A stretch of 64,000 nucleotides of DNA, from positions 1 through 64,000 of the forward strand of contig JAFWEP010000006.1 of assembly GCA_017512885.1 (NCBI GenBank). Reading direction: 5' to 3'. The DNA comes from Erysipelotrichaceae bacterium. GTDB taxonomy: Bacteria; Bacillota_I; Bacilli_A; Erysipelotrichales; Erysipelotrichaceae. A model generated the notes under the pieces. The model did no database searches, was not told where the DNA came from, and worked only from the letters and a program-made list of their open reading frames with translations. Every line of letters begins with the position of its first letter. The stretch's first letter is position 1. The position numbers and the translations under genes are program-made. Shown here piece by piece: positions 1 to 64,000 of this stretch.

Positions 1-77
1 AACGAAGATATCTTTCCTTAATGGAGGATCCTTCCTTCTTTTTTTCTTATTTTCCTCTCCTGAGAACAGAAAATGAA

Positions 78-127
78 AAGTCATTCCCTCCTTTCTGCCT
101 TATAGCAGAAGAAAGAAATGACTTTGT
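78..127. other. Long imperfect hairpin at left edge
   Basis: Nine-base outer arms (AAAGTCATT / AATGACTTT) enclose a second inner pairing (TTTCTGC / GCAGAA). Read on the minus strand, the hairpin is followed by a T-rich stretch, so it may end transcription of the MFS gene upstream of it on that strand. An open frame also starts inside it on the minus strand (ATG at 84-82, GGAGGG just before) and runs 28 lysine-rich codons off the window edge. That is too short to call a gene. Confidence 0.4.
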
Positions 128-137
128 CAACAGGCTG

Positions 138-158
138 AAAGACCCGTCGGGTCTTTTT
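138..158. terminator. Hairpin at 3' end of the MFS gene
   Basis: AAAGACCC and GGGTCTTT pair across a three-base loop and abut the stop codon of the minus-strand MFS gene. The T-run is better on the plus strand (TTTTT) than on the minus strand, so it is at best a weak terminator for that gene. Confidence 0.5.
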
Positions 159-1359
159 AGATGGTCCGCTCTCTGCGGTAGGTCTGCTGATAGAGGAAAG
201 CCAGCAATGTTGCCAGCAGGTAGGCGATGAAGGCAAAGACGAAGGGCAGCAGAGCGCCCCGGGCATAGATCAGTCCGGCAAAGAGCGCCCCGAAGATGCC
301 GCCGAAGGAGTTCATGGCCTGATAGAAGCCCATGACCGAATTGCGGTTGGAGAGGTCGGAACGGCCTGCTGCCAGCATCTGCAATAGCGGCAGTCTGAGC
401 ACCATCACGCTGCTGTAGACGATATAGACAGCGATGAATAAGACCTGGGAATGATCGATCAGGATCAGTCCGGTCAGGAACGTGCAGACGATGAGGATAT
501 AGGCGAAGGTCTTATTGATGTCGGTACGCCGCTGCAGGGTGCGGGCGACGGTATGGTTCAGGAACAGGGTCAGGAAGGCGATGACGGCCTTGAAGATACC
601 GTTATAGGCCGAAGACATGCCGTACTGATCCTTCAGATAATAATTGAAGCACTGTTCGTAGGAATACTGTCCGAGGGAGGAGACGGCAGTGACCGCAAAG
701 ATCAGGGCCAGTGCGGGAGTCATGAACTTCCGGGCTGCCAGGATGGCCGAGAAGGGATTGACGTCCTTCAGGGACAGCGGGTGTTCCGGGATCTGTTTAT
801 AGGGAGTATCATCCAGAGCGAAATGATACCAGAGCAGTCCGCAGAGGACCATGATGACGATCTGTGTGCGGAAGGTCGTTTCCACGGAGATCACTCCCAG
901 CATGCCGCCCACGAAGTAACCGATCGCTCCGCCGACATTCTGGATGGTGGCTAAGGTGATCAGGGAACTGCCGCGTCTCTCTTTGTCTTCACCGCAGAGA
1001 TTGACGATATAGTTCGCCCGGGCAACATAGGTGCCGCCGGTGAACGATCCCGCCAGCATGCGTCCGGCAATGACCACAGCTTCGCTTTGGGCCATACTGA
1101 AGACGACCTGCCCGCAGGCATAGCCCAGGGTACAGATCAGCAGCATCCTCCTGACCGGATAATAGGCACAGAGCCGGCCCCATAAGGGGGCAAACAGAAA
1201 ATACATGGCCATCATGGCCGCAAAGGCCACCCCGAACATGGAGGCATCCAGTCCTCTCTCCACGATCAGGGTAGGAGTGACCGGATGGGCAAAGTTGGCA
1301 GCCATGTTGAAGAGGAAATCGATGATGAAGAAAGTCAGGAAGTTCTGTGTTTTCCGCAT
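157..1359 (-). CDS. MFS transporter
   Basis: A 400-residue polytopic protein with about 12 hydrophobic segments, the usual length of a major facilitator permease. The loop after helix 2 (GRLCAYYPVRRML) matches the MFS G-x-(L)-x-D/Y-x-x-G-R-R pattern, and helix 4 carries RMLAGSFTGG. It would move a small molecule across the cytoplasmic membrane by a proton- or substrate-coupled cycle; the substrate cannot be read. The ATG lacks a ribosome site. A TATGAT box ends six bases upstream, so the mRNA may be leaderless. It is transcribed alone. Confidence 0.85.
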   Translation of the reverse strand: MRKTQNFLTFFIIDFLFNMAANFAHPVTPTLIVERGLDASMFGVAFAAMMAMYFLFAPLWGRLCAYYPVRRMLLICTLGYACGQVVFSMAQSEAVVIAGRMLAGSFTGGTYVARANYIVNLCGEDKERRGSSLITLATIQNVGGAIGYFVGGMLGVISVETTFRTQIVIMVLCGLLWYHFALDDTPYKQIPEHPLSLKDVNPFSAILAARKFMTPALALIFAVTAVSSLGQYSYEQCFNYYLKDQYGMSSAYNGIFKAVIAFLTLFLNHTVARTLQRRTDINKTFAYILIVCTFLTGLILIDHSQVLFIAVYIVYSSVMVLRLPLLQMLAAGRSDLSNRNSVMGFYQAMNSFGGIFGALFAGLIYARGALLPFVFAFIAYLLATLLAFLYQQTYRRERTI

Positions 1360-1371
1360 GGTTCTATCATA
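1354..1371 (-). promoter_or_regulatory. Leaderless-type promoter of MFS gene
   Basis: On the minus strand TATGAT is followed by AGAACC and then the ATG. With a normal -10 to start-site distance, transcription would begin at or beside the start codon. No -35 box is convincing. Confidence 0.45.
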
Positions 1372-1403
1372 GCGTAAATATGAAAAGATAGGATACGATT
1401 TAT

Positions 1404-1428
1404 AAAAAAGAGTCCCTTGCGGGACTCG
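1404..1428 (-). terminator. Rho-independent terminator of SIS-like gene
   Basis: GAGTCCC and GGGACTC pair around a four-base loop and are followed on the minus strand by six T residues, directly downstream of the stop codon at 1436. Confidence 0.85.
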
Positions 1429-1435
1429 TCAGACG

Positions 1436-2362
1436 CTACAGCAGACCCCGATAGGTATACAGTGTTTCACTGATCTCCGGGACCACTTTCTTGGAAAGAT
1501 CCCGGCCCTGGGCTTCAGCCATGGCTTTGCAGAGATGCATCATGCGGTGGACGGAAGCGAACTCGTTGATGACCTCATCGTTGTATAAAGGAGAGAACTG
1601 GGCAACGCGCTCATAGAAGCCCGGCAGTTCGCTCTGCAGGAGACGGTCGTATTCGTTGTCGGCAGTGAAGTAGATCAGATCGTTATGAAAACGGTCGTTG
1701 AGCTGGCAGCAGCCATGGGCATAGTTATAGGTCTCATGTAAGACCGGAGCGGCTAAAGCGCCTTCGCAGAGCGTGGAATCCAGGAAGCGCATGGCTACAC
1801 TGTTTTCTCTGCCGCCCAATACCTCTACGACCTTCGTCTGCGGAACCTGTGGGAAGATGTATTCCGTCTCCAGGATCTCTTTCAGCAGTTTCTGATCATT
1901 ATTGGTGTAGTAGAGGAAAGCCAGGGCCATCGGGATCAAAGTCCCGGCAAAGGAAACGAAACTGAGTTCCTCGTCTCTGACCTTATACTGCAGCGGACGG
2001 GCTCCTTCCCGGGTATTGGCTGAGAAGAGGTACTTCTGCAGACCGTTGTAGAAAGAGGCATCGACACCGATATTCCCTCCGGAGTAGCTGCAGCTCACCA
2101 CATTCTGCCAGTAGGAAAGACTGCCGTACAGCAGATCGCGCGGGTAACGGTGTTCCGCCAGGATGTGGTTCTTGGCAGACAATACCTTGGCAACATAGCA
2201 GCTGACGACGGAAGAACCGCCGACCCCGGTGACCAGGGTATTCCCCCTGATCCCTAAAAGACCGACAAAGAGGCTGTTCAGATCGGTATCTTCTACCGCT
2301 TCCAGGACTCTGTCCTTCAGCCGGCTGAAGCAGTATTCCATCGTTTCTCCCCAGATTTCCAT
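1436..2362 (-). CDS. SIS-fold-like protein of unknown function
   Basis: 308 residues, soluble. Residues about 40-60 (NTLVTGVGGSSVVSCYVAKVL) have the Gly-Ser-rich loop and following helix of sugar-isomerase (SIS) domains, which bind phosphosugars. The rest matches no family I can name. A second in-frame ATG eight codons in (MEYCFSRL) also has a ribosome-site-like GGGGAG, so the true start is uncertain. The first ATG has AAGGAG nine bases upstream, and a TATAAT box lies at 2385-2390. It is monocistronic, between two terminators. A role in sugar-phosphate sensing or isomerisation is inference only. Confidence 0.6.
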   Translation of the reverse strand: MEIWGETMEYCFSRLKDRVLEAVEDTDLNSLFVGLLGIRGNTLVTGVGGSSVVSCYVAKVLSAKNHILAEHRYPRDLLYGSLSYWQNVVSCSYSGGNIGVDASFYNGLQKYLFSANTREGARPLQYKVRDEELSFVSFAGTLIPMALAFLYYTNNDQKLLKEILETEYIFPQVPQTKVVEVLGGRENSVAMRFLDSTLCEGALAAPVLHETYNYAHGCCQLNDRFHNDLIYFTADNEYDRLLQSELPGFYERVAQFSPLYNDEVINEFASVHRMMHLCKAMAEAQGRDLSKKVVPEISETLYTYRGLL

Positions 2363-2392
2363 AAGTGTGCTCCTTTTTTCTTCTATTATAAG

Positions 2393-2417
2393 AAAAAAGA
2401 TCTCCTAACGGAGATCC
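2393..2417 (-). terminator. Terminator overlapping a stop codon
   Basis: GGAGATC / GATCTCC stem with a TAAC loop and a minus-strand run of six T. The stop codon of the 88-residue gene lies inside the stem. Confidence 0.85.
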
Positions 2418-2671
2418 CTTTCCGCAAACCAGGTATCGCCCCGGCGGCGTTTCCTTTCCGGCTGTCCGCTCTGCCGTACATAGCGGAAGAGTGCTTTCTG
2501 CAGATCCCCGAGCAGTTCGGGATGCAGGGAAGCCGTTTCCGGATCGAAATGCCAGCTGAAGTCGGAATGCCGGTAGAGGCAGGAACGGAAGGCTCTGCCT
2601 TCGCTCTGCCAGCAGAAGTCCAGGCAGAGGGGAGAGACGGTGAGGGAAGAGATACGGATCTTTTCAGACAT
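2405..2671 (-). CDS. Small protein of unknown function (88 aa)
   Basis: Not recognised. The gene is supported by an excellent AAGGAGG seven bases before the ATG and by a terminator built around its stop codon. The product is soluble and rich in Trp, Cys and Arg, with a basic stretch near the C-terminus (PERKRRRGD). It has no signal peptide or membrane segment. It stands alone upstream of the SIS-like gene and reads in the same direction. Confidence 0.65.
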   Translation of the reverse strand: MSEKIRISSLTVSPLCLDFCWQSEGRAFRSCLYRHSDFSWHFDPETASLHPELLGDLQKALFRYVRQSGQPERKRRRGDTWFAERDLR

Positions 2672-2848
2672 AAGAAAACCTCCTTCAGATACGCAAAAGG
2701 CGTATTCTGCCTTTTGTGATCATCCGGAGGTCTGTTTCCTCTTCTGCAGGACTTCCTGCACGAAGACTATATCATTTCTTTCTTTGAAACACAAGAGAAC
2801 TTCCGTCAGAAACACGATAGAATAAGATACGGATGAAGGAGAATGAGT

Positions 2849-3466
2849 ATGAATGCATTATTAATGAATGAAGTGATCGTTCTGTCGGACAGACTGACCC
2901 AGCTGGGTCACCGTCCCGGCGATCCGCCGCATGCAGCCTTCTTTTCGATGGAGTCGGAGATCTCCAAGGATATCGTACAGTACATGCCGATCAGGAAGGA
3001 TCAGTCCATGGACTACGGAGATCTGCAAGGTCTGATCACAGGCATCCACGGAGCGCTGGGAGAGAGCCAGGGCCTGATCGAAGTCGGTACCGGAAAGACC
3101 GGGAAAGAAAGAGACTATATCTACAGTATCGTGAAGTCGGCATTGCCGGAGAACAGAGGCGGAGGCGTGACCTATACGCTCTGTCTGGATGTGGACTATC
3201 CTGCTTTCTGTCTGCGGGTCATGGGCTTCTTCAAGGAGAGCGGCGTGACCGGCAGCAGAGATACGGCGGTCCTGGAACTGGAAACGAGAAAGAACGGTTC
3301 GGTCGAAGAGGTCATGAAGAAGTGGAGCCGGGATCCCTATGATGAGGACTACAAAAAGGGACATCTGATGAACCTTTCGGAACAGCGGGAATACGATGAG
3401 CTCTTCCCGGCCCATCCCTTATCTCTGCTCAGAGAGTTCACCGATCAGTTCATTCGGGAGAACTGA
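2849..3466 (+). CDS. Conserved-looking hypothetical protein
   Basis: 205 residues, soluble, not recognised. Of two close ATGs (2843 and 2849), the second is preferred because AAGGAG ends seven bases before it but only one base before the first. Features are a mixed alpha/beta pattern, a Gly-rich RGGGVTYTLCLDVDYPAF segment in the middle and an acidic C-terminal half (DPYDEDYKKG). It lies 80 bases upstream of gpmI with no clear terminator between, so the two may be partly co-transcribed. Confidence 0.65.
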   Translation: MNALLMNEVIVLSDRLTQLGHRPGDPPHAAFFSMESEISKDIVQYMPIRKDQSMDYGDLQGLITGIHGALGESQGLIEVGTGKTGKERDYIYSIVKSALPENRGGGVTYTLCLDVDYPAFCLRVMGFFKESGVTGSRDTAVLELETRKNGSVEEVMKKWSRDPYDEDYKKGHLMNLSEQREYDELFPAHPLSLLREFTDQFIREN

Positions 3467-3551
3467 GGGCAGGGACAGATAATAAAACGTGAATTCTTAA
3501 ACAAACAGTGTTATATTTGATGGGTAAAAGTTACCGTAAGGAGAATTTCAA

Positions 3552-5135
3552 ATGAGCAAACCTGTAGTATTAGTCGTCATGGACGGTGTCGGCTGGACCG
3601 AAAAAGACAACGGCAACGCTGTCCTGCACGCGTATAAACCGCAGCTGGATGAACTGATGTCCAAGTGGCCGCATACGACCATCAAGGCCAGCGGTACGGC
3701 CGTAGGCCTGCCGACTGACAGCGACATGGGCAACTCTGAAGTCGGACACAATGCCCTGGGCTGCGGCCAGATCTATTCGCAGGGTGCGAAGCTGGTCAAT
3801 GAGTCCATCGAGAGCGGCAAGATCTATGAATCGGCAGCCTGGAAGGAAGCTGTTTCCTTCGCCAAGGAACACGATGGGAAGATGCATTTCCTGGGCCTGC
3901 TGTCAGACGGCAATGTCCATTCCCATATCGATCATCTGATCGCGATGCTGAAGGAGACCAAGAAGGAAGGCCTGAAGGAAGTCCGGGTCCATGTCCTGCT
4001 GGACGGCCGGGATGTTCCGGAGACCAGTGCCCTGCAGTATGTTGATCAGCTGGAAGAAGTCTTAAAAGAACTGAACGATGAGAACTATCATGCCTGCATC
4101 GCCTCCGGCGGCGGACGTATGGTCATCACCATGGACCGTTATGAAGCAGACTGGTCGATGGTCGAGAAGGGCTGGCATATCCATGTCCTGGGCGACGGCA
4201 AGATGTACGGCAGCGCCAGAGAAGCGATCGAAGCGCTGCGGGCGGAAGGCAACTATACCGACCAGTTCCTGCCGGGCTTCGTGATCGGCAAAGACGGCGT
4301 ACCGGCCGGTACCGTCGAAGACGGTGATTCCGTGATCCTCTACAACTTCCGCGGCGACCGCGCTGTCGAGATCTCCAAAGCCTTCGACTACATGAACAAG
4401 GGCTTCGACAAGTTCGATATGGTGAGAAAGCCGAATGTCTACTTTGCCGGTATGCTGCAGTATGACGGCGACCTGAAACTGCCGGATCACTTCCTGGTCG
4501 AACCGCCGCATATCACCAACACGATGAGTGAGTTCCTCGTCAACAAGGGCATCAAGAGCTTTGCCTGCTCCGAGACCCAGAAGTTCGGTCATGTGACCTA
4601 TTTCTGGAACGGCAACCGTTCCGAGAAGTTCTCCGAAGAACTGGAGACCTGGGTCGAGATCCCTTCGGATATCATCCCGTTTGAAAGAAAGCCCTGGATG
4701 AAGGCGACCGAGATCACCGATGAGATGGTCAAGGCCATCGAATCCGGCGAATACCAGTTCCTGCGCTGCAACTATCCGAACGGCGACATGGTCGGTCATA
4801 CCGGTAACTATGAAGCTACCCTGATCGGTGTGGAAAGCGTCGACCTGATGCTGAAGCGGCTGATGGATGCCTGCAAGAAGATGGATTATACGATGCTGGT
4901 CATGGCCGATCACGGCAACTCCGATGAGATGTATGACAAGGGCTTCAATCCGGACGGCACCCACAAAGCCAAGACCAGTCACTCCCTGGCGGTCGTTCCC
5001 TTCGCCGTCTATAACGGTCCGGAAGGAACGGAGATCAAGGAAGGCGACTTCGGTCTGGCCAATGTAGCAGCGACCGTCGTCAAACTGCTGGGCTTCGAGA
5101 AACCGGAGAGCTGGCTGGAATCCATCATCAAGTAA
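3552..5135 (+). CDS. gpmI: 2,3-bisphosphoglycerate-independent phosphoglycerate mutase
   Basis: Interconverts 3- and 2-phosphoglycerate in cytoplasmic glycolysis and gluconeogenesis, using two metal ions (usually Mn) and a phosphoserine intermediate. Visible signatures are VVMDGVGW with the first metal Asp (residue 11), SDMGNSEVGHNALGCG with the nucleophile Ser62, the substrate Arg cluster in YNFRGDRAVE, and the C-terminal metal site VMADHGNSDEM. 527 residues, slightly longer than the typical 510. The ribosome site AAGGAG is eight bases before the ATG. A strong terminator follows at once, so it is monocistronic or the last gene after the hypothetical one upstream. Confidence 0.97.
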   Translation: MSKPVVLVVMDGVGWTEKDNGNAVLHAYKPQLDELMSKWPHTTIKASGTAVGLPTDSDMGNSEVGHNALGCGQIYSQGAKLVNESIESGKIYESAAWKEAVSFAKEHDGKMHFLGLLSDGNVHSHIDHLIAMLKETKKEGLKEVRVHVLLDGRDVPETSALQYVDQLEEVLKELNDENYHACIASGGGRMVITMDRYEADWSMVEKGWHIHVLGDGKMYGSAREAIEALRAEGNYTDQFLPGFVIGKDGVPAGTVEDGDSVILYNFRGDRAVEISKAFDYMNKGFDKFDMVRKPNVYFAGMLQYDGDLKLPDHFLVEPPHITNTMSEFLVNKGIKSFACSETQKFGHVTYFWNGNRSEKFSEELETWVEIPSDIIPFERKPWMKATEITDEMVKAIESGEYQFLRCNYPNGDMVGHTGNYEATLIGVESVDLMLKRLMDACKKMDYTMLVMADHGNSDEMYDKGFNPDGTHKAKTSHSLAVVPFAVYNGPEGTEIKEGDFGLANVAATVVKLLGFEKPESWLESIIK

Positions 5136-5138
5136 ACG

Positions 5139-5166
5139 AAAGGACTGTCTGCAGACAGTCCTTTTT
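5139..5166 (+). terminator. Terminator of gpmI
   Basis: AAGGACTGTC and GACAGTCCTT pair across TGCA, followed by five T, just after the gpmI stop codon. Confidence 0.9.
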
Positions 5167-5255
5167 CATACCGAAGAATGCATAGCGCTGTCTTTATGTT
5201 GTAGAATGAAAGTGGGGAACGCAAAAGACAAAGACCGGCACAAGAAGGAGAAAGT

Positions 5256-5993
5256 ATGGGTTATCTCAGGATCACGAAAGACAATATCGATCGGGAACAT
5301 ATCTGCTGCGCGATGTCCAACGGACAGAGCGAAAGGAAGAAAGAATGGCTGAAGCAGCGCTTTAAGGAAGGGCTCGTCTTCTACCGCAGCGAGGAGCGGG
5401 GCAAATGCTTCATTGAATATGTTCCGGCGGAAAATGCCTGGACACCGCTGGAAGCAGACGGATACATGCACATCAACTGTCTGTGGGTATCCGGGTCTCT
5501 GAAAGGACACGGGTATGCGAACGATCTGCTGAATGAATGCATCCGTGATGCGCAGGCACAGGGCAGAAAAGGCCTGTGCATCCTTTCTTCCGCAAAGAAG
5601 AAGGGCTTCCTGGCAGATCCGAAATTCCTGGCCTATAAGGGCTTCCGCGTTGCGGATGAGTCGGATACCGGGATCCAGTTATGGTATCTGCCTTTCAGCG
5701 AGGATGCAGAGAGACCTCGTCTGAAGGAATGTGCGAAACATCCGGCGGTCAATGAAAGCGGCTTTGTGCTCCATTATTCCGATCAGTGTCCCTTTACCTA
5801 TTACTGGGTGCCGCGTCTGAAGAAGGCTGCGGAAGAAAATGATATCCCGCTGAAGATCGTCTGTCTCGACAGCAGGGAAAAGGCACAGAATGCTCCCTCT
5901 CCGGTCACGAACTTTTCACTCTTCAAAGACGGGAAGTTCCTGACCCATGAGATCCAGAATGAAAAGAAGTTCCTGAAACTGGCCGGGAAATAG
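5256..5993 (+). CDS. GNAT acetyltransferase with YoaP-type C-terminal domain
   Basis: 245 residues. The first ~140 form a GNAT fold; the acetyl-CoA loop region is seen in CLWVSGSLKGHGYANDLLNECI (residues about 72-93, with the usual R/QxxGxG/A read as GSLKGHGYA). Residues about 175-240 (LHYSDQCPFTYYWVPRLKKAAEE and onward) match the YoaP-like domain commonly appended to such enzymes. That domain is thioredoxin-like, with a single Cys before Pro-Phe. The acceptor substrate is unknown. AAGGAG precedes the ATG. It is monocistronic. Confidence 0.8.
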   Translation: MGYLRITKDNIDREHICCAMSNGQSERKKEWLKQRFKEGLVFYRSEERGKCFIEYVPAENAWTPLEADGYMHINCLWVSGSLKGHGYANDLLNECIRDAQAQGRKGLCILSSAKKKGFLADPKFLAYKGFRVADESDTGIQLWYLPFSEDAERPRLKECAKHPAVNESGFVLHYSDQCPFTYYWVPRLKKAAEENDIPLKIVCLDSREKAQNAPSPVTNFSLFKDGKFLTHEIQNEKKFLKLAGK

Positions 5994-6164
5994 AAGAAGT
6001 TTTGCGCGCAGTAAACTGTCCTGCCGGATATACCGCACTGCACCAACAGGGATACACAGGTCTTTCTGTAAAAGAAGACCCCCGGATGACCGAGGGCCTT
6101 GTCGGATGGACCGGGTCAGCCATGTAAAGGTCTGAACAGAGCCTTCCATAGGTGCACAGCTGTT

Positions 6165-6188
6165 AAAAAAGGACGAAAGTCCTTTTTT
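6165..6188. terminator. Bidirectional terminator
   Basis: A run of A, GGAC, a GAAA tetraloop, GTCC and a run of T form a symmetric hairpin. It lies just 3' of the minus-strand dehydrogenase gene and can work in both directions. Confidence 0.85.
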
Positions 6189-6195
6189 GATATCT

Positions 6196-7230
6196 CTAGA
6201 AACACTTCTCGGTATGATCTCTGGAACAGGTGCTGAATCCCGGACAGCGATAGCAGAGCTCGTTGACGCACTTACCGGTATTCAGGATGTCACGGATGTT
6301 GGAGAGGGTGGTGTCGGAGATATTGGCCAAGGCTTCCTTTGTCAGGAAGGCCTGATGGGAAGTGACGATGACGTTGGGCATCGAGATCAGGCGGGCCAGG
6401 ATCTCATCATCCAGGATATGTCCGGAACGGTCCTGGAAGAAGATGTCAGATTCTTCTTCGTAGACATCGAGGCAGGCTGCCCCGATCTTTCGCTCCCGGA
6501 TCCCGTTGAGCAGAGCTTCCGTATCGATCAAGGCGCCGCGGGAGGTGTTGATGAGGACGACGCCGGTCTTCATCCGGGAGATGGTATCGGCATTGACTAT
6601 GTGCCTTGTCTCCGGAGTCAGCGGGCAGTGGAAGGAGAGGATATCTGCTTCTTTCCAGATCTCTTCCAGAGATACATAACGGATATCGCTGTCTTTGGCC
6701 GGGTATTTGTCATAAGCCAGGACCTTCATGCCGAAACCTCTGCAGATATCGATGAAGACCTTCCCGATCTTGCCGGTACCGATGACCCCCACGGTCTTGC
6801 CGTGCAGGTCAAAACCGGTCAGACCGGAAAGGGAAAAGTTGAAGTCTCTCGTACGGATATAGGACTTGTGGATGCGGCGGATCGATGTCAGCAAGAGCGC
6901 CATCGCATGTTCCGCTACGGCGTAGGGGGAATAGGCGGGGACCCGGACGACATGCAGCTTCTGATAGGCATATTCAATGTCGACGTTGTTGTAGCCGGCG
7001 CAGCGCAGAGCGAGCAGTCTTATCCCGTAGGATACCAGCGCATCGATGACACTTTCATTGATGTCATCGTTGACGAAGACACAGACGGCATCAGCGCCCT
7101 CTGCCAGTTTTACCGTATTCTCGTCCAGCCTCGTCTCAAAGAAACGGTACTCGAATTCCTTATTCGTATCTGCAGCCTGAAAGGATGCGATGTCATAGTC
7201 TTTCGCATCGAAGAAAGCGACTTTGATCAT
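6196..7230 (-). CDS. D-2-hydroxyacid (D-lactate-type) dehydrogenase
   Basis: NAD-dependent reductase of 2-keto acids, most like fermentative D-lactate dehydrogenase. VPAYSPYAVAEHA (about 98-109) carries the Tyr typical of the lactate branch. GVIGTGKIGKVF is the Rossmann loop, and Arg231 (NTSRGALID), Glu260 region (VYEEES) and His292 (TSHQAFLT) are the catalytic triad. Ends with an unusual tail of five Cys within the last 24 residues. AAGGAGG precedes the ATG and TATAAT sits at 7254-7259. A TTGTGA...TCATAA dyad over the promoter loosely resembles a Rex (NADH-sensing) site but has the wrong spacing. Confidence 0.9.
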   Translation of the reverse strand: MIKVAFFDAKDYDIASFQAADTNKEFEYRFFETRLDENTVKLAEGADAVCVFVNDDINESVIDALVSYGIRLLALRCAGYNNVDIEYAYQKLHVVRVPAYSPYAVAEHAMALLLTSIRRIHKSYIRTRDFNFSLSGLTGFDLHGKTVGVIGTGKIGKVFIDICRGFGMKVLAYDKYPAKDSDIRYVSLEEIWKEADILSFHCPLTPETRHIVNADTISRMKTGVVLINTSRGALIDTEALLNGIRERKIGAACLDVYEEESDIFFQDRSGHILDDEILARLISMPNVIVTSHQAFLTKEALANISDTTLSNIRDILNTGKCVNELCYRCPGFSTCSRDHTEKCF

Positions 7231-7295
7231 GGGGATACCTCCTTGGAATTATGATTATAATTTCACAAGGATCCCTTTACAATCATTATGCCCGA

Positions 7296-7320
7296 AGAAA
7301 AAGCCATCTTAATGATGGCT
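7296..7320 (-). terminator. Terminator overlapping MFS stop codon
   Basis: AGCCATC / GATGGCT stem with the TAA stop codon of the upstream minus-strand gene inside the loop, then TTTTTC on the minus strand. Confidence 0.85.
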
Positions 7321-8475
7321 GTCTTTCGCTGCTTTGATCAGTCTCTCATGCATCCAGGTCATCAGTACGAGACTAAGGGTCAGGATGACCGGCAGGAGAC
7401 CTAAGGAGATATGTTCGGCGATCAGACCGAAGAGGGGCGGGATGGAGAGGGTGCCGATATAGGCTCCGGCCATCTGTACGCCGATGACCGCCTGCGACTG
7501 CTTCGCTCCGAAATGATCGGGAGTGGAATGGATCAGACAGGGGAAGATCGGGGCACAGCCCAGACCGATCAGCGCAAAGCCGGCCAGCGACAAGGCGGAA
7601 GGTCCGGGCAGGAACAGCAGGAGCACCGCTGCTGCAATGATCCCTTCGCCCATGCGGATCATCTGGATGTCGTTCAGTTTCAGAGTGATGAAACCGCAAA
7701 TGGCTCTGCCGATCATGATCCCGATATAGAACATGGCTCCGAAGCTGGCTGCCGTTTCGGCAGGAATGCCTTTCTGCAGGTTCAGGTAGGTACTGGCCCA
7801 GAGACCGGTGGTGGATTCTACTCCGCTGTAGCAGAAGAAGCAGAGGATGATCTCGAGGACCCCGCTGATCTTCAATACCTCCCCTAAGGAGAGGACATGG
7901 TCATCTTCGGGATCTTCGCCGTCAGTGATGCGGCTCTTCCAGAGCGGCAGGCTGAAGAAGAGGACAGCGCTCAGGGCGATCTGCAGGAAGGAGATATAAC
8001 GGTATCCCATCGGCCAGCCTTGCTGATGGCTCAGGGCAAAGCCCATGATGTAAGGCCCTAAGGAAGCGCCTAAGCCCCACATGCAGTGCAGCCAGCTCAT
8101 GTGTCTTGATTCGTAGTGGAGAGCCATATAGTTGTTGAGGGAGGCATCGACCGATCCGGCACCTAAGCCATAAGGAACGGCCCAGAGGCAGAGCTGCCAG
8201 AAATGATCGGAGACCGAGAAACCGAAGAGGGCGACCGCCGTCATCGCTACCGAAAAAGCCGTGACCTTTCCGGTGCCCAGCGAATGCGTCAGACGGTCGC
8301 TCTGCAGTGCAGAGAAGATGGTCCCTCCCGATATGATCATGGAAATGATCCCGGCATAGGAGACCGGGACCTGAAACTGAGGATAGATGAGCGGCCAGGC
8401 AGAGCCTAAGAGGGCATCCGGCAGTCCCAGACTGATGAATGCCAGGTAAATGATCGCCAATAAGAGTCCGGCCAT
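7309..8475 (-). CDS. MFS transporter, sugar-permease-like
   Basis: 388 residues with about 12 membrane helices. The N-terminus (YLAFISLGLPDALLGSAWP) and the helix-4 PYGLGAGSVDASLNNYMA pattern resemble the FHS/fucose-permease-like MFS branch, so a sugar or sugar-derivative substrate is plausible but not shown. AAGGAGG lies before the ATG and TATAAT at 8498-8503, giving a short leader. Monocistronic, with its own terminator; the dehydrogenase gene downstream is expressed separately. Confidence 0.85.
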   Translation of the reverse strand: MAGLLLAIIYLAFISLGLPDALLGSAWPLIYPQFQVPVSYAGIISMIISGGTIFSALQSDRLTHSLGTGKVTAFSVAMTAVALFGFSVSDHFWQLCLWAVPYGLGAGSVDASLNNYMALHYESRHMSWLHCMWGLGASLGPYIMGFALSHQQGWPMGYRYISFLQIALSAVLFFSLPLWKSRITDGEDPEDDHVLSLGEVLKISGVLEIILCFFCYSGVESTTGLWASTYLNLQKGIPAETAASFGAMFYIGIMIGRAICGFITLKLNDIQMIRMGEGIIAAAVLLLFLPGPSALSLAGFALIGLGCAPIFPCLIHSTPDHFGAKQSQAVIGVQMAGAYIGTLSIPPLFGLIAEHISLGLLPVILTLSLVLMTWMHERLIKAAKDSHH

Positions 8476-8517
8476 ATCTTCCTCCTTTACGGTAGTGATT
8501 ATAAAGGAGGACCTATC

Positions 8518-8546
8518 AAAAGAAAAGCAGTTCGCCCGAACTGCTA
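8518..8546 (-). terminator. Terminator of lipoprotein gene
   Basis: AGCAGTTCG / CGAACTGCT stem followed on the minus strand by TTTTCTTTT. The TAG stop codon is in the stem. Confidence 0.85.
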
Positions 8547-9218
8547 CTTCCAGGGATCCACCGAAGCCGGTTCCCTCACCTGCACCAGCGTAGAGACATA
8601 GTCCCAGAGGTATTCACTGTCTCCTTTTTCTCTGGTCACGATGCGGCGGGGATTGTCGGCTCCGGCAGTCAGGATATAGACATATTCGTAACCTTCGGGA
8701 GCCTCGACAGGATCATCGTAGACGACGAGCGTCCAGGGATCGTTTGGAGTGTAGTCATTCTCAGGCGTTGCGCCTTCAAAGTAGACCCGGGGCAGGTACA
8801 TCTTGTCGGAGAGCCTTTCCCTGATAAAGCGTTTGTCTTCTTCGGAGAGAGGCTGCGGACCTTTCAGGAGATCGATCATGGCCAGCGCTTCTTCCGGTTC
8901 ATAGGGATAGATGTTCAGGGCAGCGATATAGAAGGCGGCAGTGTTCTCTTCGTCGTCAAGGGTATAGGCATCGATCAGCAGCTGCATCTCCTCCCGGTTG
9001 CCCGGGAAGCGGTAGAAGACGAAGGTATCACGGTCTTCGCCATCATAGATGATGACATCCCTTGCCGGGTCGAAGGCTTCTTCGGCGATATCGGTCTCTT
9101 CCGTAGGAGCCGGTGTCGGAGCTTCCGTCTGCAGCGGATTCACGGTAACAGAACTGCCGGGGGCAGCCGTACAGGCGCCCAGCAACAGCAGCAGGACAGG
9201 GATCAGGAACTTTTTCAT
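8544..9218 (-). CDS. Predicted lipoprotein, unknown function
   Basis: 224 residues. The signal peptide (MKKFLIPVLLLLLGAC) ends in an LGAC lipobox, so the mature protein starts at Cys16 and is anchored to the outer face of the membrane. A Thr/Pro-rich linker (residues about 20-45) leads to a domain beginning VIIYDGEDRDTFVFYRFPGN that is rich in acidic and aromatic residues. I cannot name its family. GAGGAG lies six bases before the ATG. It stands alone, divergent from the small membrane-protein gene at 9343. Confidence 0.75.
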   Translation of the reverse strand: MKKFLIPVLLLLLGACTAAPGSSVTVNPLQTEAPTPAPTEETDIAEEAFDPARDVIIYDGEDRDTFVFYRFPGNREEMQLLIDAYTLDDEENTAAFYIAALNIYPYEPEEALAMIDLLKGPQPLSEEDKRFIRERLSDKMYLPRVYFEGATPENDYTPNDPWTLVVYDDPVEAPEGYEYVYILTAGADNPRRIVTREKGDSEYLWDYVSTLVQVREPASVDPWK

Positions 9219-9261
9219 AGCGGACTCCTCTCTTTCACTATAACGGAAGAGAGGAAGAAAA

Positions 9262-9300
9262 CCTACCGATGAATGTAGGTTACTGATAATTGTCGGTAGG
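9262..9300. promoter_or_regulatory. Inverted repeat in divergent promoter region
   Basis: CCTACCGA (9262-9269) and TCGGTAGG (9293-9300) are perfect inverted copies. An inner GTAGG at 9275-9279 can pair with the same left arm, giving two mutually exclusive hairpins. It lies between the divergent lipoprotein and membrane-protein genes, so it may be an operator or a leader switch. Confidence 0.4.
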
Positions 9301-9342
9301 AAAGGGGCTGGGGAAATGTTATTTTAAAGAAGAGGTAAGGTC

Positions 9343-9690
9343 ATGAACGGTAAGAGTTTTGTCCGAAAGAGCTTCTGGATCCTGCTGCTGATCGAACTGC
9401 TGCTGAGTTTTGCACTGACCAAATGGTATATCGAGGACTCCTATGCGCATATGGCGGCGCAGGGACTGATCGGTACACCTTCACCCATCGGTCTTTTCCT
9501 GATCTATATCTTCCTGTGGATCCTGGGACTGCTGGTCTTCCTGGTGCTGGATATCGTTCACTCCGTCATAAAAGGAAAAGAAGGGGGTTCCTTCTTTGGA
9601 AAACTGTGGGGGTATCTCTGGCGGTCGCTGCTGTATTTTCCGCTGGTGCTGATCGCTGCCAACCTGGCTGCTTATTTCGTAAAGATCTGA
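9343..9690 (+). CDS. Small membrane protein (115 aa), unknown
   Basis: Three hydrophobic segments (about 9-27, 48-72 and 90-113) with a positively charged loop KGKEGGSFFGK between the second and third. No family recognised. A GAGG-containing ribosome site precedes the ATG. Its 3' end overlaps the 3' end of convergent mutY by 19 bases, so the two transcripts are complementary at their ends. Confidence 0.65.
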   Translation: MNGKSFVRKSFWILLLIELLLSFALTKWYIEDSYAHMAAQGLIGTPSPIGLFLIYIFLWILGLLVFLVLDIVHSVIKGKEGGSFFGKLWGYLWRSLLYFPLVLIAANLAAYFVKI

Positions 9691-10706
9691 TCCAACAAAG
9701 CCAGTACTTTCGCAAAGGCGCTCGGCAGAGCGGCTTTTTCTTTGAGCTCCTCATAAGTGAACCAGGACCATTGCGAAGACTCTTCAGTGACCGGCAGCAG
9801 CCAGACCTGGTTCTGCCAGCGGATATGGGAGAAGAGATGGGTATATTTTCCGAGACACTGAGGCTCCGCACCATACTTTTCCTGCAACTGGGCGGCCGTA
9901 TATTTCCCGGGTATTAGGGGAAAACCGTAGAGACCGGCCAGCAGGCCCGGCTTTGGGCGTTTCTGCAGGGCGATACGATCGTCATGAAGGAATACCAGGA
10001 CGGTATTCTCTTCTTCCCGGGGCTTCGCTTTGGGAGCGCTGTGCGGATACTCTGCCATCGTGTTATGGGCAAAGGAAAGGCAGATCTCCTGCAATGGACA
10101 CTCCTGACATCGTGGAAGGGTATTGGGCAGACAGATGCGCTCGCCCAGCTCCATCAGCGCTTCGGTAAAGGCTCCGGCCTCGGCGGGATAGATCTTCCGC
10201 AGTTCCTCTTCGGCCTCCCGGCGGTAGCTGCTGTCGTTCACTGCCCGTTCTTCTTCGGTGAGACGGGAGAGCACGCGCAGGACATTGCCGTCGACTGCCG
10301 GTTCTTTTTCGTTGAACGATATGGAAGCGATGGCTCCGGCAGTATAGGGACCGATGCCGGGCAGTTTCTTCAGTTCGGCAGCTGTCTGCGGGAAGGATCC
10401 CTGATGTTCGGCAAGGATCGCTTTGGCAGCCTTCTGCAGATTGCGGGCCCGGGAGTAGTAACCCAGTCCTTCCCATAACTTCAAAAGCCTCTCTTCCGGT
10501 ACGGAAGCCAGTGCTTCGACATTTGGAAGCTCCCGCAGGAAACGTTCATAGTAGGGGATGACCGTCTCGATCCGGGTCTGCTGCAGCATGATCTCGGAGA
10601 TCCAGACATGGTAGGGGTCTTTGTCTCTGCGCCAGGGCAGGTCCCGTTTTTCTTTGCCATACCAGGCGGTCAGCCGTTCTGCAAGTTTCGGATCAAGAGG
10701 TCTCAT
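9672..10706 (-). CDS. mutY: A/G-specific adenine DNA glycosylase
   Basis: Removes adenine mispaired with 8-oxoguanine in base-excision repair. The HhH-GPD core shows the catalytic Glu (ISEIMLQQTR, about residue 38), the helix-hairpin-helix LPGIGPYTAGA (about 115-125) and the catalytic Asp (AVDGNVLRVL, about 139). Four Cys at about 192, 200, 203 and 209 ligate the 4Fe-4S cluster; the first spacing is seven residues where six is classical. The C-terminal NUDIX-like domain reads 8-oxoG. No ribosome site; a TAAAAT box ends six bases before the ATG (leaderless pattern). Confidence 0.95.
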   Translation of the reverse strand: MRPLDPKLAERLTAWYGKEKRDLPWRRDKDPYHVWISEIMLQQTRIETVIPYYERFLRELPNVEALASVPEERLLKLWEGLGYYSRARNLQKAAKAILAEHQGSFPQTAAELKKLPGIGPYTAGAIASISFNEKEPAVDGNVLRVLSRLTEEERAVNDSSYRREAEEELRKIYPAEAGAFTEALMELGERICLPNTLPRCQECPLQEICLSFAHNTMAEYPHSAPKAKPREEENTVLVFLHDDRIALQKRPKPGLLAGLYGFPLIPGKYTAAQLQEKYGAEPQCLGKYTHLFSHIRWQNQVWLLPVTEESSQWSWFTYEELKEKAALPSAFAKVLALLDQIFTK

Positions 10707-10718
10707 GATTCCATTTTA
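10707..10718 (-). promoter_or_regulatory. Leaderless-type promoter of mutY
   Basis: On the minus strand TAAAAT, then GGAATC, then the mutY ATG. This is the same -10/six bases/ATG geometry as at three other genes in the window. Confidence 0.45.
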
Positions 10719-10835
10719 GAAAAGGGAGGTGAGGCGTTCAAGGTGTATGATGTAGAGGGCAGACAGGAGGACAGCTGCTTTCCGATAAAAACCCGGGAAG
10801 AGCTGCCTGTCTGAGAGAAAGGAGAGGAACGGGAT

Positions 10836-11276
10836 ATGAAGATACGAACTATGAAGATCGAAGATTACGATCGCGTTTACCGTCTCTGGCTGAACTGCCC
10901 GGGGATGGGACTGAATGATCTGGACGATTCCCGGGAAGGGATCGAAAAGTATCTGACCCGTAATCCACGCAGCTGCTTCGTGGCAGAAGAAGAGGGCCGT
11001 ATCATGGGAGCGATCCTTTGCGGTCATGACGGCCGTCGGGGCTGCATCAGCCATACTGCCGTCGATCCGGCATATCAGCGCCAGGGGATCGGCAGGAAGT
11101 TGCTGGAAGCAGTACTGAAAGCGATGAAAGAAGAAGGGATCCACAAAGTCAACCTGGTCGTCTTTGCCCGCAATCAGGCCGGCAATGCCTTCTGGGAAGC
11201 GATGGGTTTCACGGAGCGTCCGGATCTGACTTACCGCAACAGAACGCTGAGTGAAATGACAAGGATCGATACCTGA
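10836..11276 (+). CDS. GNAT acetyltransferase (YpeA/RimI-like)
   Basis: 146 residues, one GNAT domain. The acetyl-CoA pyrophosphate loop is visible as AYQRQGIGRKLLEAVL (about 83-98), and the C-terminal FWEAMGFTERPD is the usual GNAT beta6-7 region. It resembles the YpeA family of small acetyltransferases; the acceptor is unknown. A GGAGAGGAA stretch precedes the ATG. The GH13 gene begins 22 bases after its stop, so they likely share a transcript. Confidence 0.85.
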   Translation: MKIRTMKIEDYDRVYRLWLNCPGMGLNDLDDSREGIEKYLTRNPRSCFVAEEEGRIMGAILCGHDGRRGCISHTAVDPAYQRQGIGRKLLEAVLKAMKEEGIHKVNLVVFARNQAGNAFWEAMGFTERPDLTYRNRTLSEMTRIDT

Positions 11277-11298
11277 GAATAAAAAGGAGGTACATGAC

Positions 11299-13131
11299 AT
11301 GATCACATTGGATTCCCGGATCAGCGAAGTCTATGCGCATCCGGTCGGACACGATATCCTGAAGAAAGTGCTTTTACAGCTGGGAAGGAGCGAGAAGTGG
11401 ATCGATAACCCCCTGGCAGGCAGTCTGGAGCTCCGGGATCTGCAGAAGATCAGCGGCAGCATCCTCGATGAGAGCTTCTATGATTCTTTCCTGCATCTGC
11501 TGAATAATGAAAAAGACGTACCTGTCGTATCACAGGAGAAGAGCGCTCCGGCCTGGTGGAAGGAAGCGGTCTTTTACCAGATCTATCCCCGTTCCTTCTG
11601 TGACAGCAACGGCGATGGGATCGGTGATCTGCAGGGCATCCTCAGCAAGCTCGATTACCTGAAAGAGCTGGGCATCGACGCTCTCTGGCTGTCGCCGATC
11701 TATGATTCGCCGGATGACGACAACGGCTACGATATCCGGGATTACCGTAAGATCCAGGAAGCCTTCGGAACGATGGAAGACTTTGATACTTTACTGAATG
11801 AAGTTCACAAAAGAGGAATGAAACTGATCATGGATCTGGTGGTCAACCATACTTCCGATGAACACCGCTGGTTCCAGGAGGCTTTAAAGGATCCGCAGTC
11901 TCCCTACCGGGATTACTACTTCCTGAAGAAGGGCCACTACATCCCCAACAACTGGACTTCCTTCTTCAGCGGAGAAGCCTGGAACCGATATGATGACGAT
12001 CTCTGGGGACTGCATCTCTTCTCAAAGAAGCAGATGGACCTGAACTGGGACAACCCCAATGTCAGAAAAGACGTCATCGAAATGATCAACTGGTGGCTGA
12101 AGAAGGGCGTAGACGGCTTCCGGATGGACGTCATCAACTATATCTCCAAGGAAGAAGGACTGCCGGAAGGCAATGCCTCGGTCGGAGAACTGATGGGCTA
12201 TACCGGCATCGAACATTACTACTACGGGCCCCATCTTCACGGATACCTGCGGCAGATCCATGAGGAAGCCTTTGCCCCGCATCAGGCCTTCTCGGTCGGT
12301 GAGACGCCCGGCATCGGCATGAAGATGAGCCAGCTGCTGTCGGGAGAAGAGAGAGGCGAGCTGGATGCCGTCTTCTCCTTCGATCATCTGGAGACGCCCG
12401 GTCACGTCCGTTTTGAAGACTATAAATACGATCTGAAGTACTACCGCGACTATGTGATCGACTACATGGAGAACTACGGCAACAACTGTCATTTCACCCT
12501 CTTCTGGAACAACCATGACAATCCCCGGATGATCTCCAAGATCACCGATGAGGCCGGTCTGCACCGTCCGCTGGCGATCCTGCTGGCGGTGCTGCAGCTG
12601 ACCTTAAAAGGCATCCCCTTCCTCTATCAGGGAGATGAGATGGGTCTGGCCAACATTCCTTTCCGCAGCATGAAGGACATTCAGGATATCGAATCCATCA
12701 ACAAGTACAACGAACTGAAGATGACGATGTCTCCTGAGGAAGCCTGGAAGATCATCCTGGCCGGCACCAGGGATCATACCCGGATGCCTTTGCCCTGGAA
12801 TGAGATCCCGGAGGGAGAAGGCTACAGGAGACAGATCGTCGACATTGAGGTACGGGCAGCTTATAAACTGCTGATCGCCTTACGGAAGAAACATTCGGTC
12901 TTTGCCTACGGGGACTTTAAGGTCCTGGACAGGAGCGGAGAACACTTCACCTATCTGCGGGAAGATGAGAAGGAACGTTTCCTGATCGACTGCAATCTTT
13001 CCGACCGGGAGATCAAGGCTTATCAGACAGACGGTGAGCTTCTCTTCCCACATACTGAAGGGAATGGTAAAATATACCTGCGGCCATATGAGGCCAGAGT
13101 CTATAAATGTAATAAGGAGGAAACGCTGTGA
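11299..13131 (+). CDS. GH13 alpha-glucosidase, oligo-1,6-glucosidase type
   Basis: Cytoplasmic retaining alpha-glucosidase, 610 residues. The (beta/alpha)8 core starts near residue 85 (WWKEAVFYQIYPRSF). It has the Ca-site-like DSNGDGIGDLQGI, the DLVVNHTS region, the nucleophile Asp in GFRMDVINYI, the acid Glu in SVGETPGI and the stabiliser Asp in NNHDNPR. The Val after the nucleophile Asp is the residue linked to alpha-1,6 rather than alpha-1,4 preference in this family. About 80 extra N-terminal residues form a predicted helical domain that family members usually lack. AAGGAGG precedes the ATG. The next gene begins inside its stop codon. Confidence 0.9.
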   Translation: MITLDSRISEVYAHPVGHDILKKVLLQLGRSEKWIDNPLAGSLELRDLQKISGSILDESFYDSFLHLLNNEKDVPVVSQEKSAPAWWKEAVFYQIYPRSFCDSNGDGIGDLQGILSKLDYLKELGIDALWLSPIYDSPDDDNGYDIRDYRKIQEAFGTMEDFDTLLNEVHKRGMKLIMDLVVNHTSDEHRWFQEALKDPQSPYRDYYFLKKGHYIPNNWTSFFSGEAWNRYDDDLWGLHLFSKKQMDLNWDNPNVRKDVIEMINWWLKKGVDGFRMDVINYISKEEGLPEGNASVGELMGYTGIEHYYYGPHLHGYLRQIHEEAFAPHQAFSVGETPGIGMKMSQLLSGEERGELDAVFSFDHLETPGHVRFEDYKYDLKYYRDYVIDYMENYGNNCHFTLFWNNHDNPRMISKITDEAGLHRPLAILLAVLQLTLKGIPFLYQGDEMGLANIPFRSMKDIQDIESINKYNELKMTMSPEEAWKIILAGTRDHTRMPLPWNEIPEGEGYRRQIVDIEVRAAYKLLIALRKKHSVFAYGDFKVLDRSGEHFTYLREDEKERFLIDCNLSDREIKAYQTDGELLFPHTEGNGKIYLRPYEARVYKCNKEETL

Positions 13132-13577
13132 AACTTGCAGAAGCCCTGCAGGAGAGAGCGGATCTGAAGATCCGTATCCAGAACCTGCGCCAAAGACTGC
13201 TCAGCAATGCCCTCGTTCAGGAAGGCGAAAAGCCTTCGGAAGATCCGGCGGAGCTGCTCAAAGAACTTCAGGAGACACTGTCGCGCGAAGAGAAACTCGT
13301 CGCGGCTATCAATTTACGCAACTGCATCACCCGTGTTGAGAACCGCTCGCTCACCGAGATGATCGCTATGCGTGATACTTTGACCGAGAAGATCAGTATC
13401 TATCGTGACATTGTCTCAGCTGCCTCCAATATCGCCTCTCGTGTCAGCGGGAGGGAGATCCGCATCCTGAGCACCTATGATGTGAGGGCTCTGCAAAAGG
13501 AGACAGACCGGCTCGCGTCCCAACTTCGCGAGCTCAACAACAAGATCCAGTCGACCAACTGGACGACGGATCTTTAA
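13128..13577 (+). CDS. DIP1984-family protein
   Basis: 149 residues, almost entirely helical and probably coiled-coil. It matches the DIP1984/septicolysin-like family by the signature MKLAEALQERADL, then ALVQEGEKPSEDPAELL and the C-terminal LRELNNKIQSTNW. Biochemical function is not established. The start is GTG with AAGGAGG seven bases before it and overlaps the GH13 stop. Codon use changes in its second half (more CGT, CTC, TCG) compared with its neighbours, hinting at transfer. It is followed directly by a structured tRNA-like RNA, and the two may form one unit. Confidence 0.85.
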   Translation: MKLAEALQERADLKIRIQNLRQRLLSNALVQEGEKPSEDPAELLKELQETLSREEKLVAAINLRNCITRVENRSLTEMIAMRDTLTEKISIYRDIVSAASNIASRVSGREIRILSTYDVRALQKETDRLASQLRELNNKIQSTNWTTDL

Positions 13578-13795
13578 GTCCAACGAGTTACCTGCCGGAG
13601 AGAATGTGATCTCGACAGCGGAGAATACAGCTGTACCAGGTGGTACCGCGCAGGCCGCGGGAGGTTCGAATCCTCATTTCACACATTCGCCTAACCAATT
13701 ACCACAGTACATTTACACTTTATACTTACTACCCAGCATTGCCGGCAGGCAGGGCGGGAGAAGGGGGAAAGGTCCCGTAATAAGGGACCTTTCTA
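13578..13795 (+). ncRNA. Structured RNA with tRNA-like cloverleaf (Y-RNA-like candidate)
   Basis: No open frame fits here, but base pairing is rich. An 8-bp outer stem joins 13591-13598 to 13742-13749, and a 7-bp stem joins 13602-13608 to 13682-13688. Inside lie three hairpins in tRNA order: GTACC/GGTAC (13633-13646), CGCG/CGCG (13647-13659) and GAGG-TTCGAAT-CCTC (13661-13675), which is a canonical T-arm with a seven-base T-loop. The architecture of an end-to-end stem carrying a tRNA mimic is that of bacterial Y RNA-like (YrlA) RNAs. No Ro60/Rsr gene lies in the window. A core resembling the T-box (GGTGGTACCGCG) also occurs. Confidence 0.55.
13768..13794 (+). terminator. Terminator of the structured RNA
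   Basis: AAAGGTCCC and GGGACCTTT pair around a seven-base loop, followed by a short T-rich tail. It marks the probable 3' end of the RNA begun after the DIP1984 gene. Confidence 0.75.
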
Positions 13796-13848
13796 ATAGT
13801 GGCAGGAAATAATAAGTAACTGATAAAATAGAAGACAGAGGTGATCTT

Positions 13849-14451
13849 ATGATCGGACAGGAAAGCGAGACCCGGGAGTTCCGTAAAGGCATGGGCCAGC
13901 CGGAGAAATCCATCCGTTCCTTAACGGCGATGGTCAATTCCCATGGCTACGGGGAACTGTATCTGGGCGTAGAGGAAGACGGCAGTGTACGCGGTCTCTC
14001 CCCCAACAAGAAATCAGAGACCGTTGAAGAATGGCTGAAGGAGCTGACCGATCCTCTGCTGAAGGCAGAGATCCGGGAAGAGGAAGAAGAGGGACTGCGC
14101 TATCTGAAGGTGACGGCTTATGGTACGGAAGGACCTTACGCCTGTGACGGAAGATACTATATCCGGATCGGTACTGCCGATGTGCGCTGCTCGACGGCAG
14201 AACTGCGGAGACTGATGACAGCGGAAGCGAAGGCTCCGGAAGGCATCCGGCTGAGCCGTTCGGAAAGAACGGTGCTGGAACTGCTCAAGGGAAAAGAAGA
14301 AGCGACGCAGAGCGAACTGGCCGTAAAGAGCGGTCTCAGTCTGAGCGGGGTCAAGAAGGTCATGCGCCATCTGCAGGAGAAGGGACTCTTGCAAAGACAG
14401 GGAGCCCGCAAGAACGGAGCCTGGGTAGTGAAAGATTCCTCCGTAATATAA
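13849..14451 (+). CDS. AlbA_2-domain transcriptional regulator
   Basis: 200 residues. The N-terminal ~120 match the Schlafen/AlbA_2 putative DNA-binding domain (ESETREFRKGMGQ, NSHGYGELYLGVEEDGSVRGL, YYIRIGTADVRCS). The last ~65 are a winged helix (LSRSERTVLELLKGKEEA to LQEKGLLQRQGARK). This type of protein usually acts as a transcription factor or RNA/DNA-associated regulator, with unknown targets. AGAGGTGAT precedes the ATG. It lies between the structured RNA terminator and lysS, with 45 bases to lysS and no terminator, so it may be co-transcribed with lysS. Confidence 0.8.
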   Translation: MIGQESETREFRKGMGQPEKSIRSLTAMVNSHGYGELYLGVEEDGSVRGLSPNKKSETVEEWLKELTDPLLKAEIREEEEEGLRYLKVTAYGTEGPYACDGRYYIRIGTADVRCSTAELRRLMTAEAKAPEGIRLSRSERTVLELLKGKEEATQSELAVKSGLSLSGVKKVMRHLQEKGLLQRQGARKNGAWVVKDSSVI

Positions 14452-14495
14452 GGAAAAGTCTGTTACAATAGGTACGTTAAGAAAGTGAGCGTATT

Positions 14496-15986
14496 ATGGA
14501 AGAAAAACTGAATGATCAGATGCTGGTCAGAAGAAAGAAGATGCAGGAACTGCGCGAGAAGGGGATCGATCCCTTCGGGCAGTCCTATGAACGTACAGCC
14601 GATTCCAAGAGCCTGAACGAAGAGTTCGGAGCACTGTCCAAGGAAGAGATCGCGGAGAAGACCCGTACCGTACGGATCGCCGGCCGTATCCGTTCCAAGA
14701 GAAGGATGGGCAAGATCGGCTTCATCCATCTGCAGGACCGTTACGGACAGATCCAGGCTGTCATCAACAAGAACATCATCGGCGAAGAGAACTATGAACT
14801 GTTCAAGTCTTCCGACCTGGGCGATATCGTCGGTATCGAAGGAGAAGTCTTCCGTACGGATGCCGGTGAGCTTTCCGTAAGCTGCCAGGTCTATACCCAC
14901 CTGACCAAAGCCCTGCGTCCCTTGCCGGACAAGTATTCCGGTCTGACCGATGTCGAAGAGAGATACAGAAGAAGATACGTCGACCTGATCATGAACGAAG
15001 ACAGCCGGCGCATCGCTTTTGCGCGTCCGCGCATCATCCGTGCAGTCCAGAAGTATCTGGAAGAGGAATGGAAGCTGACGGAAGTCGAGACTCCCATCCT
15101 GCAGCCGATCCTGAGCGGTGCTGCAGCCCGTCCCTTCGTGACTCATCACAACACCTTAGACAGAGACTTCTATCTGCGTATCGCGACCGAACTGCCGCTG
15201 AAGCGGCTGATCGTCGGCGGTATGGAAGGGGTCTACGAGATCGGCCGGATCTTCCGCAACGAAGGCATGGACCCCAAGCACAACCCGGAATTCACGACCG
15301 TGGAAGCCTATGTCGCCTACAGTGACCTGGAAGGCATGATGCGTCTGACCGAAGGCGTCTTCGAAAGTGCGGCAATGGCCTGTAACGGCAATACCGATGT
15401 GGAAGTCGGCGGACACAAGCTGTCCCTGAAGGCTCCCTACAAGAAGCTGAACATGACCGATGCGGTCAATGAAAAGACCGGCAAGGATTTCCGAACCCTC
15501 TCGCTGGAAGAAGCCGAAGCAGTCGCCAAAGAATTCCATGTCGAACTGGAGAACCACGAACATACCCTCGGCCATATCATCGATAAGCTCTTTGAAGCGC
15601 TCTGCGAAGAAGATCTGATCGAACCGACCTTCGTCTGGGGCCATCCGATCGAGATCTCTCCGCTGGCCAAGAAGGATCCCAAGGATCCGCGCTTCACGCA
15701 GCGCTTTGAGTTCTATGTGAACGGCACCGAATATGCGAACGCCTTCACCGAACTGAACGATCCGCTGGATCAGAAGGAACGTTTCGAGAAGCAGCTGGAA
15801 CTGAAGAACCAGGGCGATGAAGAAGCTTCCGAGATGGATGAAGACTATGTCGAGGCACTGGAATACGGTATGCCTCCGACCGGCGGCATCGGCATCGGCA
15901 TTGACCGGATGGTGATGTTGCTGACGGGTGCCGAAAGCATCCGGGATGTTCTCCTTTACCCCACAATGAAGCAGCGCGGTGAGTAA
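14496..15986 (+). CDS. lysS: Lysyl-tRNA synthetase, class II
   Basis: Charges tRNA-Lys with lysine. 496 residues, the standard length. The N-terminal OB fold (VRIAGRIRSKRRMGKIGFIHLQD, about 67-89) binds the anticodon. The class II catalytic core shows motif 1 near FARPRIIRAVQKYLEE, motif 2 FRNEGMDPKHNPEFTTVE and motif 3 GIGIGIDRMVMLLTG. The ribosome site is modest (AAGAAAGTGAG). No T-box leader is present directly upstream; the AlbA_2 gene intervenes. Downstream lies a 200-base AT-rich stretch before a terminator. Confidence 0.97.
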   Translation: MEEKLNDQMLVRRKKMQELREKGIDPFGQSYERTADSKSLNEEFGALSKEEIAEKTRTVRIAGRIRSKRRMGKIGFIHLQDRYGQIQAVINKNIIGEENYELFKSSDLGDIVGIEGEVFRTDAGELSVSCQVYTHLTKALRPLPDKYSGLTDVEERYRRRYVDLIMNEDSRRIAFARPRIIRAVQKYLEEEWKLTEVETPILQPILSGAAARPFVTHHNTLDRDFYLRIATELPLKRLIVGGMEGVYEIGRIFRNEGMDPKHNPEFTTVEAYVAYSDLEGMMRLTEGVFESAAMACNGNTDVEVGGHKLSLKAPYKKLNMTDAVNEKTGKDFRTLSLEEAEAVAKEFHVELENHEHTLGHIIDKLFEALCEEDLIEPTFVWGHPIEISPLAKKDPKDPRFTQRFEFYVNGTEYANAFTELNDPLDQKERFEKQLELKNQGDEEASEMDEDYVEALEYGMPPTGGIGIGIDRMVMLLTGAESIRDVLLYPTMKQRGE

Positions 15987-16128
15987 TTCCCAGGAAAACA
16001 ACCGTCTGAAGGTCAAAATGAAGGGATTTGAAGGCTTTTGTAAGGCTTTTTAAAGGAAAAAGCGGGAAATTTTGTACATTGAGCAAGTCAAAATACCCCT
16101 TTTTCTCCCAATTTATCCCCAATTTGAC

Positions 16129-16163
16129 GAAGACTTATGTAATGTCCGTGAAGACTTACGTAA
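16129..16163 (+). repeat. Two direct 14-bp repeats, 21 bp apart
   Basis: GAAGACTTATGTAA (16129-16142) and GAAGACTTACGTAA (16150-16163) differ at one base. The 21-bp period is two helical turns, so one protein could bind both on the same face. It lies in the lysS 3' region, upstream of the acquired-gene zone. Confidence 0.6.
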
Positions 16164-16180
16164 AAATCTGTAAAATCACA

Positions 16181-16207
16181 AGCTCCTGTAACAGGGAGCT
16201 TTCTTTG
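16181..16207 (+). terminator. Terminator downstream of lysS
   Basis: An eight-pair stem with one bulged G (AGCTCCTG / CAGGGAGCT) has loop TAA and a trailing TTCTTT. It is about 195 bases after the lysS stop codon. Confidence 0.7.
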
Positions 16208-16276
16208 TACAGTACATACCGCAGACGGATACCAATGATGTTTCCAGGCGGTATAATATCCTCAAGGAGGTATCTC

Positions 16277-16498
16277 ATGAACGGCAAATACCAACCCAGA
16301 CAGAAAGTCTTTCTGACCGGAGGGAATAAAAACCTGATCAAGGAAGCGACCGTTCTGAAGTATACCGAGGTTTACGTGTGGCCGTTTCAACAATGGCAGC
16401 GGTATCAAAGGAAGAGAGTCCGGGATCTGCCCTTCCGGAGAAGAAACGGAAGCAGCGATCCTGAACAGAGCCCGAAAGATCGGGATTTATCGAGGTAA
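16277..16498 (+). pseudogene. Short frame-disrupted ORF at island edge
   Basis: A perfect AAGGAGG and TATAAT (16252-16257) precede the ATG, so expression signals are intact. The first ~35 codons (MNGKYQPRQKVFLTGGNKN to KYTEVYV) look like real protein. After that, the open frame becomes Gln/Arg-rich and atypical, while the +2 frame continues with GEETEAAILNRARKIGIYRGN before its own stop. This suggests a frameshift near 16378 in a gene whose 3' part is lost. The family is not recognised. Confidence 0.4.
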
Positions 16499-16503
16499 TT
16501 TAT

Positions 16504-17055
16504 ATGAAGCTTGTGTTTATTATTGGTGATGCAGCAGTAGGAAAGATGACGGTCGGTCAGGAGCTGATGAAGATAACAGATCTGCGGCTTTTTCATAACC
16601 ATATGACGATTGAGCCGGTAATAGAGATTTTTGGAAGATATGATGGGAAGACGATTTCTCAAATGCGTGAAATCATCTTCAAAAACTTTGCGGCATCCGA
16701 CAATTATGGAATGATTTTTACATACATGTGGGCATTCGATTCTCCGGACGACTGGGATTATGTTGAACATGTTAAAGAAATATTCAGACCATACGGCACA
16801 GATTTCTATTATGTAGAACTGATAGCGCCGCAAGAGATACGGCTCCAAAGGAATGAAACGGAAAACAGGCTTAATCATAAAGCATCCAAAAGAGACATAG
16901 AATTATCGAATCAGCGTTTAATCACTGATGATAAGAATTACAGATGCGTTAGTTATGAAGGAGAGATTCCTTTTGACAACTATCTTAGAATCGATAATTC
17001 TGATAAAGAACCTGAAGAGGTTGCAAAATTGATTAAGGAAGCTTTTCGTCTATAA
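16504..17055 (+). CDS. P-loop kinase-like protein
   Basis: 183 residues, AAA/shikimate-kinase-like fold. The Walker A loop is GDAAVGKMTVGQ at residues 8-19, with Met after the Lys where Ser/Thr is usual; T16 could substitute. A lid-like Arg-rich segment (PQEIRLQRNETENR, about 113-126) follows. Such orphan kinases act on small molecules, but the substrate is unknown. The ribosome site is GAGG. It is the first gene of the AT-rich gene run, and the shared junction motif follows its stop codon. Confidence 0.7.
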   Translation: MKLVFIIGDAAVGKMTVGQELMKITDLRLFHNHMTIEPVIEIFGRYDGKTISQMREIIFKNFAASDNYGMIFTYMWAFDSPDDWDYVEHVKEIFRPYGTDFYYVELIAPQEIRLQRNETENRLNHKASKRDIELSNQRLITDDKNYRCVSYEGEIPFDNYLRIDNSDKEPEEVAKLIKEAFRL

Positions 17056-17072
17056 ATTCCAGTTTGAGGAGA
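17056..17072 (+). repeat. Junction motif copy 1
   Basis: ATTCCAGTTTGAGGAGA begins at the base after the stop codon of the kinase gene and supplies the GAGGAG ribosome site of the next gene. It matches the copies at 17690, 19044, 23503 and 23890. Confidence 0.55.
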
Positions 17073-17079
17073 CGGTGAT

Positions 17080-17685
17080 ATGACAGAATCCGAACTTTAT
17101 AAAGAGCTTGGTATACTGACAAAGGACAAAGACAAGTGGAAAGAGAGCATCCCTTGTGTTTCATCGTTCCTCGCTTACGACTCTGTAAGAATCCAAGCCA
17201 AGGCGCTTTGGCTTCTCGGTGAAATGGGTCTCATCTACTCGCTGTCTGTGCAGGATGTTATTCCGGTAATCGTTTCCTTTCTTGACAGTCCGGAGCCGCT
17301 TTTGCGAGAGCGGGCCGTGAACGCTCTCGGCAGGATCGGACGGGGCAGCTATCCTGTGATTAAACCGTACTGGAAAGAGCTGTTCCGATTTGCCTCTGAT
17401 AAAGCACCAAAAGTACGCCTGGCGTTTATCTGGGCATCTGAAAACATCGCTACAAACATGCCTGATATATATGAGGATCATATACCGGTATTCGAGAAGC
17501 TGCTGCATGATGTAGATGACAAAGTACGGATGGAATCGCCGGAGATCTTCCGGGTTCTCGGTAAACGCAGGCCTGAGTTCGTCAGGCCGTATGTGGAGCA
17601 GCTGCGGCAGATATCGGAAACCGACGAGAACCACGTCGTAAGAATCCACTGTCTTGGCGCGATCAAGGCGATGGGATTAAATTAG
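17080..17685 (+). CDS. HEAT-repeat protein
   Basis: 201 residues of paired helices: VRIQAKALWLLGEMG, PLLRERAVNALGRIG, PKVRLAFIWASENIA and DKVRMESPEIFRVLGKR are successive HEAT-like units with the Asp/Arg-rich turns. Probably a protein-interaction scaffold. It is similar in plan to phycocyanobilin-lyase-type or DNA-alkylation-repeat proteins but lacks marks of either. The ribosome site comes from the junction motif. Part of the single-gene run. Confidence 0.7.
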   Translation: MTESELYKELGILTKDKDKWKESIPCVSSFLAYDSVRIQAKALWLLGEMGLIYSLSVQDVIPVIVSFLDSPEPLLRERAVNALGRIGRGSYPVIKPYWKELFRFASDKAPKVRLAFIWASENIATNMPDIYEDHIPVFEKLLHDVDDKVRMESPEIFRVLGKRRPEFVRPYVEQLRQISETDENHVVRIHCLGAIKAMGLN

Positions 17686-17689
17686 ATAA

Positions 17690-17706
17690 CTTCCGGTTTG
17701 TTGGGA
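17690..17706 (+). repeat. Junction motif copy 2
   Basis: CTTCCGGTTTGTTGGGA, four bases after the HEAT-repeat gene stop codon, aligns with the ATTCCAGTTTG-type motif at the other junctions. Confidence 0.45.
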
Positions 17707-17762
17707 TAATGTTATAGTAAGTTATATTTGAATATTACGGATAGTGAAAAAAGGAAAGAATA

Positions 17763-18230
17763 ATGATCAGACTACAGAAAGTTGAAGTGAAAGATAGAGA
17801 TTTACTCTGGAATATAAATCAGAAGTACCTTTATGAGATGACAAATTATTATGATGATCCTATGGATGAAAATGGTAATTATCATTATGGACATTTTGAT
17901 GATTATTTCACTGATCCTAAGAGGGTGGCATATTTCATATATAGTGATGACAATTTAGCAGGTTTTGCAATGCTCAATCCATATTCAAACATAGAACAGG
18001 AACCAGACTATACAATGGCTGAGTTTACCATATTTCCATCATATCGTAGGAAACATCTGGCGCTTGAGACTGCCAGAATACTCTTGAAGAAGCATCCGGG
18101 TAAATGGGAAATAAAGTATAACGAGAAGAATAATGGAGCAAAGAAGCTTTGGACAGCTCTTACTGAGACATATTCTCCTGAGATACATCATCTCAATGAA
18201 GAAGAAACAGTATTAGCGTTTGAGGTATAA
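17763..18230 (+). CDS. GNAT acetyltransferase
   Basis: 155 residues, one GNAT domain. FTIFPSYRRKHLALETARILL (about 90-110) is the acetyl-CoA binding strand and loop, with the usual RxxGxA read as RRKHLA (His for Gly). KNNGAKKLWTAL is the following helix. Substrate unknown. The ATG has AAGGAAAG upstream and lies 77 bases after the preceding gene, with an AT-rich gap likely holding its own promoter. The TfoX-like frame begins directly after its stop codon. Confidence 0.75.
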   Translation: MIRLQKVEVKDRDLLWNINQKYLYEMTNYYDDPMDENGNYHYGHFDDYFTDPKRVAYFIYSDDNLAGFAMLNPYSNIEQEPDYTMAEFTIFPSYRRKHLALETARILLKKHPGKWEIKYNEKNNGAKKLWTALTETYSPEIHHLNEEETVLAFEV

Positions 18231-18254
18231 GAGAAGGCATCGAGCAAGGATTAT

Positions 18255-18545
18255 TTGGATTTCATATTAGAGCAACTTTCGGAGCTGGATGAAATATCGC
18301 TTCGGGCGATGATGGGAGAGTATGTTCTATATTATCGCGGGAAGGTCTTCGACGGCATTTATGATGACCGTTTCCTTGTCAAACCTACGAAAACGGCTAA
18401 AGCCATGATGCCGGAAGCAGATCTGGAATTGCCATATGATGGTGCGAAGGAAATGATCATTGTGGATGATGTGGAGAATAAAGAGTTCTTAAGGGAACTG
18501 GCAGAGGCTATGTATGAAGAACTACCGGCTCCGAAAAAGAAATAA
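18255..18545 (+). CDS. TfoX N-terminal-domain protein with lost ATG
   Basis: 96 residues from a TTG (18255), matching the TfoX N-terminal domain: YLDFILEQLSELDEISLRAMMGEYVLYYRGKVF and YDDRFLVKPTKTAK. Family members normally begin MASSKxYLDF. Here the same residues ASSKDYLDF are encoded in frame just upstream, but the Met position is AAG (18234-18236) and a stop codon precedes by two codons. So the native ATG appears mutated. TTG with AAGGA upstream is the only usable start. Stand-alone N-domains have no proven function. Confidence 0.7.
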   Translation: MDFILEQLSELDEISLRAMMGEYVLYYRGKVFDGIYDDRFLVKPTKTAKAMMPEADLELPYDGAKEMIIVDDVENKEFLRELAEAMYEELPAPKKK

Positions 18546-18593
18546 CTTTCAGTATAAATAGTTAAACAAATCGATATTTTTGAGGATAATTCT

Positions 18594-19043
18594 ATGAGCA
18601 GGACAGAGAATGTTGAGCTGACAGTATTATGCCTGATTGAAGATGGCGATAAGATGCTGCTTCAAAACAGAGTAAAGACAGACTGGCGGGGATATGCATT
18701 GCCGGGCGGTCATGTAGAACCTGGAGAATCTTTTGTTGACGCTGTGATTCGAGAGATGAAGGAAGAAACCGGCTTGATGATCATTGATCCGAGACTGGTT
18801 GGAGTGAAACAGTTTCCCTTAGAGAACGGAAGGTATGTTGTCCTGCTGTTTAAAGCCACACAGTGGTCAGGTGAACTTATCTCATCCGAGGAAGGCCAAA
18901 TGGAATGGATCAAGTACAGCGACCTTTCCACAGTGAGAACCGTGGATGATTTTGATGATCTCCTGAGAGTGATGAACACGCCGGAACTGACAGAGTTTCA
19001 GTATTTGGTTTCCGGGAATGAATGGACTGTAGCAATTAAATAA
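18594..19043 (+). CDS. Nudix hydrolase
   Basis: 149 residues. The Nudix box is complete: GGHVEPGESFVDAVIREMKEETGLMI (about 39-64) with the REMKEE metal ligands. It hydrolyses a nucleoside diphosphate linked to another group. The specific substrate is not readable, though the sequence is of the MutT/8-oxo-dGTPase-like general type. GAGGATAATTCT precedes the ATG and resembles the 3' half of the junction motif. A junction motif follows its stop codon. Confidence 0.85.
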   Translation: MSRTENVELTVLCLIEDGDKMLLQNRVKTDWRGYALPGGHVEPGESFVDAVIREMKEETGLMIIDPRLVGVKQFPLENGRYVVLLFKATQWSGELISSEEGQMEWIKYSDLSTVRTVDDFDDLLRVMNTPELTEFQYLVSGNEWTVAIK

Positions 19044-19065
19044 ATTCAAGTTTGTAGGGATATCG
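19044..19065 (+). repeat. Junction motif copy 3
   Basis: ATTCAAGTTTGTAGGGAT starts at the base after the Nudix stop codon and matches the other junction copies (ATTCCAGTTTG...GGA). Confidence 0.5.
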
Positions 19066-19091
19066 TTAAATCGGGATCTGTCAGGCCAGCT

Positions 19092-20075
19092 ATGGGATTC
19101 AGATCTTTTAATGAAAACTACTATCGCAGAAAGCTGGAGGATTATGAGAATAAGATTCTTTCTGATGCAGAAATCTGCGAAGCAAAACAGCTGCTGAAGG
19201 TTCTGGACGATCTGAGCGATGAAGGATATACAAATCTGAATGATACGATGGAAGCAGATTTCTTTTGTCTGACAAGGCTGAGAGCTGTTGTACACCGATG
19301 CGGGGAAGCCCCTTTCCCAATCGATCATGAAAGGTTGTCAGATACTGTTTACGGAAAAAATGAGTATGAACTTGAAGCGCTGCTTGGAAATCTGACTGAA
19401 GATGCAGGGAGTCACAACGGTGTCCCCTCCAATCCTTTTCTTGAAGAAATATACAGGTACTGTGAATGGATCGGATATGAAGAAGATACCGCCTATGTTT
19501 TTCTGATGAGGGATGCGCTGCTGCCTTATGTATTCTTTCGCAGCAGAGGAAGGGACAATATCTACCCGTGGCTGATCAGCCGCCGCTTTCTGGAAGACAT
19601 AACAGGAACGGAAGACGCCGACGACGATATACGCCTTCCTTTATACGATGCCCTGGAATCCGGTCATATCCGGTTTGATGATTACTCTGCTTACTGCAAG
19701 GAGAGAATGCTTCCGGTTCTGAATGAACATCCTGAATTGAAAACGACCCTGCTTGATCTGTTGAACACGATCAAACAGAGCAGGATCATTGTGATTGAAT
19801 CCGGTTATATGGGAACGATCCCCATGATGCTGAAAGCCTTGGATGACAGAGTGGACTTCCGGCTGTTCACGACAGCACCTTTCCTGTATGAAACCTATCA
19901 GGACAGAATAATCTGCAGGAACTATGAAGATATCCGCAGATTTGAAACGCTGTATTCACAGGACCTTTTCATGCGGTATTCTTCGTATCGCAGCAGGAAG
20001 TTCTATGTGAATATATCTGTAGAGGAATCGGTGAAGGAAAAAACGCTTTCTGAAATTGCGGGATTGATGAGGTGA
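19092..20075 (+). CDS. Hypothetical protein (327 aa)
   Basis: Not recognised. Soluble and helical in its first 70 residues. The central part has YVFLMRDALLPYVFFRSRG followed by PWLISRRFLEDI, and further on IIVIESGYMGTIPMMLKAL. The last pattern looks like a nucleotide- or phosphate-binding loop after a beta strand. No signal peptide. It overlaps nothing and is seven bases from the acetyltransferase gene, whose ribosome site (GAGGTGATC) lies in its last codons, so 19092-21867 is probably one transcript. Confidence 0.6.
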   Translation: MGFRSFNENYYRRKLEDYENKILSDAEICEAKQLLKVLDDLSDEGYTNLNDTMEADFFCLTRLRAVVHRCGEAPFPIDHERLSDTVYGKNEYELEALLGNLTEDAGSHNGVPSNPFLEEIYRYCEWIGYEEDTAYVFLMRDALLPYVFFRSRGRDNIYPWLISRRFLEDITGTEDADDDIRLPLYDALESGHIRFDDYSAYCKERMLPVLNEHPELKTTLLDLLNTIKQSRIIVIESGYMGTIPMMLKALDDRVDFRLFTTAPFLYETYQDRIICRNYEDIRRFETLYSQDLFMRYSSYRSRKFYVNISVEESVKEKTLSEIAGLMR

Positions 20076-20081
20076 TCATAG

Positions 20082-20720
20082 ATGAAGAACGGAAAAAAAC
20101 CAGATCCAAATGTGATCCATCCGATCGCAGGATATGACAAGGAAATATACGTCAAACCGACTGTAAAGAATCCGAATATCATCGTCGGAGATTTTACCTA
20201 CATCGCAGACTCAGAATTTGAAAATCATGTAACAAACTATTATCCCTGGAGCAGAGATAAGCTGATCATCGGCAGGTTCTGTCAGATCGCAGCGGGTGTC
20301 GAGTTTGTTATGAATGATGCCAACCATCAGATGAATGCTGTAACGACATTCCCGTTCTATACTCTTGAAGGATGGGAAATGAACGCTCCCGATCCGTCTG
20401 ATATGCCGTTCAAAGGAGACACTGTGATCGGCAATGATGTGTGGATCGGCCAGAACGCGGTGATCCTTCCCGGTGTTCATATCGGAGATGGCGCCATCAT
20501 CGGAGCGAACAGCGTGGTCGGCAGCGATGTAGATCCTTACACCATTGTGGTGGGAAACCCCGCAAGAGCTCTGCGGAAACGATTTGATGATGAGCTGATC
20601 GAACTCCTGCTTCGTTTCAGATGGTGGAACAAGAGCATAGAAGAAATAAACGAATTGATCCCTCTTCTGACCTGCAGTGATCTGGATACAGTCAGGGAAA
20701 AGCTAAAGGAAATGCTGTAA
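20082..20720 (+). CDS. Vat/CatB-type xenobiotic O-acetyltransferase
   Basis: 212 residues with a left-handed beta-helix of hexapeptide repeats. It follows the streptogramin A acetyltransferase (Vat) plan: LIIGRFCQIAAGVEFVMNDANHQM carries the catalytic His in the ANH motif (about residue 80). TVIGNDVWIGQNAVILPGVHIGDGAIIGANSVV are the coils that bind acetyl-CoA, and VVGNPAR follows. Members inactivate streptogramin A or chloramphenicol, or act on sugars; resistance is possible but not shown. The next gene starts inside its stop codon. Confidence 0.8.
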   Translation: MKNGKKPDPNVIHPIAGYDKEIYVKPTVKNPNIIVGDFTYIADSEFENHVTNYYPWSRDKLIIGRFCQIAAGVEFVMNDANHQMNAVTTFPFYTLEGWEMNAPDPSDMPFKGDTVIGNDVWIGQNAVILPGVHIGDGAIIGANSVVGSDVDPYTIVVGNPARALRKRFDDELIELLLRFRWWNKSIEEINELIPLLTCSDLDTVREKLKEML

Positions 20721-21238
20721 TGAAAAGAGCTATCGTGATCGGAAGTCCGGGAGCAGGCAAAAGTACTTTTGCCAGAAAACTGAAAGAGAAAACAGGCCTG
20801 CCGCTGTATTATCTGGACAGGATCTTTCATAATCCGGACAGAACAACGGTCACCCGCGAAGAGTTCGATCAAAAACTGCAGACGATCCTGCAGACGGATC
20901 GCTGGATCATAGACGGAAACTACCGGCGTACTTTGCCGCAGAGGTTTGAAGCCTGTACGGACGTTTTCTTTCTGGATCTTCCCTTGGATGAGTGTCTGGA
21001 AGGAGCTGCTTCACGTGTCGGTACGGTCCGTGAGGATATGCCCTGGATAGAGCAGGAATTTGATCCGGAGTTTCGTCAGTATATACTGGATTTTCCGAAG
21101 GATCAGCTTCCCCTTATCTATGAACTGATCGAACGATATCGGGAAAGCCGGCGGATCATTGTTTTTCATTCCAGAGAGGAAGCCGATAACTGGATCGATG
21201 CCGGCGACAGATTGGGACCGGCAGGTATGTGCTTATGA
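20720..21238 (+). CDS. P-loop kinase, FlaR/adenylate-kinase-like
   Basis: 172 residues. Walker A is GSPGAGKSTFARKL at residues 8-21. LPLYYLDRIF and RWIIDGNYRRTL match the family annotated as DNA topology modulation protein FlaR, a small NMP-kinase-like group, and residues 85-100 form the lid region. The substrate is unknown. Start ATG overlaps the upstream TAA by one base (TAATG), so it is translationally coupled to the Vat-like gene. Confidence 0.8.
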   Translation: MKRAIVIGSPGAGKSTFARKLKEKTGLPLYYLDRIFHNPDRTTVTREEFDQKLQTILQTDRWIIDGNYRRTLPQRFEACTDVFFLDLPLDECLEGAASRVGTVREDMPWIEQEFDPEFRQYILDFPKDQLPLIYELIERYRESRRIIVFHSREEADNWIDAGDRLGPAGMCL

Positions 21239-21867
21239 AAAGAATAGAAAACGACACTTTCTATGACTTTATAAAGCCATATGATCCCAATAGTGAATAT
21301 CATCTTGTCGGTGAAGTCAGCTATCATCTGTTAAGTGGTGATAAACCTTATGAGGGGATAGGATCTCACAGGGAAGCATTGTGTGTTGTCTTTGAATGGC
21401 TCCGGAAGCAAAGCATAGAGGATAAAGAAAGAGCCCGGATCATGTTTGGTGATGAACTTGCAGACAAACTGCAGCCTTTGGTCTATGACATCGATAAAGC
21501 CAAGCCTTCTCCGCTGGATCCGCAGGTGTTTTTCTACTGTCCGAATATCGTGAAGACCGATCATTATGGCAGCGCCTTTTATGATGCAGAGTGGAGACCG
21601 AACGATGAGAATTTCGGAACCACAGTCCCTTACTGGTATGCATTGATGGAACCGGTTCACGGCAGAAGGAACAAGCCCGAAGATTTTAAAGAGGTAAACA
21701 GAGTCCTGTTTCCGAACGGTACTGATACGCTTGATATATATGAATGGACAACAGACTGGTCGGACTTTTTTGATGCTGGACATGAATGGTACGGCGCATG
21801 CTGCTGGAGCGTCTATGATAGGAACATGAACAGATATGCAGTCATGCTCGTATCGGCAACAGACTGA
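21235..21867 (+). CDS. Hypothetical protein (210 aa)
   Basis: Not recognised. Overlaps the kinase gene by four bases (ATGA), the start preferred here; a GTG two codons earlier is also open. Soluble and very aromatic and acidic, with VPYWYALMEPVHGRRNKPEDF and a C-terminal HEWYGACCWSVYDRNMNRYAVMLVSATD, which suggests a compact beta-rich domain. Coupling implies co-expression with the kinase and acetyltransferase. Confidence 0.6.
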   Translation: MKRIENDTFYDFIKPYDPNSEYHLVGEVSYHLLSGDKPYEGIGSHREALCVVFEWLRKQSIEDKERARIMFGDELADKLQPLVYDIDKAKPSPLDPQVFFYCPNIVKTDHYGSAFYDAEWRPNDENFGTTVPYWYALMEPVHGRRNKPEDFKEVNRVLFPNGTDTLDIYEWTTDWSDFFDAGHEWYGACCWSVYDRNMNRYAVMLVSATD

Positions 21868-22007
21868 TAAATTCTCATTTATCTATCCGACTTTCTGAAA
21901 ACCCTTGATTTTCCTACATTTCCCGTAGGTGCGCTGCTATAAAAGGATTCGTTTTCCCTCTTTTTTGCCCATACAGGCCGAAACGAAGGGACAATATTTA
22001 AAAGGTC

Positions 22008-22550
22008 CTATACCATCGTCTCGGGATTCCCGTTTGCTTTGGCAAGGTAGCGCCGGATCGTATTCGCCATCTTTTCATTTTGGAAGTTCGCCTCGATTTC
22101 ATCCATATCTACGGTGCGCCCGGAAAGGATCCCCTGGATCAGCACCTCCGCATACATTACCTCCCGGGTCATGGGATCCTTTAAATAGGTCAAAAGGTCA
22201 ATGTTCATTTTTTCATTGATCCCTTCGATCATACCCACGAAAAAGGTACTGTCTTCGCCGAAAAGCCTCCCTATGCTTTCCATATACTGAAAGCCCGTCA
22301 TAACGTCCTCAAGCTTTATAAGTCTGCGATCGACTGCCGCGAGACTTCCGCCGTTCAGCAGCTTATCTGCCGTCGTGTTCAGTATATCGCACAGATCGAG
22401 AAGAATACCGGTATCGGGAAGCGTATCCCCGTTCTCCCATTTTGAGACGGCCTGAAAAGAAATACTCAGTTTCTCTGCCAGCTCTTTCTGTGTCATGCCG
22501 GCAGCTTTGCGCAAATGCTGGATATACTGTCCGATTTTCAAAGTGTCCAT
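22008..22550 (-). CDS. XRE-family HTH regulator
   Basis: 180 residues. The N-terminal Cro/C1-type HTH (LRKAAGMTQKELAEKLSISFQAVSKWENGDTLPD, about 13-46) binds DNA. The C-terminal ~100 residues (residues about 80-175) are helical and unassigned, perhaps an effector or dimer domain. AAGGAG precedes the ATG. It is the only minus-strand gene in the acquired region, with no obvious partner. It likely regulates itself or the divergent region to 23034. Confidence 0.85.
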   Translation of the reverse strand: MDTLKIGQYIQHLRKAAGMTQKELAEKLSISFQAVSKWENGDTLPDTGILLDLCDILNTTADKLLNGGSLAAVDRRLIKLEDVMTGFQYMESIGRLFGEDSTFFVGMIEGINEKMNIDLLTYLKDPMTREVMYAEVLIQGILSGRTVDMDEIEANFQNEKMANTIRRYLAKANGNPETMV

Positions 22551-22660
22551 AGTGTGCTCCTTAGATATTCATTATTCTTGCGGTCCGCGATTACACGATA
22601 CTGTAAAAGAAACAAGTCGTAAATAACGAGAAAATTGAGAAAACTCTACTCCTGGTAGAA

Positions 22661-22801
22661 TTAATCTTCCAAGCAAATCCGTTTGCCCTTGCTTTTGCCC
22701 TTATGAGCGGCGCTGGCATTGTAGAAACGGCGTGACATATAATAAAGGTCTTCGGTGAGCAGATTGCGAAAATCCTTTGTTTTTAACGGTTTCAAAGGAT
22801 T
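22661..22801 (-). pseudogene. C-terminal coding remnant
   Basis: In the 480-base gap after the XRE gene, the minus strand holds a 46-codon open frame without a start codon. It reads in part RNLLTEDLYYMSRRFYNAS and ends HKGKSKGKRICLED-stop. The composition looks like a true protein tail with a basic end. No homologous family is recognised, and the rest of this gap shows nothing coding. Confidence 0.3.
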
Positions 22802-22952
22802 TCATATAAACCTTATTATTACAGGCGGCTGCCTATGATTTCGGAGATTTCAAATTCCTGTTTTACCGAATCGTCAGAGTGATGATCGGATGATCACCTG
22901 TAATTGTATAGGGTTCATCTGGACTGCCGTCAGCTCTGCCTGGTGCTAATGA

Positions 22953-22977
22953 ACAGGACTGAAAAGTCCTGTTTTTG
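22953..22977 (+). terminator. Terminator-like hairpin
   Basis: ACAGGACT / AGTCCTGT with a GAAA loop and a T-run. A TATAAT box overlaps its end (22978-22983) and probably starts transcription of the metalloprotease-like gene. Confidence 0.75.
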
Positions 22978-23033
22978 TATAATGAAGGCAGAGAAACAGA
23001 TCGGGATCTGTGAAGACAAGGAGATTACTACGC

Positions 23034-23495
23034 ATGGAAAGAGCAGAAATAACTGCATTGTTTGACAAATACATCAAAAAGCTTCGGATCACACCGGCAT
23101 GGGATGTACGATTGGAGTTCGTTGAAGATCCGACATGGCGAAAGACCGGCGATTTCAAGATCGATTGCGATGACCGAAAAGCGATCCTGATGCTGAACGT
23201 TGCAGATCCAACGCAGGAAAACGTTGAGGAAGTCATTGTTCACGAACTGATGCATATCAAAATGTATCCGCTGGATCAGGTCACGGAATCGCTCATTGCG
23301 AATTGTTTCGAAGAAGGTACCGCAGCGAGCAGTTTTGCTTATCAGCAGTTTTTCACCGCCCTTGAGCAGACGGTGGAGGAACTGGCAAAATGTTTCCTGT
23401 ATGAATTTGGTGAAGACAAAGAGTTTTCCTTTGGCAGATGCCGTAAAGGTAAATCATTCAATGACCTCTATGAAGGCTTGAACAGCATCGACTGA
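23034..23495 (+). CDS. Minigluzincin-like metalloprotease
   Basis: 153 residues. VIVHELMHIKM (about 79-89) contains the HExxH zinc-binding and catalytic motif. A following Glu-rich helix (NCFEEGTAASSF) could give the third ligand. It resembles small SprT-like or minigluzincin proteins of unknown substrate. The start at 23034 is chosen over an upstream GTG because AAGGAG sits ten bases before it. TATAAT is at 22978-22983. It is followed by a junction motif. Confidence 0.7.
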   Translation: MERAEITALFDKYIKKLRITPAWDVRLEFVEDPTWRKTGDFKIDCDDRKAILMLNVADPTQENVEEVIVHELMHIKMYPLDQVTESLIANCFEEGTAASSFAYQQFFTALEQTVEELAKCFLYEFGEDKEFSFGRCRKGKSFNDLYEGLNSID

Positions 23496-23502
23496 CCGAC
23501 AG

Positions 23503-23519
23503 ATCCCAGTTTGTGAGGA
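23503..23519 (+). repeat. Junction motif copy 4
   Basis: TCCCAGTTTGTGAGGAT begins seven bases after the protease stop codon and provides the GAGGAT ribosome site of the next gene. Confidence 0.55.
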
Positions 23520-23524
23520 TAACG

Positions 23525-23887
23525 ATGATAAATGAAAGAATACAGAAATATATAGAGGATCATTCCTTCTGCTCGGAATACCTTTTCAAAGACTGGGAAG
23601 CATTCCTGGATTATCTCTATGAAGAAGAAGGCCGCGTTTCATCCATCCTTTGGTGGGATCACTGCAGGAAGGATATGAATCATGTATCCTGCGGAAGCGG
23701 TGGATATACCGATCCTGATGATCGGGAATGGATGTATGCCGAGACCTGGCTTCATGAAGATGGATTTGAAGAAAGGTCACTTGAAGATATAAAAGCTTAT
23801 ATTCATGAAACAAGAGAGCGTGGTCTTATTCTTGGTGACAAATATATCAGCCATGATTTGATACCTTCTTTCTATCTTGCAGAATAA
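23525..23887 (+). CDS. Hypothetical protein (120 aa)
   Basis: Not recognised. Acidic and aromatic, soluble, with SSILWWDHCRKDMNHVSCGSGGYTDPDD in the middle holding three His/Cys near two Asp. An upstream in-frame GTG at 23513 exists, but the ATG at 23525 has the better-placed GAGG. One of the single-gene cassette-like units, flanked on both sides by the junction motif. Confidence 0.6.
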   Translation: MINERIQKYIEDHSFCSEYLFKDWEAFLDYLYEEEGRVSSILWWDHCRKDMNHVSCGSGGYTDPDDREWMYAETWLHEDGFEERSLEDIKAYIHETRERGLILGDKYISHDLIPSFYLAE

Positions 23888-23889
23888 CA

Positions 23890-23907
23890 GATTCCAGTTT
23901 ACGGAGG
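23890..23907 (+). repeat. Junction motif copy 5
   Basis: AGATTCCAGTTTACGGAG follows the stop codon of the 120-residue gene and supplies the GGAGG of the phosphorylase gene. It is nearly identical to copy 1 over ATTCCAGTTT. Confidence 0.55.
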
Positions 23908-23912
23908 GCAGG

Positions 23913-24707
23913 ATGAAAGAACCTTTAAAACGGATCGCAGATGCATTTCATCGATATAATACGGAACACATGGCCTCTCAGGCGTTTGGTTTACGTGAGG
24001 ACATCGTCTATGATGCGCTCGTGATAGCTCCGAGCTATACTCCCTATAAACTTTGTATGGACAGGACCTGTAAAGTCACAACGTTGAAGGAAGGAGCCTA
24101 TATTGCAGGTTATCTGGTCCAGAGAGAAGGGATGAACATTGCCTGGATCAAGATCGGATCTTCGGCAGGGAACCTTATCGACCATATGGCTTTATGTACA
24201 GAATTGTCCTTCAAAAGAATGATCTTTATCGGTGCCGCCGGAGGTCTGAAAGAGTCCTTTCAGGTAGGAGATGTCTGCACACCGTCTTATTCAATATCGG
24301 GAAGTTATGCAGATTCCTATCTTATGAAAGACTCTATTCAGGAGAGCATGTTGTTTACAAGAGTCGTGCCTGATATGAAATACGTTGACAAAGCCATAGA
24401 GATCGGCAGGAAGAGAGGCTATACTCTTCGGAAAGCAAGCGTTTTCTGCACCCCGTCTATCGCATTGGAATATATACATTTGGACGAGATAAGTTCTTTT
24501 GATACGGATCTTATCGAAATGGAAACGAGTTCATTCTATCTGATGACGGATCTGTTCGAACTGCCCGGTATTGCGTTGCTGGTGGTGTCTGATAATTCAG
24601 CATCCGGTGCTGCCCTGGTCGGCCGTACAGAAGAACAGCAGCAGCAATATATTCATGGAAAAACCGTAGTGCTTCCGGATATGATCCTTTCTCTTGCAGC
24701 TGAATGA
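23913..24707 (+). CDS. Purine/uridine phosphorylase-family protein
   Basis: 264 residues, PNP_UDP_1 fold. Signatures are FIGAAGGLKESFQVGDVCTPS (about 117-137, phosphate and ribose side), LIEMETSSFYLM (about 215-226, with the Glu that binds ribose) and VVSDNSASG (the base-binding Asp region). It would cleave a nucleoside with phosphate; specificity is uncertain. The start is ATG 23913, because the longer frame begins inside the upstream gene. Last gene of the cassette-like run. A weaker motif (ATTCCGGTCTCG) follows its stop codon. Confidence 0.8.
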   Translation: MKEPLKRIADAFHRYNTEHMASQAFGLREDIVYDALVIAPSYTPYKLCMDRTCKVTTLKEGAYIAGYLVQREGMNIAWIKIGSSAGNLIDHMALCTELSFKRMIFIGAAGGLKESFQVGDVCTPSYSISGSYADSYLMKDSIQESMLFTRVVPDMKYVDKAIEIGRKRGYTLRKASVFCTPSIALEYIHLDEISSFDTDLIEMETSSFYLMTDLFELPGIALLVVSDNSASGAALVGRTEEQQQQYIHGKTVVLPDMILSLAAE

Positions 24708-24753
24708 ATTCCGGTCTCGATCCGGATCGACATTCAGTAAAGTAATGCAACAA

Positions 24754-24787
24754 ATAAAAAAGCTCAGTGAAGCAGCGCTACTGAGCA
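24754..24787 (-). terminator. Terminator of TetR gene
   Basis: GCTCAGT / ACTGAGC stem (the stop codon lies in it) followed by a minus-strand run of six T. Confidence 0.85.
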
Positions 24788-25408
24788 GTTCTGATGTGAC
24801 AGATAGAAATGATAGGCATCCTCCAGCTCACGGCCTATCTTTTTCTGATCGATGCCGAAGAGGAGTCCGTTGATGGAATAGATCTTCTCCAGAAGCCTTT
24901 TGATGTCCTCCGGTGTATGCCCCTCCTTTTCCATGAATTCCAGATTCAGTTCCCTTCGTACGGCATTATCGGCCTGTACACACAGGTCATAGAAGTTTTC
25001 TTCCATGCCTGTGGAATTGGTGGCTGAGAATTCGGTGATCAGTTTGCGGGAATCATGAAACCAGGTATTCATGGAAGCGATCTCCATGATCTCTTTGTGG
25101 AAACGGACTGTCTGGGGATCGCTGTAAAGCTTCTGATAATACAACATGACGGTGTACAGATGATGTTCGGAAGAAGTAAGATCCAGACATTCTGTTCGGA
25201 TATATTCTGAGCACCTGCCCATATACTCACTGTAGATGACGCTCAGCAGATCGTTCTTCTTAGGGAAATAATAAGTAAAGGTACCAAGTTTGGCATCAGA
25301 TGCCCGACAGATCATGTCGACACTGGTCTGTTTATAACCGTTGCGGTAGAACAGTCTTTTTGCGTTCTCCAGGATACGAAGCCTTGTTTCTACACCTGTC
25401 TTATACAT
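24764..25408 (-). CDS. TetR/AcrR-family repressor
   Basis: 214 residues. The HTH is near the N-terminus: TRLRILENAKRLFYRNGYKQTSVDMICRASDAKLGTFTYYFPKKNDLL. The remaining ~150 residues are the ligand/dimer domain. Start chosen at MYKTGVE (25408): a TATACT box ends six bases before it, and no ribosome site is present at either this ATG or the longer start at 25459. It is divergent from the metallo-beta-lactamase gene. The 24-bp palindrome in the gap is the likely operator. Confidence 0.9.
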   Translation of the reverse strand: MYKTGVETRLRILENAKRLFYRNGYKQTSVDMICRASDAKLGTFTYYFPKKNDLLSVIYSEYMGRCSEYIRTECLDLTSSEHHLYTVMLYYQKLYSDPQTVRFHKEIMEIASMNTWFHDSRKLITEFSATNSTGMEENFYDLCVQADNAVRRELNLEFMEKEGHTPEDIKRLLEKIYSINGLLFGIDQKKIGRELEDAYHFYLSHQNCSVALLH

Positions 25409-25420
25409 GTCTATAGTATA
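25409..25420 (-). promoter_or_regulatory. Leaderless-type promoter of TetR gene
   Basis: On the minus strand TATACT, then ATAGAC, then ATG, the same geometry as the mutY and MFS promoters. Confidence 0.45.
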
Positions 25421-25492
25421 ACACAAGGATGAAATTCGTAAAAAATATAGTATATACAAATTATAGAAACTGTGCTACGATTACAATAGAAA

Positions 25493-25516
25493 TCGTATAA
25501 ATAATTATTTATACGA
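25493..25516. promoter_or_regulatory. 24-bp perfect palindrome, probable TetR operator
   Basis: The left half TCGTATAAATAA is exactly mirrored by the right half. It lies just upstream of the GGAGG of the metallo-beta-lactamase gene and downstream of a TACAAT box at 25482-25487, where a bound repressor would block transcription. A degenerate similar AT-rich block lies at about 25437-25457 near the TetR start. Confidence 0.75.
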
Positions 25517-25531
25517 AATAGGAGGAAGATC

Positions 25532-26224
25532 ATGGAAGTAAAGACGATTTCTGTTGGACCTATCACAAACTTTTACGCTGTAGAAGAGAACGGAAAGACG
25601 ATGCTGATCGATACGGGCTGCTATCTGAACCAGCCGGGATGGACATTAAAAGCCGTGATGTCCGGAGTGGATCTCTCAACGGTATCCCTGATCGTTCTGA
25701 CTCACGGACATATGGACCATGCCGGCGGCATCCACCATGCCAAGACTCTGACGGGTGCTCCGATCATGGCTCATCCGGACTGCGACACATTCTTAAAGAC
25801 CGGGAAATTCACCTGGTATGTTCCGCGCAATGAACTGGGCCAGGCTTTCTATGATAATATTGCTGCACCGGCTCCGGTCGATGTTCCGGAAGCTGTCGAT
25901 ATCGACATTCCGGTGACCGAAGAAACGGATCTCCATCCGTATGGTTTCAGCGCCAAAGTCATCCTGACTCCGGGACATACGCTTGATGCGATCTCTGTTG
26001 TATTCGACAGCGGAGAAGCTTTCGTAGGCGATACCGTACTCGATCCGTTCGGCGAGGGCATCTGCACTTTTGCGGTCCTCAGCCTGGACAATGAAGCCCT
26101 GAAAGAGAGCGGCAGGAAGCTGCTGGATGCCGGACTGCAGAAAGCATATTCCGGACATGGCGGACCGTTCGACAGGAAACAGGTCGAAGAAGCATATTTA
26201 AATCTGGTAGATCATAACGGATAG
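25532..26224 (+). CDS. Metallo-beta-lactamase-fold hydrolase
   Basis: 230 residues. LTHGHMDHAGG (about 57-67) is the HxHxDH zinc motif; further ligands are His in TPGHTLDA, Asp in VGDTVLDP and His in YSGHGGP. It would hydrolyse an ester, thioester or lactone; the fold is not specific. GGAGG precedes the ATG. It is followed after 86 bases by a GntP-type permease, and the pair is probably induced together when the divergent TetR protein releases the palindrome. Confidence 0.85.
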   Translation: MEVKTISVGPITNFYAVEENGKTMLIDTGCYLNQPGWTLKAVMSGVDLSTVSLIVLTHGHMDHAGGIHHAKTLTGAPIMAHPDCDTFLKTGKFTWYVPRNELGQAFYDNIAAPAPVDVPEAVDIDIPVTEETDLHPYGFSAKVILTPGHTLDAISVVFDSGEAFVGDTVLDPFGEGICTFAVLSLDNEALKESGRKLLDAGLQKAYSGHGGPFDRKQVEEAYLNLVDHNG

Positions 26225-26249
26225 GAAAGAAAAAAAGACAGAAACAGAA

Positions 26250-26286
26250 AAACGGGCAGCCGAATACCTGCAGTTGTCCGTCTTTT
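26250..26286 (+). terminator. Hairpin between MBL and permease genes
   Basis: ACGGGCA (26252-26258) pairs with TGTCCGT (26275-26281), followed by TTTTC. It could partly terminate or attenuate transcription into the permease gene. Confidence 0.5.
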
Positions 26287-26310
26287 CTTATACGCAAAAG
26301 GAGAAACGCT

Positions 26311-27663
26311 ATGGGAATCTTCGGACTGATCCTGGGCTTGCTCGCACTCTCGGTCCTCATCTATAAACGCATCCCTGCGATCTATGCAGCGTTGTGTGCA
26401 ACGCTGCTGATCGCTCTGTTCAACCGCATGGAGATCTGGTCGGCATTGACGGCTCTCTTCGGCGGGATCGGAGGCACCTTCGGTACCTATTTTCCGGTCT
26501 TTTTCCTGGCAACGATCTATGGCGGACTGATGTCGGAGACCGGCTGCGCCAATGCGATCGCCGAGTTCTTCATCAAGCTTTTCGGCAGCAAGTCTGTCGT
26601 ACTGGTCATCTCGATCACAACGGCTTTACTGGTCTATGGAGGCGTTACGGCCATGGTCGTAGCCTTCACGGTCTTCCCGATCGGCGTCAACCTGATCCGC
26701 AAAGCCGATATCCCGAAGAAACTCCTCCCGGCCATCATCCAGCTGGGTCAGGCGACCTTCGCCCTGACTGCCTTGCCGGGCACTCCCCAGCTCAACAACA
26801 TCATCCCTGCCGCTTATCTGGGCACGACCTCCACTGCCGCACCGGTCCTGGGTCTGATCGCTACCGTGATCATGTTCGGGCTGGGCTATGTCTATCTGCA
26901 GTATGAGGTACGCAAATGTCGGAACAGAGGAGAACACTTCGACGAGAAGACGCTTCGTCCGGGTTCAGTGAAAGACATGGATCCCGATGCCTTGCCGAAG
27001 ACTCTTCCGGCTTTCCTCCCGGTCTTCCTGCTTATCATTCTGTACATCCTCTTCGAAAGGGTTTCTTTCGGCTCCTATTCTCTGAAGGAAGCCAATTCCT
27101 TCGCGCCGGTATGTACCGCCATGTTCTGTGCGATCATTTACCTGGTCATATTGGGGACCAGGCGTTCCTCTCTTTCAAAGATGTTTGAAGCCCTGAAGAG
27201 CGGTGCAGCCGGCAGTATCGGTCCGCTCCTGAGTTTCTCGATCGTTGTCGGTTTTGGTTCCGTCGTCAAGGCGACTTCCGGCTATGCCTCTCTGGTCAAT
27301 ACGGTCACCCATCTGGATATGAATCCCTTTGTTTCCGCAGCGCTTTCCATCTCGGTACTGGCAGGTGTCACCGGCTCAGCTTCGGGAGGCATCAATATCG
27401 CCTTAAGTTCGAAAGAACTTGTCAGCAGCTGGACATCCCAGCTGACCTCTCCGGCTCAGTTGTCTGCGCTGCACCGCATCATCTCCGTATCTTCCTGTGG
27501 TCTGGATTCCCTGCCGCACTGCGGCGGCATCCTGGCGACGCTCGATGTCTGTCAGGAGAATCACGCTTCCTCCTACGGCTACATATTCGTGATCACGGTC
27601 CTGTTTACAGTGATCGCAGCGGCTGTCATTACACTGCTGGCAATGGCAGGCTTTACCATGTAA
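26311..27663 (+). CDS. GntP-family permease
   Basis: 450 residues, 12-14 hydrophobic segments, typical length of gluconate:proton symporters. VVAFTVFPIGVNLIRKADIPKKLLPAIIQLG and FALTALPGTPQLNNIIPA (about 150-168) match the conserved GntP cores, and the C-terminal SGGINIALSSKE with the loop LDSLPHCGGIL is also typical. Substrates in the family are gluconate and other hydroxy acids; the exact one is unknown. AAAGGAG precedes the ATG. With the MBL hydrolase it may form an uptake-plus-hydrolysis unit. Confidence 0.85.
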   Translation: MGIFGLILGLLALSVLIYKRIPAIYAALCATLLIALFNRMEIWSALTALFGGIGGTFGTYFPVFFLATIYGGLMSETGCANAIAEFFIKLFGSKSVVLVISITTALLVYGGVTAMVVAFTVFPIGVNLIRKADIPKKLLPAIIQLGQATFALTALPGTPQLNNIIPAAYLGTTSTAAPVLGLIATVIMFGLGYVYLQYEVRKCRNRGEHFDEKTLRPGSVKDMDPDALPKTLPAFLPVFLLIILYILFERVSFGSYSLKEANSFAPVCTAMFCAIIYLVILGTRRSSLSKMFEALKSGAAGSIGPLLSFSIVVGFGSVVKATSGYASLVNTVTHLDMNPFVSAALSISVLAGVTGSASGGINIALSSKELVSSWTSQLTSPAQLSALHRIISVSSCGLDSLPHCGGILATLDVCQENHASSYGYIFVITVLFTVIAAAVITLLAMAGFTM

Positions 27664-27698
27664 GACTGGATATTCCTTATAAGAACATTCAGAAAACG

Positions 27699-27722
27699 AA
27701 GCCCCTGCAGAAGGGGTTTTTC
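27699..27722 (+). terminator. Terminator of the permease gene
   Basis: GCCCCT / AGGGGT hairpin followed by TTTTTC, 35 bases past the stop codon. Confidence 0.8.
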
Positions 27723-27763
27723 TCTAAAGATGTGTATTGCAGACAAAGACCGTCAGGACCGGA

Positions 27764-28981
27764 TCACGCCTTCTTCAGGATGATCTCTATCTCTTCCGCA
27801 TCTTCTGTGACCGGGAACTCTTCCGTGTTCAATACATAGCCTTCAGGCACTGCCTGCGCATGGACCGTATACGTTCCCGGAACGGCACGGAAGGCAGCGC
27901 TTCCTTCGGCGTCGGTCTTTCCGAACATGCAGGTCACGTCATCGCAGAACTGAAGCCGGACATCGGCTGCCGGACTGCCCGTCTCATCCTTGACGAGGAT
28001 GCGGTATTCTTTCTGATCGTTGGCAGCCGGGGCAGCATTGCCAAGAGTTTCTGTTCCGTTCAGAAGACTGTCGATCGTTTTTTCATATTCCAAGATATCT
28101 GCCGGAACGCCGATCACCGGACTGGTCAGGACCCTTCCTTCTCTGTCCACGAAGAAGGAGGTCGGGAAGGCATCTATCTCCAGTTCCTCCATGCCTTCAT
28201 ACGGCAGGAGGTTGAGATAGGAAAGACCTTTTTCTTTGATCAGTTCTTTGCATTCCGCAGTCTTTGCGGCTGCATCGTCGCAGATCCCGACGACCGCGGC
28301 ATCCTTCTTTTCCAGACGGCGATGCATATGGCCGAGCTCTTCCAGTTCCTTTCGGCAGGGACCGCACCAGGTCGCCCAGATATTGATCATCGTCACTTTG
28401 TGGGCGGCAAAGAGTTCTTCGCTCTTTACGGGAGCACCGTCGATATCTTTCGTTTCAAAGCGGATCGTTTTGCCGACAAGCTCTGCACCGGGGATCCGGG
28501 GCTCGAAATACTCTGCCTCCTTCAGGGCTTTGATCCAGGCATCCTGCAGGTTCCGGAAATCTTCCGCATAGACCGGATCCTGTGTCTTCACGAAGGCTTC
28601 TTCAGTAGGACGGTCGGTAACGGCATAATAGGTCGTATCCTTATATCTGCCGACTTCCGTGAAACTATCCTCAGGAACTTCTCCCATTCCCATCTTCTCT
28701 TTGATCTCTTTGATGCCCTGTCCGCCGTCAATGGAGATGACAGTCAGCAGGACAGCCATGCCGTCGAAGAGTTTCCGGCTGTCTTCCTCACTCATCTTAC
28801 CGCCGCCGGTCATCGCCTTCAGCTCTTCCGCGGTAAAGGCAAAGTAGGTGCATGCCATGAAACGGACACCGTTTCCCTGATCTCCGATCTCCATCGGGGA
28901 GACCATTCCCCTGGCATGTTCGAGCTCCTCGGTCCAGGGCATACGGAAGCCCATCTTATAGAATGTTTCTGTTCTTGCCAT
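27764..28981 (-). CDS. Thioredoxin-like (TlpA-type) protein with Ig-like tail
   Basis: 405 residues with three parts. Residues 1-160 are an unassigned helical domain. Residues ~170-310 form a TlpA/peroxiredoxin-like thioredoxin fold with the redox motif WATWCGPCRKEL (about 202-213) and the cis-Pro in AFPTSFFVD. Residues ~325-405 are a beta-rich carboxypeptidase-regulatory/SpaA-like domain (LVKDETGSPAADVRLQF to VPGTYTVHA). No signal peptide is visible, so it should be cytoplasmic, which is odd for the tail. TATAAT lies about 26 bases before the ATG. Confidence 0.8.
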   Translation of the reverse strand: MARTETFYKMGFRMPWTEELEHARGMVSPMEIGDQGNGVRFMACTYFAFTAEELKAMTGGGKMSEEDSRKLFDGMAVLLTVISIDGGQGIKEIKEKMGMGEVPEDSFTEVGRYKDTTYYAVTDRPTEEAFVKTQDPVYAEDFRNLQDAWIKALKEAEYFEPRIPGAELVGKTIRFETKDIDGAPVKSEELFAAHKVTMINIWATWCGPCRKELEELGHMHRRLEKKDAAVVGICDDAAAKTAECKELIKEKGLSYLNLLPYEGMEELEIDAFPTSFFVDREGRVLTSPVIGVPADILEYEKTIDSLLNGTETLGNAAPAANDQKEYRILVKDETGSPAADVRLQFCDDVTCMFGKTDAEGSAAFRAVPGTYTVHAQAVPEGYVLNTEEFPVTEDAEEIEIILKKA

Positions 28982-29123
28982 GATCTTCTCGCTTTCTGTA
29001 CATGCCTATTATATGTTTCTGCGGGGGTGTTCTGCACGCAATGAAGCCGTTCTTGCCTGTTGGTCCTGTCAGCCGCAGTATAATGAAACTGCAGAGATCG
29101 TCAGGTCAGAAAGGAAGGACGAT

Positions 29124-29324
29124 ATGGAACATTTTGAATACAAAGTAGTCGTTTATGATACAACAGGTTTTTTCGGCGGAAATGTTGATGTCCGTCAGGT
29201 CGAGATCCAGCTGAATCTGCTTGGGGATGAAGGATGGGAAATGGTCAGCTGTACATCCACCAACCAGAGTTACGGAGCGACCAAGAGCGTCGTGTGTATC
29301 TTTAAAAGAAGGAGGGAGTATTAG
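29124..29324 (+). CDS. DUF4177 domain protein
   Basis: 66 residues, one small domain: FEYKVVVYDTTGFFGG, then LNLLGDEGWEMVSCTSTN and VVCIFKRRRE, the typical DUF4177 pattern (a short beta-helix-beta fold of unknown role). The start at 29124 is set by GGAAGGA before the ATG; the longer frame upstream has no signal. It stands alone. Confidence 0.8.
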   Translation: MEHFEYKVVVYDTTGFFGGNVDVRQVEIQLNLLGDEGWEMVSCTSTNQSYGATKSVVCIFKRRREY

Positions 29325-29371
29325 TCCTTCTTTCCGTCGATCAGTCCCGAGCCGGATCGGCAAGGTGAAAT

Positions 29372-29590
29372 ATGTACTGGAATCATAATTCTGCCTATTA
29401 TCCCTGGATAAAGAAGAAAACAGCGGACTGTCATCACATCCTCGATGTAGGATGCGGTGACGGTTCTCTTATGCGTTATCTGGATGACGGCAAAAAAGAA
29501 GTTTGCCGGGATCGATCCCGACCGGCACTGCATTACCGTTATCTGCTGGAATGGATGAAATAAACAGGGTATTATCGCTGCAGACAGGAG
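29372..29590 (+). pseudogene. Truncated, frameshifted SAM methyltransferase
   Basis: The first ~40 codons (YWNHNSAYYPWIKKKTADC, HHILDVGCGDGSLMRYL) are a class I methyltransferase N-terminus with the SAM loop DVGCGDGS. After the A-run at 29492-29497 the frame slips: the expected motif II continues in another frame as KFAGIDPDRHCITV. The sequence then ends within 30 codons instead of ~150. So a frameshift plus loss of the 3' part. Confidence 0.75.
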
Positions 29591-29623
29591 TATCATGACG
29601 GGTCTGCAAAGGAGATACCGCTT

Positions 29624-29866
29624 ATGAGAAGAAATATACTGCACACAGTATTGATCCTGACGCTGCTGCTGACTCTGTTATGTGGCTGCGGCACACAGGA
29701 AACAAAGAAAGAAGGCGGCTACGACATCGATTATCTGGTCCTCGTCAACAAGCTCCATCCTCTTCCGGAGGACTGGGAAAGCAAACTGAAGACCGAACAC
29801 TTCACGAACTCCATCGGGGATGATGATGAAGAAGGCAGCTGGGAGGTCGTCAGCTTCGGTTATTGA
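29624..29866 (+). pseudogene. Truncated VanY-like D,D-carboxypeptidase lipoprotein
   Basis: 80 codons. The signal peptide ends in a CGCG lipobox (LTLLCGCG, residues 17-24), followed by YDIDYLVLVNKLHPLPEDWE and LKTEHFTNSIGDD, the start of secreted M15-type D-Ala-D-Ala carboxypeptidases. The zinc-binding catalytic domain is absent; after GDD the frame runs into unrelated residues and stops. AAAGGAG is intact. A short inert lipoprotein may still be made. Confidence 0.65.
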
Positions 29867-29926
29867 TGAGACAGCAGGCAGGGAAAGGTTCTGTTCCGGT
29901 TGGAAGATAGAGCGTTCAGGGGGTGG

Positions 29927-29932
29927 TATAAT
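29927..29932 (+). promoter_or_regulatory. -10 box of prsW-like gene
   Basis: TATAAT preceded by GGTGG, 28 bases before the start codon of the PrsW-like gene. Confidence 0.55.
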
Positions 29933-29960
29933 GAACGAAAGAAAGAGGTACAAATAGAAT

Positions 29961-30725
29961 ATGTTAGCAACCCTTGCAGCCATACCGGTATCCGTCGGAC
30001 TGCTGATCTGGATACTGTATATGAAAAAGAATGATCCGTTCCCAAGATTCACCTTCGTCAAGTTGCTGATCGCCGGAGCAGTCGCCATGCTGCTGTCTTC
30101 GATCGTAACGATCGCCGGAGGACTCATCAATCTGCTCATGCAGATCGGTCCTGAACAGCTCAAGATGATGACGAGCACCGAAGGGATCGTACAGGTACTG
30201 AATGAGATCAATGCCGCTGCGAAGGCTGTGACGCCGCAGTCCCTGCTGAGAAGTTTCGTGAAGAGCTTCCTGCTGATCGGTCTTACGGAAGAATTCTTCA
30301 AGTTCCTCTGTTCCAAGTTCGTCATGCGCAGGGAAGGCGTCGTCGTTACCTGGAAAGATGCCCTGCTCTGCTTTGCGGTCACGGCGGTCAGTTTCCAGCT
30401 GCTGGAGGATATCGGTTATGCCGGTGATCTGGGGACAGCGATCTTCCGGGCCCTGACTCCCTTCCACTTTACCTTTGCGGTGATCATGGGCTATTTCTAT
30501 GGTCTGGGCAAGGTAAAAGGAAACGGATTCTATTCGCTGCTGGCGATCATTGCCCCGTCACTGATCCACACTCTTTACGATTTCTCGATCAATCTGCTGA
30601 AACGCGATGACAGCTTCATCTTTGTGAATTTAGGCATGAATGCGGTCATGTTCGTGCTGACGGTCTTTGTGATCCTGAAGCTGCGGAAGTGGAACCGTGA
30701 CGGAGATCTGGATATCTGTATCTGA
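29961..30725 (+). CDS. PrsW-family intramembrane metalloprotease
   Basis: 254 residues with about seven membrane helices. The conserved blocks are LTEEFFKFLCSKF (EE pair, about 107-119), FHFTFAVIMGYFYG with its His (about 173), and APSLIHTLYDF with the second His. PrsW cleaves anti-sigma factors within the membrane in Bacillus; the target here is unknown. A short GAGG-type site precedes the ATG, with TATAAT at 29927. A terminator follows. Confidence 0.85.
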   Translation: MLATLAAIPVSVGLLIWILYMKKNDPFPRFTFVKLLIAGAVAMLLSSIVTIAGGLINLLMQIGPEQLKMMTSTEGIVQVLNEINAAAKAVTPQSLLRSFVKSFLLIGLTEEFFKFLCSKFVMRREGVVVTWKDALLCFAVTAVSFQLLEDIGYAGDLGTAIFRALTPFHFTFAVIMGYFYGLGKVKGNGFYSLLAIIAPSLIHTLYDFSINLLKRDDSFIFVNLGMNAVMFVLTVFVILKLRKWNRDGDLDICI

Positions 30726-30734
30726 TGCGTAGAG

Positions 30735-30757
30735 AGCTCCTGGAAAGGAGCTTTTTC
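30735..30757 (+). terminator. Terminator of prsW-like gene
   Basis: AGCTCC / GGAGCT hairpin followed by TTTTTC. Confidence 0.85.
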
Positions 30758-30821
30758 TGTGTGGTATATAGCAGAAAAGGCTGCGGTATAATGGTAAAAG
30801 ACAGATACAGAGGCAGAGATC

Positions 30822-31442
30822 ATGGGATTATTCGATATGTTCAGAAAGAAAGCGGAGCCTGCACCGCTTCTCGATGAGAAGAAGTTGCAGGAAGTGGCAA
30901 GGTACCGTTCCCGGGAGCAGCAGCTGTTCAAAGACCTGCAGGCGAAAGCGCTGGGGAAAATCGATACATATATCGAAGGAAGGGTCTACTGTAAACTGCA
31001 GGACGCCGAGATCGAAGTCGACCTGTATGATGACGTACCGCTGGAATATGCGGAAAAGTGTGCTCTGGCGATGAATGCGATGCCGGAAGAACTGATCGAT
31101 GCGATCTGTATCGCCGCCAGGCGTTACTGTCTGGAATACCTGGATGCGGTTGGCGGAGCGGAAATGAACGGGATCGAACTGAGGGTACCGGTCAACGAAG
31201 ATACGCCGCCCCGGGAGATGCTGAAGTGTTTCGATATCGGCTTGTTGTGCGTACCGGTACCGCAGGATCCGACAAGGGTCGGCTATCAGCTGAGCGGGGA
31301 CTGCGACTGGGAAGAAGAACATGGCATCGAGATCGTGATCCTGGATGATCAGCTGGTCTATCTGGGTGAATTCAGCGGTGTTTCGCCCTGGGAGGATCAT
31401 TCGGAGGAGAGCTGGAATGCGGCTGCGAATCACGGCCAATAA
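30822..31442 (+). CDS. Hypothetical protein (206 aa)
   Basis: Not firmly recognised. Begins MGLFDMFRKK, typical of soluble Bacillota proteins. The last third, CDWEEEHGIEIVILDDQLVYLGEFSGVSPWED, resembles DUF2262/DUF6985-type domains found in some immunity-like proteins. TATAAT sits at 30787-30792, and the ribosome site is weak (GGCAGAG). The lipoprotein hydrolase gene follows after 13 bases, so they are co-transcribed. Confidence 0.65.
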   Translation: MGLFDMFRKKAEPAPLLDEKKLQEVARYRSREQQLFKDLQAKALGKIDTYIEGRVYCKLQDAEIEVDLYDDVPLEYAEKCALAMNAMPEELIDAICIAARRYCLEYLDAVGGAEMNGIELRVPVNEDTPPREMLKCFDIGLLCVPVPQDPTRVGYQLSGDCDWEEEHGIEIVILDDQLVYLGEFSGVSPWEDHSEESWNAAANHGQ

Positions 31443-31455
31443 AGAGGTATATCTT

Positions 31456-32340
31456 ATGAGAGCCCTGAAAATGCTGCTGTCTGTATGTCTGCTGCTCATG
31501 GCAGGATGCAGCGTAGAAACGAAGGAGGATACCGTCATCAAGAACGAGAATGGCATCAATACCGTAAAGTTCGATAATAAGGAGATGGACTGGTTCCGTT
31601 TCGGCAACGAGGACGGGCCGAAGGTCGTGATCCTGCCGGGCATCTCCTTAAAGAGCGTCATGGGTTCCAAGGATGCGGTGATCGCTGCCTATTCTCTGCT
31701 GGCAGAGGACTATGATGTCTATCTGTTTGACGAGATCCGGGTCCTGCCGGAAGGCTATACGATCGCGGATATGGCAGACGATGCGCTGCGGGCGATCGGA
31801 GCCATCGGTCTGGATGACGTCAATATCATGGGCGTATCGCATGGAGGCATGGCTGCTCAGCTGATGGCCATCAAAGATCCGGAGACCGTCCATTCACTGA
31901 TGCTGTGCAGCACGTCTTCCCGTATCGAAGACAGAACGGCATTACAGACATGGAAGAAACTGGCGGAAGAAAGAGATCTTCCGGCCCTGATGGCCTCCTT
32001 CGGTGAATATGTCTATACGCCTTCCTTCTTTGAACAGTACAGGGATCTGATCCTTGCTTCCGGAGAAGGAGCCACAGAACAGGACTATCAGAACTTCCTC
32101 ATCTCGGTGGAAGGCACGATGGACTTTGACTGCTATGAGCAGCTGAAAGACATTCACTGTCCCTGTCTGGTGATCGGTGCTTCGGAAGACAGGATCCTGG
32201 GAGTACAGGCTTCCTATGATCTTGCCGAACGGCTGCACTGTGACTGTTTCATCTATGAAGGATACGGACACGGGGTCTATGATGAAGTCCCGGATTATCT
32301 GACCCATATCAAGGCATTCCTGGATGGAGTGAACGAATAA
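31456..32340 (+). CDS. Alpha/beta-hydrolase lipoprotein
   Basis: 294 residues. The signal peptide ends LLLMAGC, giving a lipid anchor at Cys18. The alpha/beta-hydrolase core has the nucleophile elbow GVSHGG (about 132-137), Asp in ASEDRILG and His in GYGHGVYD, so the triad is complete. The substrate at the cell surface is unknown. AGAGGTAT precedes the ATG; an upstream in-frame extension lacks a signal and would bury the signal peptide. It is second in an operon with the gene at 30822. Confidence 0.8.
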   Translation: MRALKMLLSVCLLLMAGCSVETKEDTVIKNENGINTVKFDNKEMDWFRFGNEDGPKVVILPGISLKSVMGSKDAVIAAYSLLAEDYDVYLFDEIRVLPEGYTIADMADDALRAIGAIGLDDVNIMGVSHGGMAAQLMAIKDPETVHSLMLCSTSSRIEDRTALQTWKKLAEERDLPALMASFGEYVYTPSFFEQYRDLILASGEGATEQDYQNFLISVEGTMDFDCYEQLKDIHCPCLVIGASEDRILGVQASYDLAERLHCDCFIYEGYGHGVYDEVPDYLTHIKAFLDGVNE

Positions 32341-32381
32341 CGACTCTTCGCAGAGGATAGAAAGAAAAGCGAGGTATACGG

Positions 32382-33080
32382 ATGAATAAGATCTATGCAG
32401 TGAATCTGATCCTTCCTGTACTTGTGGTGATCTTGATCGCTCTGGCGGCAGGGTGTTTCGGCATTAAGAAGAAGGAATCCATCAAAAGCGATGTTTACAA
32501 ATATTTCATCTAAGCCTGGGAAGAGGAGGAAAAAGGATCCGGAGAGGAGGTTTCCTTTTTCGATCAGTTCTTCAAACTTTTCGTGCAGGCCTATGAGTAT
32601 GAGAAATACAAAGAGTCAGCCAGCCGGTCCAAGTATTACTTCTACAAGCTGCTGGTCCTGCTGATCATCCTCTGCATTCCTTTCCTGGTCCTTTTCCTGA
32701 TCGATAAAAAAGACTGGATCCTCAATGAGAACGAGTGGAACGATATCTACCTCTACACCGTGATCCTGGTCCCGCTGGTATTCGCCTATCTGGTAAACAA
32801 ATATATCAAGATCCGGAAGTACCATGAGACCTGGTACCGTCATCTGCGGAACCGTCATCACATGGAATGGCGGATGGTGGTCTTCGTTAAGGATCACGAA
32901 CTGCTGAAGTCAGGCGTAAAGCCGGAGGAAAAGGAGGTCACTCCGCGGTCCTTGAAGATCGATTTCATCAATGATATCTGTGAATACTGGAAAGCCGAGA
33001 CGGCAGAGATCTCCGTCAGTGCCGGAGCTAAAGAAGAGAACATCTTCGAAGATATCGGAAACCTGTTCAGCAAGAGCTGA
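32382..33080 (+). pseudogene. Membrane protein gene split by an in-frame TAA
   Basis: A GAGG site and ATG at 32382 start a 43-codon frame with one membrane segment (residues about 9-25) ending in TAA at 32511-32513. The same frame continues without interruption through AWEEEEKGSGEEVSFFDQFF and then a protein with two further helices (YKLLVLLIILCIPFLVLFLI and the YTVILVPLVFAYLV segment) to TGA at 33080. A single base change (likely GAA to TAA) would restore one 232-residue protein. The downstream piece could be reinitiated at GTG 32583, but it has no ribosome site. Confidence 0.7.
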
Positions 33081-33102
33081 GAAGGGGAACGGGACATCCG
33101 GC

Positions 33103-33852
33103 ATGAGGAAAAAGAGAGCCTGCATCCTTCTTTGGATCCTGTTTGCGGTCCTTCTGGCGGCGCGGATCCTGGTTCAGATGTCCTATTGGATCCTGCTGGC
33201 AGCAGAGAGCTGCGGGCTTTCGTTCGTCCTTCTTCGTGAGAGCGGGATGCCTTCCGGAAAATATGTCCGGCTTTCCTGGCTCTTCGCTCTTCTGAGCACC
33301 TGTGCGTATCTGGGATATCAGAGAGATCCCTGGATCCTGCTGTACGGACTGCGGGCCGGGATCCCGACGCTGCTAAGTTCGCTGGCCGTATTCTCAGTCA
33401 TGGAAAAGCACGAGGAGTATGAGCTCGTCTCCGGCAAAGGGAAACATCCCGTCCTGACCAGTATCCTGATCGCCGTCGCGGCAGGGCTATTCCTTGCGGG
33501 GATCAATCTCCTTTTAGCAGGAGAGGAGATCCGCTTTGCGTTCGATCCGTGGTACCTGTTCCTGTCGCTGAATCCGGCCATTTATGAAGAGATGGCCTGC
33601 CGTTCGGTGTTCATGGCTTTCTGTGCAGGGTATTCCGATGAAGAGATGGATCTCTTTGAGAAGTTCACCATGTATTTTATGATGTGTGTTCCGCATACCG
33701 TGATCCACGGCTATCCGCTGACGGAAACGATCATCCTGTGTGTACTGTTCGGCCTGCCTTTCACCCTGATGCAGCGGAAGCGGGATATCATGACGGCCAT
33801 GATCAGCCACGGCATCGTCGATGCGCTGCGCTTCCTGCTGATCGGTATGTAA
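33103..33852 (+). CDS. CPBP-family intramembrane protease
   Basis: 249 residues, about seven membrane helices. The CPBP (Abi/Rce1-like) motifs are present: NPAIYEEMACRSVFMAF with the EExxxR variant (about 154-170), CVPHTVIHGYPL with the first His pair, and MISHGIVDALRFLL near the C-terminus. In bacteria these often relate to bacteriocin self-immunity or prenyl-protein processing. The start at 33103 is 23 bases after the split membrane gene, with GGGGAACGGG upstream. Confidence 0.8.
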   Translation: MRKKRACILLWILFAVLLAARILVQMSYWILLAAESCGLSFVLLRESGMPSGKYVRLSWLFALLSTCAYLGYQRDPWILLYGLRAGIPTLLSSLAVFSVMEKHEEYELVSGKGKHPVLTSILIAVAAGLFLAGINLLLAGEEIRFAFDPWYLFLSLNPAIYEEMACRSVFMAFCAGYSDEEMDLFEKFTMYFMMCVPHTVIHGYPLTETIILCVLFGLPFTLMQRKRDIMTAMISHGIVDALRFLLIGM

Positions 33853-33863
33853 AAAGCGATCAG

Positions 33864-34165
33864 TCACGATCGCTGCAGCTGATCCATGCAGCGGATGATC
33901 GCGAAGAGCTCTTCCGGCGCTTCCTTCTTGCCGTTCTTTAACCACATGGAACAGAGGGAGAAGTATGTCCCCCAGAAATAGACCATCGAATAAGCGGGAT
34001 AGCGGGAGAGGATCCCGTCTTTTTCTTCGGCGGCCGAAGAGAGCGTGCGGGCTGTCGGCAGGCAGGAGATCCTTTCCGGCAGATCCCAGTGACGCAGGGC
34101 GGTCAGCAGATCGGAATTCCTGTCAAAGAAAGTGATCATGTCCCTGATGAAACGGTCGTCTTCCT
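33864..34165 (-). pseudogene. TetR regulator missing its DNA-binding half
   Basis: About 100 codons match a TetR C-terminal domain: DRFIRDMITFFDRNSDLLTAL, then YPAYSMVYFWGTYFSLCSMWLKNG and EAPEELFAIIRCMDQL. The same ending pattern (WFRSG..ESPEELA) occurs in the TetR at 34365. Upstream the frame runs antisense through an SDR fragment, so the HTH half is gone. It looks like one side of a deletion joining two divergent genes. Confidence 0.7.
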
Positions 34166-34313
34166 CAACAGCAATATGGCCCGCTTCATCTCCGGTGAAC
34201 TGCTCTGTGTCGACTACGGTGCAGTCATCGAGGAACAGGCCGGTCTGGCCAAAGGCGCCACGATCACCTTTGATCAGGTCGTGCAGATGATGAAGGCCAG
34301 AGCCGCAAAATAA
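34150..34313 (+). pseudogene. C-terminal fragment of a short-chain dehydrogenase
   Basis: About 50 codons read VVFLNSNMARFISGELLCVDYG and then end AAK-stop. This is the typical SDR C-terminus in which the substrate loop is followed by SGxxLxVDGG. The cofactor-binding and catalytic parts are missing. It meets the TetR fragment head to head near 34150-34165. A normal terminator follows. Confidence 0.7.
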
Positions 34314-34318
34314 AAACC

Positions 34319-34347
34319 AGGAGGGGCGCATGAGCGCTCCTCTTTTC
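34319..34347 (+). terminator. Terminator of the SDR remnant
   Basis: AGGAGGGGCGC pairs imperfectly with GCGCTCCTCT across ATGA, followed by TTTTCC. Confidence 0.65.
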
Positions 34348-34364
34348 CTTCTGTAAAGAAGTTC

Positions 34365-34856
34365 CTAGAAGGAGATGTCCAACTCCGCCAGCTCTTCCGG
34401 GCTTTCCCTGCAGCCGCTGCGGAACCAGTAAGAGATCAGATTGAAATACGCTCCGGAAGCGGCATAGCAGCGGTAAGGATCGTGATAGATCTCCACACTG
34501 CGCAGGAAGGCTTCATCAAAAGCCTCCTTCAGAAGATAGGAAAGACCGTTCTCCATGAGCAGGGAAACGAGTTCCTTGTGTTTCAGCATATGTCCGGCAA
34601 GATAACGGATGAACTCTTTTCGGGGAGTGGTCCGGAAGTTGAGCGAAGTGTCCTTCAGAAAGGAAGAAGTGATCGTTTCAAAATGCTGCTTCAGGATATC
34701 CTCCAGGGAAGGATAGTTGCGGTAAAAAGAGATCCTGCTGAGACCTGCCGCTTCGCAGAGCTCACTGACCGAGATCTCATCGATCTTCTTTGTCTTCAGC
34801 AGCCGAAGCATCGCTTCGGTCAGCCGGGCTTTTGCATAGGAACGTTTTTGATCCAT
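34365..34856 (-). CDS. TetR/AcrR-family regulator
   Basis: 163 residues from the ATG at 34856, which has GGAG eight bases upstream; a longer frame lacks such a site. The HTH is ARLTEAMLRLLKTKKIDEISVSELCEAAGLSRISFYRNY. The C-terminal half belongs to the same subfamily as the fragment at 33864. It is divergent from the alpha/beta-hydrolase gene at 34973, with paired TGTAACATAT repeats in between. Confidence 0.85.
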   Translation of the reverse strand: MDQKRSYAKARLTEAMLRLLKTKKIDEISVSELCEAAGLSRISFYRNYPSLEDILKQHFETITSSFLKDTSLNFRTTPRKEFIRYLAGHMLKHKELVSLLMENGLSYLLKEAFDEAFLRSVEIYHDPYRCYAASGAYFNLISYWFRSGCRESPEELAELDISF

Positions 34857-34919
34857 GTTACAGACTCCGTATTCCTGTTTCATTTTCAGCAGGGTCCTTG
34901 CCGATGGCAATGCCTCTGC

Positions 34920-34952
34920 TGTAACATATGTAACGTAACAACTGTAACATAT
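34920..34952. promoter_or_regulatory. Repeated TGTAACATAT, candidate TetR site
   Basis: Two copies of TGTAACATAT (34920-34929 and 34943-34952) with further GTAAC units between them, in the divergent gap between a TetR gene and its likely target hydrolase. Confidence 0.5.
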
Positions 34953-34972
34953 AAGAAAGTGAGATACAAGGT

Positions 34973-35893
34973 ATGAGAAAAGTGCTGAAAGTGATCGGTA
35001 TCCTGTTTCTGCTCGTGATCCTGCTGATCATCGCAGTCGGACTCGGGAATGCCTATCTGCCGGTAATACCCGGCAGCTATACCACGAAGACGGAGACGGG
35101 CGGAGAGATCGAAAGGAGATACCTTTCGATGGGAGAACACAAAGTCTCCTCTTTGAGCGTAAAGAGGGAGGACTCCCTGAAGAAGATCCTGGTCTTCTAT
35201 CCTTCGGATCTGAAGGAGTCAGAAAATGCTTATCCGGTCGTCATCTATTCCAACGGGACCGGTCAGAAGGGATCACAGTACAAGAATCTCTACCGTCATC
35301 TGGCATCCTGGGGCTTCATCGTTCTGGCCAATGATGATCCGGAATCCTATTCCGGTCTGCCGGCCGAGAAGACACTGGCCTATATCCTGGAAGAGAACGA
35401 AAAGGAAGGCAGCATCTTCTATCAGAAAGTCGACAGCGAGCGCATCGGGACCTACGGCCATTCGCAGGGCGGGGCAGCTGTATTCAACACGATCACGGCG
35501 CAGGAGCACAGTCCGCTCTACAAGACTGCCGTTTCGCTTTCTCCGACGAACGAAGAACTGGCAGATGCCCTGGGCTGGCACTTTGATCTGAATAAGGTAA
35601 CTATCCCGGTCTTCATCATTGCCGGGACGGAAGGCGAGTTCGAGACGGAGACGGTCATTCCGCTTGAGAAGCTGGAGGAGATGTATGCCAAACTGAATGT
35701 GCCGAAAGCCATGGCCAGAAGGATCGGGGCAGCTCATGCCGATACTCCGAATATTGCCGACGGTTATGTGACAGCCTGGTTCATGTGGCAGCTGCAGGGA
35801 GACGAAGAAGCGGCCAAAGCTTTCTGCGGTACGCAGCCGGAGCTCTTGAACAATCCGCTGTACTGCGATCAGGCGGTGGCAGGACTCGACTGA
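34973..35893 (+). CDS. Membrane-anchored alpha/beta-hydrolase
   Basis: 306 residues. One N-terminal helix (residues about 6-27) anchors an extracytoplasmic hydrolase. The oxyanion region is VVIYSNGTGQKGSQ, the nucleophile elbow is TYGHSQGGAAVFN (about 160-172), the Asp/Glu candidate is in IAGTEGEFETE and the His is in AAHADTPN. It resembles dienelactone-hydrolase or chlorophyllase-like proteins. Likely under control of the divergent TetR protein. A terminator follows. Confidence 0.8.
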   Translation: MRKVLKVIGILFLLVILLIIAVGLGNAYLPVIPGSYTTKTETGGEIERRYLSMGEHKVSSLSVKREDSLKKILVFYPSDLKESENAYPVVIYSNGTGQKGSQYKNLYRHLASWGFIVLANDDPESYSGLPAEKTLAYILEENEKEGSIFYQKVDSERIGTYGHSQGGAAVFNTITAQEHSPLYKTAVSLSPTNEELADALGWHFDLNKVTIPVFIIAGTEGEFETETVIPLEKLEEMYAKLNVPKAMARRIGAAHADTPNIADGYVTAWFMWQLQGDEEAAKAFCGTQPELLNNPLYCDQAVAGLD

Positions 35894-35903
35894 GAGTTCA
35901 GGG

Positions 35904-35929
35904 AAGCCGGAAAGTGACCGGCTTTTTCT
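35904..35929 (+). terminator. Terminator of hydrolase gene
   Basis: AGCCGG / CCGGCT hairpin followed by five T. Confidence 0.85.
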
Positions 35930-36020
35930 GTACAGTTGGGTAATGTATGCGGCGCAGAGGCACAGCACTCCCGGAGGAATGCTATAATGGTCATAGGACG
36001 ATAAGGAGATCAAAAATACA

Positions 36021-37208
36021 ATGAAAAGAAACAGATGGCTGCTTGTGCTTCTGAGCCTCCTGCTGCTGGCAGGCTGCAGCGCCGCATCTTCGGAGAAGGT
36101 CACCAAGGCGGAAGGACTGAAGGAATGCAAGCCCCTGGTCCAGGAATTCTATGCCGGTCTGGCAGATGCCGATCCGGTGCGGATGACGACCACGATGAAC
36201 GGTTCCGTGGCTACGATCTTTACCCGGGACGGAGAGAAGATGCATGTCGAAGACCTGATGAACGGCATGGATTATTATCTCTTCAAGGAGAACGGCAAGA
36301 CCTGGTACATGGCGAAAGGCGAAGAGCCGATGAAAGAGGACGTCATGTACGAATTCACCCAGCAGTCCGTCAACATGGCGCTGTCCCTGTTCGTGACAGG
36401 CATCTTTGAGGCCGAGAGCGAGGAAGGTCTTTCCTTCTCGGCGGTAAAGATGGAGAAAGACGGCACCGTGACCCTGGAAACATCGGTCAAGGCCTCCCAG
36501 GACGGGACCGATGCCGAGATCGCAACGACCGGAACGAAAACGAACGGCAGCGTTACGAACATCACCGTACACTTTTCCTCCGGAGAAACAGTCAACGAAT
36601 ATGTCTATGACTTCGCTTACGATGTGAGCGTCGATCTGCCGGAACATACGATCAAGGACATGTCGCAGTATTATCATCATGTCGAAAGTCCGTATGCGAC
36701 GATGGAAGACTATCTGGCAACGCTGGAAGACCGGAATGATTTCAACTATATCATCTACAGCGATCAGATCGTGACTCTGACGGAGAAGGACGGACGTTAC
36801 TATCAGCTGACGGCAAACATCTCCGAAGAGGAATATCAGGAACTGGAAGCTCTGGATATGGAAGCAGAAGACTATCAGGAGAAGCTCCTGGCTTTCATCG
36901 GGAAACTGGCAGTCACCGACTGTGTAGACTACAGCGATGCAGTACTGTCTGCAGAAGCGATGGGTGAATATGTCGGAAAGAAGGCTACGGAACTTCTGAA
37001 TGACGGATTCGAAAGCATGGGCTATTCGGTCAGTGAGGAAGGCAGCACGATGATCTTCGCGAAGGACGGCATGGAATACGAAGCGGAAGTCACGCTGCCG
37101 GAAGGATTCGATATCGATGCCGATTTCGAGGCTGAGGATCTTGCGGAAGGAACGGTCCTTACCCTGCGCTTCCTCTCGGCCAGCTTCAGCGCCCTGCCTC
37201 TGGAGTAA
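36021..37208 (+). CDS. Lipoprotein with unnamed C-terminal domain
   Basis: 395 residues. Signal peptide with lipobox LLLLAGC (Cys19). Residues ~30-215 are beta-rich, like LolA/DUF-type lipid-binding lipoproteins, but I cannot name the family. Residues ~240-395 share a clear domain with the lipoprotein at 41109: an F/YIG-type helix, then YVGKKATELLNDGFESMGY, and both proteins end in PLE. TATAAT at 35983-35988 and AAGGAG before the ATG. Surface-exposed, function unknown. Confidence 0.75.
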   Translation: MKRNRWLLVLLSLLLLAGCSAASSEKVTKAEGLKECKPLVQEFYAGLADADPVRMTTTMNGSVATIFTRDGEKMHVEDLMNGMDYYLFKENGKTWYMAKGEEPMKEDVMYEFTQQSVNMALSLFVTGIFEAESEEGLSFSAVKMEKDGTVTLETSVKASQDGTDAEIATTGTKTNGSVTNITVHFSSGETVNEYVYDFAYDVSVDLPEHTIKDMSQYYHHVESPYATMEDYLATLEDRNDFNYIIYSDQIVTLTEKDGRYYQLTANISEEEYQELEALDMEAEDYQEKLLAFIGKLAVTDCVDYSDAVLSAEAMGEYVGKKATELLNDGFESMGYSVSEEGSTMIFAKDGMEYEAEVTLPEGFDIDADFEAEDLAEGTVLTLRFLSASFSALPLE

Positions 37209-37227
37209 GCTTCAACATTCATAGAAA

Positions 37228-37258
37228 AAGAAAACAGCCGGGTAGATCCCGGCTGCTT
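37228..37258. terminator. Bidirectional terminator
   Basis: CAGCCGGG / CCCGGCTG with a five-base loop. The minus strand continues TTTTCTTTTTC, serving the membrane-protein gene at 37276. Confidence 0.8.
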
Positions 37259-37275
37259 CTGTGTCTGTTGAAGAG

Positions 37276-37743
37276 TTATTTTCCGTTGACGAACTTTTCT
37301 GCCCAGGCTCCGAACTTATCGCCTAAGAGCACCGGACCGATAAAGGTCGCGATCCAGGCGTAGGGGAAGTTCTGCAGGACACCGGGCAGGATGGCGCTCG
37401 TAGGAGCGCCGCCCAGGAAGCAGGCATTCAGCCAGGTCATGGTCGGCAGGATGAAGCAGGTGTTGACGGTATTGATGACCGCATTGATCAGCAGATTGAA
37501 AGCCGTGCTGCCGGGCTGGGCATTGACCTTCCTGCAGAGGGCTTCTCCTAAGAGGTCGCCGCGGATGAAGGTGGTGATCAGATTGATGACCGCAAAGGAG
37601 AAGAGATAGCCGACGATATTGGTGGCCAGGGGCGGGAAAGACCCGCCGCGGATCACATTCAGGGCACCCATGACCAGCGTGATCATCAGACAGTTCACGG
37701 CGTTGATCGCCAGGTTCTTGAATATTCTTACAGCTTCAGACAT
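37276..37743 (-). CDS. Membrane protein with four helices
   Basis: 155 residues, with four hydrophobic segments (about 10-32, 40-62, 82-105 and 118-140), one of which includes MITLVMGALNVIRGGSFPPLA. Family not recognised. The start at 37743 has GGAGGAT before it, and TATAAT sits at 37783-37788. The longer upstream frame overlaps the TetR gene and is not used. It is co-oriented with and just downstream of a TetR gene, so it may be its regulatory target. Confidence 0.7.
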   Translation of the reverse strand: MSEAVRIFKNLAINAVNCLMITLVMGALNVIRGGSFPPLATNIVGYLFSFAVINLITTFIRGDLLGEALCRKVNAQPGSTAFNLLINAVINTVNTCFILPTMTWLNACFLGGAPTSAILPGVLQNFPYAWIATFIGPVLLGDKFGAWAEKFVNGK

Positions 37744-37846
37744 TATTTGATCCTCCAGATACTTACTACAAGTCCGTTTACTATTATAATCGAAAACAGC
37801 TGTCATGGCCGACTTTCCGCGGAAGATAGCGGGAGGATCTCTTTGA

Positions 37847-38413
37847 TTATTTCTCCTGCCGTTCCCGGTATATGCGCAGGGCAGAGGACGAGATCTCGCC
37901 GAGGTATCTGCCGAGCTCTTCAAGGCTCATATTGTCATTCGCTTCCAGCCATCGGCGGTAGACGGAAATGACTCCGTAGGTATAGAAATCCACATAGGTC
38001 TGAAACTCCCGCTCATTCGCAGCGGAGAGACCCGTAAAAAGATCGGTGACGGTCTTCTTGATGATCTGGTGCACGGTCTCCCAGAAGAATTCATAATTCC
38101 GGTCTTTGGAAAGACTGCGGTACAGACGGATATCTTCCGACATGAGCTCATTCAGGCACTGAAAGAATACATACAGATCATGAGTCTCGGTGAAGAAGCC
38201 TTTCTCCTTCAGCATGTCCTTCAGCTGCTGCACTTTCTCTTTCGCATAGGCGGTGACGATATCTTCGACAGACTGATAATGCAGGTAAAAAGTCTTGCGG
38301 TCGATATCGGCTCTTTCGGCGATCTCCGTGACAGTGATCTTCCTTCCGCTGCCCAGCAGGGAGAAGTAGGCGCTGCGGATCGCTTTTTCGGTCTTCTGGA
38401 ATCTTCGGTCCAT
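37847..38413 (-). CDS. TetR-family regulator (DhaS-like)
   Basis: 188 residues. HTH: KAIRSAYFSLLGSGRKITVTEIAERADIDRKTFYLHYQSVEDI. The C-terminal domain pattern (YGVISVYRRWLEANDNMSLEELGRYL) is that of TetR_C_7/DhaS-like proteins. A GAGGAA site precedes the ATG. Divergent from degV, with a 16-bp dyad in between, and upstream of the four-helix membrane protein. Confidence 0.85.
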   Translation of the reverse strand: MDRRFQKTEKAIRSAYFSLLGSGRKITVTEIAERADIDRKTFYLHYQSVEDIVTAYAKEKVQQLKDMLKEKGFFTETHDLYVFFQCLNELMSEDIRLYRSLSKDRNYEFFWETVHQIIKKTVTDLFTGLSAANEREFQTYVDFYTYGVISVYRRWLEANDNMSLEELGRYLGEISSSALRIYRERQEK

Positions 38414-38505
38414 ATGTTCCTCATTTCTTTCCGGAATGGGCAGTATTTCCCGTTTTCAGGAGTGCTGTCCATTGTATAGTTTCCTTTAAAACAATAAACT
38501 ACGGA

Positions 38506-38521
38506 TGTTGATAAATCAACA
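38506..38521. promoter_or_regulatory. Dyad between TetR gene and degV
   Basis: TGTTGAT and ATCAACA flank two bases, 15 bases upstream of the degV start. Size and place fit a TetR operator. Confidence 0.5.
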
Positions 38522-38535
38522 AGTGAGGAAATACT

Positions 38536-39402
38536 ATGAACTACCTGATCGCTGTAGATGCGGCTGCAGATATCGATGAAGCCTTCTTTACCCAGAACAA
38601 TATCTGTCTCTTCCCGATGGACTATTCGCTGGGAGACGAGATGGTCAGCTGTACGACGATGGAGAGCGAGGAGAAACTGAAGGTCTTTTATCAGGCTCAG
38701 GCAAACGGAGAACTGACCAGGACCTCGCAGATCACTCCCTATCTCTATCGGAAATATGTGATCCCGTACTTAAGGGAAGGGACGTCGATCCTGTACCTGA
38801 CTCTCTCCAGCGGTCTTTCTTCTACCTACGGTTCTGCCTGCAGCGCTGCGAAGAGCCTTCGGGAAGAATACCCGGAAGCGGAGCTCCTGCCGGTAGATAC
38901 GCTGGCGGCGACCGGCGGGATGGGGATCCTGGCTGAGAGAGCCGTACGCAACCGGCAGAAAGGCATGTCTCTGCAGGAGAATGCCGAAGATCTGAAAGAA
39001 GCGGTACGGCATCTGCAGCACTGGTTCCTGGTCAGCGACATGCAGTATCTGAAACGGGGCGGCCGGGTGAGTGCTTCGGCAGCGGCGATCGCTTCGGTAT
39101 TGTCCATCAAGCCGATCCTGCAGATCGACCGGGAAGGAAAGCTTCCCGTGATCGGCAAGGCCCGCGGTACGAAGGCAGCCGTACGTGAACTGTTACGTCA
39201 CTATGAAGAATACTGTCTCCCTGGTGAAGATCCGGTCTACATCTGTCATGCGGATGCACCGGATACTGCAGATCTTCTGGAACAGAAGATCCGGGAACTG
39301 ACGCCGGATGTGACGATCCGCAAGAGACTGCTCTCTCCGATCATCGGAGCGCATACCGGTCCGGGCATGGCCTCCATCATCCATATCGGAAAAGAAAGAT
39401 AA
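38536..39402 (+). CDS. DegV-family fatty-acid-binding protein
   Basis: 288 residues. The DegV hallmarks are present: LTRTSQITP (T/S-Q loop, about 60-68), LTLSSGLSSTYGSA (about 88-101), and YLKRGGRVSASAAAIASVLSIKPIL (about 173-197), which contact the bound fatty acid. Homologues (FakB) hand fatty acids to the FakA kinase for phospholipid synthesis. No fakA is in the window. GTGAGGAAA precedes the ATG. A terminator overlapping the next promoter follows. Confidence 0.9.
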   Translation: MNYLIAVDAAADIDEAFFTQNNICLFPMDYSLGDEMVSCTTMESEEKLKVFYQAQANGELTRTSQITPYLYRKYVIPYLREGTSILYLTLSSGLSSTYGSACSAAKSLREEYPEAELLPVDTLAATGGMGILAERAVRNRQKGMSLQENAEDLKEAVRHLQHWFLVSDMQYLKRGGRVSASAAAIASVLSIKPILQIDREGKLPVIGKARGTKAAVRELLRHYEEYCLPGEDPVYICHADAPDTADLLEQKIRELTPDVTIRKRLLSPIIGAHTGPGMASIIHIGKER

Positions 39403-39403
39403 A

Positions 39404-39440
39404 AGAGATCTCCCTGAGCTGACATGCCGGGGGATCTTTT
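39404..39440 (+). terminator. Terminator of degV
   Basis: AGATCTCCC and GGGGGATCT pair across a 14-base loop, then TTTT. A TATAAT (39440-39445) begins in the T-run and serves the next gene. Confidence 0.6.
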
Positions 39441-39493
39441 ATAATGGTCTTGAAAAGAAGCTTCCTGCCGACGGCAGGATCCGGGAGGATAGG

Positions 39494-40165
39494 ATGGATA
39501 AACAGCTGTTCGTTCAGGCGCTTGTCAAGTTCTTCGGCGGCGTGCTCCTGCTGGGAGCCCTATTATTCCTGCCGGCCGGCACCCTGTACTGGAGAGAAGG
39601 CTGGCTGCTCATGGGCATCCTTTTCGTTCCGATGTTTCTGACCGGACTCTTCATGATGAAGAAGAGCCCGGAACTGCTCCGCAAAAGGCTGAATGTGAGA
39701 GAGGAACAGAGCGAACAGAAGCAGGTCATCCTTTACAGCGGACTGATGTTTCTGGCGGTCTTTCTCACTGCCGGGCTGAACTGCCGCTTCGGCTGGATCG
39801 TGCTGCCGAAGGCAGTATCCTTGATCGCAGCAATCCTCTTCCTTCTGGGGTATCTCCTTTATGCGGAAGTCCTGCGTGAGAATGCCTATCTCTCCAGGAC
39901 GATAGAGGTACAGGAGGGACAGAAAGTGATCGACAGCGGTCTCTACGGGATCGTGCGTCATCCCATGTATATGAGCACGCTGCTGCTGTTTCTGGCGATG
40001 CCACTGGTACTGGGCTCTCCGCTCTCCTTTCTGATCGCTCTGCTCTATATCCCGATCATTGCGAAGCGCATCCGCAATGAGGAGGAAGTCCTGGAAGAGG
40101 GACTGGAAGGATACCGGGAATACAAACAGAAGGTGCGTTACCGGATCATCCCCTTCATCTGGTAA
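39494..40165 (+). CDS. Isoprenylcysteine-carboxylmethyltransferase-like membrane enzyme
   Basis: 223 residues, about five or six helices. The ICMT/PEMT-type signature is at the C-terminus: DSGLYGIVRHPMYMSTLLLFLAMPLVLG (SAM and substrate site), then RIRNEEEVLEEGLEGYREYKQKVRYRIIP. Bacterial members probably methylate lipids or isoprenoids; the target is unknown. GGGAGGAT precedes the ATG and TATAAT sits at 39440. Confidence 0.8.
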   Translation: MDKQLFVQALVKFFGGVLLLGALLFLPAGTLYWREGWLLMGILFVPMFLTGLFMMKKSPELLRKRLNVREEQSEQKQVILYSGLMFLAVFLTAGLNCRFGWIVLPKAVSLIAAILFLLGYLLYAEVLRENAYLSRTIEVQEGQKVIDSGLYGIVRHPMYMSTLLLFLAMPLVLGSPLSFLIALLYIPIIAKRIRNEEEVLEEGLEGYREYKQKVRYRIIPFIW

Positions 40166-40204
40166 ACGGAAACACTTTTCTGTATAGTGATACAGGGGTC
40201 TTTT

Positions 40205-41059
40205 ATGAACGAAGTTACCGCAGAGAAAAGAAGACTGGGTCTGATCGCTATGCTGGGGGCATCGTTCTGTTTTTCTTTGGGCGGACTGCTGATCAAGATC
40301 ATTCCCTGGAATGCCCTGGCCATCAACGGTGTAAGGAATCTCATCGCCTGCATCGTGGTCGGGGTCTATCTGAAGATCATAAAACATCCCCTGAAGATGA
40401 ATCCGACAGTCATGGTCGGAGCTCTTGCCCTGGCAGGAACGACCACTCTCTACTCCCTCGCCAACAAGCTCACTACCGCCGGCAATACCATCATCCTGCA
40501 GTATACGGCTCCGATCTGGATCATCGTCTTCCTGTATCTCTTCTTTCATAAGAAGCCGGATAAGTCTGCCCTGATCACGGTCTTCATCGTCCTGATCGGC
40601 ATCCTCTGTTTCTTCTTTGAAGGTCTTTCGACCGGGAAGTGGCTGGGGGATGCCCTGGCTTTACTGTCAGGTGTCTTTTATGCCGGAGTGTTCCTGATGA
40701 ACAGTTTTGAGAAGGGCGATGCCCTCTCTTCGGTCTTCTTCGGACAGCTGTTCTGCGGGATCTTCCTGTCCCCGCTGGTATTGCGGGAGACCGTATTCAC
40801 GCCCGGAGCCCTGCTGGCAGTATTCCTGTTAGGCAGCGTGCAGGTCGGTCTGGCCTATATCTTCTTTACGACCGGCACAAAGTATACCGAACCGGTCACG
40901 GCATCGATCATCAATGCCATCGAACCGATCCTGAATCCGGTCCTGGTCGCAGTCTTCTATCATGAGACATTGGGGAAGTATTCGCTGATCGGGGCAGCGA
41001 TCGTCATCATCGGGATCCTGCTCTACGATCTGCGTTTAGCCCGGCAGAAGCAGTCATAA
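40205..41059 (+). CDS. EamA (DMT) family transporter
   Basis: 284 residues, ten helices arranged as two EamA repeats. Repeat 1 starts MLGASFCFSLGGLLIKIIPWNALAINGVRNL, and repeat 2 starts ALALLSGVFYAGVFLMN, with the IEPILNPVLVAVFYHE loop typical of the second unit. Drug/metabolite exporter of unknown substrate. The start at 40205 is preferred over GTG 40187, which lies inside a TATAGT box. AGGGG precedes it. Confidence 0.85.
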   Translation: MNEVTAEKRRLGLIAMLGASFCFSLGGLLIKIIPWNALAINGVRNLIACIVVGVYLKIIKHPLKMNPTVMVGALALAGTTTLYSLANKLTTAGNTIILQYTAPIWIIVFLYLFFHKKPDKSALITVFIVLIGILCFFFEGLSTGKWLGDALALLSGVFYAGVFLMNSFEKGDALSSVFFGQLFCGIFLSPLVLRETVFTPGALLAVFLLGSVQVGLAYIFFTTGTKYTEPVTASIINAIEPILNPVLVAVFYHETLGKYSLIGAAIVIIGILLYDLRLARQKQS

Positions 41060-41065
41060 CAAAAG

Positions 41066-41094
41066 AAGGCCTGTCCTTACGGACAGACCTTTTC
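41066..41094. terminator. Bidirectional terminator
   Basis: GGCCTGTCC / GGACAGACC with loop TTAC and trailing TTTTC, between convergent genes. The core CTGTCCTTACGGACAG recurs at 42782. Confidence 0.85.
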
Positions 41095-41108
41095 GTTACA
41101 ACAGTCTT

Positions 41109-42041
41109 TTATTCTAAGGGGATGCTCAGATCGAAAGTGTTCGCAATGCCCTGGTAGGTGACGGACTTGACGGTCAGCTTGCCCATATCCTCTTCTTCGT
41201 TGAAGGTCTGCGGATCGATCTCGCCTTCAAAGACGACGGTATAGAGGTAGGGAGAACGTCCCATCGTGAATTCCATGCTGTCGAGATAGTAGCCTTCCAG
41301 CGTCCAGCCTTCATCCAGCAGTTCCTGACCGCTATTGCCGACATACTGCGTCAGCTGTTCGTCAGAAGGAATGCTTGCAGTCAGATCATCGAGCCGGGTG
41401 ATGGGCAGAGACTCGATCAGAGCGAAGATCTTCTGATCACGTTCCGGATCTTCAAAGTCGATGCCCCAGAGCTGCTTTGATACGTCTTCCGGCAGATCAG
41501 CAACGGCCCGGTAGGTATTACCGTTCAGTTCGAAGACATAGACATAATGAGACTCGTCAAAGCCGGATTCACTGTAAGGCAGAGCCAGGATATCACTCAT
41601 CGTTTTCGCATCTTCGATCTTATCGACAGGTTCTCCCTCATAACCGGAAGAGAGCGCGAAGTGAGCGACGTATTCGACTTCTTCATTGACCGGGACAGTG
41701 ATCGTTTCTTCGGTGGAGAGATCGACTCCGTTGGCCGTCCACTTGACGAAACGCCAGCCGGGTTCCTTCGTACGGGCAGAAGCTTTCAGCTCCGTTCCGG
41801 GCTCGACCATCGAACCGAAGGAAGTGAAGGGATATTCCTCATCGAACTCCGGTTCCGTTCCGTCAACGGCAGCGGCGATCTCGCCGACACCTTCCGTGTT
41901 GACCTTGACCAGGATCATATTGGAAGTATCCATCGTTTCTGCCGGTGCTTCGCTGGGCAGGGCGCTGCTCGGAGAGGAGCAGCCGGTCAGCAGGAAGAGC
42001 ACGGTCAGCAGTACCGCAATATACTTCAGATTCTTTTTCAT
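41109..42041 (-). CDS. Lipoprotein with B-repeat-like and shared C-terminal domains
   Basis: 310 residues. Lipobox LFLLTGC (Cys21). Residues ~45-130 look like an InlB B-repeat/bacterial repeat domain (GTELKASARTKEPGWRFVKW ... VEYVAHF). Residues ~165-310 share the unnamed domain seen in the lipoprotein at 36021 (QYVGNSGQELLDEGW and PLE end). AGGAGG precedes the ATG. Surface-anchored, probably adhesive or ligand-binding; function inferred only from domains. Confidence 0.75.
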   Translation of the reverse strand: MKKNLKYIAVLLTVLFLLTGCSSPSSALPSEAPAETMDTSNMILVKVNTEGVGEIAAAVDGTEPEFDEEYPFTSFGSMVEPGTELKASARTKEPGWRFVKWTANGVDLSTEETITVPVNEEVEYVAHFALSSGYEGEPVDKIEDAKTMSDILALPYSESGFDESHYVYVFELNGNTYRAVADLPEDVSKQLWGIDFEDPERDQKIFALIESLPITRLDDLTASIPSDEQLTQYVGNSGQELLDEGWTLEGYYLDSMEFTMGRSPYLYTVVFEGEIDPQTFNEEEDMGKLTVKSVTYQGIANTFDLSIPLE

Positions 42042-42145
42042 TTACATAGACCTCCTTGCCTATTCTACTACAGAACGGGTATCAGCAAACAAAGAGGGAT
42101 AGGACCGGGAATAAGAATTATAATAGTCGTGAAAGAGGTGGAGAT

Positions 42146-42751
42146 ATGAAACTGGATCCCCGAAACATGGAATGGACCCGTGAACCAAAACAGTACGAGA
42201 TCACGGAAGAGCAGGTGACCATCCAGACCGAACCGCATACCGATCTCTGGCAGAGGACCTACTATCACTTCCGCAACGACAATGCGCCCTTGCTGCAGTA
42301 CAGGACGGAAGAAGCGTTCTTTTCCTTTACGGTAAAGGCTGACTTCTTCAGCAAGCATCGTTTTGATCAGGGCGGGATCGTGCTCTATCTGGACAGTGAG
42401 AACTGGCTGAAGGCTTCGGTCGAGTATGAGAACGAAGAGATCCAGCGCCTGGGCAGCGTCGTCACCAACCATGGCTACTCGGACTGGGCAACGATTGACA
42501 TCGATGCTACTGTGAAGACGATGTGGTTCCGGCTGAGCCGGAGGGAAGACGACTTCTGTATCGAGTGTTCGCAGGACGGGAGAGATTTCCGGCAGATGCG
42601 GATCTGTCATCTCTTCGAGGCAAAGAAAGAGATCGCCTTCGGCATCTATGCCTGCAGTCCGGAAGATTCTTCCTTTCCGGCTGTCTTCAGTGAAATGGAA
42701 CTGGGAGAGTGTCAGTGGAAGGCCCATGACGGCCAGCAGCCGGATCAATAG
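42146..42751 (+). CDS. DUF1349-family protein
   Basis: 201 residues. A concanavalin-like beta sandwich of the DUF1349/regulation-of-enolase-1 type: DLWQRTYYHFRNDNAPLL, FDQGGIVLYLDSENWLKASVEYEN, and FRLSRREDDFCIECSQDG. Family members are cytoplasmic and of unknown function. AGAGGTGGAG precedes the ATG at 42146, and the longer upstream frame has no signal. A terminator follows. Confidence 0.85.
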   Translation: MKLDPRNMEWTREPKQYEITEEQVTIQTEPHTDLWQRTYYHFRNDNAPLLQYRTEEAFFSFTVKADFFSKHRFDQGGIVLYLDSENWLKASVEYENEEIQRLGSVVTNHGYSDWATIDIDATVKTMWFRLSRREDDFCIECSQDGRDFRQMRICHLFEAKKEIAFGIYACSPEDSSFPAVFSEMELGECQWKAHDGQQPDQ

Positions 42752-42778
42752 GCTCAACTTCAGACGGAAATAAGGGAA

Positions 42779-42806
42779 GGACTGTCCTTACGGACAGTCT
42801 TTTCTT
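42779..42806 (+). terminator. Terminator of DUF1349 gene
   Basis: GACTGTCC / GGACAGTC with loop TTAC and trailing TTTTC. Confidence 0.85.
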
Positions 42807-42857
42807 TGCGGCATCTGTTAAAATGGTCGTATACAACAGTATGTTAGGGAGAGAACG

Positions 42858-43304
42858 ATGATCAGATTCTATGAGATCACTGCCGAAGAAGCAGATCAGA
42901 CGATCGGAGAAGTAAAACTGAAGGAAGTCTTTGCAGCGGAAGAAAAGGAAAAGGAACTCATCGTAGAAGCTGAGCAGTGGGAACTGATCAAGGATGTAGA
43001 GGGCTACGAAGAGCTCTACTGGCATGATAACGACATCATCGATCATTCCTATATCGCCGTGATCGATCATTATTACGGAAGCGGGATGATCCTGAAGGAC
43101 GGTCATTTCTACGGAGCTTTCGTCAATACGAAGGATACCTCCAGCATGGGTCTCTCCGTGACCCGCTGGGAAGATACCGGTCTAGTCTGCATCGATGGCT
43201 TCCGGGCCGGGAAGACGACGGAGTGGGAGACCCACAGCAGTGATGAAGTCTACTGGGAACATAAGGCAAAGTATTATCTGCAGAAGAAAGAAGAGAAGGC
43301 CTGA
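42858..43304 (+). CDS. Hypothetical protein (148 aa)
   Basis: Not recognised. Soluble and acidic, with a tandem histidine-rich core ELYWHDNDIIDHSYIAVIDHYYG (about 52-74). The central His/Asp cluster may bind a metal. AGGGAGAG precedes the ATG, with TAAAAT and TATACA upstream. Own terminator, whose loop is the stop codon. Confidence 0.6.
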   Translation: MIRFYEITAEEADQTIGEVKLKEVFAAEEKEKELIVEAEQWELIKDVEGYEELYWHDNDIIDHSYIAVIDHYYGSGMILKDGHFYGAFVNTKDTSSMGLSVTRWEDTGLVCIDGFRAGKTTEWETHSSDEVYWEHKAKYYLQKKEEKA

Positions 43305-43316
43305 GGCCTTTTTCTT
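43296..43316 (+). terminator. Terminator with the stop codon as its loop
   Basis: AAGGCC-TGA-GGCCTT followed by TTTCTTT. The three-base loop is the TGA stop of the upstream gene. Confidence 0.8.
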
Positions 43317-43328
43317 TGATAGTAAATC

Positions 43329-43391
43329 GCTAATATATGAGTAAATATGGCAAGAATAGAGAGAAAAATGCTAAAATATTAGTAATATGAT
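43329..43391 (+). promoter_or_regulatory. Direct repeats upstream of hipB-like gene
   Basis: Two related 22-base blocks (starting at 43329 and 43370: GCTAA..ATAT.AGTAA..AT) are 41 bases apart, close to four helical turns. They flank or contain the promoter and are likely sites for the HipB-like repressor. A TAAAAT box (43372-43377) ends nine bases before the ATG. Confidence 0.5.
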
Positions 43392-43659
43392 ATGTCTGCA
43401 GACACCTTATGAAATGACAGCGGAGATCGCCCGGCGTTTCCGGCAGATCCGCAGGAGAAAGAAGATCACGATCCGGGAGGTCAGCATCCGGAGCGGCGTT
43501 CCTTATTCCACGGTCCGAAGGTTCGAAAGTACCGGAGAGATCGCATTGCTTTCGTTCGTGAAGATCGTTTCCGTGATCGGTGAAGACAGGGAGATCGAAA
43601 GACTGCTCTCTGAAAGACCGGTCTCGATCGAGGAGGTCATCCGTGGAGAGCGTTCGTAA
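43387..43659 (+). CDS. HipB-like XRE antitoxin/repressor
   Basis: 90 residues. HTH: ARRFRQIRRRKKITIREVSIRSGVPYSTVRRFESTGEI. Length and position directly before hipA fit the HipB antitoxin that binds HipA and autorepresses. No ribosome site is visible before the ATG at 43387; near-leaderless start possible. Overlaps hipA by 17 bases, giving coupled translation. Confidence 0.8.
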   Translation: MICLQTPYEMTAEIARRFRQIRRRKKITIREVSIRSGVPYSTVRRFESTGEIALLSFVKIVSVIGEDREIERLLSERPVSIEEVIRGERS

Positions 43660-44773
43660 ACTGGAAGTACTCTGTAATGACCGGAAGGTCGGAACGCTGG
43701 CGCCGTATCAGCGCTATCTGACTGCTTTTGAGTATTCTTCGGACTGGCTGCGGGACGGTTATCCTCTCAGCCCTTTCTCGCTCCCGCTGGAGCCGGGAGT
43801 AAAGATCGCCGACTTTGAACCTTTTGAAGGTCTGTTCGGGATCTTTGCGGATTCGATGCCGGACGGATGGGGCAGACTGCTGGTCGACAGGATGCTGCGC
43901 AGCAGAGGAGAAAAGCCGGAGGAGCTTGGAGTGCTGGAGAGACTGTCTATCGTCGGAGAGTCCGGCATGGGCGCCCTGGAGTACCGGCCTGTCTATGAGA
44001 AGGGCAGTACTGCTGCCGGCCATGATCTGGATCAGCTGGCCGAGGAGTGCAGGAAGGTCCTCAATTCCGAAGCTTCCGATCTTGATCTGCTGTATGCACT
44101 GGGTGCTTCTTCCGGCGGTGCCCGGCCGAAAGTACTGCTGGAGATCGAAGGAGAGGAATGGATCGTCAAGTTCCCGGCAGCAGAAGATCCGGCAGATATC
44201 GGTCTCATGGAGTATGAATACGATCTCTGTGCAAAAGAATGCGGGATCGAGATCCCGGAGGTGCGCCTGTTTCCTTCGAAGAACGGCCCCGGGTATTTCG
44301 GCTGCCGGCGCTTCGATCGGACGAAGGAAGACGGTGTGAAGAAAAAGATCCACATGGCTACGGCTTCCGGTCTGCTGGAGGTCTCCCACCGCATGCCGGC
44401 ACTGGATTATACGACCCTGATGGCTCTTACCTGGCAGCTGTGCAAACGGGAAGAGGAACTGGAAAAGATGTACCGCCTGATGTGTTTCAATGTCTTTGCC
44501 CACAACCGGGATGATCACTCCAATAATATCAGTTATCTTTGCCGGGATGGTGTATGGCGTCTCTCTCCGGCCTACGATCTGACCTATTCCTGGTCGTTCG
44601 CCGGCGAACATGCCACAACAGTAGATGGTGAAGGGAAAGCACCGACCGCTGAAGACATCCTGCGGGTGGCCAGGAAGGCCGGCCTCAGGATGTCCAGAGC
44701 ACGGGAGATCGCCGAGCAGATCAAAGAGACCGTAAACAGCAGACTGGCCGCATATCTGGAGGACAGAAGATGA
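43643..44773 (+). CDS. HipA-like serine/threonine kinase toxin
   Basis: 376 residues, shorter than the 440 of E. coli HipA. GTG start at 43643 with AGGAGG six bases before it. Shows the N-terminal HipA domain (PFSLPLEPGVK...LFGIFADSMPDGWGRLL), the P-loop-like SSGGARPKVLL, and the kinase core HNRDDHSNNISYL with PAYDLTYSW. HipA phosphorylates glutamyl-tRNA synthetase and causes persistence; the target is not confirmed here. Its stop overlaps the next ATG (ATGA), so the acetyltransferase is coupled to it. Confidence 0.9.
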   Translation: MESVRKLEVLCNDRKVGTLAPYQRYLTAFEYSSDWLRDGYPLSPFSLPLEPGVKIADFEPFEGLFGIFADSMPDGWGRLLVDRMLRSRGEKPEELGVLERLSIVGESGMGALEYRPVYEKGSTAAGHDLDQLAEECRKVLNSEASDLDLLYALGASSGGARPKVLLEIEGEEWIVKFPAAEDPADIGLMEYEYDLCAKECGIEIPEVRLFPSKNGPGYFGCRRFDRTKEDGVKKKIHMATASGLLEVSHRMPALDYTTLMALTWQLCKREEELEKMYRLMCFNVFAHNRDDHSNNISYLCRDGVWRLSPAYDLTYSWSFAGEHATTVDGEGKAPTAEDILRVARKAGLRMSRAREIAEQIKETVNSRLAAYLEDRR

Positions 44774-45384
44774 CGCAGTATGAACGTATGATCAAAGGAC
44801 TGATCTATGATCCTAACGATAAGGAGATCATGCAGGAACAGTTTCCTTTTACCGAGAAGCTCTGGGAGTTCAATCAGCTGAAGCCCTCTGACTTTGAAAA
44901 GAAACAGGCCTACATGAAGGAAGTCTTTGCGCAGTGCGGTGAGAACTGCTATATCGAACTGCCTCTGCGGGCCAACTGGGGCGGTCATCATCTGCATCTG
45001 GGCAATAACGTCTATGCCAACATCAACCTGACTCTGGTCGATGATGCCCATATCTATGTGGGAGACGGGGTCATGTTCGGGCCGAACGTCACGATCGCTA
45101 CCGCCAATCATCCGATCGATCCGGAACTGCGGGCGAAAGGTCTGCAGTACGTCAAGGATGTCCATATCGAAGAGAACGTCTGGATCTGTGCCGGGGTCAT
45201 CGTCTGTCCCGGAGTCCGGATCGGGAAGAACAGCGTCATCGCCGCCGGAAGCGTCGTGACGGAAGATATCCCGGAGAACGTACTGGCTGCCGGCAGTCCC
45301 TGCAGGGTAAAGAGAAAGATCTCGGAAAGAGACCGGGAATACTTCTATCAGAACGAGAAGGTCGACTGGGAAGAGATGAAATGA
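44770..45384 (+). CDS. Maltose/galactoside O-acetyltransferase
   Basis: 204 residues. A left-handed beta-helix of the LacA/Maa group: ELPLRANWGGHHLHLGNNVYANINLTLVDDAHIYVG, the catalytic His in TIATANHPID (about 113), and VWICAGVIVCPGVRIGKNSVIAAGSVVTEDIPENVLAAGSP. Acetylates sugars at the 6-OH, possibly for detoxification. Start overlaps hipA by four bases. Confidence 0.9.
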   Translation: MTQYERMIKGLIYDPNDKEIMQEQFPFTEKLWEFNQLKPSDFEKKQAYMKEVFAQCGENCYIELPLRANWGGHHLHLGNNVYANINLTLVDDAHIYVGDGVMFGPNVTIATANHPIDPELRAKGLQYVKDVHIEENVWICAGVIVCPGVRIGKNSVIAAGSVVTEDIPENVLAAGSPCRVKRKISERDREYFYQNEKVDWEEMK

Positions 45385-45968
45385 AAAGACTGAGGGAATA
45401 CCTGAAGAAAGATCCCGGTCTGTTCTGGAATATCCTGTATGCCCTGTTCCACCTTGTCCTGAGTTTCTATTACCGTTCTTACTGGTATCTGTCTCTGGGC
45501 GCCTGGTATCTCCTGCTGGGCATCCTGAAACTGTATGTCCTGCTGCAGAAGGATGTGAGGAAGCAGCAGAAGATCTGCGGGATCGGGATCCTGGGCATGG
45601 CTGTGATCCTGGCCGGGATCGTTGCGGTCGGGATCCGGGAGAGACAGAATCCGGTACGCGGTCTGATCACGATGATCGCTCTGGCTGCCTTTACCTTTAC
45701 GTTACTGACGGTCGCTGTTGTGAGAGTGATCAAAGCCCGCCGTTCCCGCAGTGAAGAGATCTTCGTCCGCAGGGATATCGCTCTGGTCAGTGCCGTCGGT
45801 TCCCTGCTTTCCCTGGAGAGAGGGATGCTGGGAAGTTTCGGCGATCCCTGCGGAAGCTTTACCCTGCAGATGGAAGCAGGTACCGGAGCCGGCGCTTTCC
45901 TGCTGATCGTGATCATCGGGATCTTTACCCTGAAGAGACGATATGACCCGACAGATCCTGTCCAATAG
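45381..45968 (+). CDS. Integral membrane protein, unknown
   Basis: 195 residues, five hydrophobic segments (about 14-30, 36-54, 66-84, 94-113 and 170-186), with a basic stretch KARRSRSEE between the fourth and fifth. Not recognised. Overlaps the acetyltransferase by four bases (ATGA), so hipB, hipA, this gene and the acetyltransferase are one coupled operon. Confidence 0.65.
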   Translation: MKRLREYLKKDPGLFWNILYALFHLVLSFYYRSYWYLSLGAWYLLLGILKLYVLLQKDVRKQQKICGIGILGMAVILAGIVAVGIRERQNPVRGLITMIALAAFTFTLLTVAVVRVIKARRSRSEEIFVRRDIALVSAVGSLLSLERGMLGSFGDPCGSFTLQMEAGTGAGAFLLIVIIGIFTLKRRYDPTDPVQ

Positions 45969-46039
45969 GCAGATTCTCACTCCCTGTCGTGGTATCTGTA
46001 CTGCAGTTTCCGTAATCTGAGAGCGAAAGGAGAGCTGTC

Positions 46040-46555
46040 ATGGATCAGAAAAAGATAGGAACGTTCCTAAGAGATCTTCGGAAAGAAAAGGGACTGACGC
46101 AGGAAGAATTGGCGGAGAAGCTGTATGTCAATAACCGTACTGTCTCCCGCTGGGAGAATGCCCGGACGATGCCGGACTTCGATGTCCTGATCGAACTGGC
46201 GAAGTTCTATGATGTCAGTGTCGAAGAGCTCCTGAACGGCGCAAAGACAGCAGACGACATGGAAAAGCAGACCGAAGCAAACCTTTACAACATCGCCGAG
46301 TATACGAACAGTGAAAAAGAAAGGATCACCCGCAACCAGCATTACTTTGCCTGGGTGGGACTGAGCGCCTGGATCGTCTTCCTGGTATTGCAGGTTCTGG
46401 GGCTGGCAGAAGAAGGGACCGGGGAAGCAGTCGCCAGCTTTGCGGCCGGCGTCGCCTTCGGCATGGCTATCCTGGCCGTAATTTATACCAGCCGGTATTT
46501 TCAGAAGTTCCGCAATATCAAACTGCGGATCCTGCAGAAGGATCAGAAGGCGTAA
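46040..46555 (+). CDS. XRE regulator with membrane tail
   Basis: 171 residues. HTH: LRDLRKEKGLTQEELAEKLYVNNRTVSRWENARTMPDFDVL (about 9-48), then a linker and two hydrophobic segments (about 104-122 and 128-148) suggesting a membrane-tethered regulator. AAAGGAGAG precedes the ATG. Monocistronic, ends at a shared terminator. Confidence 0.85.
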   Translation: MDQKKIGTFLRDLRKEKGLTQEELAEKLYVNNRTVSRWENARTMPDFDVLIELAKFYDVSVEELLNGAKTADDMEKQTEANLYNIAEYTNSEKERITRNQHYFAWVGLSAWIVFLVLQVLGLAEEGTGEAVASFAAGVAFGMAILAVIYTSRYFQKFRNIKLRILQKDQKA

Positions 46556-46590
46556 GGCTTCTGCAGTACCTGAGTATTCCTAAAGACTGA

Positions 46591-46617
46591 AAGAACTCCC
46601 TGACGGGAGTTCTTTTC
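46591..46617. terminator. Bidirectional terminator
   Basis: AAGAACTCCC / GGGAGTTCTT with loop TGAC and T-runs on both strands, between convergent genes. Confidence 0.85.
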
Positions 46618-46620
46618 GCA

Positions 46621-47448
46621 TCATTCATTTACTGCCTTCGCTTTATCCATCTTTCGGGTCAGAAGATAGCCAATGAGGAAACACAGGACAGAGAGCAGCA
46701 GGGGCAGCGGTTCATAAGTGATCTGCGGCAGCATGGACACAGCGCTTGCCAGCATGATCCCGGCGATCGCTTTCAGGAGGATGCTGCGGCGTTTCGCAAA
46801 GAGGGAGACCACGATCCGCGAGAAGAGGATGACGGTCAGAGACAGTCCCAGCAGCAATGGCAGGATGACCGTAAAGTCCAGAGCAGCGATCCCGGCCGTC
46901 ATCGGCTGATAGAGCCCGAGCAGGATCAGCAGCGAAGAAGAACTGAGTCCCGGAACGATCAGGGAGAAGCCCCAGACCGCCCCGCAGAAGACATACCAGA
47001 ACGCATTCGCACTGATCGCCGCAGCAGCGCTCTCTTTCAGCAGAGAGAAGAACAGCGAGAAGAAGAGGAAACTCAGCAGCAGCCAGGACCAGGAGCTCTT
47101 CTTCTCTTCCGCTTCTTCCAGTAAGCCCGGCACCGTCCCGATGATCAGTCCGGCAAAGAGGGTCAGCGCCGAGAGCGGCGAGAGTTCGAAGAAAGTTTCG
47201 ACCGCTCCGGCCAGCAGCAGGAAGCCCAATAGCCAGCCGAAGGCAAAGGGCAGGAAGAGGGAGAGATGCTGCTTCAGATACTTTCTGGGATCGGAGAGCA
47301 CCTGCATCAGCGGTTCATAGATCCCGAAGGCTACGCAGAGCACGCCGCCGCTGATCCCGGGCAGGATCGCTCCGGTCCCGACGATCATCCCCTTGAGCAC
47401 CAGCAGGAGACTGCTGAAGGAACTGTGCTTCAGGGTCAGTTCACTCAT
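46621..47448 (-). CDS. DUF368 membrane protein
   Basis: 275 residues, about eight helices. Matches DUF368: KGMIVGTGAILPGISGGVLCVAFGIYEPL at the start and VPGLSSSSLLILLGLYQPM in the second half, the repeated PGxSGG/S loops of undecaprenyl-phosphate translocase-like (PopT) proteins. It likely returns the lipid carrier C55-P across the membrane, fitting the glycosyltransferase operon. The ATG overlaps the upstream stop by four bases (ATGA). Confidence 0.85.
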   Translation of the reverse strand: MSELTLKHSSFSSLLLVLKGMIVGTGAILPGISGGVLCVAFGIYEPLMQVLSDPRKYLKQHLSLFLPFAFGWLLGFLLLAGAVETFFELSPLSALTLFAGLIIGTVPGLLEEAEEKKSSWSWLLLSFLFFSLFFSLLKESAAAAISANAFWYVFCGAVWGFSLIVPGLSSSSLLILLGLYQPMTAGIAALDFTVILPLLLGLSLTVILFSRIVVSLFAKRRSILLKAIAGIMLASAVSMLPQITYEPLPLLLSVLCFLIGYLLTRKMDKAKAVNE

Positions 47449-47804
47449 GACTGTCTCTCTTTCCGCAGGAGAAGGAGTGCTCCCAGGAGGACGGAGACAC
47501 CTCCCAGCAGCATCATGCCCAGCGGGCAGCTGCTGTCGGTGCCGTAGATCTCTAAGATCCCCTGCAGCAGGCAGCCGGCCGAAAGCAGCAGCACGCCGTC
47601 GTTCCAGAGCCGGCACATATTTCCTGTGAAGAGGGCAGGGACTGCCCCCAGGAGGAGCGGACAGAGCGGAAACAGCAGCATATATACCGAGTAAACGCCG
47701 AAGCTGAAGAACTCATAGACTACCGCAAAGAGGAGGCAGAACAGGCTCAGAAAGAGCCAGATCCGGAAGGCACGGTTAGTTTTATAAGCCGATACAAAGA
47801 GCAT
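47445..47804 (-). CDS. Small membrane protein (119 aa), unknown
   Basis: Four hydrophobic segments. Not recognised. AAAGGAG is placed before the ATG at 47804, inside the end of the NAGPA gene. Its stop overlaps the DUF368 start, so it is part of the four-gene envelope operon. Confidence 0.65.
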   Translation of the reverse strand: MLFVSAYKTNRAFRIWLFLSLFCLLFAVVYEFFSFGVYSVYMLLFPLCPLLLGAVPALFTGNMCRLWNDGVLLLSAGCLLQGILEIYGTDSSCPLGMMLLGGVSVLLGALLLLRKERQS

Positions 47805-48681
47805 CAGACACACTCCTTTCTTTGATGGAACGGCCGCTGGTAGTGGGGTTGTTGATGAGGGTGCCATTGAAGACCATGGTCGAAGAACCGCCGCCGTCCA
47901 GGTTGTAAGCCGTCTTTACGTTGAACTGCTGCAGGAACTGCGCCAGTTCATGGAGGGAGAGACCCTCGCTCTCCTCGGTCCGGCCGTCGCTGACCACCAG
48001 CAGGTAGTGCAGAGGTTCGATCTCGCAGATGGCGGTGCGGGGATTGGAAGCTTTGGCCTTGCCGACTTCTTCCGATTCGCTGACAGCGATCTCGCCGTCC
48101 TCGATCAGCGCCGGACCGAAGGAGTAGACCTGCAGGGCGCCGGCATTTAAGAGCTCTTCGGCGGAGACTTCGCCTTCACGGATGATCGAGAAGGAACCGT
48201 CGCTGTTGATGACCAGGTCTTCCTGATCGGCTGAAGCGGACGTACTGCGGTAGAGTACGCCGTTGCGCAGGACATAGCCGCTGTTGCGGGCGCCGTAATA
48301 GTCACCGTTGATGGCTAAGAGGGCATTGGCTTCTTCGGCGATCTCGCTGGTCGCAGCCGTGACGTTCTTCCCGTAGGTGTTGGAGGCAAAGGCGCTGTAG
48401 AGGTATTTGGGAGAAGAGAGCTGCACATCGGCAACGTATACGGTCGTACCGTTATAGACATACTCGCTGATCTCGATCTGAATATCCTCATCGGCATAGG
48501 AATCAGCGGTCAGGACAGAGCCGCTCTCAGTGTAGGAGACGGTCTCGGCTGTCGTTTCCGTGCGGACATCACTGACGGTCGCAAAACTGCGGCTGATCAC
48601 GAAAGTATCGAGCAGCACGAAGAGACAGAGCCCCAGGATCAGCAGACAGTCGATCTTATAAAACATTTTTTCTTTCTTCAT
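47782..48681 (-). CDS. Phosphodiester glycosidase (NAGPA) family protein
   Basis: 299 residues. One N-terminal membrane segment (residues about 10-30) anchors it outside the cell. The NAGPA-domain marks are ALLAINGDYYGARNSGYVLRNG (about 117-138), SNPRTAICEIE, and the Asp-Gly-Gly-Gly motif NLDGGGSSTMVFNG (about 261-274). It would cleave sugar-phosphodiester links, perhaps trimming a wall glycopolymer. Its ATG overlaps the upstream TGA, so it is coupled to the GT gene. Confidence 0.9.
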   Translation of the reverse strand: MKKEKMFYKIDCLLILGLCLFVLLDTFVISRSFATVSDVRTETTAETVSYTESGSVLTADSYADEDIQIEISEYVYNGTTVYVADVQLSSPKYLYSAFASNTYGKNVTAATSEIAEEANALLAINGDYYGARNSGYVLRNGVLYRSTSASADQEDLVINSDGSFSIIREGEVSAEELLNAGALQVYSFGPALIEDGEIAVSESEEVGKAKASNPRTAICEIEPLHYLLVVSDGRTEESEGLSLHELAQFLQQFNVKTAYNLDGGGSSTMVFNGTLINNPTTSGRSIKERSVSDALCIGL

Positions 48682-49718
48682 GAGGCGGTCACCTCGCTTT
48701 CGGTCTCTTTAAAGACGAAACGGTGCTGAAGGATCCAGGAAAGGGTAAAGAGGATCGTCTCAGTCAGGATCTTGGCCATGAGGACCGGGATCTGCAGTCC
48801 CTGATGCAAGAGGGTCAGCAGCAGCGAGTTCAGGGTCAAGATCATCACAGCCAATAAGGCATAACGCAGCAGACTCTTTTTGCGGGAAGAGTCATCCGCA
48901 AAGACCGCTCTGCGGTTGAATTCATAGTTGTAGAAGGCTGAGCAGATCCTGGCCAGGATATTGGCTGCCAGAAAGGCATAGGCCCCTCCGAAGAAGGAAC
49001 AGAAGAACGCAAAGAGCGTCGTATCCAGCAGGAAGGCTGACAGCGAAGAGAAGAGGAAGAGGAAGATCCTGCGGAAGATGCGCAGGGAATCCCGGACCGG
49101 CCGGAAGTGCGAACATTCGTTATTCCCTTCATAGACAGCCTGGATATCGACCGGAGTGATCTTTCTGCCGTTTTGGCATAGAAGGAACAGCTGGTTCATC
49201 TCATACTCGTAGCGTTCTCCTTCCGCCTTCAGCAGCAACGGGATCATCTCTCTGCGGAAAGCCCGCAGGCCGCTCTGGGTATCCCGGATCTCTGTACCGG
49301 TGCTCAGGGCAAAGAAGAAGGCAGAGATCTTATTGCCGTACCAGGAACGGGAAGGCATCTTCTCTTTCTCAAAGATACGGGAGCCCAGTACGAAGTCTTC
49401 GCTCTCGGCAGCCTCGGCACAGCGTAGGATATCTTCCGGCAGATGCTGGCCGTCGGCATCGGCACAGACGATCACACAGTCACTTTCGTTCTGATAGAGA
49501 TATTCCATTCCGGTCTTCAGGGCTGCGCCCTTGCCTCGGTTGGAGGGATGATGCAGGATCTTCACTTCTGCTTCCGCCAGAGCGAAGATCTCCTGATATT
49601 CTGAGGGGGAGCCGTCATCAACGATCAGACAGTGCAGATCTCTTTGACGGAGTTCTTGGATGAGGTCCAGGATCTTCCGATCCGGACAGTAAGCAGGGAT
49701 CAATACGATCTGTTTCAT
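48678..49718 (-). CDS. GT2 glycosyltransferase fused to GtrA-type membrane domain
   Basis: 346 residues. Residues 1-225 form a GT-A fold: VLIPAYCPDRKI, LIVDDGSPS, the DADGQH metal motif (about 87-92), and RDTQSGLRAFRRE, typical of DPM1-like dolichyl/undecaprenyl-phosphate sugar synthases. Residues ~225-346 carry four helices of the GtrA type, which flip lipid-linked sugar. The ATG at 49718 is chosen over GTG 49727 because GGAGG is eight bases before it. First gene of the envelope operon. Confidence 0.9.
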   Translation of the reverse strand: MKQIVLIPAYCPDRKILDLIQELRQRDLHCLIVDDGSPSEYQEIFALAEAEVKILHHPSNRGKGAALKTGMEYLYQNESDCVIVCADADGQHLPEDILRCAEAAESEDFVLGSRIFEKEKMPSRSWYGNKISAFFFALSTGTEIRDTQSGLRAFRREMIPLLLKAEGERYEYEMNQLFLLCQNGRKITPVDIQAVYEGNNECSHFRPVRDSLRIFRRIFLFLFSSLSAFLLDTTLFAFFCSFFGGAYAFLAANILARICSAFYNYEFNRRAVFADDSSRKKSLLRYALLAVMILTLNSLLLTLLHQGLQIPVLMAKILTETILFTLSWILQHRFVFKETESEVTAS

Positions 49719-49763
49719 GATGGTCACCTCCGTTTCTGCTTATCTGCAGTGTAGGAGACCTGC

Positions 49764-49802
49764 CTAAAGAGAAATTAAAGAGAATATGAAATTCCGATGA
49801 AA
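49764..49802. promoter_or_regulatory. Four hexamers in exact 11-bp phase
   Basis: CTAAAG (49764), TTAAAG (49775), ATGAAA (49786) and ATGAAA (49797) recur at exactly 11-bp steps. On the minus strand these are CTTTA and TTTCAT boxes ending over the -35 region of the GT operon promoter (TACACT -10). That is the layout of OmpR/PhoB-type response-regulator boxes. Confidence 0.55.
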
Positions 49803-49821
49803 TGGAAGGCCGGGTATCTGG

Positions 49822-49836
49822 TATCATTTCTTCATG
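49822..49836 (+). promoter_or_regulatory. Leaderless-type promoter of walJ-like gene
   Basis: TATCAT, then TTCTTC, then the ATG, without a ribosome site. Confidence 0.45.
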
Positions 49837-50589
49837 CAGATCATTCCCTTCGGTTCCGGTTCGACCGGCAACAGTTTCTATATCGAGCTTGGTGATCATC
49901 GTTTTCTGATCGATATGGGCATCGGCTACCGCAAGGTAAAAGCCGTCCTGGAGAGTCATGAAAGAAGGCTCGAAGATATCGAAGCGGTCTTCCTGACCCA
50001 CGGTCATGCCGACCATATCAAGGCCGCCAAAGCCCTCGGCAATCATCTCTCCTGCAAGGTCTATGCCAATGAGACCGTCATGTATCCGATCCGGAACATC
50101 GCTCCGGAGAGAGCCGTGCTGGATGTGAACGAAGAAAAAGAAGTCCTGCCGGGACTTCAGGTAAGGATGTTCAGCGTACCGCATGACTATGTGCGTACCT
50201 GCGGCTATTCCTTCGTCTGTGAAGGAAAGAAGCTTTCTTATGTCACGGACTGCGGGAGGATGAATGAAAAGATCTTCAAGGAACTGTGCGGTTCCGACGT
50301 CGTCATCATCGAAGCCAATCATGATGTGGAGATGCTGAAGAAGGGGAGCTATCCCCACTTCCTGAAGAAGCGCATCCTCTCCGAATACGGCCACCTCTCC
50401 AATGATGACTGTGCAGATACCGTTGCCAGATTGTATGAGAGCGGGACCCGGAACTTCCTGCTGGCTCATCTTTCAAGAGAAAACAATACACCTGAAAGAG
50501 CCCTGCAGACGGTAAAAGAGAGGATGGGAAAGAAAGAGATCTTTCTCTATGCCTGTCCGGTCGAAGGACAGGAACTGCTGCAATTCTGA
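49834..50589 (+). CDS. WalJ/YycJ-type metallo-beta-lactamase-fold protein
   Basis: 251 residues. FLTHGHADHIKA (about 53-64) and VIIEANHDVEML, with GHLSNDDCADT, are the YycJ/WalJ zinc-site signatures. WalJ is a predicted exonuclease or hydrolase linked to wall and chromosome maintenance in Bacillota, usually next to walRK. No walRK is here, but the divergent GT operon carries regulator-like boxes. Leaderless-type start. Confidence 0.9.
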   Translation: MQIIPFGSGSTGNSFYIELGDHRFLIDMGIGYRKVKAVLESHERRLEDIEAVFLTHGHADHIKAAKALGNHLSCKVYANETVMYPIRNIAPERAVLDVNEEKEVLPGLQVRMFSVPHDYVRTCGYSFVCEGKKLSYVTDCGRMNEKIFKELCGSDVVIIEANHDVEMLKKGSYPHFLKKRILSEYGHLSNDDCADTVARLYESGTRNFLLAHLSRENNTPERALQTVKERMGKKEIFLYACPVEGQELLQF

Positions 50590-50662
50590 TCATTTCCTGC
50601 CGGATCTGCGATAGAATAAAGTAAAGCGATCGGTAAAGACATCCGATCGGCAGGAGGAGATC

Positions 50663-50845
50663 ATGGAAGAGAAAGAAGTCGTACTGGAAGCGATGCGTAA
50701 AGCGGGTGAACCGCTCAACGCCGGCAAGGTCGCCGAACTGACCGGACTGGACCGCAAGGTCGTCGACAAAGTCTTCACGGCCTTAAAAAAAGAGGGACTG
50801 ATCGTCTCTCCGGTCCGCTGCAAGTGGGAACCTGCCCAGAAGTAA
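50663..50845 (+). CDS. Small winged-helix protein (60 aa)
   Basis: 60 residues forming one winged helix: VVLEAMRKAGEPLNAGKVAELTGLDRKVVDKVFTALKKEGLI, then a short beta wing VSPVRCKW. Probably a nucleic-acid-binding regulator. GGAGGAGATC precedes the ATG. Own terminator. Confidence 0.8.
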   Translation: MEEKEVVLEAMRKAGEPLNAGKVAELTGLDRKVVDKVFTALKKEGLIVSPVRCKWEPAQK

Positions 50846-50868
50846 AACTCCCGTGAGGGAGTTTTTAT
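50845..50868. terminator. Bidirectional terminator
   Basis: AAACTCCC / GGGAGTTT with GTGA loop and TTTTT on the plus strand, TTTTA on the minus strand, between convergent genes. Confidence 0.85.
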
Positions 50869-51518
50869 AACAGTCCGCTGACGATCAGGAACTGTCCCAG
50901 GGCATATGTCAGCATGACTCCGAAATGGCTCTTCAGCCGGAAGTCCTTCTTGAAGCGTACGAAGAATAAGATCGTATCCGAGAGATAGAAGAGGATAGCT
51001 CCCAGCGCAGTGATCCCTGCCGCCGGGGTGAGAAGGCAGAGGAGCCGATACCAGGCAAAGCAGTTCATGACGCTGTTGATGAGCAGGTAGATCAGAGCGA
51101 CCGGAGCCAGTTTCTGCGGCAGATGAGGCAGCAGTGCACGGTAGATCAGCAGAGAAGCGCAGATGAAACATAGAGCCGGCAGCAAAAAGGAAAGGACAGA
51201 GATCCGTGAGAAGAGGATGTCCCTGCGGAAGGTCAGCACGAAAGAGACGTGCGAAGCCATGAAGGAGAGACCGCCCAGAGCCATCCAGTTCACACTCTTC
51301 TTCATCAGCAGGAGATCGCCCAGCCAGGAGAAGAGTAAAGCGAGGCACAGGGTGAGAGAGATCTTTCCGGCAGAGACGCAGTAATACAGAAAGATCGCCG
51401 GGACCAGGAAGGGCTTGGTCAGATTTCTCAGGAAACGGTCATGCCTTAAAGAGGCATACAGATGTATGCCGGTCACAAGCAGGAAGATGATGATGGAGAA
51501 TGCTTTCATTACCTTCAT
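50865..51518 (-). CDS. YhhN-family lysoplasmalogenase-like membrane protein
   Basis: 217 residues, about eight helices. FLVPAIFLYYCVSAGK, LLFSWLGDLLLM (with a conserved Asp) and LGAILFYLSDTILFFVRF match YhhN/TMEM86. Homologues hydrolyse the vinyl-ether bond of lysoplasmalogens; a plasmalogen-containing anaerobe would suit. The start is uncertain: ATG 51518 or 51509. A TAAAAT box lies seven bases before the latter and no ribosome site is seen. Confidence 0.8.
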   Translation of the reverse strand: MKVMKAFSIIIFLLVTGIHLYASLRHDRFLRNLTKPFLVPAIFLYYCVSAGKISLTLCLALLFSWLGDLLLMKKSVNWMALGGLSFMASHVSFVLTFRRDILFSRISVLSFLLPALCFICASLLIYRALLPHLPQKLAPVALIYLLINSVMNCFAWYRLLCLLTPAAGITALGAILFYLSDTILFFVRFKKDFRLKSHFGVMLTYALGQFLIVSGLL

Positions 51519-51551
51519 TTTACCATGACCATGTATACTGAAAAGAGAGAG

Positions 51552-52310
51552 ATGAAATACCGCGAATACGGCAGCAGAGATAACGATACGATCCTGCTCC
51601 TGCACGGCGGAGGCCTTTCCTGGTGGAACTTCCGGGAAGAAGCGCAGCTGCTGCAGGATCGTTTTCACGTGCTGCTGCCGATCCTGGACGGGCATGCCGG
51701 AAGCGACCGTCCCTACACGTCGATCGAAGACAATGCCGAAGAGATCATCTCCTTCATCGATGAGTACTGCAAGGGAAAGGTCCTGCTGCTGGGAGGACTG
51801 TCGCTGGGAGCACAGACCGCACTGGAGATCCTTTCCCGGCGGAAGGATCTCTGCCGCTATGCGCTGATCGAAAGCGCAGCGCTCATCCCTGATAAACTGA
51901 CGAATGCACTGGTGGGACCGGCCTTCGGCAGCAGTTACGGACTGATCAAAAATCGCAGCTTTGCGAAACTGCAGTTCGCTTCCCTGCATATGCAGGAAGA
52001 GCTCTTTGAGGACTACTACCGCGACAGCTGTGCGATCCGCAAGGAAGATATGATCGCCTTCCTGAAGGCGAATACGGCCTATACGCTCAAGGATACGGTC
52101 AAAGAAAGCGAGGCAAAGATCACTGCCGTCATCGGCGAAAAGGAAACGAAAACGATCCGCTCTTCCGCAGAACTGCTGCAGCAGGAACTGCCGGACAGCA
52201 GACTGGTGATCCTGCCGGGACTTTATCACGGCGAATTCTCGCTGAACCATGCGCAGGAATATGTACAGATGATCCGGGAGATCATCGGGAAAGGAAACGA
52301 TCATGTATGA
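51552..52310 (+). CDS. Alpha/beta-hydrolase
   Basis: 252 residues. LLLHGGGLSWWNF is the oxyanion region, LGGLSLGAQTALE (about 84-96) the nucleophile elbow, IGEKETKT the acidic region and LYHGEF the catalytic His. Soluble. Start at 51552 because TATACT (a -10 box) precedes; the alternative ATG 51531 lies on that box. Co-transcribed with the SDR gene, which overlaps it by eight bases. Confidence 0.8.
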   Translation: MKYREYGSRDNDTILLLHGGGLSWWNFREEAQLLQDRFHVLLPILDGHAGSDRPYTSIEDNAEEIISFIDEYCKGKVLLLGGLSLGAQTALEILSRRKDLCRYALIESAALIPDKLTNALVGPAFGSSYGLIKNRSFAKLQFASLHMQEELFEDYYRDSCAIRKEDMIAFLKANTAYTLKDTVKESEAKITAVIGEKETKTIRSSAELLQQELPDSRLVILPGLYHGEFSLNHAQEYVQMIREIIGKGNDHV

Positions 52311-53034
52311 GGTAAAAGGAAAGTGGACGCTGATCACCGGCGCCAGCCGGGGCATCGGCTATCTTTCCGCCCTGTATATGGCGAAGCAGGGCAGCAAGCT
52401 GCTGCTGCACAGCCGCAGGGCGGAACACTGTCAGAAGGTGCTGGAAGAAGTGCAGGCGCTGGGTGTTGAGGCATATGTCCTGGAAGCGGAGCTCTCGCAG
52501 CCGGAAGAAGTGAAGAAGATGTGCGAAGCAGTCGATGCCTTAGGCATCGTACCGGATGTGATCCTCAACAATGCCGGTCTGCAGATCGCTTACCGCAGGG
52601 ACTATCTGGAGACGCCTTCTTCGGACTATGACATCAGTTTCCGGGTCAACGTGACCGCCCCGATGATGATCTGTTACCACTTCCTGCCGAAGATGCTGGA
52701 GCGGGGAACGGGCGGGATCGTCAACACCACGAGCGGGATCGACAGAGAACCGGAACAGGCCGGCTATTCGGCCTCCAAGGCTGCCTTAAACAAGGTCACC
52801 CGCGATCTCTGCCGGGATCTGAAGGGCAATGTCCTGATCTCGCTGACCGATCCGGGCTGGTGCAGGATCGATATGGGCGGGGAACAGGCGCCTAATTCGC
52901 CGGAGAGCGCCCTGCCGGGCGTACTGGTCGGAGCTTTCATCGATGACGGGATCAGCGGCAGGATCTTCGCCGCGCAGGACTATGCCGGCATGAGCCTTGA
53001 GGCAGTCGTCCGCAAAGCGGAGAAACAGCCCTAA
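52303..53034 (+). CDS. Short-chain dehydrogenase/reductase
   Basis: 243 residues, classical SDR. TGASRGIGYLSAL (residues 12-24) binds NAD(P), NNAG at about 89, the catalytic Ser is in NTTSGIDRE, and YSASKAALNK carries the Tyr and Lys. DPGWCRIDMGG is the typical SDR C-terminal loop. Substrate unknown. Overlaps the hydrolase by eight bases; the two probably act in one pathway. Confidence 0.9.
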   Translation: MYEVKGKWTLITGASRGIGYLSALYMAKQGSKLLLHSRRAEHCQKVLEEVQALGVEAYVLEAELSQPEEVKKMCEAVDALGIVPDVILNNAGLQIAYRRDYLETPSSDYDISFRVNVTAPMMICYHFLPKMLERGTGGIVNTTSGIDREPEQAGYSASKAALNKVTRDLCRDLKGNVLISLTDPGWCRIDMGGEQAPNSPESALPGVLVGAFIDDGISGRIFAAQDYAGMSLEAVVRKAEKQP

Positions 53035-53106
53035 AGACCCGTTGACTGACGGAATACAGCATTATCGCTGCAGGATACAATAAAGTCAGAGAAGTGAGGT
53101 TATCCT

Positions 53107-53547
53107 ATGAAAGTCAGTAAGATCGCCAAAGAGGACATCAAAGATTTCTATTACACCTACAACTGGATCGGTTTCAATGCAGAATACCAGCGTTACCGCT
53201 TCTTTCTCGAGAACGGGAAGCATTACTTCTTCCATGAGACCAGAGGTACCAAGGATGATTACGGCTGGAACGAAGAGGGGGACACGACCGCCAAAGGGAC
53301 GAAGGTCCTGAACGATCAGGAATGGTCAGCCTTCTATGATCTGATCAAAGACGGAGAGGTCGAAAAGAGAAAGGAACATCTCGAAGACGGAGATGCCGGT
53401 CCCTGGTTCTACCTCTACTGGAAAGACGATAAGGGAAGCATACAGGAGTATGCCTTCCCCTCGCTGGGAGCACAGCGGGAATTTGAAAGTTACTGTAAGA
53501 AACTGCGGGAGGAGACCCCGCAGGGAAAGGCTTTGGGAAAGAGATAG
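53107..53547 (+). CDS. Hypothetical protein (146 aa)
   Basis: Not recognised. Soluble, rich in Tyr, Trp and charged residues: YYTYNWIGFNAEYQRYRFF, then DAGPWFYLYWKDDKGSIQEYAFP and EFESYCKKLREE. GAGGTTATCCT precedes the ATG. Its TAG is followed at once by the ATG of the flavoprotein gene, so it is coupled to it. Confidence 0.65.
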   Translation: MKVSKIAKEDIKDFYYTYNWIGFNAEYQRYRFFLENGKHYFFHETRGTKDDYGWNEEGDTTAKGTKVLNDQEWSAFYDLIKDGEVEKRKEHLEDGDAGPWFYLYWKDDKGSIQEYAFPSLGAQREFESYCKKLREETPQGKALGKR

Positions 53548-54180
53548 ATGAAGAAGATCGTGGTAGTAAACTGTGGCCCGCGCAAAGGCTGGAATACGGA
53601 TACCCTGCTGAAAGAAGCAGCGAGAGGAGCCGAAGAAGCCGGAGCGGAAGTGATCTGTTTCGACATGTACCGTCTGGAGAGATACAGCGGCTGCATCTCC
53701 TGCTTCGGCTGCAAGAAAGAACAGAACAAGGGACACTGTATCATCAAGGACGGACTCTCTCCGGTACTGGATGCGATCCGGGAAGCGGACGGACTGATCA
53801 TCGGTTCGCCGAACTACCTGTCGGAACTGACGGCTGCCTTCCGGGCCTTGTATGAAAGACTGATCTTCCAGAATCTGACCTACGACCGGGAGACTCCTTG
53901 CTGCAACGAGCACATGATCCCGGTCCTGCTGGTCATGACCAGCAACGCTCCGGACATGATGTACCAGCAATTACTTTACGGTTACCAGCAGAGCTTCAAT
54001 CGTTTCGTAGGACCGACCGATGTCCTGGTCAGCGGGGATACCCTGCAGTTGGCAGACTACAGTAAGACAGACTGGGAATGGTCGATGTTCGATCCGGAAG
54101 CCAAGAAGGAGAGACACGAGAACGTCTTCCCGCAGGAATGCCGCAAGGCTTACGAGAGAGGGAAACATCTGGCTGCTTAG
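53548..54180 (+). CDS. Flavodoxin-fold NAD(P)H oxidoreductase / iron-sulfur flavoprotein
   Basis: 210 residues. VVVNCGPRKGWNTDTLLKEAARGAEEAG is the FMN-phosphate loop. GCISCFGCKKEQNKGHC carries the CxxCxxC...C cluster motif of iron-sulfur flavoproteins (about 49-65), and LIIGSPNYLSELTAAF the FMN-ring loop. Likely reduces quinones, azo or nitro compounds. Start directly after the upstream stop. Confidence 0.85.
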   Translation: MKKIVVVNCGPRKGWNTDTLLKEAARGAEEAGAEVICFDMYRLERYSGCISCFGCKKEQNKGHCIIKDGLSPVLDAIREADGLIIGSPNYLSELTAAFRALYERLIFQNLTYDRETPCCNEHMIPVLLVMTSNAPDMMYQQLLYGYQQSFNRFVGPTDVLVSGDTLQLADYSKTDWEWSMFDPEAKKERHENVFPQECRKAYERGKHLAA

Positions 54181-54265
54181 GGTTGCAAAAATGATATGAC
54201 ACAGCACTGCCATATAACAATCCTTTAATTGACTGAATGAACTAACTTTTTGTATAATAAATACA

Positions 54266-54294
54266 CCCAATTGAGGGATTATCGTATCCTTCAA
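54266..54294 (+). repeat. 29-bp direct repeat, left copy
   Basis: Starts CCCAATTGAGGGAT and ends TTCAA. It differs from the copy at 56027 at two positions. It is followed by an 11-bp-arm hairpin (54297-54325) with loop TTAGCAG, a loop sequence also present after the right copy. Confidence 0.65.
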
Positions 54295-54296
54295 GT

Positions 54297-54325
54297 AATG
54301 CGATATGTTAGCAGCATATCGCATT
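54297..54325. repeat. Hairpin with TTAGCAG loop
   Basis: AATGCGATATG and CATATCGCATT are perfect inverted arms of 11 bases around TTAGCAG, followed by TTTTATT. It may terminate plus-strand transcription or be a recombination structure. The rest of the gap to 54451 shows nothing. Confidence 0.6.
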
Positions 54326-54450
54326 TTATTAGCGTAACAATCTTCAAACTCGACAAAAGCTGGCCTTAGAAGTGTTTACCTATTGCTTCCTCAGCCGACT
54401 TTAATGAGTATTGGTATCGATCTAGGCTATTGGATGAAGTTTATGATTTC

Positions 54451-54921
54451 TCAATCTCCATCGTTTAGTTTTTTGTACCTATTTCTGAAGTCGTTAAGAC
54501 ACAGATCATTTGCGTTTCCAGCCCATTTATCTGGTTCGCGTTCCATTAGAGGATCATCTGTCCAACCGCATACAGGGCAAATCTCCCATGATCCTTCACA
54601 GGAAAACTTATGCTTTCTGCATACAGGACATAAATGAGGAGTTTGCTTGGAGATCTCGTCCAAATAATTGTAATCTGGGTCACTTTTGATTTTTTTGGAG
54701 TACCAGACTCTATACTCGTTTAGACTCATTTCGTTCATACCGATCTTCAGATCTGGATCTTTCGTTTGTTTTATATCGTAAATCCAGCCACAGCTCGTGC
54801 AGAAATCAGTCTGCTCTCCGTTGTGATTTGAGTCTTCTTTTTCTGTGTCTTCGTTATCGACGAATAGATACTTTTTACATACAGGACAAAGCATTTCAAT
54901 AAAATCATTTCTTTTTTCCAT
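54451..54921 (-). CDS. CPCC-family cysteine-rich protein
   Basis: 156 residues with two zinc-ribbon-like units: LCPVCKKYLF...DFCTSCGWIYD (about 12-50) and HLCPVCRKHKFSCEGSWEICPVCGWTDDPL (about 97-126). The second is the Cys_rich_CPCC domain. LNDFRNRYKKL ends it. The function is unknown; such proteins occur beside toxin domains and may be immunity proteins. AAGGAG precedes the ATG at 54921, which overlaps the toxin-like gene by 17 bases. Confidence 0.75.
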   Translation of the reverse strand: MEKRNDFIEMLCPVCKKYLFVDNEDTEKEDSNHNGEQTDFCTSCGWIYDIKQTKDPDLKIGMNEMSLNEYRVWYSKKIKSDPDYNYLDEISKQTPHLCPVCRKHKFSCEGSWEICPVCGWTDDPLMEREPDKWAGNANDLCLNDFRNRYKKLNDGD

Positions 54922-55300
54922 TTTTAGCACGCTCCTTCTTTTCACTAAGATAATACCCATAGCCTCCTTTGGGTTTGAAATAAGTTACTACGATGCCTGT
55001 TTTGGTTACAACAACGAACTCATTGGTTTTCTTACTGTACTTATAGGTCGAGCCATTACGATCTACAAAACTGACATTGTTTTTTCTGTCCACGGTGTTT
55101 GCGAAACTTACGGCTTTAGCGGCGTAGGACTTTATTGTTGAAGAGCCGATCTGAGCTCCGTGTTCTGCAAAATGCCCGCTGATGGTTTTACTGTTAAACG
55201 CCTTTGCCCAGGCATAGTTGATGTGTTTGGTAGGATGTCCTTTGGAACTTCCCCTGGAATTGCCATAACGATTGCTGGCACCTTTTGTTGTCTTAGACAT
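54905..55300 (-). CDS. Predicted RNase toxin (BECR-like domain)
   Basis: 131 residues. A basic, low-complexity N-terminus (SKTTKGASNRYGNSRGSSK) is followed by a compact domain: ISGHFAEHGAQIGSSTIKSYAAKAVSF, then SFVDRNGSTYKYSKKTNEFVVVTKTGIVVTYFKP. This His-His...TYKY...F-K order resembles the RelE/EndoU/colicin-D-like (BECR) RNase toxins of polymorphic toxin tails and phage minor capsid proteins. It has no signal peptide. Overlaps both neighbours in a tight operon. Confidence 0.65.
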   Translation of the reverse strand: MSKTTKGASNRYGNSRGSSKGHPTKHINYAWAKAFNSKTISGHFAEHGAQIGSSTIKSYAAKAVSFANTVDRKNNVSFVDRNGSTYKYSKKTNEFVVVTKTGIVVTYFKPKGGYGYYLSEKKERAKNGKKK

Positions 55301-55961
55301 GGTCGACCCCTTTCCTACGGAGATCATTCCATGCATCGTAACAAACAATATTGGCCTGATCCTTCAAATTACAGAACATTTCACCGTTGAGCGTCCCATA
55401 AACGACAATACTGGACGGTTCCAATTCTGCAATGACCATTTCAAGGAAATCGTACCATTCGTATTTCTCCTGCTTGGTTTTGATAAAACCATGAGTACCG
55501 ACGGCCACAATAGTATTTTTTGGAATGGCAGTGAAGAATTCGTGGCACAATTCATCGATCCCACATCTTAGGTTTGGAATTACCGGAATACCGTTATTAC
55601 CATAGTAATATGTTAAGGAAAGATTGTCGTTCATTTGCGCTTTCTGTTTAATGATCGGCATATCGGAGTGAATGCTGAAATCAAAACCAATGATCCCAGC
55701 AGTCCTCCTAAAGAAATTCAAGTATCTCTTTGGATGCCTGCGTACACGTTCGAATGTACTGTCGGGAGAGAAGAAGCAGATAAAAGTATCGCTGAGATCC
55801 CCTCTGTAAGTAATGGCTTTGGAAAAGTGTATTATCTTTTTGGGAAGCACCTTTGCAACAAAGTTCCCTGGGATTATCGAGTATTCTTCGATGTCGGTGA
55901 ATCTGGCGTCTTTTACCAGAAAAGCTTGAAAAGAATCGTCCACAATTTTTTGATTGCGCAT
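55293..55961 (-). CDS. DUF4417 protein
   Basis: 222 residues. Strongly matches DUF4417: YLNFFRRTAGIIGFDFSIHSDMPIIKQ, the NGIPVIPNLRCGIDELCHEFF stretch, and NTIVAVGTHGFIKTKQEK, then VIAELEPSSIVVYGT. The family is common on mobile elements and its role is unknown. Start at 55961, with GGAGG about 11 bases upstream. First gene of the operon; eight-base overlap with the toxin-like gene. Confidence 0.85.
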   Translation of the reverse strand: MRNQKIVDDSFQAFLVKDARFTDIEEYSIIPGNFVAKVLPKKIIHFSKAITYRGDLSDTFICFFSPDSTFERVRRHPKRYLNFFRRTAGIIGFDFSIHSDMPIIKQKAQMNDNLSLTYYYGNNGIPVIPNLRCGIDELCHEFFTAIPKNTIVAVGTHGFIKTKQEKYEWYDFLEMVIAELEPSSIVVYGTLNGEMFCNLKDQANIVCYDAWNDLRRKGVDHV

Positions 55962-56003
55962 AATTAATATGCCTCCTTTCTGGACCGGTTTATAAGGAAG
56001 CAA

Positions 56004-56055
56004 TTGAAAGATACGTAATCTCAATACCCAATTGAGGGATCATCGTATCTTTCAA
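56004..56055. repeat. Right copy of 29-bp repeat inside a large hairpin
   Basis: The direct repeat copy (56027-56055) ends with CGTATCTTTCAA. Its exact inverse, TTGAAAGATACG, lies at 56004-56015, and CTCAAT/ATTGAG pairs inside. The left copy lacks the outer inverse arm. A TTAGCAG loop flanked by short inverted arms (GCAAT / AATTGC) follows at 56096-56102. Confidence 0.65.
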
Positions 56056-56164
56056 ATGAAGAATCGTTCAATAATCGTCCGGGATTTAGCAATAGTTAGC
56101 AGCAATTGCCAGAGCCCTCCTACACTTTCATTTGTACATCACCGCCTTTAGGATTTGCATTCCT

Positions 56165-56755
56165 TTACTGTTCGTTGACTTTTGTCATGAGCGGTAAATC
56201 AAGATTCGGATCGTTGTAATACATCCTCAGATAATCAATTTCATAAGCCAGAAACGTTCTTTCGTATTTTGAACATCGATTCAAGGCGCTTTTCGAAACA
56301 TAAATGGCTTGTTCGCAGCTGATTCCGAATCTGGAGATCAATTCGTTTATACTGTAGATTTTCTGATAGATCACTAACGAGACAGGACATCGTAACTGTC
56401 TTGAAAAATGGTCGGCAAGATCGTCTTCGGAATCATCTGTATCACCCTCGACGATATGATTCAATTTGTGACCTTTCGTTGATGAAATATTGGCCGCAGT
56501 CAAATGATCTCCGTAGATATCATTGAAATATATGGTTGGATTGTCGTTCTCTGTTCTATGTGCGGAAAATCCTTGTTTGGATTTCTTCAATAGCAGATCG
56601 ACCCCTTCTTCATATGCAGAATAAGGTACAACATTTATATTCATCCTTCTGCACAGATCATCCATGTCAAGCGGAAACGAGCAAATACCGTAATCCAGCA
56701 AAATGTCGGTTGCCAACCTATCGACGCGATCGTACTCTTCTTTCGTTCTGTACAT
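56165..56755 (-). CDS. ImmA/IrrE-family protein with altered zinc motif
   Basis: 196 residues. N-terminal helices and GVDLLLKKSKQGFSAHRTENDNPTIYFND fit ImmA/IrrE proteases, which cleave XRE repressors. The active-site segment reads STKGHKLNHIVEGD: the two His of HExxH are kept, but the catalytic Glu is Lys. The third-ligand helix is EDDLADHFSRQLRCPV. So it is probably an inactive or non-proteolytic member. Its ATG directly follows the stop of a decayed XRE gene. Confidence 0.75.
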   Translation of the reverse strand: MYRTKEEYDRVDRLATDILLDYGICSFPLDMDDLCRRMNINVVPYSAYEEGVDLLLKKSKQGFSAHRTENDNPTIYFNDIYGDHLTAANISSTKGHKLNHIVEGDTDDSEDDLADHFSRQLRCPVSLVIYQKIYSINELISRFGISCEQAIYVSKSALNRCSKYERTFLAYEIDYLRMYYNDPNLDLPLMTKVNEQ

Positions 56756-57085
56756 TTATTGGCAGTCTCCTCTTAACAAGGAGACCAGTTTATCTTTTTC
56801 GGATTCCGTAAGTTCGCCTCCGTTTCTTGCGATTGCATTCGCAATTGAATCATATACACTCATTTTTGGGAACTCATCAGCAATAATGTCATCGATGCTA
56901 ATACCAAATACTCAGGTATTGCATTTTGGTAATTTGATCAGCATCGGCTTCCGTCTTATGGCTTAGCCAACATATCAAGTCAATGTTGAAAAAGGCATCG
57001 TATCGATTCCTGCTGCAATAAAGAATAAACACATTCTTTCCCATGGAAGGAGATCTTTTTTCTGAGTAAGATGTAGATAAGGGCC
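56756..57085 (-). pseudogene. Decayed XRE repressor gene
   Basis: Fragments of one protein lie in three frames: AAGIDTMPFSTLT, then KTEADADQITKM, then PEYL, and finally FGISIDDIIADEFPKM with a clean C-terminus that ends GELTESEKDKLVSLLRGD. Together they trace a Cro/C1-type repressor (HTH then tPEYLxFG). Several frameshifts and stops break it. The final 35 codons remain open from an ATG at 56863 and end TAA next to the ImmA/IrrE ATG. Confidence 0.65.
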
Positions 57086-57094
57086 AAAGCATCT

Positions 57095-58864
57095 ATGGAA
57101 GTATCTGCAAATAGAAAAGTTACGGAAAGACTGTTGTTCCGTTTATTGCCGATCCAGATCCTGTTAGCTGCCATCGGGGCTGTCAACGGGATCGTGACCG
57201 GTCTTTTTGCCGGGAATTCGGTCGGGGAGCTGGCTTTAAGCTCCGTAGGACTGTATGCCCCGATCGCCATGCTGAGCGGAGCGCTCAGCACCATCCTGGT
57301 CGGAGGTTCGATGATCCTCTGCGGGCAGTATCTGGGCCGGGAAGAGAATGAAAAGATGCAGGGCGTCTTCGTCCTGGATATCCTGCTGACAGCCCTGGCA
57401 GCCGTCCTTTTCGTCGTTTTCCATCTGCTCAGCGCTCTCTTCACAGACGGCAGCTTCCTCTGCAAGGATCCGGCCCTGTGGCCGCTGTTCCGGCAGTATC
57501 TGCTGGGACAGTCGATCGGCATCCTGCCTTTCTTCCTGGGCAATCAGCTGGCTGCTTTCCTGTCTCTGGAGAATCAGGTAAAGCGTACGACTTTTGCCAG
57601 TCTGGTCTATATCCTGGCCAATATCCTCTTTGACTTTCTGTTCCTGAAAGTCCTGCACTGGGAAGCCTTCGGACTGGCTCTGGCTGCTTCGCTGGGACTT
57701 TGGGTCTTCTGCCTGCTGCAGGCCCAGTATTTCTTTACGGAGAAGGCAGTTTTCCGTTTCCGCAAAGGCGTTTCCGAAAAGGGAGAAGGCCTGACCATCC
57801 TGAAGATCGGTCTGCCCGGAGCGATGAGTTATCTCTATCAGTCCCTGCGGGGCATGATCGTCAATGATCTTCTGCTGCAGTATGTCGGCAATGCCGGACT
57901 TTCCGCCTTTGCCGCTTCCAATTCCCTGATGTCCTTATTCTGGGCAGTACCGGAAGGGATGCTGGCGGTGAGCCGGATGCTGATGGGCGTCAGCATCGGG
58001 GAAGAAGACCGGCAGACCCTGACCGATATCATGAAGACGATGTTCTATCGTTTCCTGCCGTTGATGTCTTTGATCAGTCTCTGCATCATCGGACTGGCCG
58101 TACCTTTTACGAATCTGTATTTCCATGAACCTTCGGAAGCGGTCTTCGGAATGTGCGTCTCTGCTTTCCGGATCCTGCCGCTCTGCATGCCGCTCTCGGT
58201 CATCTGCATGCATTTCAGCTGCTACTGGCAGTCCAGCAAGCGTCCTTTGCCGGTCCATATCCTGGCTGCTCTGGACGGTGTGGTCAGTGTAGCGGCTTTC
58301 AGTTTCCTGCTGATCCCGACACTGGGGGCTCGGGCTGTTTATATCGCCAATGTGCTGAACGGTGTAGTCACGACGCTGTTCATCCTCGGTTATGCGGCGG
58401 TGAAGCAGAAACATCTGCCCCGCAGCATCGAAGAACTGATGGTCATTCCCGAAGGTTTCGGTGTTTCCGAAGAGGAACGCATGGATCTTTCCCTGCACAG
58501 CAGGGAAGAGGTCGTCAATATTTCGGAGAAGATCCGTGACTTCTGCCGTCAGCGGGGGCTTGATGAGAAGCGTTCCTACTATGCCAGTCTCTTCCTGGAA
58601 GAGATGGCCGGCAATGTCGTGGAACATGGCTTCCATAAGGATAAGAAGCCGCATTCGGTCGATATCCGGGTCATCCATAAGAATGAAAAAGTCATCCTGC
58701 GTATCCGGGATGACTGTGTGCCGTTCGATCCGGCCGAAAGAAGAGCGATCAGAGATCTGCAGGATATCACCCGCAATATCGGCATCCGCATGGTCTATCG
58801 GATCGCCGAAGAGATCACTTACCGCAATATCTTAGGTCTGAATGTCCTGACCATTACGATCTGA
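57095..58864 (+). CDS. MATE transporter fused to GHKL ATPase domain
   Basis: 589 residues. Residues 1-440 are a MATE/NorM-type transporter with about 12 helices (e.g. LPIQILLAAIGAVNGIVTG, IGLPGAMSYLYQSLRGMIVN). Residues ~460-589 are a histidine-kinase-like ATPase domain of the RsbW/HATPase_c_2 type: N box LEEMAGNVVEHGFHK (about 503-517), G1-like RDDCVPFDP, and ITRNIGIRMVYRIAEEITYRN. Both parts look intact. A regulatory ATP-binding tail on an exporter is unusual. Ribosome site is weak; it lies at the border of the AT-rich island. Confidence 0.85.
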   Translation: MEVSANRKVTERLLFRLLPIQILLAAIGAVNGIVTGLFAGNSVGELALSSVGLYAPIAMLSGALSTILVGGSMILCGQYLGREENEKMQGVFVLDILLTALAAVLFVVFHLLSALFTDGSFLCKDPALWPLFRQYLLGQSIGILPFFLGNQLAAFLSLENQVKRTTFASLVYILANILFDFLFLKVLHWEAFGLALAASLGLWVFCLLQAQYFFTEKAVFRFRKGVSEKGEGLTILKIGLPGAMSYLYQSLRGMIVNDLLLQYVGNAGLSAFAASNSLMSLFWAVPEGMLAVSRMLMGVSIGEEDRQTLTDIMKTMFYRFLPLMSLISLCIIGLAVPFTNLYFHEPSEAVFGMCVSAFRILPLCMPLSVICMHFSCYWQSSKRPLPVHILAALDGVVSVAAFSFLLIPTLGARAVYIANVLNGVVTTLFILGYAAVKQKHLPRSIEELMVIPEGFGVSEEERMDLSLHSREEVVNISEKIRDFCRQRGLDEKRSYYASLFLEEMAGNVVEHGFHKDKKPHSVDIRVIHKNEKVILRIRDDCVPFDPAERRAIRDLQDITRNIGIRMVYRIAEEITYRNILGLNVLTITI

Positions 58865-59321
58865 GTCTTTCAATGAATTCGTCGACCTCTGTATAGTCGA
58901 TGCCTTTTCCGGTCGCAACGGAGAGATACCCTTCAGCCGGTGTATCCAGCAGATCATTCAGTTTCAGGATCTGCTTCGTATACGGGACAGCGGCCATATG
59001 GGTCACGATCAGATAAACGTTCTTTAACTGAGGGGCATACTGCTTCAGAAAGGCCTTGCCGACCACACAGGGCCTCTCAGCCCAGACCGGCATGCCGACC
59101 AGGATACGGTCATAGGCTTCTAACGGTGTTTCGAGATCTTTGATCGTTACCTCCGGATACTTCCGAAAGGAATCGATGCTGGCCAGGAGATAGCCCAGGA
59201 TGCCGGAACGGTCCTTGCCGTCCGTATATTCGTAAAGGTCAGCTTCCAGTCCTTCCGCGATCCTCGTCATGACTTCTTTCGTCAGAGACGTGCGGGAATA
59301 GTATAAACACAGTGTCTTCAT
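58854..59321 (-). CDS. Flavodoxin
   Basis: 155 residues. YYSRTSLTKEVMTRIAEG (8-25) is the FMN-phosphate loop, DRILVGMPVWAERPC the 60s loop and MAAVPYTKQI the 90s region. Electron carrier in the cytoplasm. TATAAT at 59342-59347 on the minus strand, with GAGG before the ATG. Its 3' end overlaps the MATE gene tail-to-tail by 11 bases. Confidence 0.85.
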   Translation of the reverse strand: MKTLCLYYSRTSLTKEVMTRIAEGLEADLYEYTDGKDRSGILGYLLASIDSFRKYPEVTIKDLETPLEAYDRILVGMPVWAERPCVVGKAFLKQYAPQLKNVYLIVTHMAAVPYTKQILKLNDLLDTPAEGYLSVATGKGIDYTEVDEFIERLRS

Positions 59322-59552
59322 AGAGTGCCTCGCTCTTTTTTATTATATACGCCTGTCAGCAGAATCTGTGCATTCGTCCAAAACACATTTCCCGGAACTG
59401 ACGACCTTTCCGGAGAAAGTGACACATTGCCGGAAAAAAGTGAGGCAGATATTTTTGGTGATTACGGCCAAAAACCGCATTGTAAAGACTTTCATATTCT
59501 GTGACATTTCTCTGTGAGTAAAATAAGAAGTAGAGAGCAGGGGGTAAGATCT

Positions 59553-59732
59553 ATGAAGTTTGAACAGGATACCACGTGGGAAACACTGACCTACGAAGAG
59601 AAGAACCATCATCTGTATCTGACCCAGAAAGACGTATTGGAGAAGTTCCGGGAACGTCATGCGATCTCGCAGGAACAGTACGATAAGAGCCTGCACGATC
59701 TCAATGAGAAGATGGGATACGCCAAGGGATGA
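59553..59732 (+). CDS. Small conserved-type protein (59 aa)
   Basis: Soluble, helical: ETLTYEEKNHHLYLTQKDVLEKFRERHAISQEQYDKSLHDLNEKMG. The pattern of 'ISxxQYxKSLHDLxEKMG' looks like a widespread Bacillota small protein of unknown role. GGGGGT precedes the ATG at 59553. Monocistronic. The 230 bases before it hold repeated CCGGA.AAAGTGA-like units but no gene. Confidence 0.65.
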   Translation: MKFEQDTTWETLTYEEKNHHLYLTQKDVLEKFRERHAISQEQYDKSLHDLNEKMGYAKG

Positions 59733-59762
59733 GCGTATCTGTCATAAACAGAAAGGAAGGAC

Positions 59763-59793
59763 AGTCGGGAAAAGAGTTTTCCTGACTTTTTCT
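59763..59793 (+). terminator. Terminator abutting the next start codon
   Basis: AGTCGGGAAAA pairs with TTTTCCTGACT around GAG, followed by TTTTTC. The GNAT start codon at 59796 is three bases further, so this may be an attenuator. Confidence 0.7.
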
Positions 59794-59795
59794 TT

Positions 59796-60311
59796 ATGGA
59801 CGAACCTTTTCTGAAGACAAAGAGACTGGTCCTCGGTCTCTGGAAAGAAGAAGATCTCTTCCTGGCCGAAAGACTGTGGGGCGATCCGCAGGTCTGCCGT
59901 TATATCTGCAGGAATGAAAGTTTTACGGAAGAAGAGACCGCACAGCGTCTGCAGACGGAGATACGGAATCAGAAAGAACACGGTGTGCAGTATTGGCCGC
60001 TCTTCCTGCATTCCGGTGAATTCATCGGCTGCTGCGGACTGCGTCCCCGCACAGAGAAAGGATTCGAACTGGGCTTTCATCTGCTGCCGGAATACTGGGG
60101 CCGGGAGTATGCTTACGAGGCGGCGAAGGCTGTGATCGCCTATGCCTTTGCCGGACTGGGTGCAGAGAAGCTCTTTGCCGGACATCATCCGGAGAATCAG
60201 CGTTCCAAGAGGGTGCTGGAGAAGCTGGGTTTCATCTGCATCGGCAGCGAATACTATGCCCCGACCGGGCTGCAGCATCCTGCTTATGAACTCAGGAAGG
60301 AGGACTTATGA
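59796..60311 (+). CDS. GNAT acetyltransferase (RimJ-like)
   Basis: 171 residues, the N-acyltransferase fold of RimJ/RimL type: KTKRLVLGLWKEEDL, FELGFHLLPEYWGREYAYEAAKAVIAYAF (acetyl-CoA loop), HPENQRSKRVLEKLGF. Acceptor unknown. No ribosome site is visible; the start directly follows a terminator hairpin. Overlaps the next GNAT gene by four bases. Confidence 0.85.
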   Translation: MDEPFLKTKRLVLGLWKEEDLFLAERLWGDPQVCRYICRNESFTEEETAQRLQTEIRNQKEHGVQYWPLFLHSGEFIGCCGLRPRTEKGFELGFHLLPEYWGREYAYEAAKAVIAYAFAGLGAEKLFAGHHPENQRSKRVLEKLGFICIGSEYYAPTGLQHPAYELRKEDL

Positions 60312-60787
60312 AGGAACTGACATTCCGCCGGGCGGAAGAGAAAGACTGTGAAAAGATCCTGTATTTCATCAAAGAACTGGCCGCTTACGAAAAGATGAGC
60401 GAGCTGGTCGTGGCGACCCCGCAGCAGCTGCACGAGTGGCTGTTTGAGAAGAAAGTGGCCGAAGTGTTCTTTGCCTGCGAAGGAGAGAAAGAAGTGGGCT
60501 TCGCCCTCTGGTTCCATAACTTCTCGACCTTCCTGGGCCGGGCCGGGATCTATCTGGAAGATCTCTATGTCCTGCCTGAATACCGGGGAAAGGGATACGG
60601 GAAAGCCCTGCTGAAGGAACTGGCGAGGATCGCAGTGGAAAAAGGCTGCGGAAGGCTGGAATGGTGGTGTCTGAACTGGAATCAGCCCAGCATCGATTTC
60701 TATCTGTCCTTAGGTGCAGAACCGATGAAGGACTGGACGGTCTACCGCATCAGCGGAGAGACGCTGCAGGAGCTGGCAAAAGACTGA
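60308..60787 (+). CDS. GNAT acetyltransferase, SAT/diamine-type
   Basis: 159 residues. YFIKELAAYEKMSELV, YLEDLYVLPEYRGKGYGKALLKEL and WNQPSIDFYLSLGAEPM match the spermidine/thialysine acetyltransferase group (SSAT-like). Likely acetylates a diamine or amino acid amine. Start overlaps the upstream stop (ATGA). Followed by the APH-like gene. Confidence 0.85.
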   Translation: MKELTFRRAEEKDCEKILYFIKELAAYEKMSELVVATPQQLHEWLFEKKVAEVFFACEGEKEVGFALWFHNFSTFLGRAGIYLEDLYVLPEYRGKGYGKALLKELARIAVEKGCGRLEWWCLNWNQPSIDFYLSLGAEPMKDWTVYRISGETLQELAKD

Positions 60788-60797
60788 TACAATAAGG

Positions 60798-61805
60798 ATG
60801 ATGAAAGGATCGCTCGCCTTTCCCGCAGAGATCCGGGAACATATCAGAGATCTTCCCTGCCGAAAAGATGAGACCGGCCGCAGTGCGGACGAAGTTTTCC
60901 TGTTCGGAGAGCGTTATGTCCTGAAGGTCTCGGAAGAGAAAGAAAGACTGCAGCGGGAGAAAGAGAAGACGGACTTCCTCTTTCGGCACGGACTGCCCGG
61001 CAGCCACAGCGTCTGTTATTGTGAAGAAGCCGGGAAAGCTTATTATCTGCGCACGTATGTCGGAGGGGAGACCCTGATCGCCGAGCGCTTCCTGCAGGAT
61101 CCGGAACTGCTGACGGACTGTCTGGCGAAGGCAGTGAAATGGCTGCGTTCACTGGATGGATGCGACTGCCCGTTCCATAATGAAGAGAGCGAAGGAGAGG
61201 ACTTCGTGCACGGTGATCTCTGTCTGCCCAATATCCTCGTGGATGAACACGATGAGATCAGCGGCTTCATCGATACGGAAGGTTCCGGCAAGGGCGACCG
61301 CTGGCTGGATTATGCCTGGCTCTTATGGAGCCTGCGCTACAACCTGAAGAGCGACCGCTATAACGAGGTACTGCTGAAGAAACTGAATATCCCCTTTGTG
61401 AAAGAGAAATATGAGAAGTATATCCCGGAGGAGAACCGTATGAAATACAAGGTAAACATAAATAACGACAACAGAGCTCACGGCCTGTACCGGGACTCTT
61501 TCGAAGAAGGGACCTTCGTACAGTTTTCGGTCTATCAGGTCCAGGATGCCAGCCTGAAGATCACTTCCAAAGAAGTGACACCGGCGCCTTTCAGCAACGC
61601 AGACGGGAAGATCTGGTATGGTTTCTATATGCCGGCCAAAGATGTAAGAGTCGATATCCGTATAGAAGGGGATATGATGCATCAGCCGCATACAGGTCCC
61701 AAGGCAGAAAAGAAAGCTTCTCTGGGCGGAAGGCATTGTCCGGAATGCGGGGCGGAATACGAAGAAGGGCAGAAGTTCTGCCACGAATGCGGGAGAAAAC
61801 TATGA
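60798..61805 (+). CDS. APH-like kinase fused to C-terminal zinc ribbon
   Basis: 335 residues. Residues 1-205 are an aminoglycoside-phosphotransferase fold: EVFLFGERYVLKVS, VHGDLCLPNILVDE (catalytic HGDxxxxN) and GFIDTEGSGKGDRWLDYAWLLWSL with the metal Asp. Residues ~220-300 are a beta-rich domain, and the last 20 are a zinc ribbon (CPECG...CHECG). Target unknown; resistance is possible but not shown. A TACAAT box lies four to seven bases before the tandem ATGs, suggesting a leaderless transcript. Confidence 0.8.
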   Translation: MMKGSLAFPAEIREHIRDLPCRKDETGRSADEVFLFGERYVLKVSEEKERLQREKEKTDFLFRHGLPGSHSVCYCEEAGKAYYLRTYVGGETLIAERFLQDPELLTDCLAKAVKWLRSLDGCDCPFHNEESEGEDFVHGDLCLPNILVDEHDEISGFIDTEGSGKGDRWLDYAWLLWSLRYNLKSDRYNEVLLKKLNIPFVKEKYEKYIPEENRMKYKVNINNDNRAHGLYRDSFEEGTFVQFSVYQVQDASLKITSKEVTPAPFSNADGKIWYGFYMPAKDVRVDIRIEGDMMHQPHTGPKAEKKASLGGRHCPECGAEYEEGQKFCHECGRKL

Positions 61806-62158
61806 AGCGCAGCTTTATCGGTTTCTTCCTGCTGGTCCTGAGCTGGCTGCTCATCCGTTATCCGCTGTTCTCCCTGCACGGGATGAAGGACTGGCCGCTG
61901 GTGCTGCTGGCATTCGGGACCGTTGTGATCGTGACCGCCTCTTTCTTAAAATGCCGCTATGTGCCGCTCTTTACGGCACTGGGTTATCTGGCCGGCTTCC
62001 TGGCCGGCTATGTCGGGCAGAGCGACAGTTACGATCCGGGCGGAGGAAGGCTGAATAATCTGTGGTGGATCTGGACGCTGGTCTTTCTGACGGTCATCGT
62101 GATCGGGATCGTTGTCGAGATCCTGCAGAAGAGGAAAGGGAATGAAGCTGATCAGTGA
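61802..62158 (+). CDS. Integral membrane protein (118 aa)
   Basis: Four hydrophobic segments (about 4-20, 31-48, 54-70, 88-108). Not recognised. Its ATG overlaps the zinc-ribbon gene stop (ATGA), and the next gene starts inside its end, so it belongs to the operon 60798-63240. Confidence 0.65.
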   Translation: MKRSFIGFFLLVLSWLLIRYPLFSLHGMKDWPLVLLAFGTVVIVTASFLKCRYVPLFTALGYLAGFLAGYVGQSDSYDPGGGRLNNLWWIWTLVFLTVIVIGIVVEILQKRKGNEADQ

Positions 62159-62939
62159 GACGAAAGAGATCCCTGTATCCTGGGGAAAGATGAAGATGAT
62201 CCTGCTGCATCCGGCAGAGAAACGGAAAGTCCCCGGGATCCTCTGGATCCACGGCGGCGGATATATGCTGGGGATGGCGGAGATGGTCTATGCCTCGGCC
62301 GGGAGGATGCTGGCGGAGAAGTACGGCGGAGTCGTCGTTTCTCCGGGATATCGGCTGGCCTTCGAAGCTCCCTATCCGGCTGCCTTGGAAGACTGCTATG
62401 CAGCGTTATGCTGGATGGATGAACATAGGGAAGAACTGGGCATCACGAAGCTGATCGTCGGCGGTGAGAGCGCCGGAGGCGGTCTGGCTGCTGCTCTCTG
62501 TCTCTATGCCCGGGATCAGGGAGAGATCAAGGTGGACTATCAGCTGCCGCTCTATCCGATGCTGGACTGTCAGGATACCCATTCTTCTAAAGACAACCAC
62601 GGCAAGGTCTGGAACACGAGACGCAATCACTGGGGCTGGAAACACTATCTGGGAGATCTGTATGGCAGAGAAGAGATCCCGGTCTATGCCTCGGCAGCGA
62701 GAGCGAATGATCTTCAGGGACTGCCGCCCTGCTATACCTTCGTCAGTTACGGAGAACCGTTCCTGAATGAGACCCTGACCTATGTGCAGAAGCTGCAGGA
62801 TGCCGGAGTGAAGGCAGCGGTCGATGTCTATCCCGGAGATGTCCATGCCTTCGATCTGCTGACGCCGTATACGAAGACAGCGAGAGCCGCTAAGAAGAGG
62901 CTCTGTGAAGTCTATAAGGAGGAAGTCATAAGTGTTTGA
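62142..62939 (+). CDS. HSL-type alpha/beta-hydrolase
   Basis: 265 residues, hormone-sensitive-lipase family esterase. HGGGYMLGM (oxyanion hole, about 37-45), VGGESAGGGLAAAL (nucleophile Ser, about 107-120), and GDVHAFD with the catalytic His. GAAAGGGA precedes the ATG at 62142. Cytoplasmic. Overlaps its neighbours in the operon. Confidence 0.85.
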   Translation: MKLISETKEIPVSWGKMKMILLHPAEKRKVPGILWIHGGGYMLGMAEMVYASAGRMLAEKYGGVVVSPGYRLAFEAPYPAALEDCYAALCWMDEHREELGITKLIVGGESAGGGLAAALCLYARDQGEIKVDYQLPLYPMLDCQDTHSSKDNHGKVWNTRRNHWGWKHYLGDLYGREEIPVYASAARANDLQGLPPCYTFVSYGEPFLNETLTYVQKLQDAGVKAAVDVYPGDVHAFDLLTPYTKTARAAKKRLCEVYKEEVISV

Positions 62940-63240
62940 ATGGATCGTTACAGGGATCCTGGCCCTGGGTGCAGCCGGAGCGGCTGCTTCCCTTATCTAT
63001 ATGCGTAAGATCAGGAAGGAAGGTGTCGAGGCAGAGGCGGTCATTTGCCGGATCCTGGCTTTTGAAGATGAAGACGGAGGTACTGACTATTCGGTCTATG
63101 TCCTTTACCGCAATGTCTACGGGGAGGAAGTGGAAGCCCAGCTGGCCAATCCCGAAAAAGGGCTCTATGAAGGAGATAAGATCGTGATCCGGTACATGCC
63201 GGAGACACCGAAATATGCAGTACTGGTGAGACGTTCCTGA
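62932..63240 (+). CDS. DUF3592-like membrane-anchored protein
   Basis: 102 residues. One N-terminal helix (about 4-24) and a beta domain IRKEGVEAEAVICRILAFED...VYVLYRNVYGEEVEAQL...GDKIVIRYMPETPKYAVL, like DUF3592 proteins. GTG start at 62932 with AAGGAGG nine bases before it. Overlaps the hydrolase by eight bases; probably part of the same operon. Confidence 0.75.
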   Translation: MFEWIVTGILALGAAGAAASLIYMRKIRKEGVEAEAVICRILAFEDEDGGTDYSVYVLYRNVYGEEVEAQLANPEKGLYEGDKIVIRYMPETPKYAVLVRRS

Positions 63241-63261
63241 GACAGGAACAGGAGGGGGACG

Positions 63262-63699
63262 ATGCAGCTGCGCTATAAGAGATTTGAAGAACTGACTCTG
63301 CAGGAACTTTATGAGATCCTGCGCTTACGGGTGAATGTCTTTGTGGTGGAACAGAACTGTCCCTACGAAGAACTGGACAGCCGGGATCAGGATGCCCTGC
63401 ATGTCTGGCTGGAAGACGAAGAAGGGATCGAAGCCTATCTGCGGATCATGGACAGAGGTGTGGTCAGTCCCTATGTCTCGATCGGCAGAGTCATCGCCTG
63501 CAAACGCCGGCAGGGTCTGGCTACGGAACTGCTGAAGGAAGCGATCGTGATCGCGCAGAAAGAGTTTCAGGCGGATAAGATCTATCTGGAGGCGCAGGTC
63601 TATGCGAAGAGCCTCTATGAAAAACTGGGATTCCTGCAGGTCTCGGAAGAGTTCCTGGAGGACGGGATCCCGCATATCAGGATGCTGAAGGAGCTGTGA
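63262..63699 (+). CDS. elaA: ElaA-family GNAT acetyltransferase
   Basis: 145 residues. ELYEILRLRVNVFVVEQNCPYEELDSRDQDALH is the diagnostic ElaA N-terminus, followed by IGRVIACKRRQGLATELLKEAIV (acetyl-CoA loop) and LEAQVYAKSLYEKLGF. Substrate unknown. GGAGGGGG precedes the ATG. It closes the GNAT/APH cluster. Confidence 0.88.
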   Translation: MQLRYKRFEELTLQELYEILRLRVNVFVVEQNCPYEELDSRDQDALHVWLEDEEGIEAYLRIMDRGVVSPYVSIGRVIACKRRQGLATELLKEAIVIAQKEFQADKIYLEAQVYAKSLYEKLGFLQVSEEFLEDGIPHIRMLKEL

Positions 63700-63779
63700 G
63701 AACAGTTCTTTTTCTTCGTGAAAGAACACATATGGAACGTTCTGTCGTATACTGAAAAAGAACCATAAAGGAGTACCCT

Positions 63780-64000
63780 ATGCCTCATCCCGGTAGAAAG
63801 ATATTCGGCGGAACACAGCTGAGCAACCGCATCCTCTGGATCGCGGCCGCCTTCTTTATCCTGTTCCTGATCATCGGCTCCTTCGTCTTCGTGCTGCCCT
63901 TTGATGCCCTCTTCCATCGTCTGCCTTTCTATGAAGAGCTGTCCTCGGGCCTGCTGTTTACCTTTGAGAACTATCTGGTATCCTTCCTGCCCTTATTGGT
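63780..64000 (+). CDS. Membrane protein, partial (runs off window)
   Basis: First 73 codons. AAAGGAG precedes the ATG and a TATACT box lies near 63749. After a charged start (PHPGRKIFGGTQ) come a hydrophobic segment (WIAAAFFILFLIIGSFVFVL) and the beginning of another. It resembles the N-terminus of CPBP-type membrane proteases, but the catalytic part lies beyond the window, so the class is a guess. Confidence 0.5.
   Translation, partial: MPHPGRKIFGGTQLSNRILWIAAAFFILFLIIGSFVFVLPFDALFHRLPFYEELSSGLLFTFENYLVSFLPLL

What the first reader, a model, noticed from the sequence alone, without database searches (positions are those of the whole stretch)
13578..13795. tRNA-like structured RNA behind a DIP1984-family gene
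A noncoding stretch has an 8-bp end stem, a 7-bp acceptor-like stem and three consecutive hairpins ending in a perfect T-arm with loop TTCGAAT, then a terminator. This is the plan of Y-RNA-like (YrlA) RNAs, yet no Ro60/Rsr gene is nearby, while a helical DIP1984 protein of unknown function lies directly upstream in the same direction. The pair may be an RNA-protein system.
Basis: partly seen in the sequence, partly recalled or inferred. Interest (0 to 1): 0.7.

Follow-up and report, generated by a model that had tools for sequence, protein, structure and literature searches.

The report
New RNA-protein pair, possibly RNA repair
Directly behind an uncharacterised bacterial gene (DIP1984) lies the gene for a previously uncatalogued, intricately folded ~190-base RNA that accompanies this protein across many bacterial phyla and in phages, and that sits beside RNA-repair genes in three lineages, so the two probably form an RNA-protein complex that handles damaged transfer RNAs or similar RNAs.

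Summary
The feature is real and larger than described. A covariance model built from 44 homologous loci finds one ~190-nt RNA directly 3' of the DIP1984 (DUF6847) gene, same strand, median gap 15 nt, in 97 loci; the window scores 102.8 bits. Of 28 modelled pairs, 27 covary. The architecture is an end stem, a second stem, an H-type pseudoknot, a hairpin whose loop pairs downstream (second pseudoknot), an optional tRNA-like T-arm, and a G-rich tail. The T-arm co-occurs with an upstream UGG, suggesting a tRNA elbow mimic. RNA and DIP1984 co-occur almost perfectly (18 of 19 DIP1984 genomes, 0 of 127 others). Phages can carry the RNA apart from the gene or inside a tRNA array, favouring a trans-acting RNA. 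DIP1984-RNA lies in the Acinetobacter RNA-repair operon (rtcR/RNase Z/rtcB/.../rtcA) and beside rtcB in two genera of the window's own family. No Rfam 15 family matches, including YrlA, and the genome has no Ro60. Best reading: a new RNP acting in tRNA/RNA repair, working somewhat like Ro60-Y RNA without being one. The RNA class is well supported; the function is inferred.

The parts
13128..13577 (+). DIP1984-family (DUF6847) gene, 149 aa, GTG start; predicted helical protein and presumed partner of the RNA
   Evidence: Pfam PF20935 1.9e-47, NF038048 2.5e-51; AF2 pLDDT 93 with only 3KDQ as clear structural relative
13581..13767 (+). structured non-coding RNA, whole element (model hit 13581-13766)
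   Evidence: covariance model R1, 102.8 bits, E 1.2e-37; no Rfam 15 family
13591..13598 (+). P1 end stem, 5' strand CCTGCCGG
   Evidence: 7 modelled pairs covary
13742..13749 (+). P1 end stem, 3' strand CCGGCAGG
13603..13607 (+). P2 stem, 5' strand AATGT
   Evidence: 98% of cells paired, all pairs covary
13736..13740 (+). P2 stem, 3' strand GCATT
   Evidence: window mapping
13610..13624 (+). P3 hairpin TCTC-GACAGCG-GAGA; its loop takes part in the pseudoknot
   Evidence: helix 4
13615..13619 (+). pseudoknot 1, 5' strand ACAGC (loop of P3)
   Evidence: 57 distinct covarying helices in 88 sequences, p about 1e-14
13630..13634 (+). pseudoknot 1, 3' strand GCTGT
13641..13643 (+). TGG, D-loop-like GG that co-occurs with the T-arm
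   Evidence: Fisher 2e-10; 65%-identity representatives p=0.0013; independent pairs 10:1, p=0.012
13646..13660 (+). P5 hairpin CCGCG-CAGGC-CGCGG
   Evidence: helix 5
13652..13655 (+). pseudoknot 2, 5' strand AGGC in the loop of P5
   Evidence: helix 6, not part of the model used to align
13689..13692 (+). pseudoknot 2, 3' strand GCCT
   Evidence: helix 6
13661..13675 (+). tRNA-like T-arm GAGG-TTCGAAT-CCTC (optional module, absent in over a third of homologues)
   Evidence: helix 7
13750..13767 (+). conserved G-rich 3' tail (consensus GAGGGYGGGnAnGGGGA)
   Evidence: near-invariant columns in A1
13768..13793 (+). terminator-like hairpin AAAGGTCCC...GGGACCTTT
   Evidence: seen in sequence and fold; T-run too short for the terminator scan

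Best explanation
The stretch encodes a previously uncatalogued structured RNA of about 190 nt, transcribed with or just after the DIP1984 gene and ended by a terminator-like hairpin. The RNA and the small helical DIP1984 protein most likely form a dedicated ribonucleoprotein that acts in trans. The RNA is a double-pseudoknotted scaffold closed by an end stem. Many versions, including this one, add a module that mimics the tRNA elbow (a T-arm plus an upstream GG standing in for the D-loop). Inferred mechanism: DIP1984 binds the scaffold, and the particle recruits or decoys tRNA-recognising enzymes so that damaged tRNAs or similar RNAs are repaired (with RtcB/RtcA where present), processed or cleared. 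This is a role like that of Ro60-Y RNA particles in other bacteria. SHOWN: the RNA, its secondary structure, its linkage to DIP1984, its absence from Rfam, and its position in or beside RNA-repair genes in some lineages. INFERRED: protein-RNA binding, elbow tertiary contact, action in trans, and a role in repair.
For: RNA class: 97 DIP1984 loci carry it on the same strand, median gap 15 nt. 27 of 28 pairs change on both sides; 94.7% of cells pair against 71.5% shuffled and about 40% when slid. Pseudoknot 1 has 57 helix variants. Model hits outside the training phylum lie at the expected place in Mycobacterium, Streptomyces, Paracoccus, a cyanobacterium and Bacteroidales. Linkage: 18 of 19 DIP1984 genomes and 0 of 127 others in the family sample have the RNA, p=4e-22; the only other hit is a tRNA-Ser. 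In a Bacillota sample all 4 genuine hits are next to DIP1984. Trans action: phage L125 has two RNA copies 0.5 and 1.3 kb past the gene with an ORF between; in one MAG RNA and gene lie on different contigs. Elbow mimic: T-arm and TGG co-occur, p=2e-10, and 10:1 in phylogenetically independent pairs, p=0.012. Repair: Acinetobacter rtcR / RNase Z - rtcB - unknown - DIP1984 - RNA - rtcA. rtcB is directly upstream of DIP1984 in one genus and directly downstream of the RNA in another genus of the window's family, chance about 5e-5. One phage carries the pair inside a 24-tRNA array. Published: rtcB and the gene directly downstream of it rise 252-fold with tigecycline in A. baumannii (PMC7652931).
Against: No transcript of the RNA and no protein-RNA binding has been shown here. 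Most DIP1984-RNA loci have unrelated metabolic neighbours, and the window's own rtcB lies on another contig. RtcB presence correlates only weakly with DIP1984 (7/19 against 19/127, p=0.047). The T-arm is absent from over a third of homologues, so elbow mimicry cannot be the core function. Acinetobacter RNA hits are weak (14-18 bits), supported mainly by position and by stems visible by eye. The DIP1984 fold gives no functional hint.
Confidence: 0.6

Rival explanations
1. The RNA is a cis-acting 3' UTR element: DIP1984 protein binds the end of its own mRNA and autoregulates stability or translation; no free RNA particle exists.
For: Almost always directly behind the stop codon, same strand, median gap 15 nt, with a terminator-like hairpin after it in the window.
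Against: Phage L125 has two copies 0.5 and 1.3 kb away with an endonuclease VII-like ORF between them. In genome G563 the RNA and DIP1984 are on different contigs (MAG caveat). L097 has the RNA about 300 nt away. A ~190-nt double-pseudoknotted element with a T-arm is elaborate for an mRNA end.
Confidence: 0.17
2. The pair is a defence or addiction cassette (type III toxin-antitoxin-like: pseudoknotted RNA plus protein), kept on plasmids and phages for persistence or inter-phage conflict.
For: Patchy distribution (19 of 146 family genomes); on 371 of 72,556 plasmids, mostly small Acinetobacter plasmids, and in phages; compact ~700-bp unit with variable neighbours.
Against: In type III systems the RNA lies upstream, usually as repeats, and the toxin is an endoribonuclease (own knowledge). 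Here the RNA is downstream and single, DIP1984 is a helical protein with no nuclease match, PADLOC gives nothing significant, and the sequence conservation (residues invariant across the phyla aligned) is unlike a fast-evolving toxin.
Confidence: 0.12
3. A divergent Y RNA (YrlA) whose Ro60 was replaced by DIP1984.
For: Same slot between repair genes in Acinetobacter as rsr-yrlBA in the Salmonella rtcBA operon; end stem plus tRNA-like T-arm.
Against: No YrlA covariance match; acceptor stem not conserved; two pseudoknots; T-arm optional.
Confidence: 0.06
4. Ordinary or artefactual: a decayed tRNA or chance hairpins.
For: Weak tRNA-Sec match, 14 bits against a cut-off of 47; ARAGORN finds no tRNA.
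Against: Covariation in 90 distinct sequences and linkage across phyla.
Confidence: 0.01

Closest known systems
Ro60 (Rsr) - YrlA/Y RNA particle of bacterial rtcBA operons
   Same: Non-coding RNA with end stem and tRNA-like part, coupled to one dedicated protein, found between RNA-repair genes (PMC7790460 for Salmonella; here)
   Different: Protein unrelated to Ro60/TROVE; RNA has two pseudoknots and an optional T-arm; YrlA model does not match; usually not next to repair genes
tRNA (class II) / mascRNA-type tRNA-like RNAs
   Same: T-arm with TTCRANY loop and a GG that may act as D-loop; model R1 picks up a tRNA-Ser at 18 bits and mascRNA scores below threshold
   Different: No conserved acceptor stem, anticodon arm or CCA end; end closed by P1; pseudoknots
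tmRNA-SmpB
   Same: Pseudoknotted RNA with T-arm-like part and a small dedicated protein
   Different: No tag ORF, no acceptor/CCA; Rfam and ARAGORN find no tmRNA; protein not SmpB
Type III toxin-antitoxin (ToxIN-like)
   Same: Pseudoknotted RNA next to a small protein gene, on plasmids, phages and chromosomes
   Different: RNA downstream and unrepeated; protein has no detectable nuclease fold
DIP1984 / DUF6847 protein family (3KDQ)
   Same: The protein is a member
   Different: No function or RNA partner reported in the papers that could be searched

Membership tests
DIP1984 / DUF6847 protein | match to PF20935 / NF038048 over the curated cut-off | tested here: met
   161 bits vs 27; 173.7 bits vs 70; model superposes on 3KDQ, Z 15.8, rmsd 1.7 over 148 residues
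YrlA / bacterial Y RNA | match to Rfam RF02553 | tested here: not met
   no match in the window at E<=10, in 10 homologous loci at E<=5, in the genome, or in 12 further loci at gathering cut-off
YrlA / bacterial Y RNA | Ro60 (TROVE) protein encoded in the genome | tested here: not met
   PF05731: no match in the whole genome; control genome detected
YrlA / bacterial Y RNA | binding to Ro60 through the end stem | not testable with these tools
   needs a binding assay
tRNA-like RNA with acceptor stem | conserved 7-bp acceptor stem GAATGTG/CACATTC | tested here: not met
   47.3% of cells paired vs 46.5% shuffled
tRNA-like RNA (elbow mimic) | T-arm with TTCRANY loop plus partner GG co-varying in presence | tested here: met
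   Fisher 2e-10, representatives p=0.0013, independent pairs 10:1; tertiary contact itself not shown
any Rfam 15 family | match at or above gathering score within the RNA | tested here: not met
tmRNA | tRNA-like domain plus tag reading frame | tested here: not met
   ARAGORN and Rfam: none
Type III toxin-antitoxin | endoribonuclease toxin with RNA repeats upstream | tested here: inconclusive
   RNA is downstream and unrepeated in nearly all loci; fold search gives no nuclease but a missing match is not proof
RNA-repair (Rtc) associated RNP | encoded with rtcB/rtcA | tested here: inconclusive
   true in Acinetobacter and two genera of the window's family; not true at the window locus or at most loci

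The most novel reading that the evidence does not exclude
A new class of bacterial ribonucleoprotein: DIP1984 plus a double-pseudoknotted RNA with a pluggable tRNA-elbow mimic. It would serve as a general tRNA-damage surveillance/repair particle in bacteria without Ro60, and be carried by plasmids and by phages (in their tRNA arrays) to withstand tRNA-cleaving host defences.
Probability: 0.4. Interest if true: 0.92.

Novelty: categorically new. Interest (0 to 1): 0.82.

Why it matters
It turns a widespread protein family of unknown function (solved structure 3KDQ, sometimes annotated septicolysin, present on hundreds of Acinetobacter plasmids) into the likely protein half of an RNA-protein particle, and it adds an RNA family absent from Rfam 15 that spans at least five phyla. 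The Rtc operon context makes it directly testable what the particle does in RNA repair, a question that is also open for Y RNAs. The T-arm switching on and off with its GG partner is a natural test of tRNA-elbow mimicry.

Tried and rejected
BLASTN with the window RNA found no relatives in family genomes: the sequence diverges too fast, so homologues were reached through DIP1984. YrlA: rejected. A SerRS-arm-like fold for DIP1984, suggested by the tRNA-Ser resemblance: Foldseek/VIA listed only 3KDQ as clear relative, other hits are generic helical hairpins, so no support and no refutation. A GGT(5')-ACC pairing across P1 and a small hairpin after pseudoknot 2: no convincing covariation. Exact motif scan of viral contigs: no hits. 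Gene-neighbour tally in 133 neighbouring proteins of Clostridia/Erysipelotrichaceae loci: no RNA-repair partner among the 25 most frequent families shown. RNA hit in G026: a tRNA-Ser, false positive. Phage locus L126 has a DIP1984 relative without a detectable RNA. G083/L019 and L112 carry RNAs too divergent for a strong score; L116 gave no model hit although stems and tail are visible by eye. Search for published sRNA evidence next to rtcB in A. baumannii: none found. Burroughs and Aravind 2016 and Chen et al. 2014, which might mention related observations, were not held.

Full report
WHAT WAS CLAIMED.

THE OBSERVATION. The gene at 13128-13577 is a full-length DIP1984/DUF6847 protein (PF20935 1.9e-47, NF038048 2.5e-51). 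No ORF of 80 aa or more lies in the stretch behind it. The stretch folds better than dinucleotide shuffles (z -3.2). No Rfam 15 family reaches its cut-off anywhere in the window; the best sub-threshold match is tRNA-Sec at 14 bits against 47. ARAGORN finds no tRNA or tmRNA.

HOMOLOGUES. DNA similarity finds nothing convincing in the family, so I collected DIP1984 genes: 19 of 146 genomes of the family and 80 loci in GTDB species genomes. Reading downstream of their stop codons showed a common RNA. I aligned 44 (A1), built covariance model R1 and searched 100 sources (window plus loci; 589 kb, both strands). 98 matches lie at DIP1984 genes (97 loci plus the window, which repeats L001); the only other hit has E=0.27. 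All 97 are on the gene's strand, median gap 15 nt, range 5-118. The window scores 102.8 bits, E=1.2e-37. Loci not used for training that hit at the expected place include Mycobacterium branderi (78 bits), a cyanobacterial plasmid (46), Streptomyces (41), Paracoccus (37), Bacteroidales (55-73) and a genome with TGA codons inside the frame (42); Acinetobacter is weak, 14-18 bits. These span Bacillota, Bacteroidota, Actinomycetota, Cyanobacteriota and Pseudomonadota, plus that TGA-recoding, mycoplasma-like genome, which the tool places in the window's class. Enterococcus (L105), L112 and L116 show the stems by eye but score little or nothing.

STRUCTURE. A model-free covariation ranking of alignment columns puts P1, P5, P2, P3, the T-arm and pseudoknot 2 at the top. 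With the whole structure written out, 94.7% of 2302 cells pair against 71.5% after shuffling and about 40% when partners are slid by one column; 27 of 28 pairs have changes on both sides. Pseudoknot 2 was not in the model, so its covariation is not an alignment artefact; the other helices were in the model and lean towards it. Pseudoknot 1 varies in register and was tested without column pairing: mean longest helix 5.38 against 3.88-3.96 in controls, p about 1e-14, 57 different helices. The order is: P1 5' - P2 5' - P3 hairpin with pseudoknot 1 - UGG - P5 hairpin whose loop forms pseudoknot 2 - optional T-arm - pseudoknot 2 3' strand - variable region - P2 3' - P1 3' - G-rich tail - terminator-like hairpin (coordinates in parts).

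ELBOW MIMIC. The T-arm (loop TTCRANY) is present in 54 of 88 sequences. The UGG just before P5 is found in 43 of 54 with the T-arm and 4 of 34 without it (Fisher 2e-10; among 39 representatives below 65% identity p=0.0013). On a DIP1984 tree the T-arm changed at least 16 times; in phylogenetically independent pairs that differ in it, UGG goes with the T-arm 10 times and against it once (p=0.012). From general knowledge of tRNA, G18-G19 of the D-loop bind the T-loop; this is the simplest reading, but the contact itself is not shown.

LINKAGE. In the family sample the model finds the RNA in 18 of the 19 DIP1984 genomes and in none of the 127 others; the only extra hit is a tRNA-Ser (Fisher 4e-22). 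The 19th genome (G083/L019) carries a divergent copy. In 295 Bacillota genomes all four genuine hits lie next to DIP1984. Exceptions are informative: phage L125 has two copies 0.5 and 1.3 kb downstream with an endonuclease VII-like ORF between them; phage L127 carries the pair inside a 24-tRNA array; in MAG G563 the RNA and gene lie on different contigs. These favour an RNA that works in trans. Phage locus L126 has no detectable RNA.

THE PROTEIN. DIP1984 is predicted with high confidence as an all-helical protein (pLDDT 93) whose only clear structural relative is 3KDQ, the Corynebacterium family member of unknown function (Z 15.8). Residues invariant across the phyla aligned include K2, Q31, N65, R105, R134, Q141, N144 and W145, compatible with, but not proof of, RNA binding. 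No paper in the searchable library discusses its function.

RNA REPAIR CONTEXT. On an A. baumannii plasmid the order is rtcR (opposite strand) - RNase Z - rtcB - unknown ORF - DIP1984 - RNA - rtcA; an Acinetobacter 'phage' assembly shows the same stretch from an RNase BN annotation to rtcA. The unknown ORF has no Pfam match but contains RNKLEH, which resembles the HEPN RNase motif (inference). In the window's own family, rtcB lies about 50 nt upstream of DIP1984 in genus g35 and about 170 nt downstream of the RNA in genus g3; finding two such adjacencies by chance has probability about 5e-5. The two different arrangements suggest independent associations. In Salmonella the corresponding operon carries Ro60 and Y RNAs and responds to cleaved tRNAs (PMC7790460). 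In A. baumannii rtcB and the gene directly downstream of it are the two most induced genes under tigecycline, 252-fold (PMC7652931). Most loci, including the window, have no repair gene next door; the window's rtcB is on another contig.

INTERPRETATION. Shown: a new structured RNA, its architecture, and its near-obligate linkage with DIP1984. Inferred: an RNP acting in trans on tRNA or other structured RNA damage, working like Ro60-Y RNA but not a member of that family. Rivals are a 3' UTR autoregulatory element and a defence/addiction cassette; both are weaker on present evidence. A divergent YrlA is excluded as far as covariance models can tell.

LIMITS. No expression or binding data; many loci are from metagenome-assembled genomes; alignment A2 is fitted to the model; the literature library is partial, so an earlier description in a subscription journal cannot be excluded. 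The 'categorically new' label refers to the RNA class and the pair, not to the suspected function.

Noticed in passing
L128:3340-3990 (A. baumannii rtc operon): Unknown 216-aa protein between rtcB and DIP1984 with an RNKLEH stretch resembling the HEPN ribonuclease motif; no Pfam match.
   Followed up: partly
L128:834-1808: A metallo-beta-lactamase-fold protein annotated as RNase Z leads the Acinetobacter rtcB operon, divergent from rtcR.
   Followed up: no
L127, whole locus: Phage contig with 24 tRNA genes in 10 kb, with DIP1984 and its RNA inside the array.
   Followed up: partly
window 13849-14451: Directly downstream of the RNA: a Schlafen/AlbA_2 domain plus winged-helix protein in the same direction, followed by a class II (D, K, N type) tRNA-synthetase gene, probably lysS.
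   Followed up: no
L129:4861-8343 (Paracoccus plasmid pBEN): DIP1984 and its RNA lie next to a DEAD-box helicase and a BREX BrxC/D ATPase gene and an IS21 element.
   Followed up: no
plasmid records such as CP007550.1, CP040049.1: DIP1984 proteins are annotated 'septicolysin' on some Acinetobacter plasmids, which appears to be a misnomer carried through databases.
   Followed up: no
window 13750-13767 and homologues: Very strongly conserved G-rich tail GAGGGYGGGnAnGGGGA right before the terminator-like hairpin; purpose unknown.
   Followed up: no
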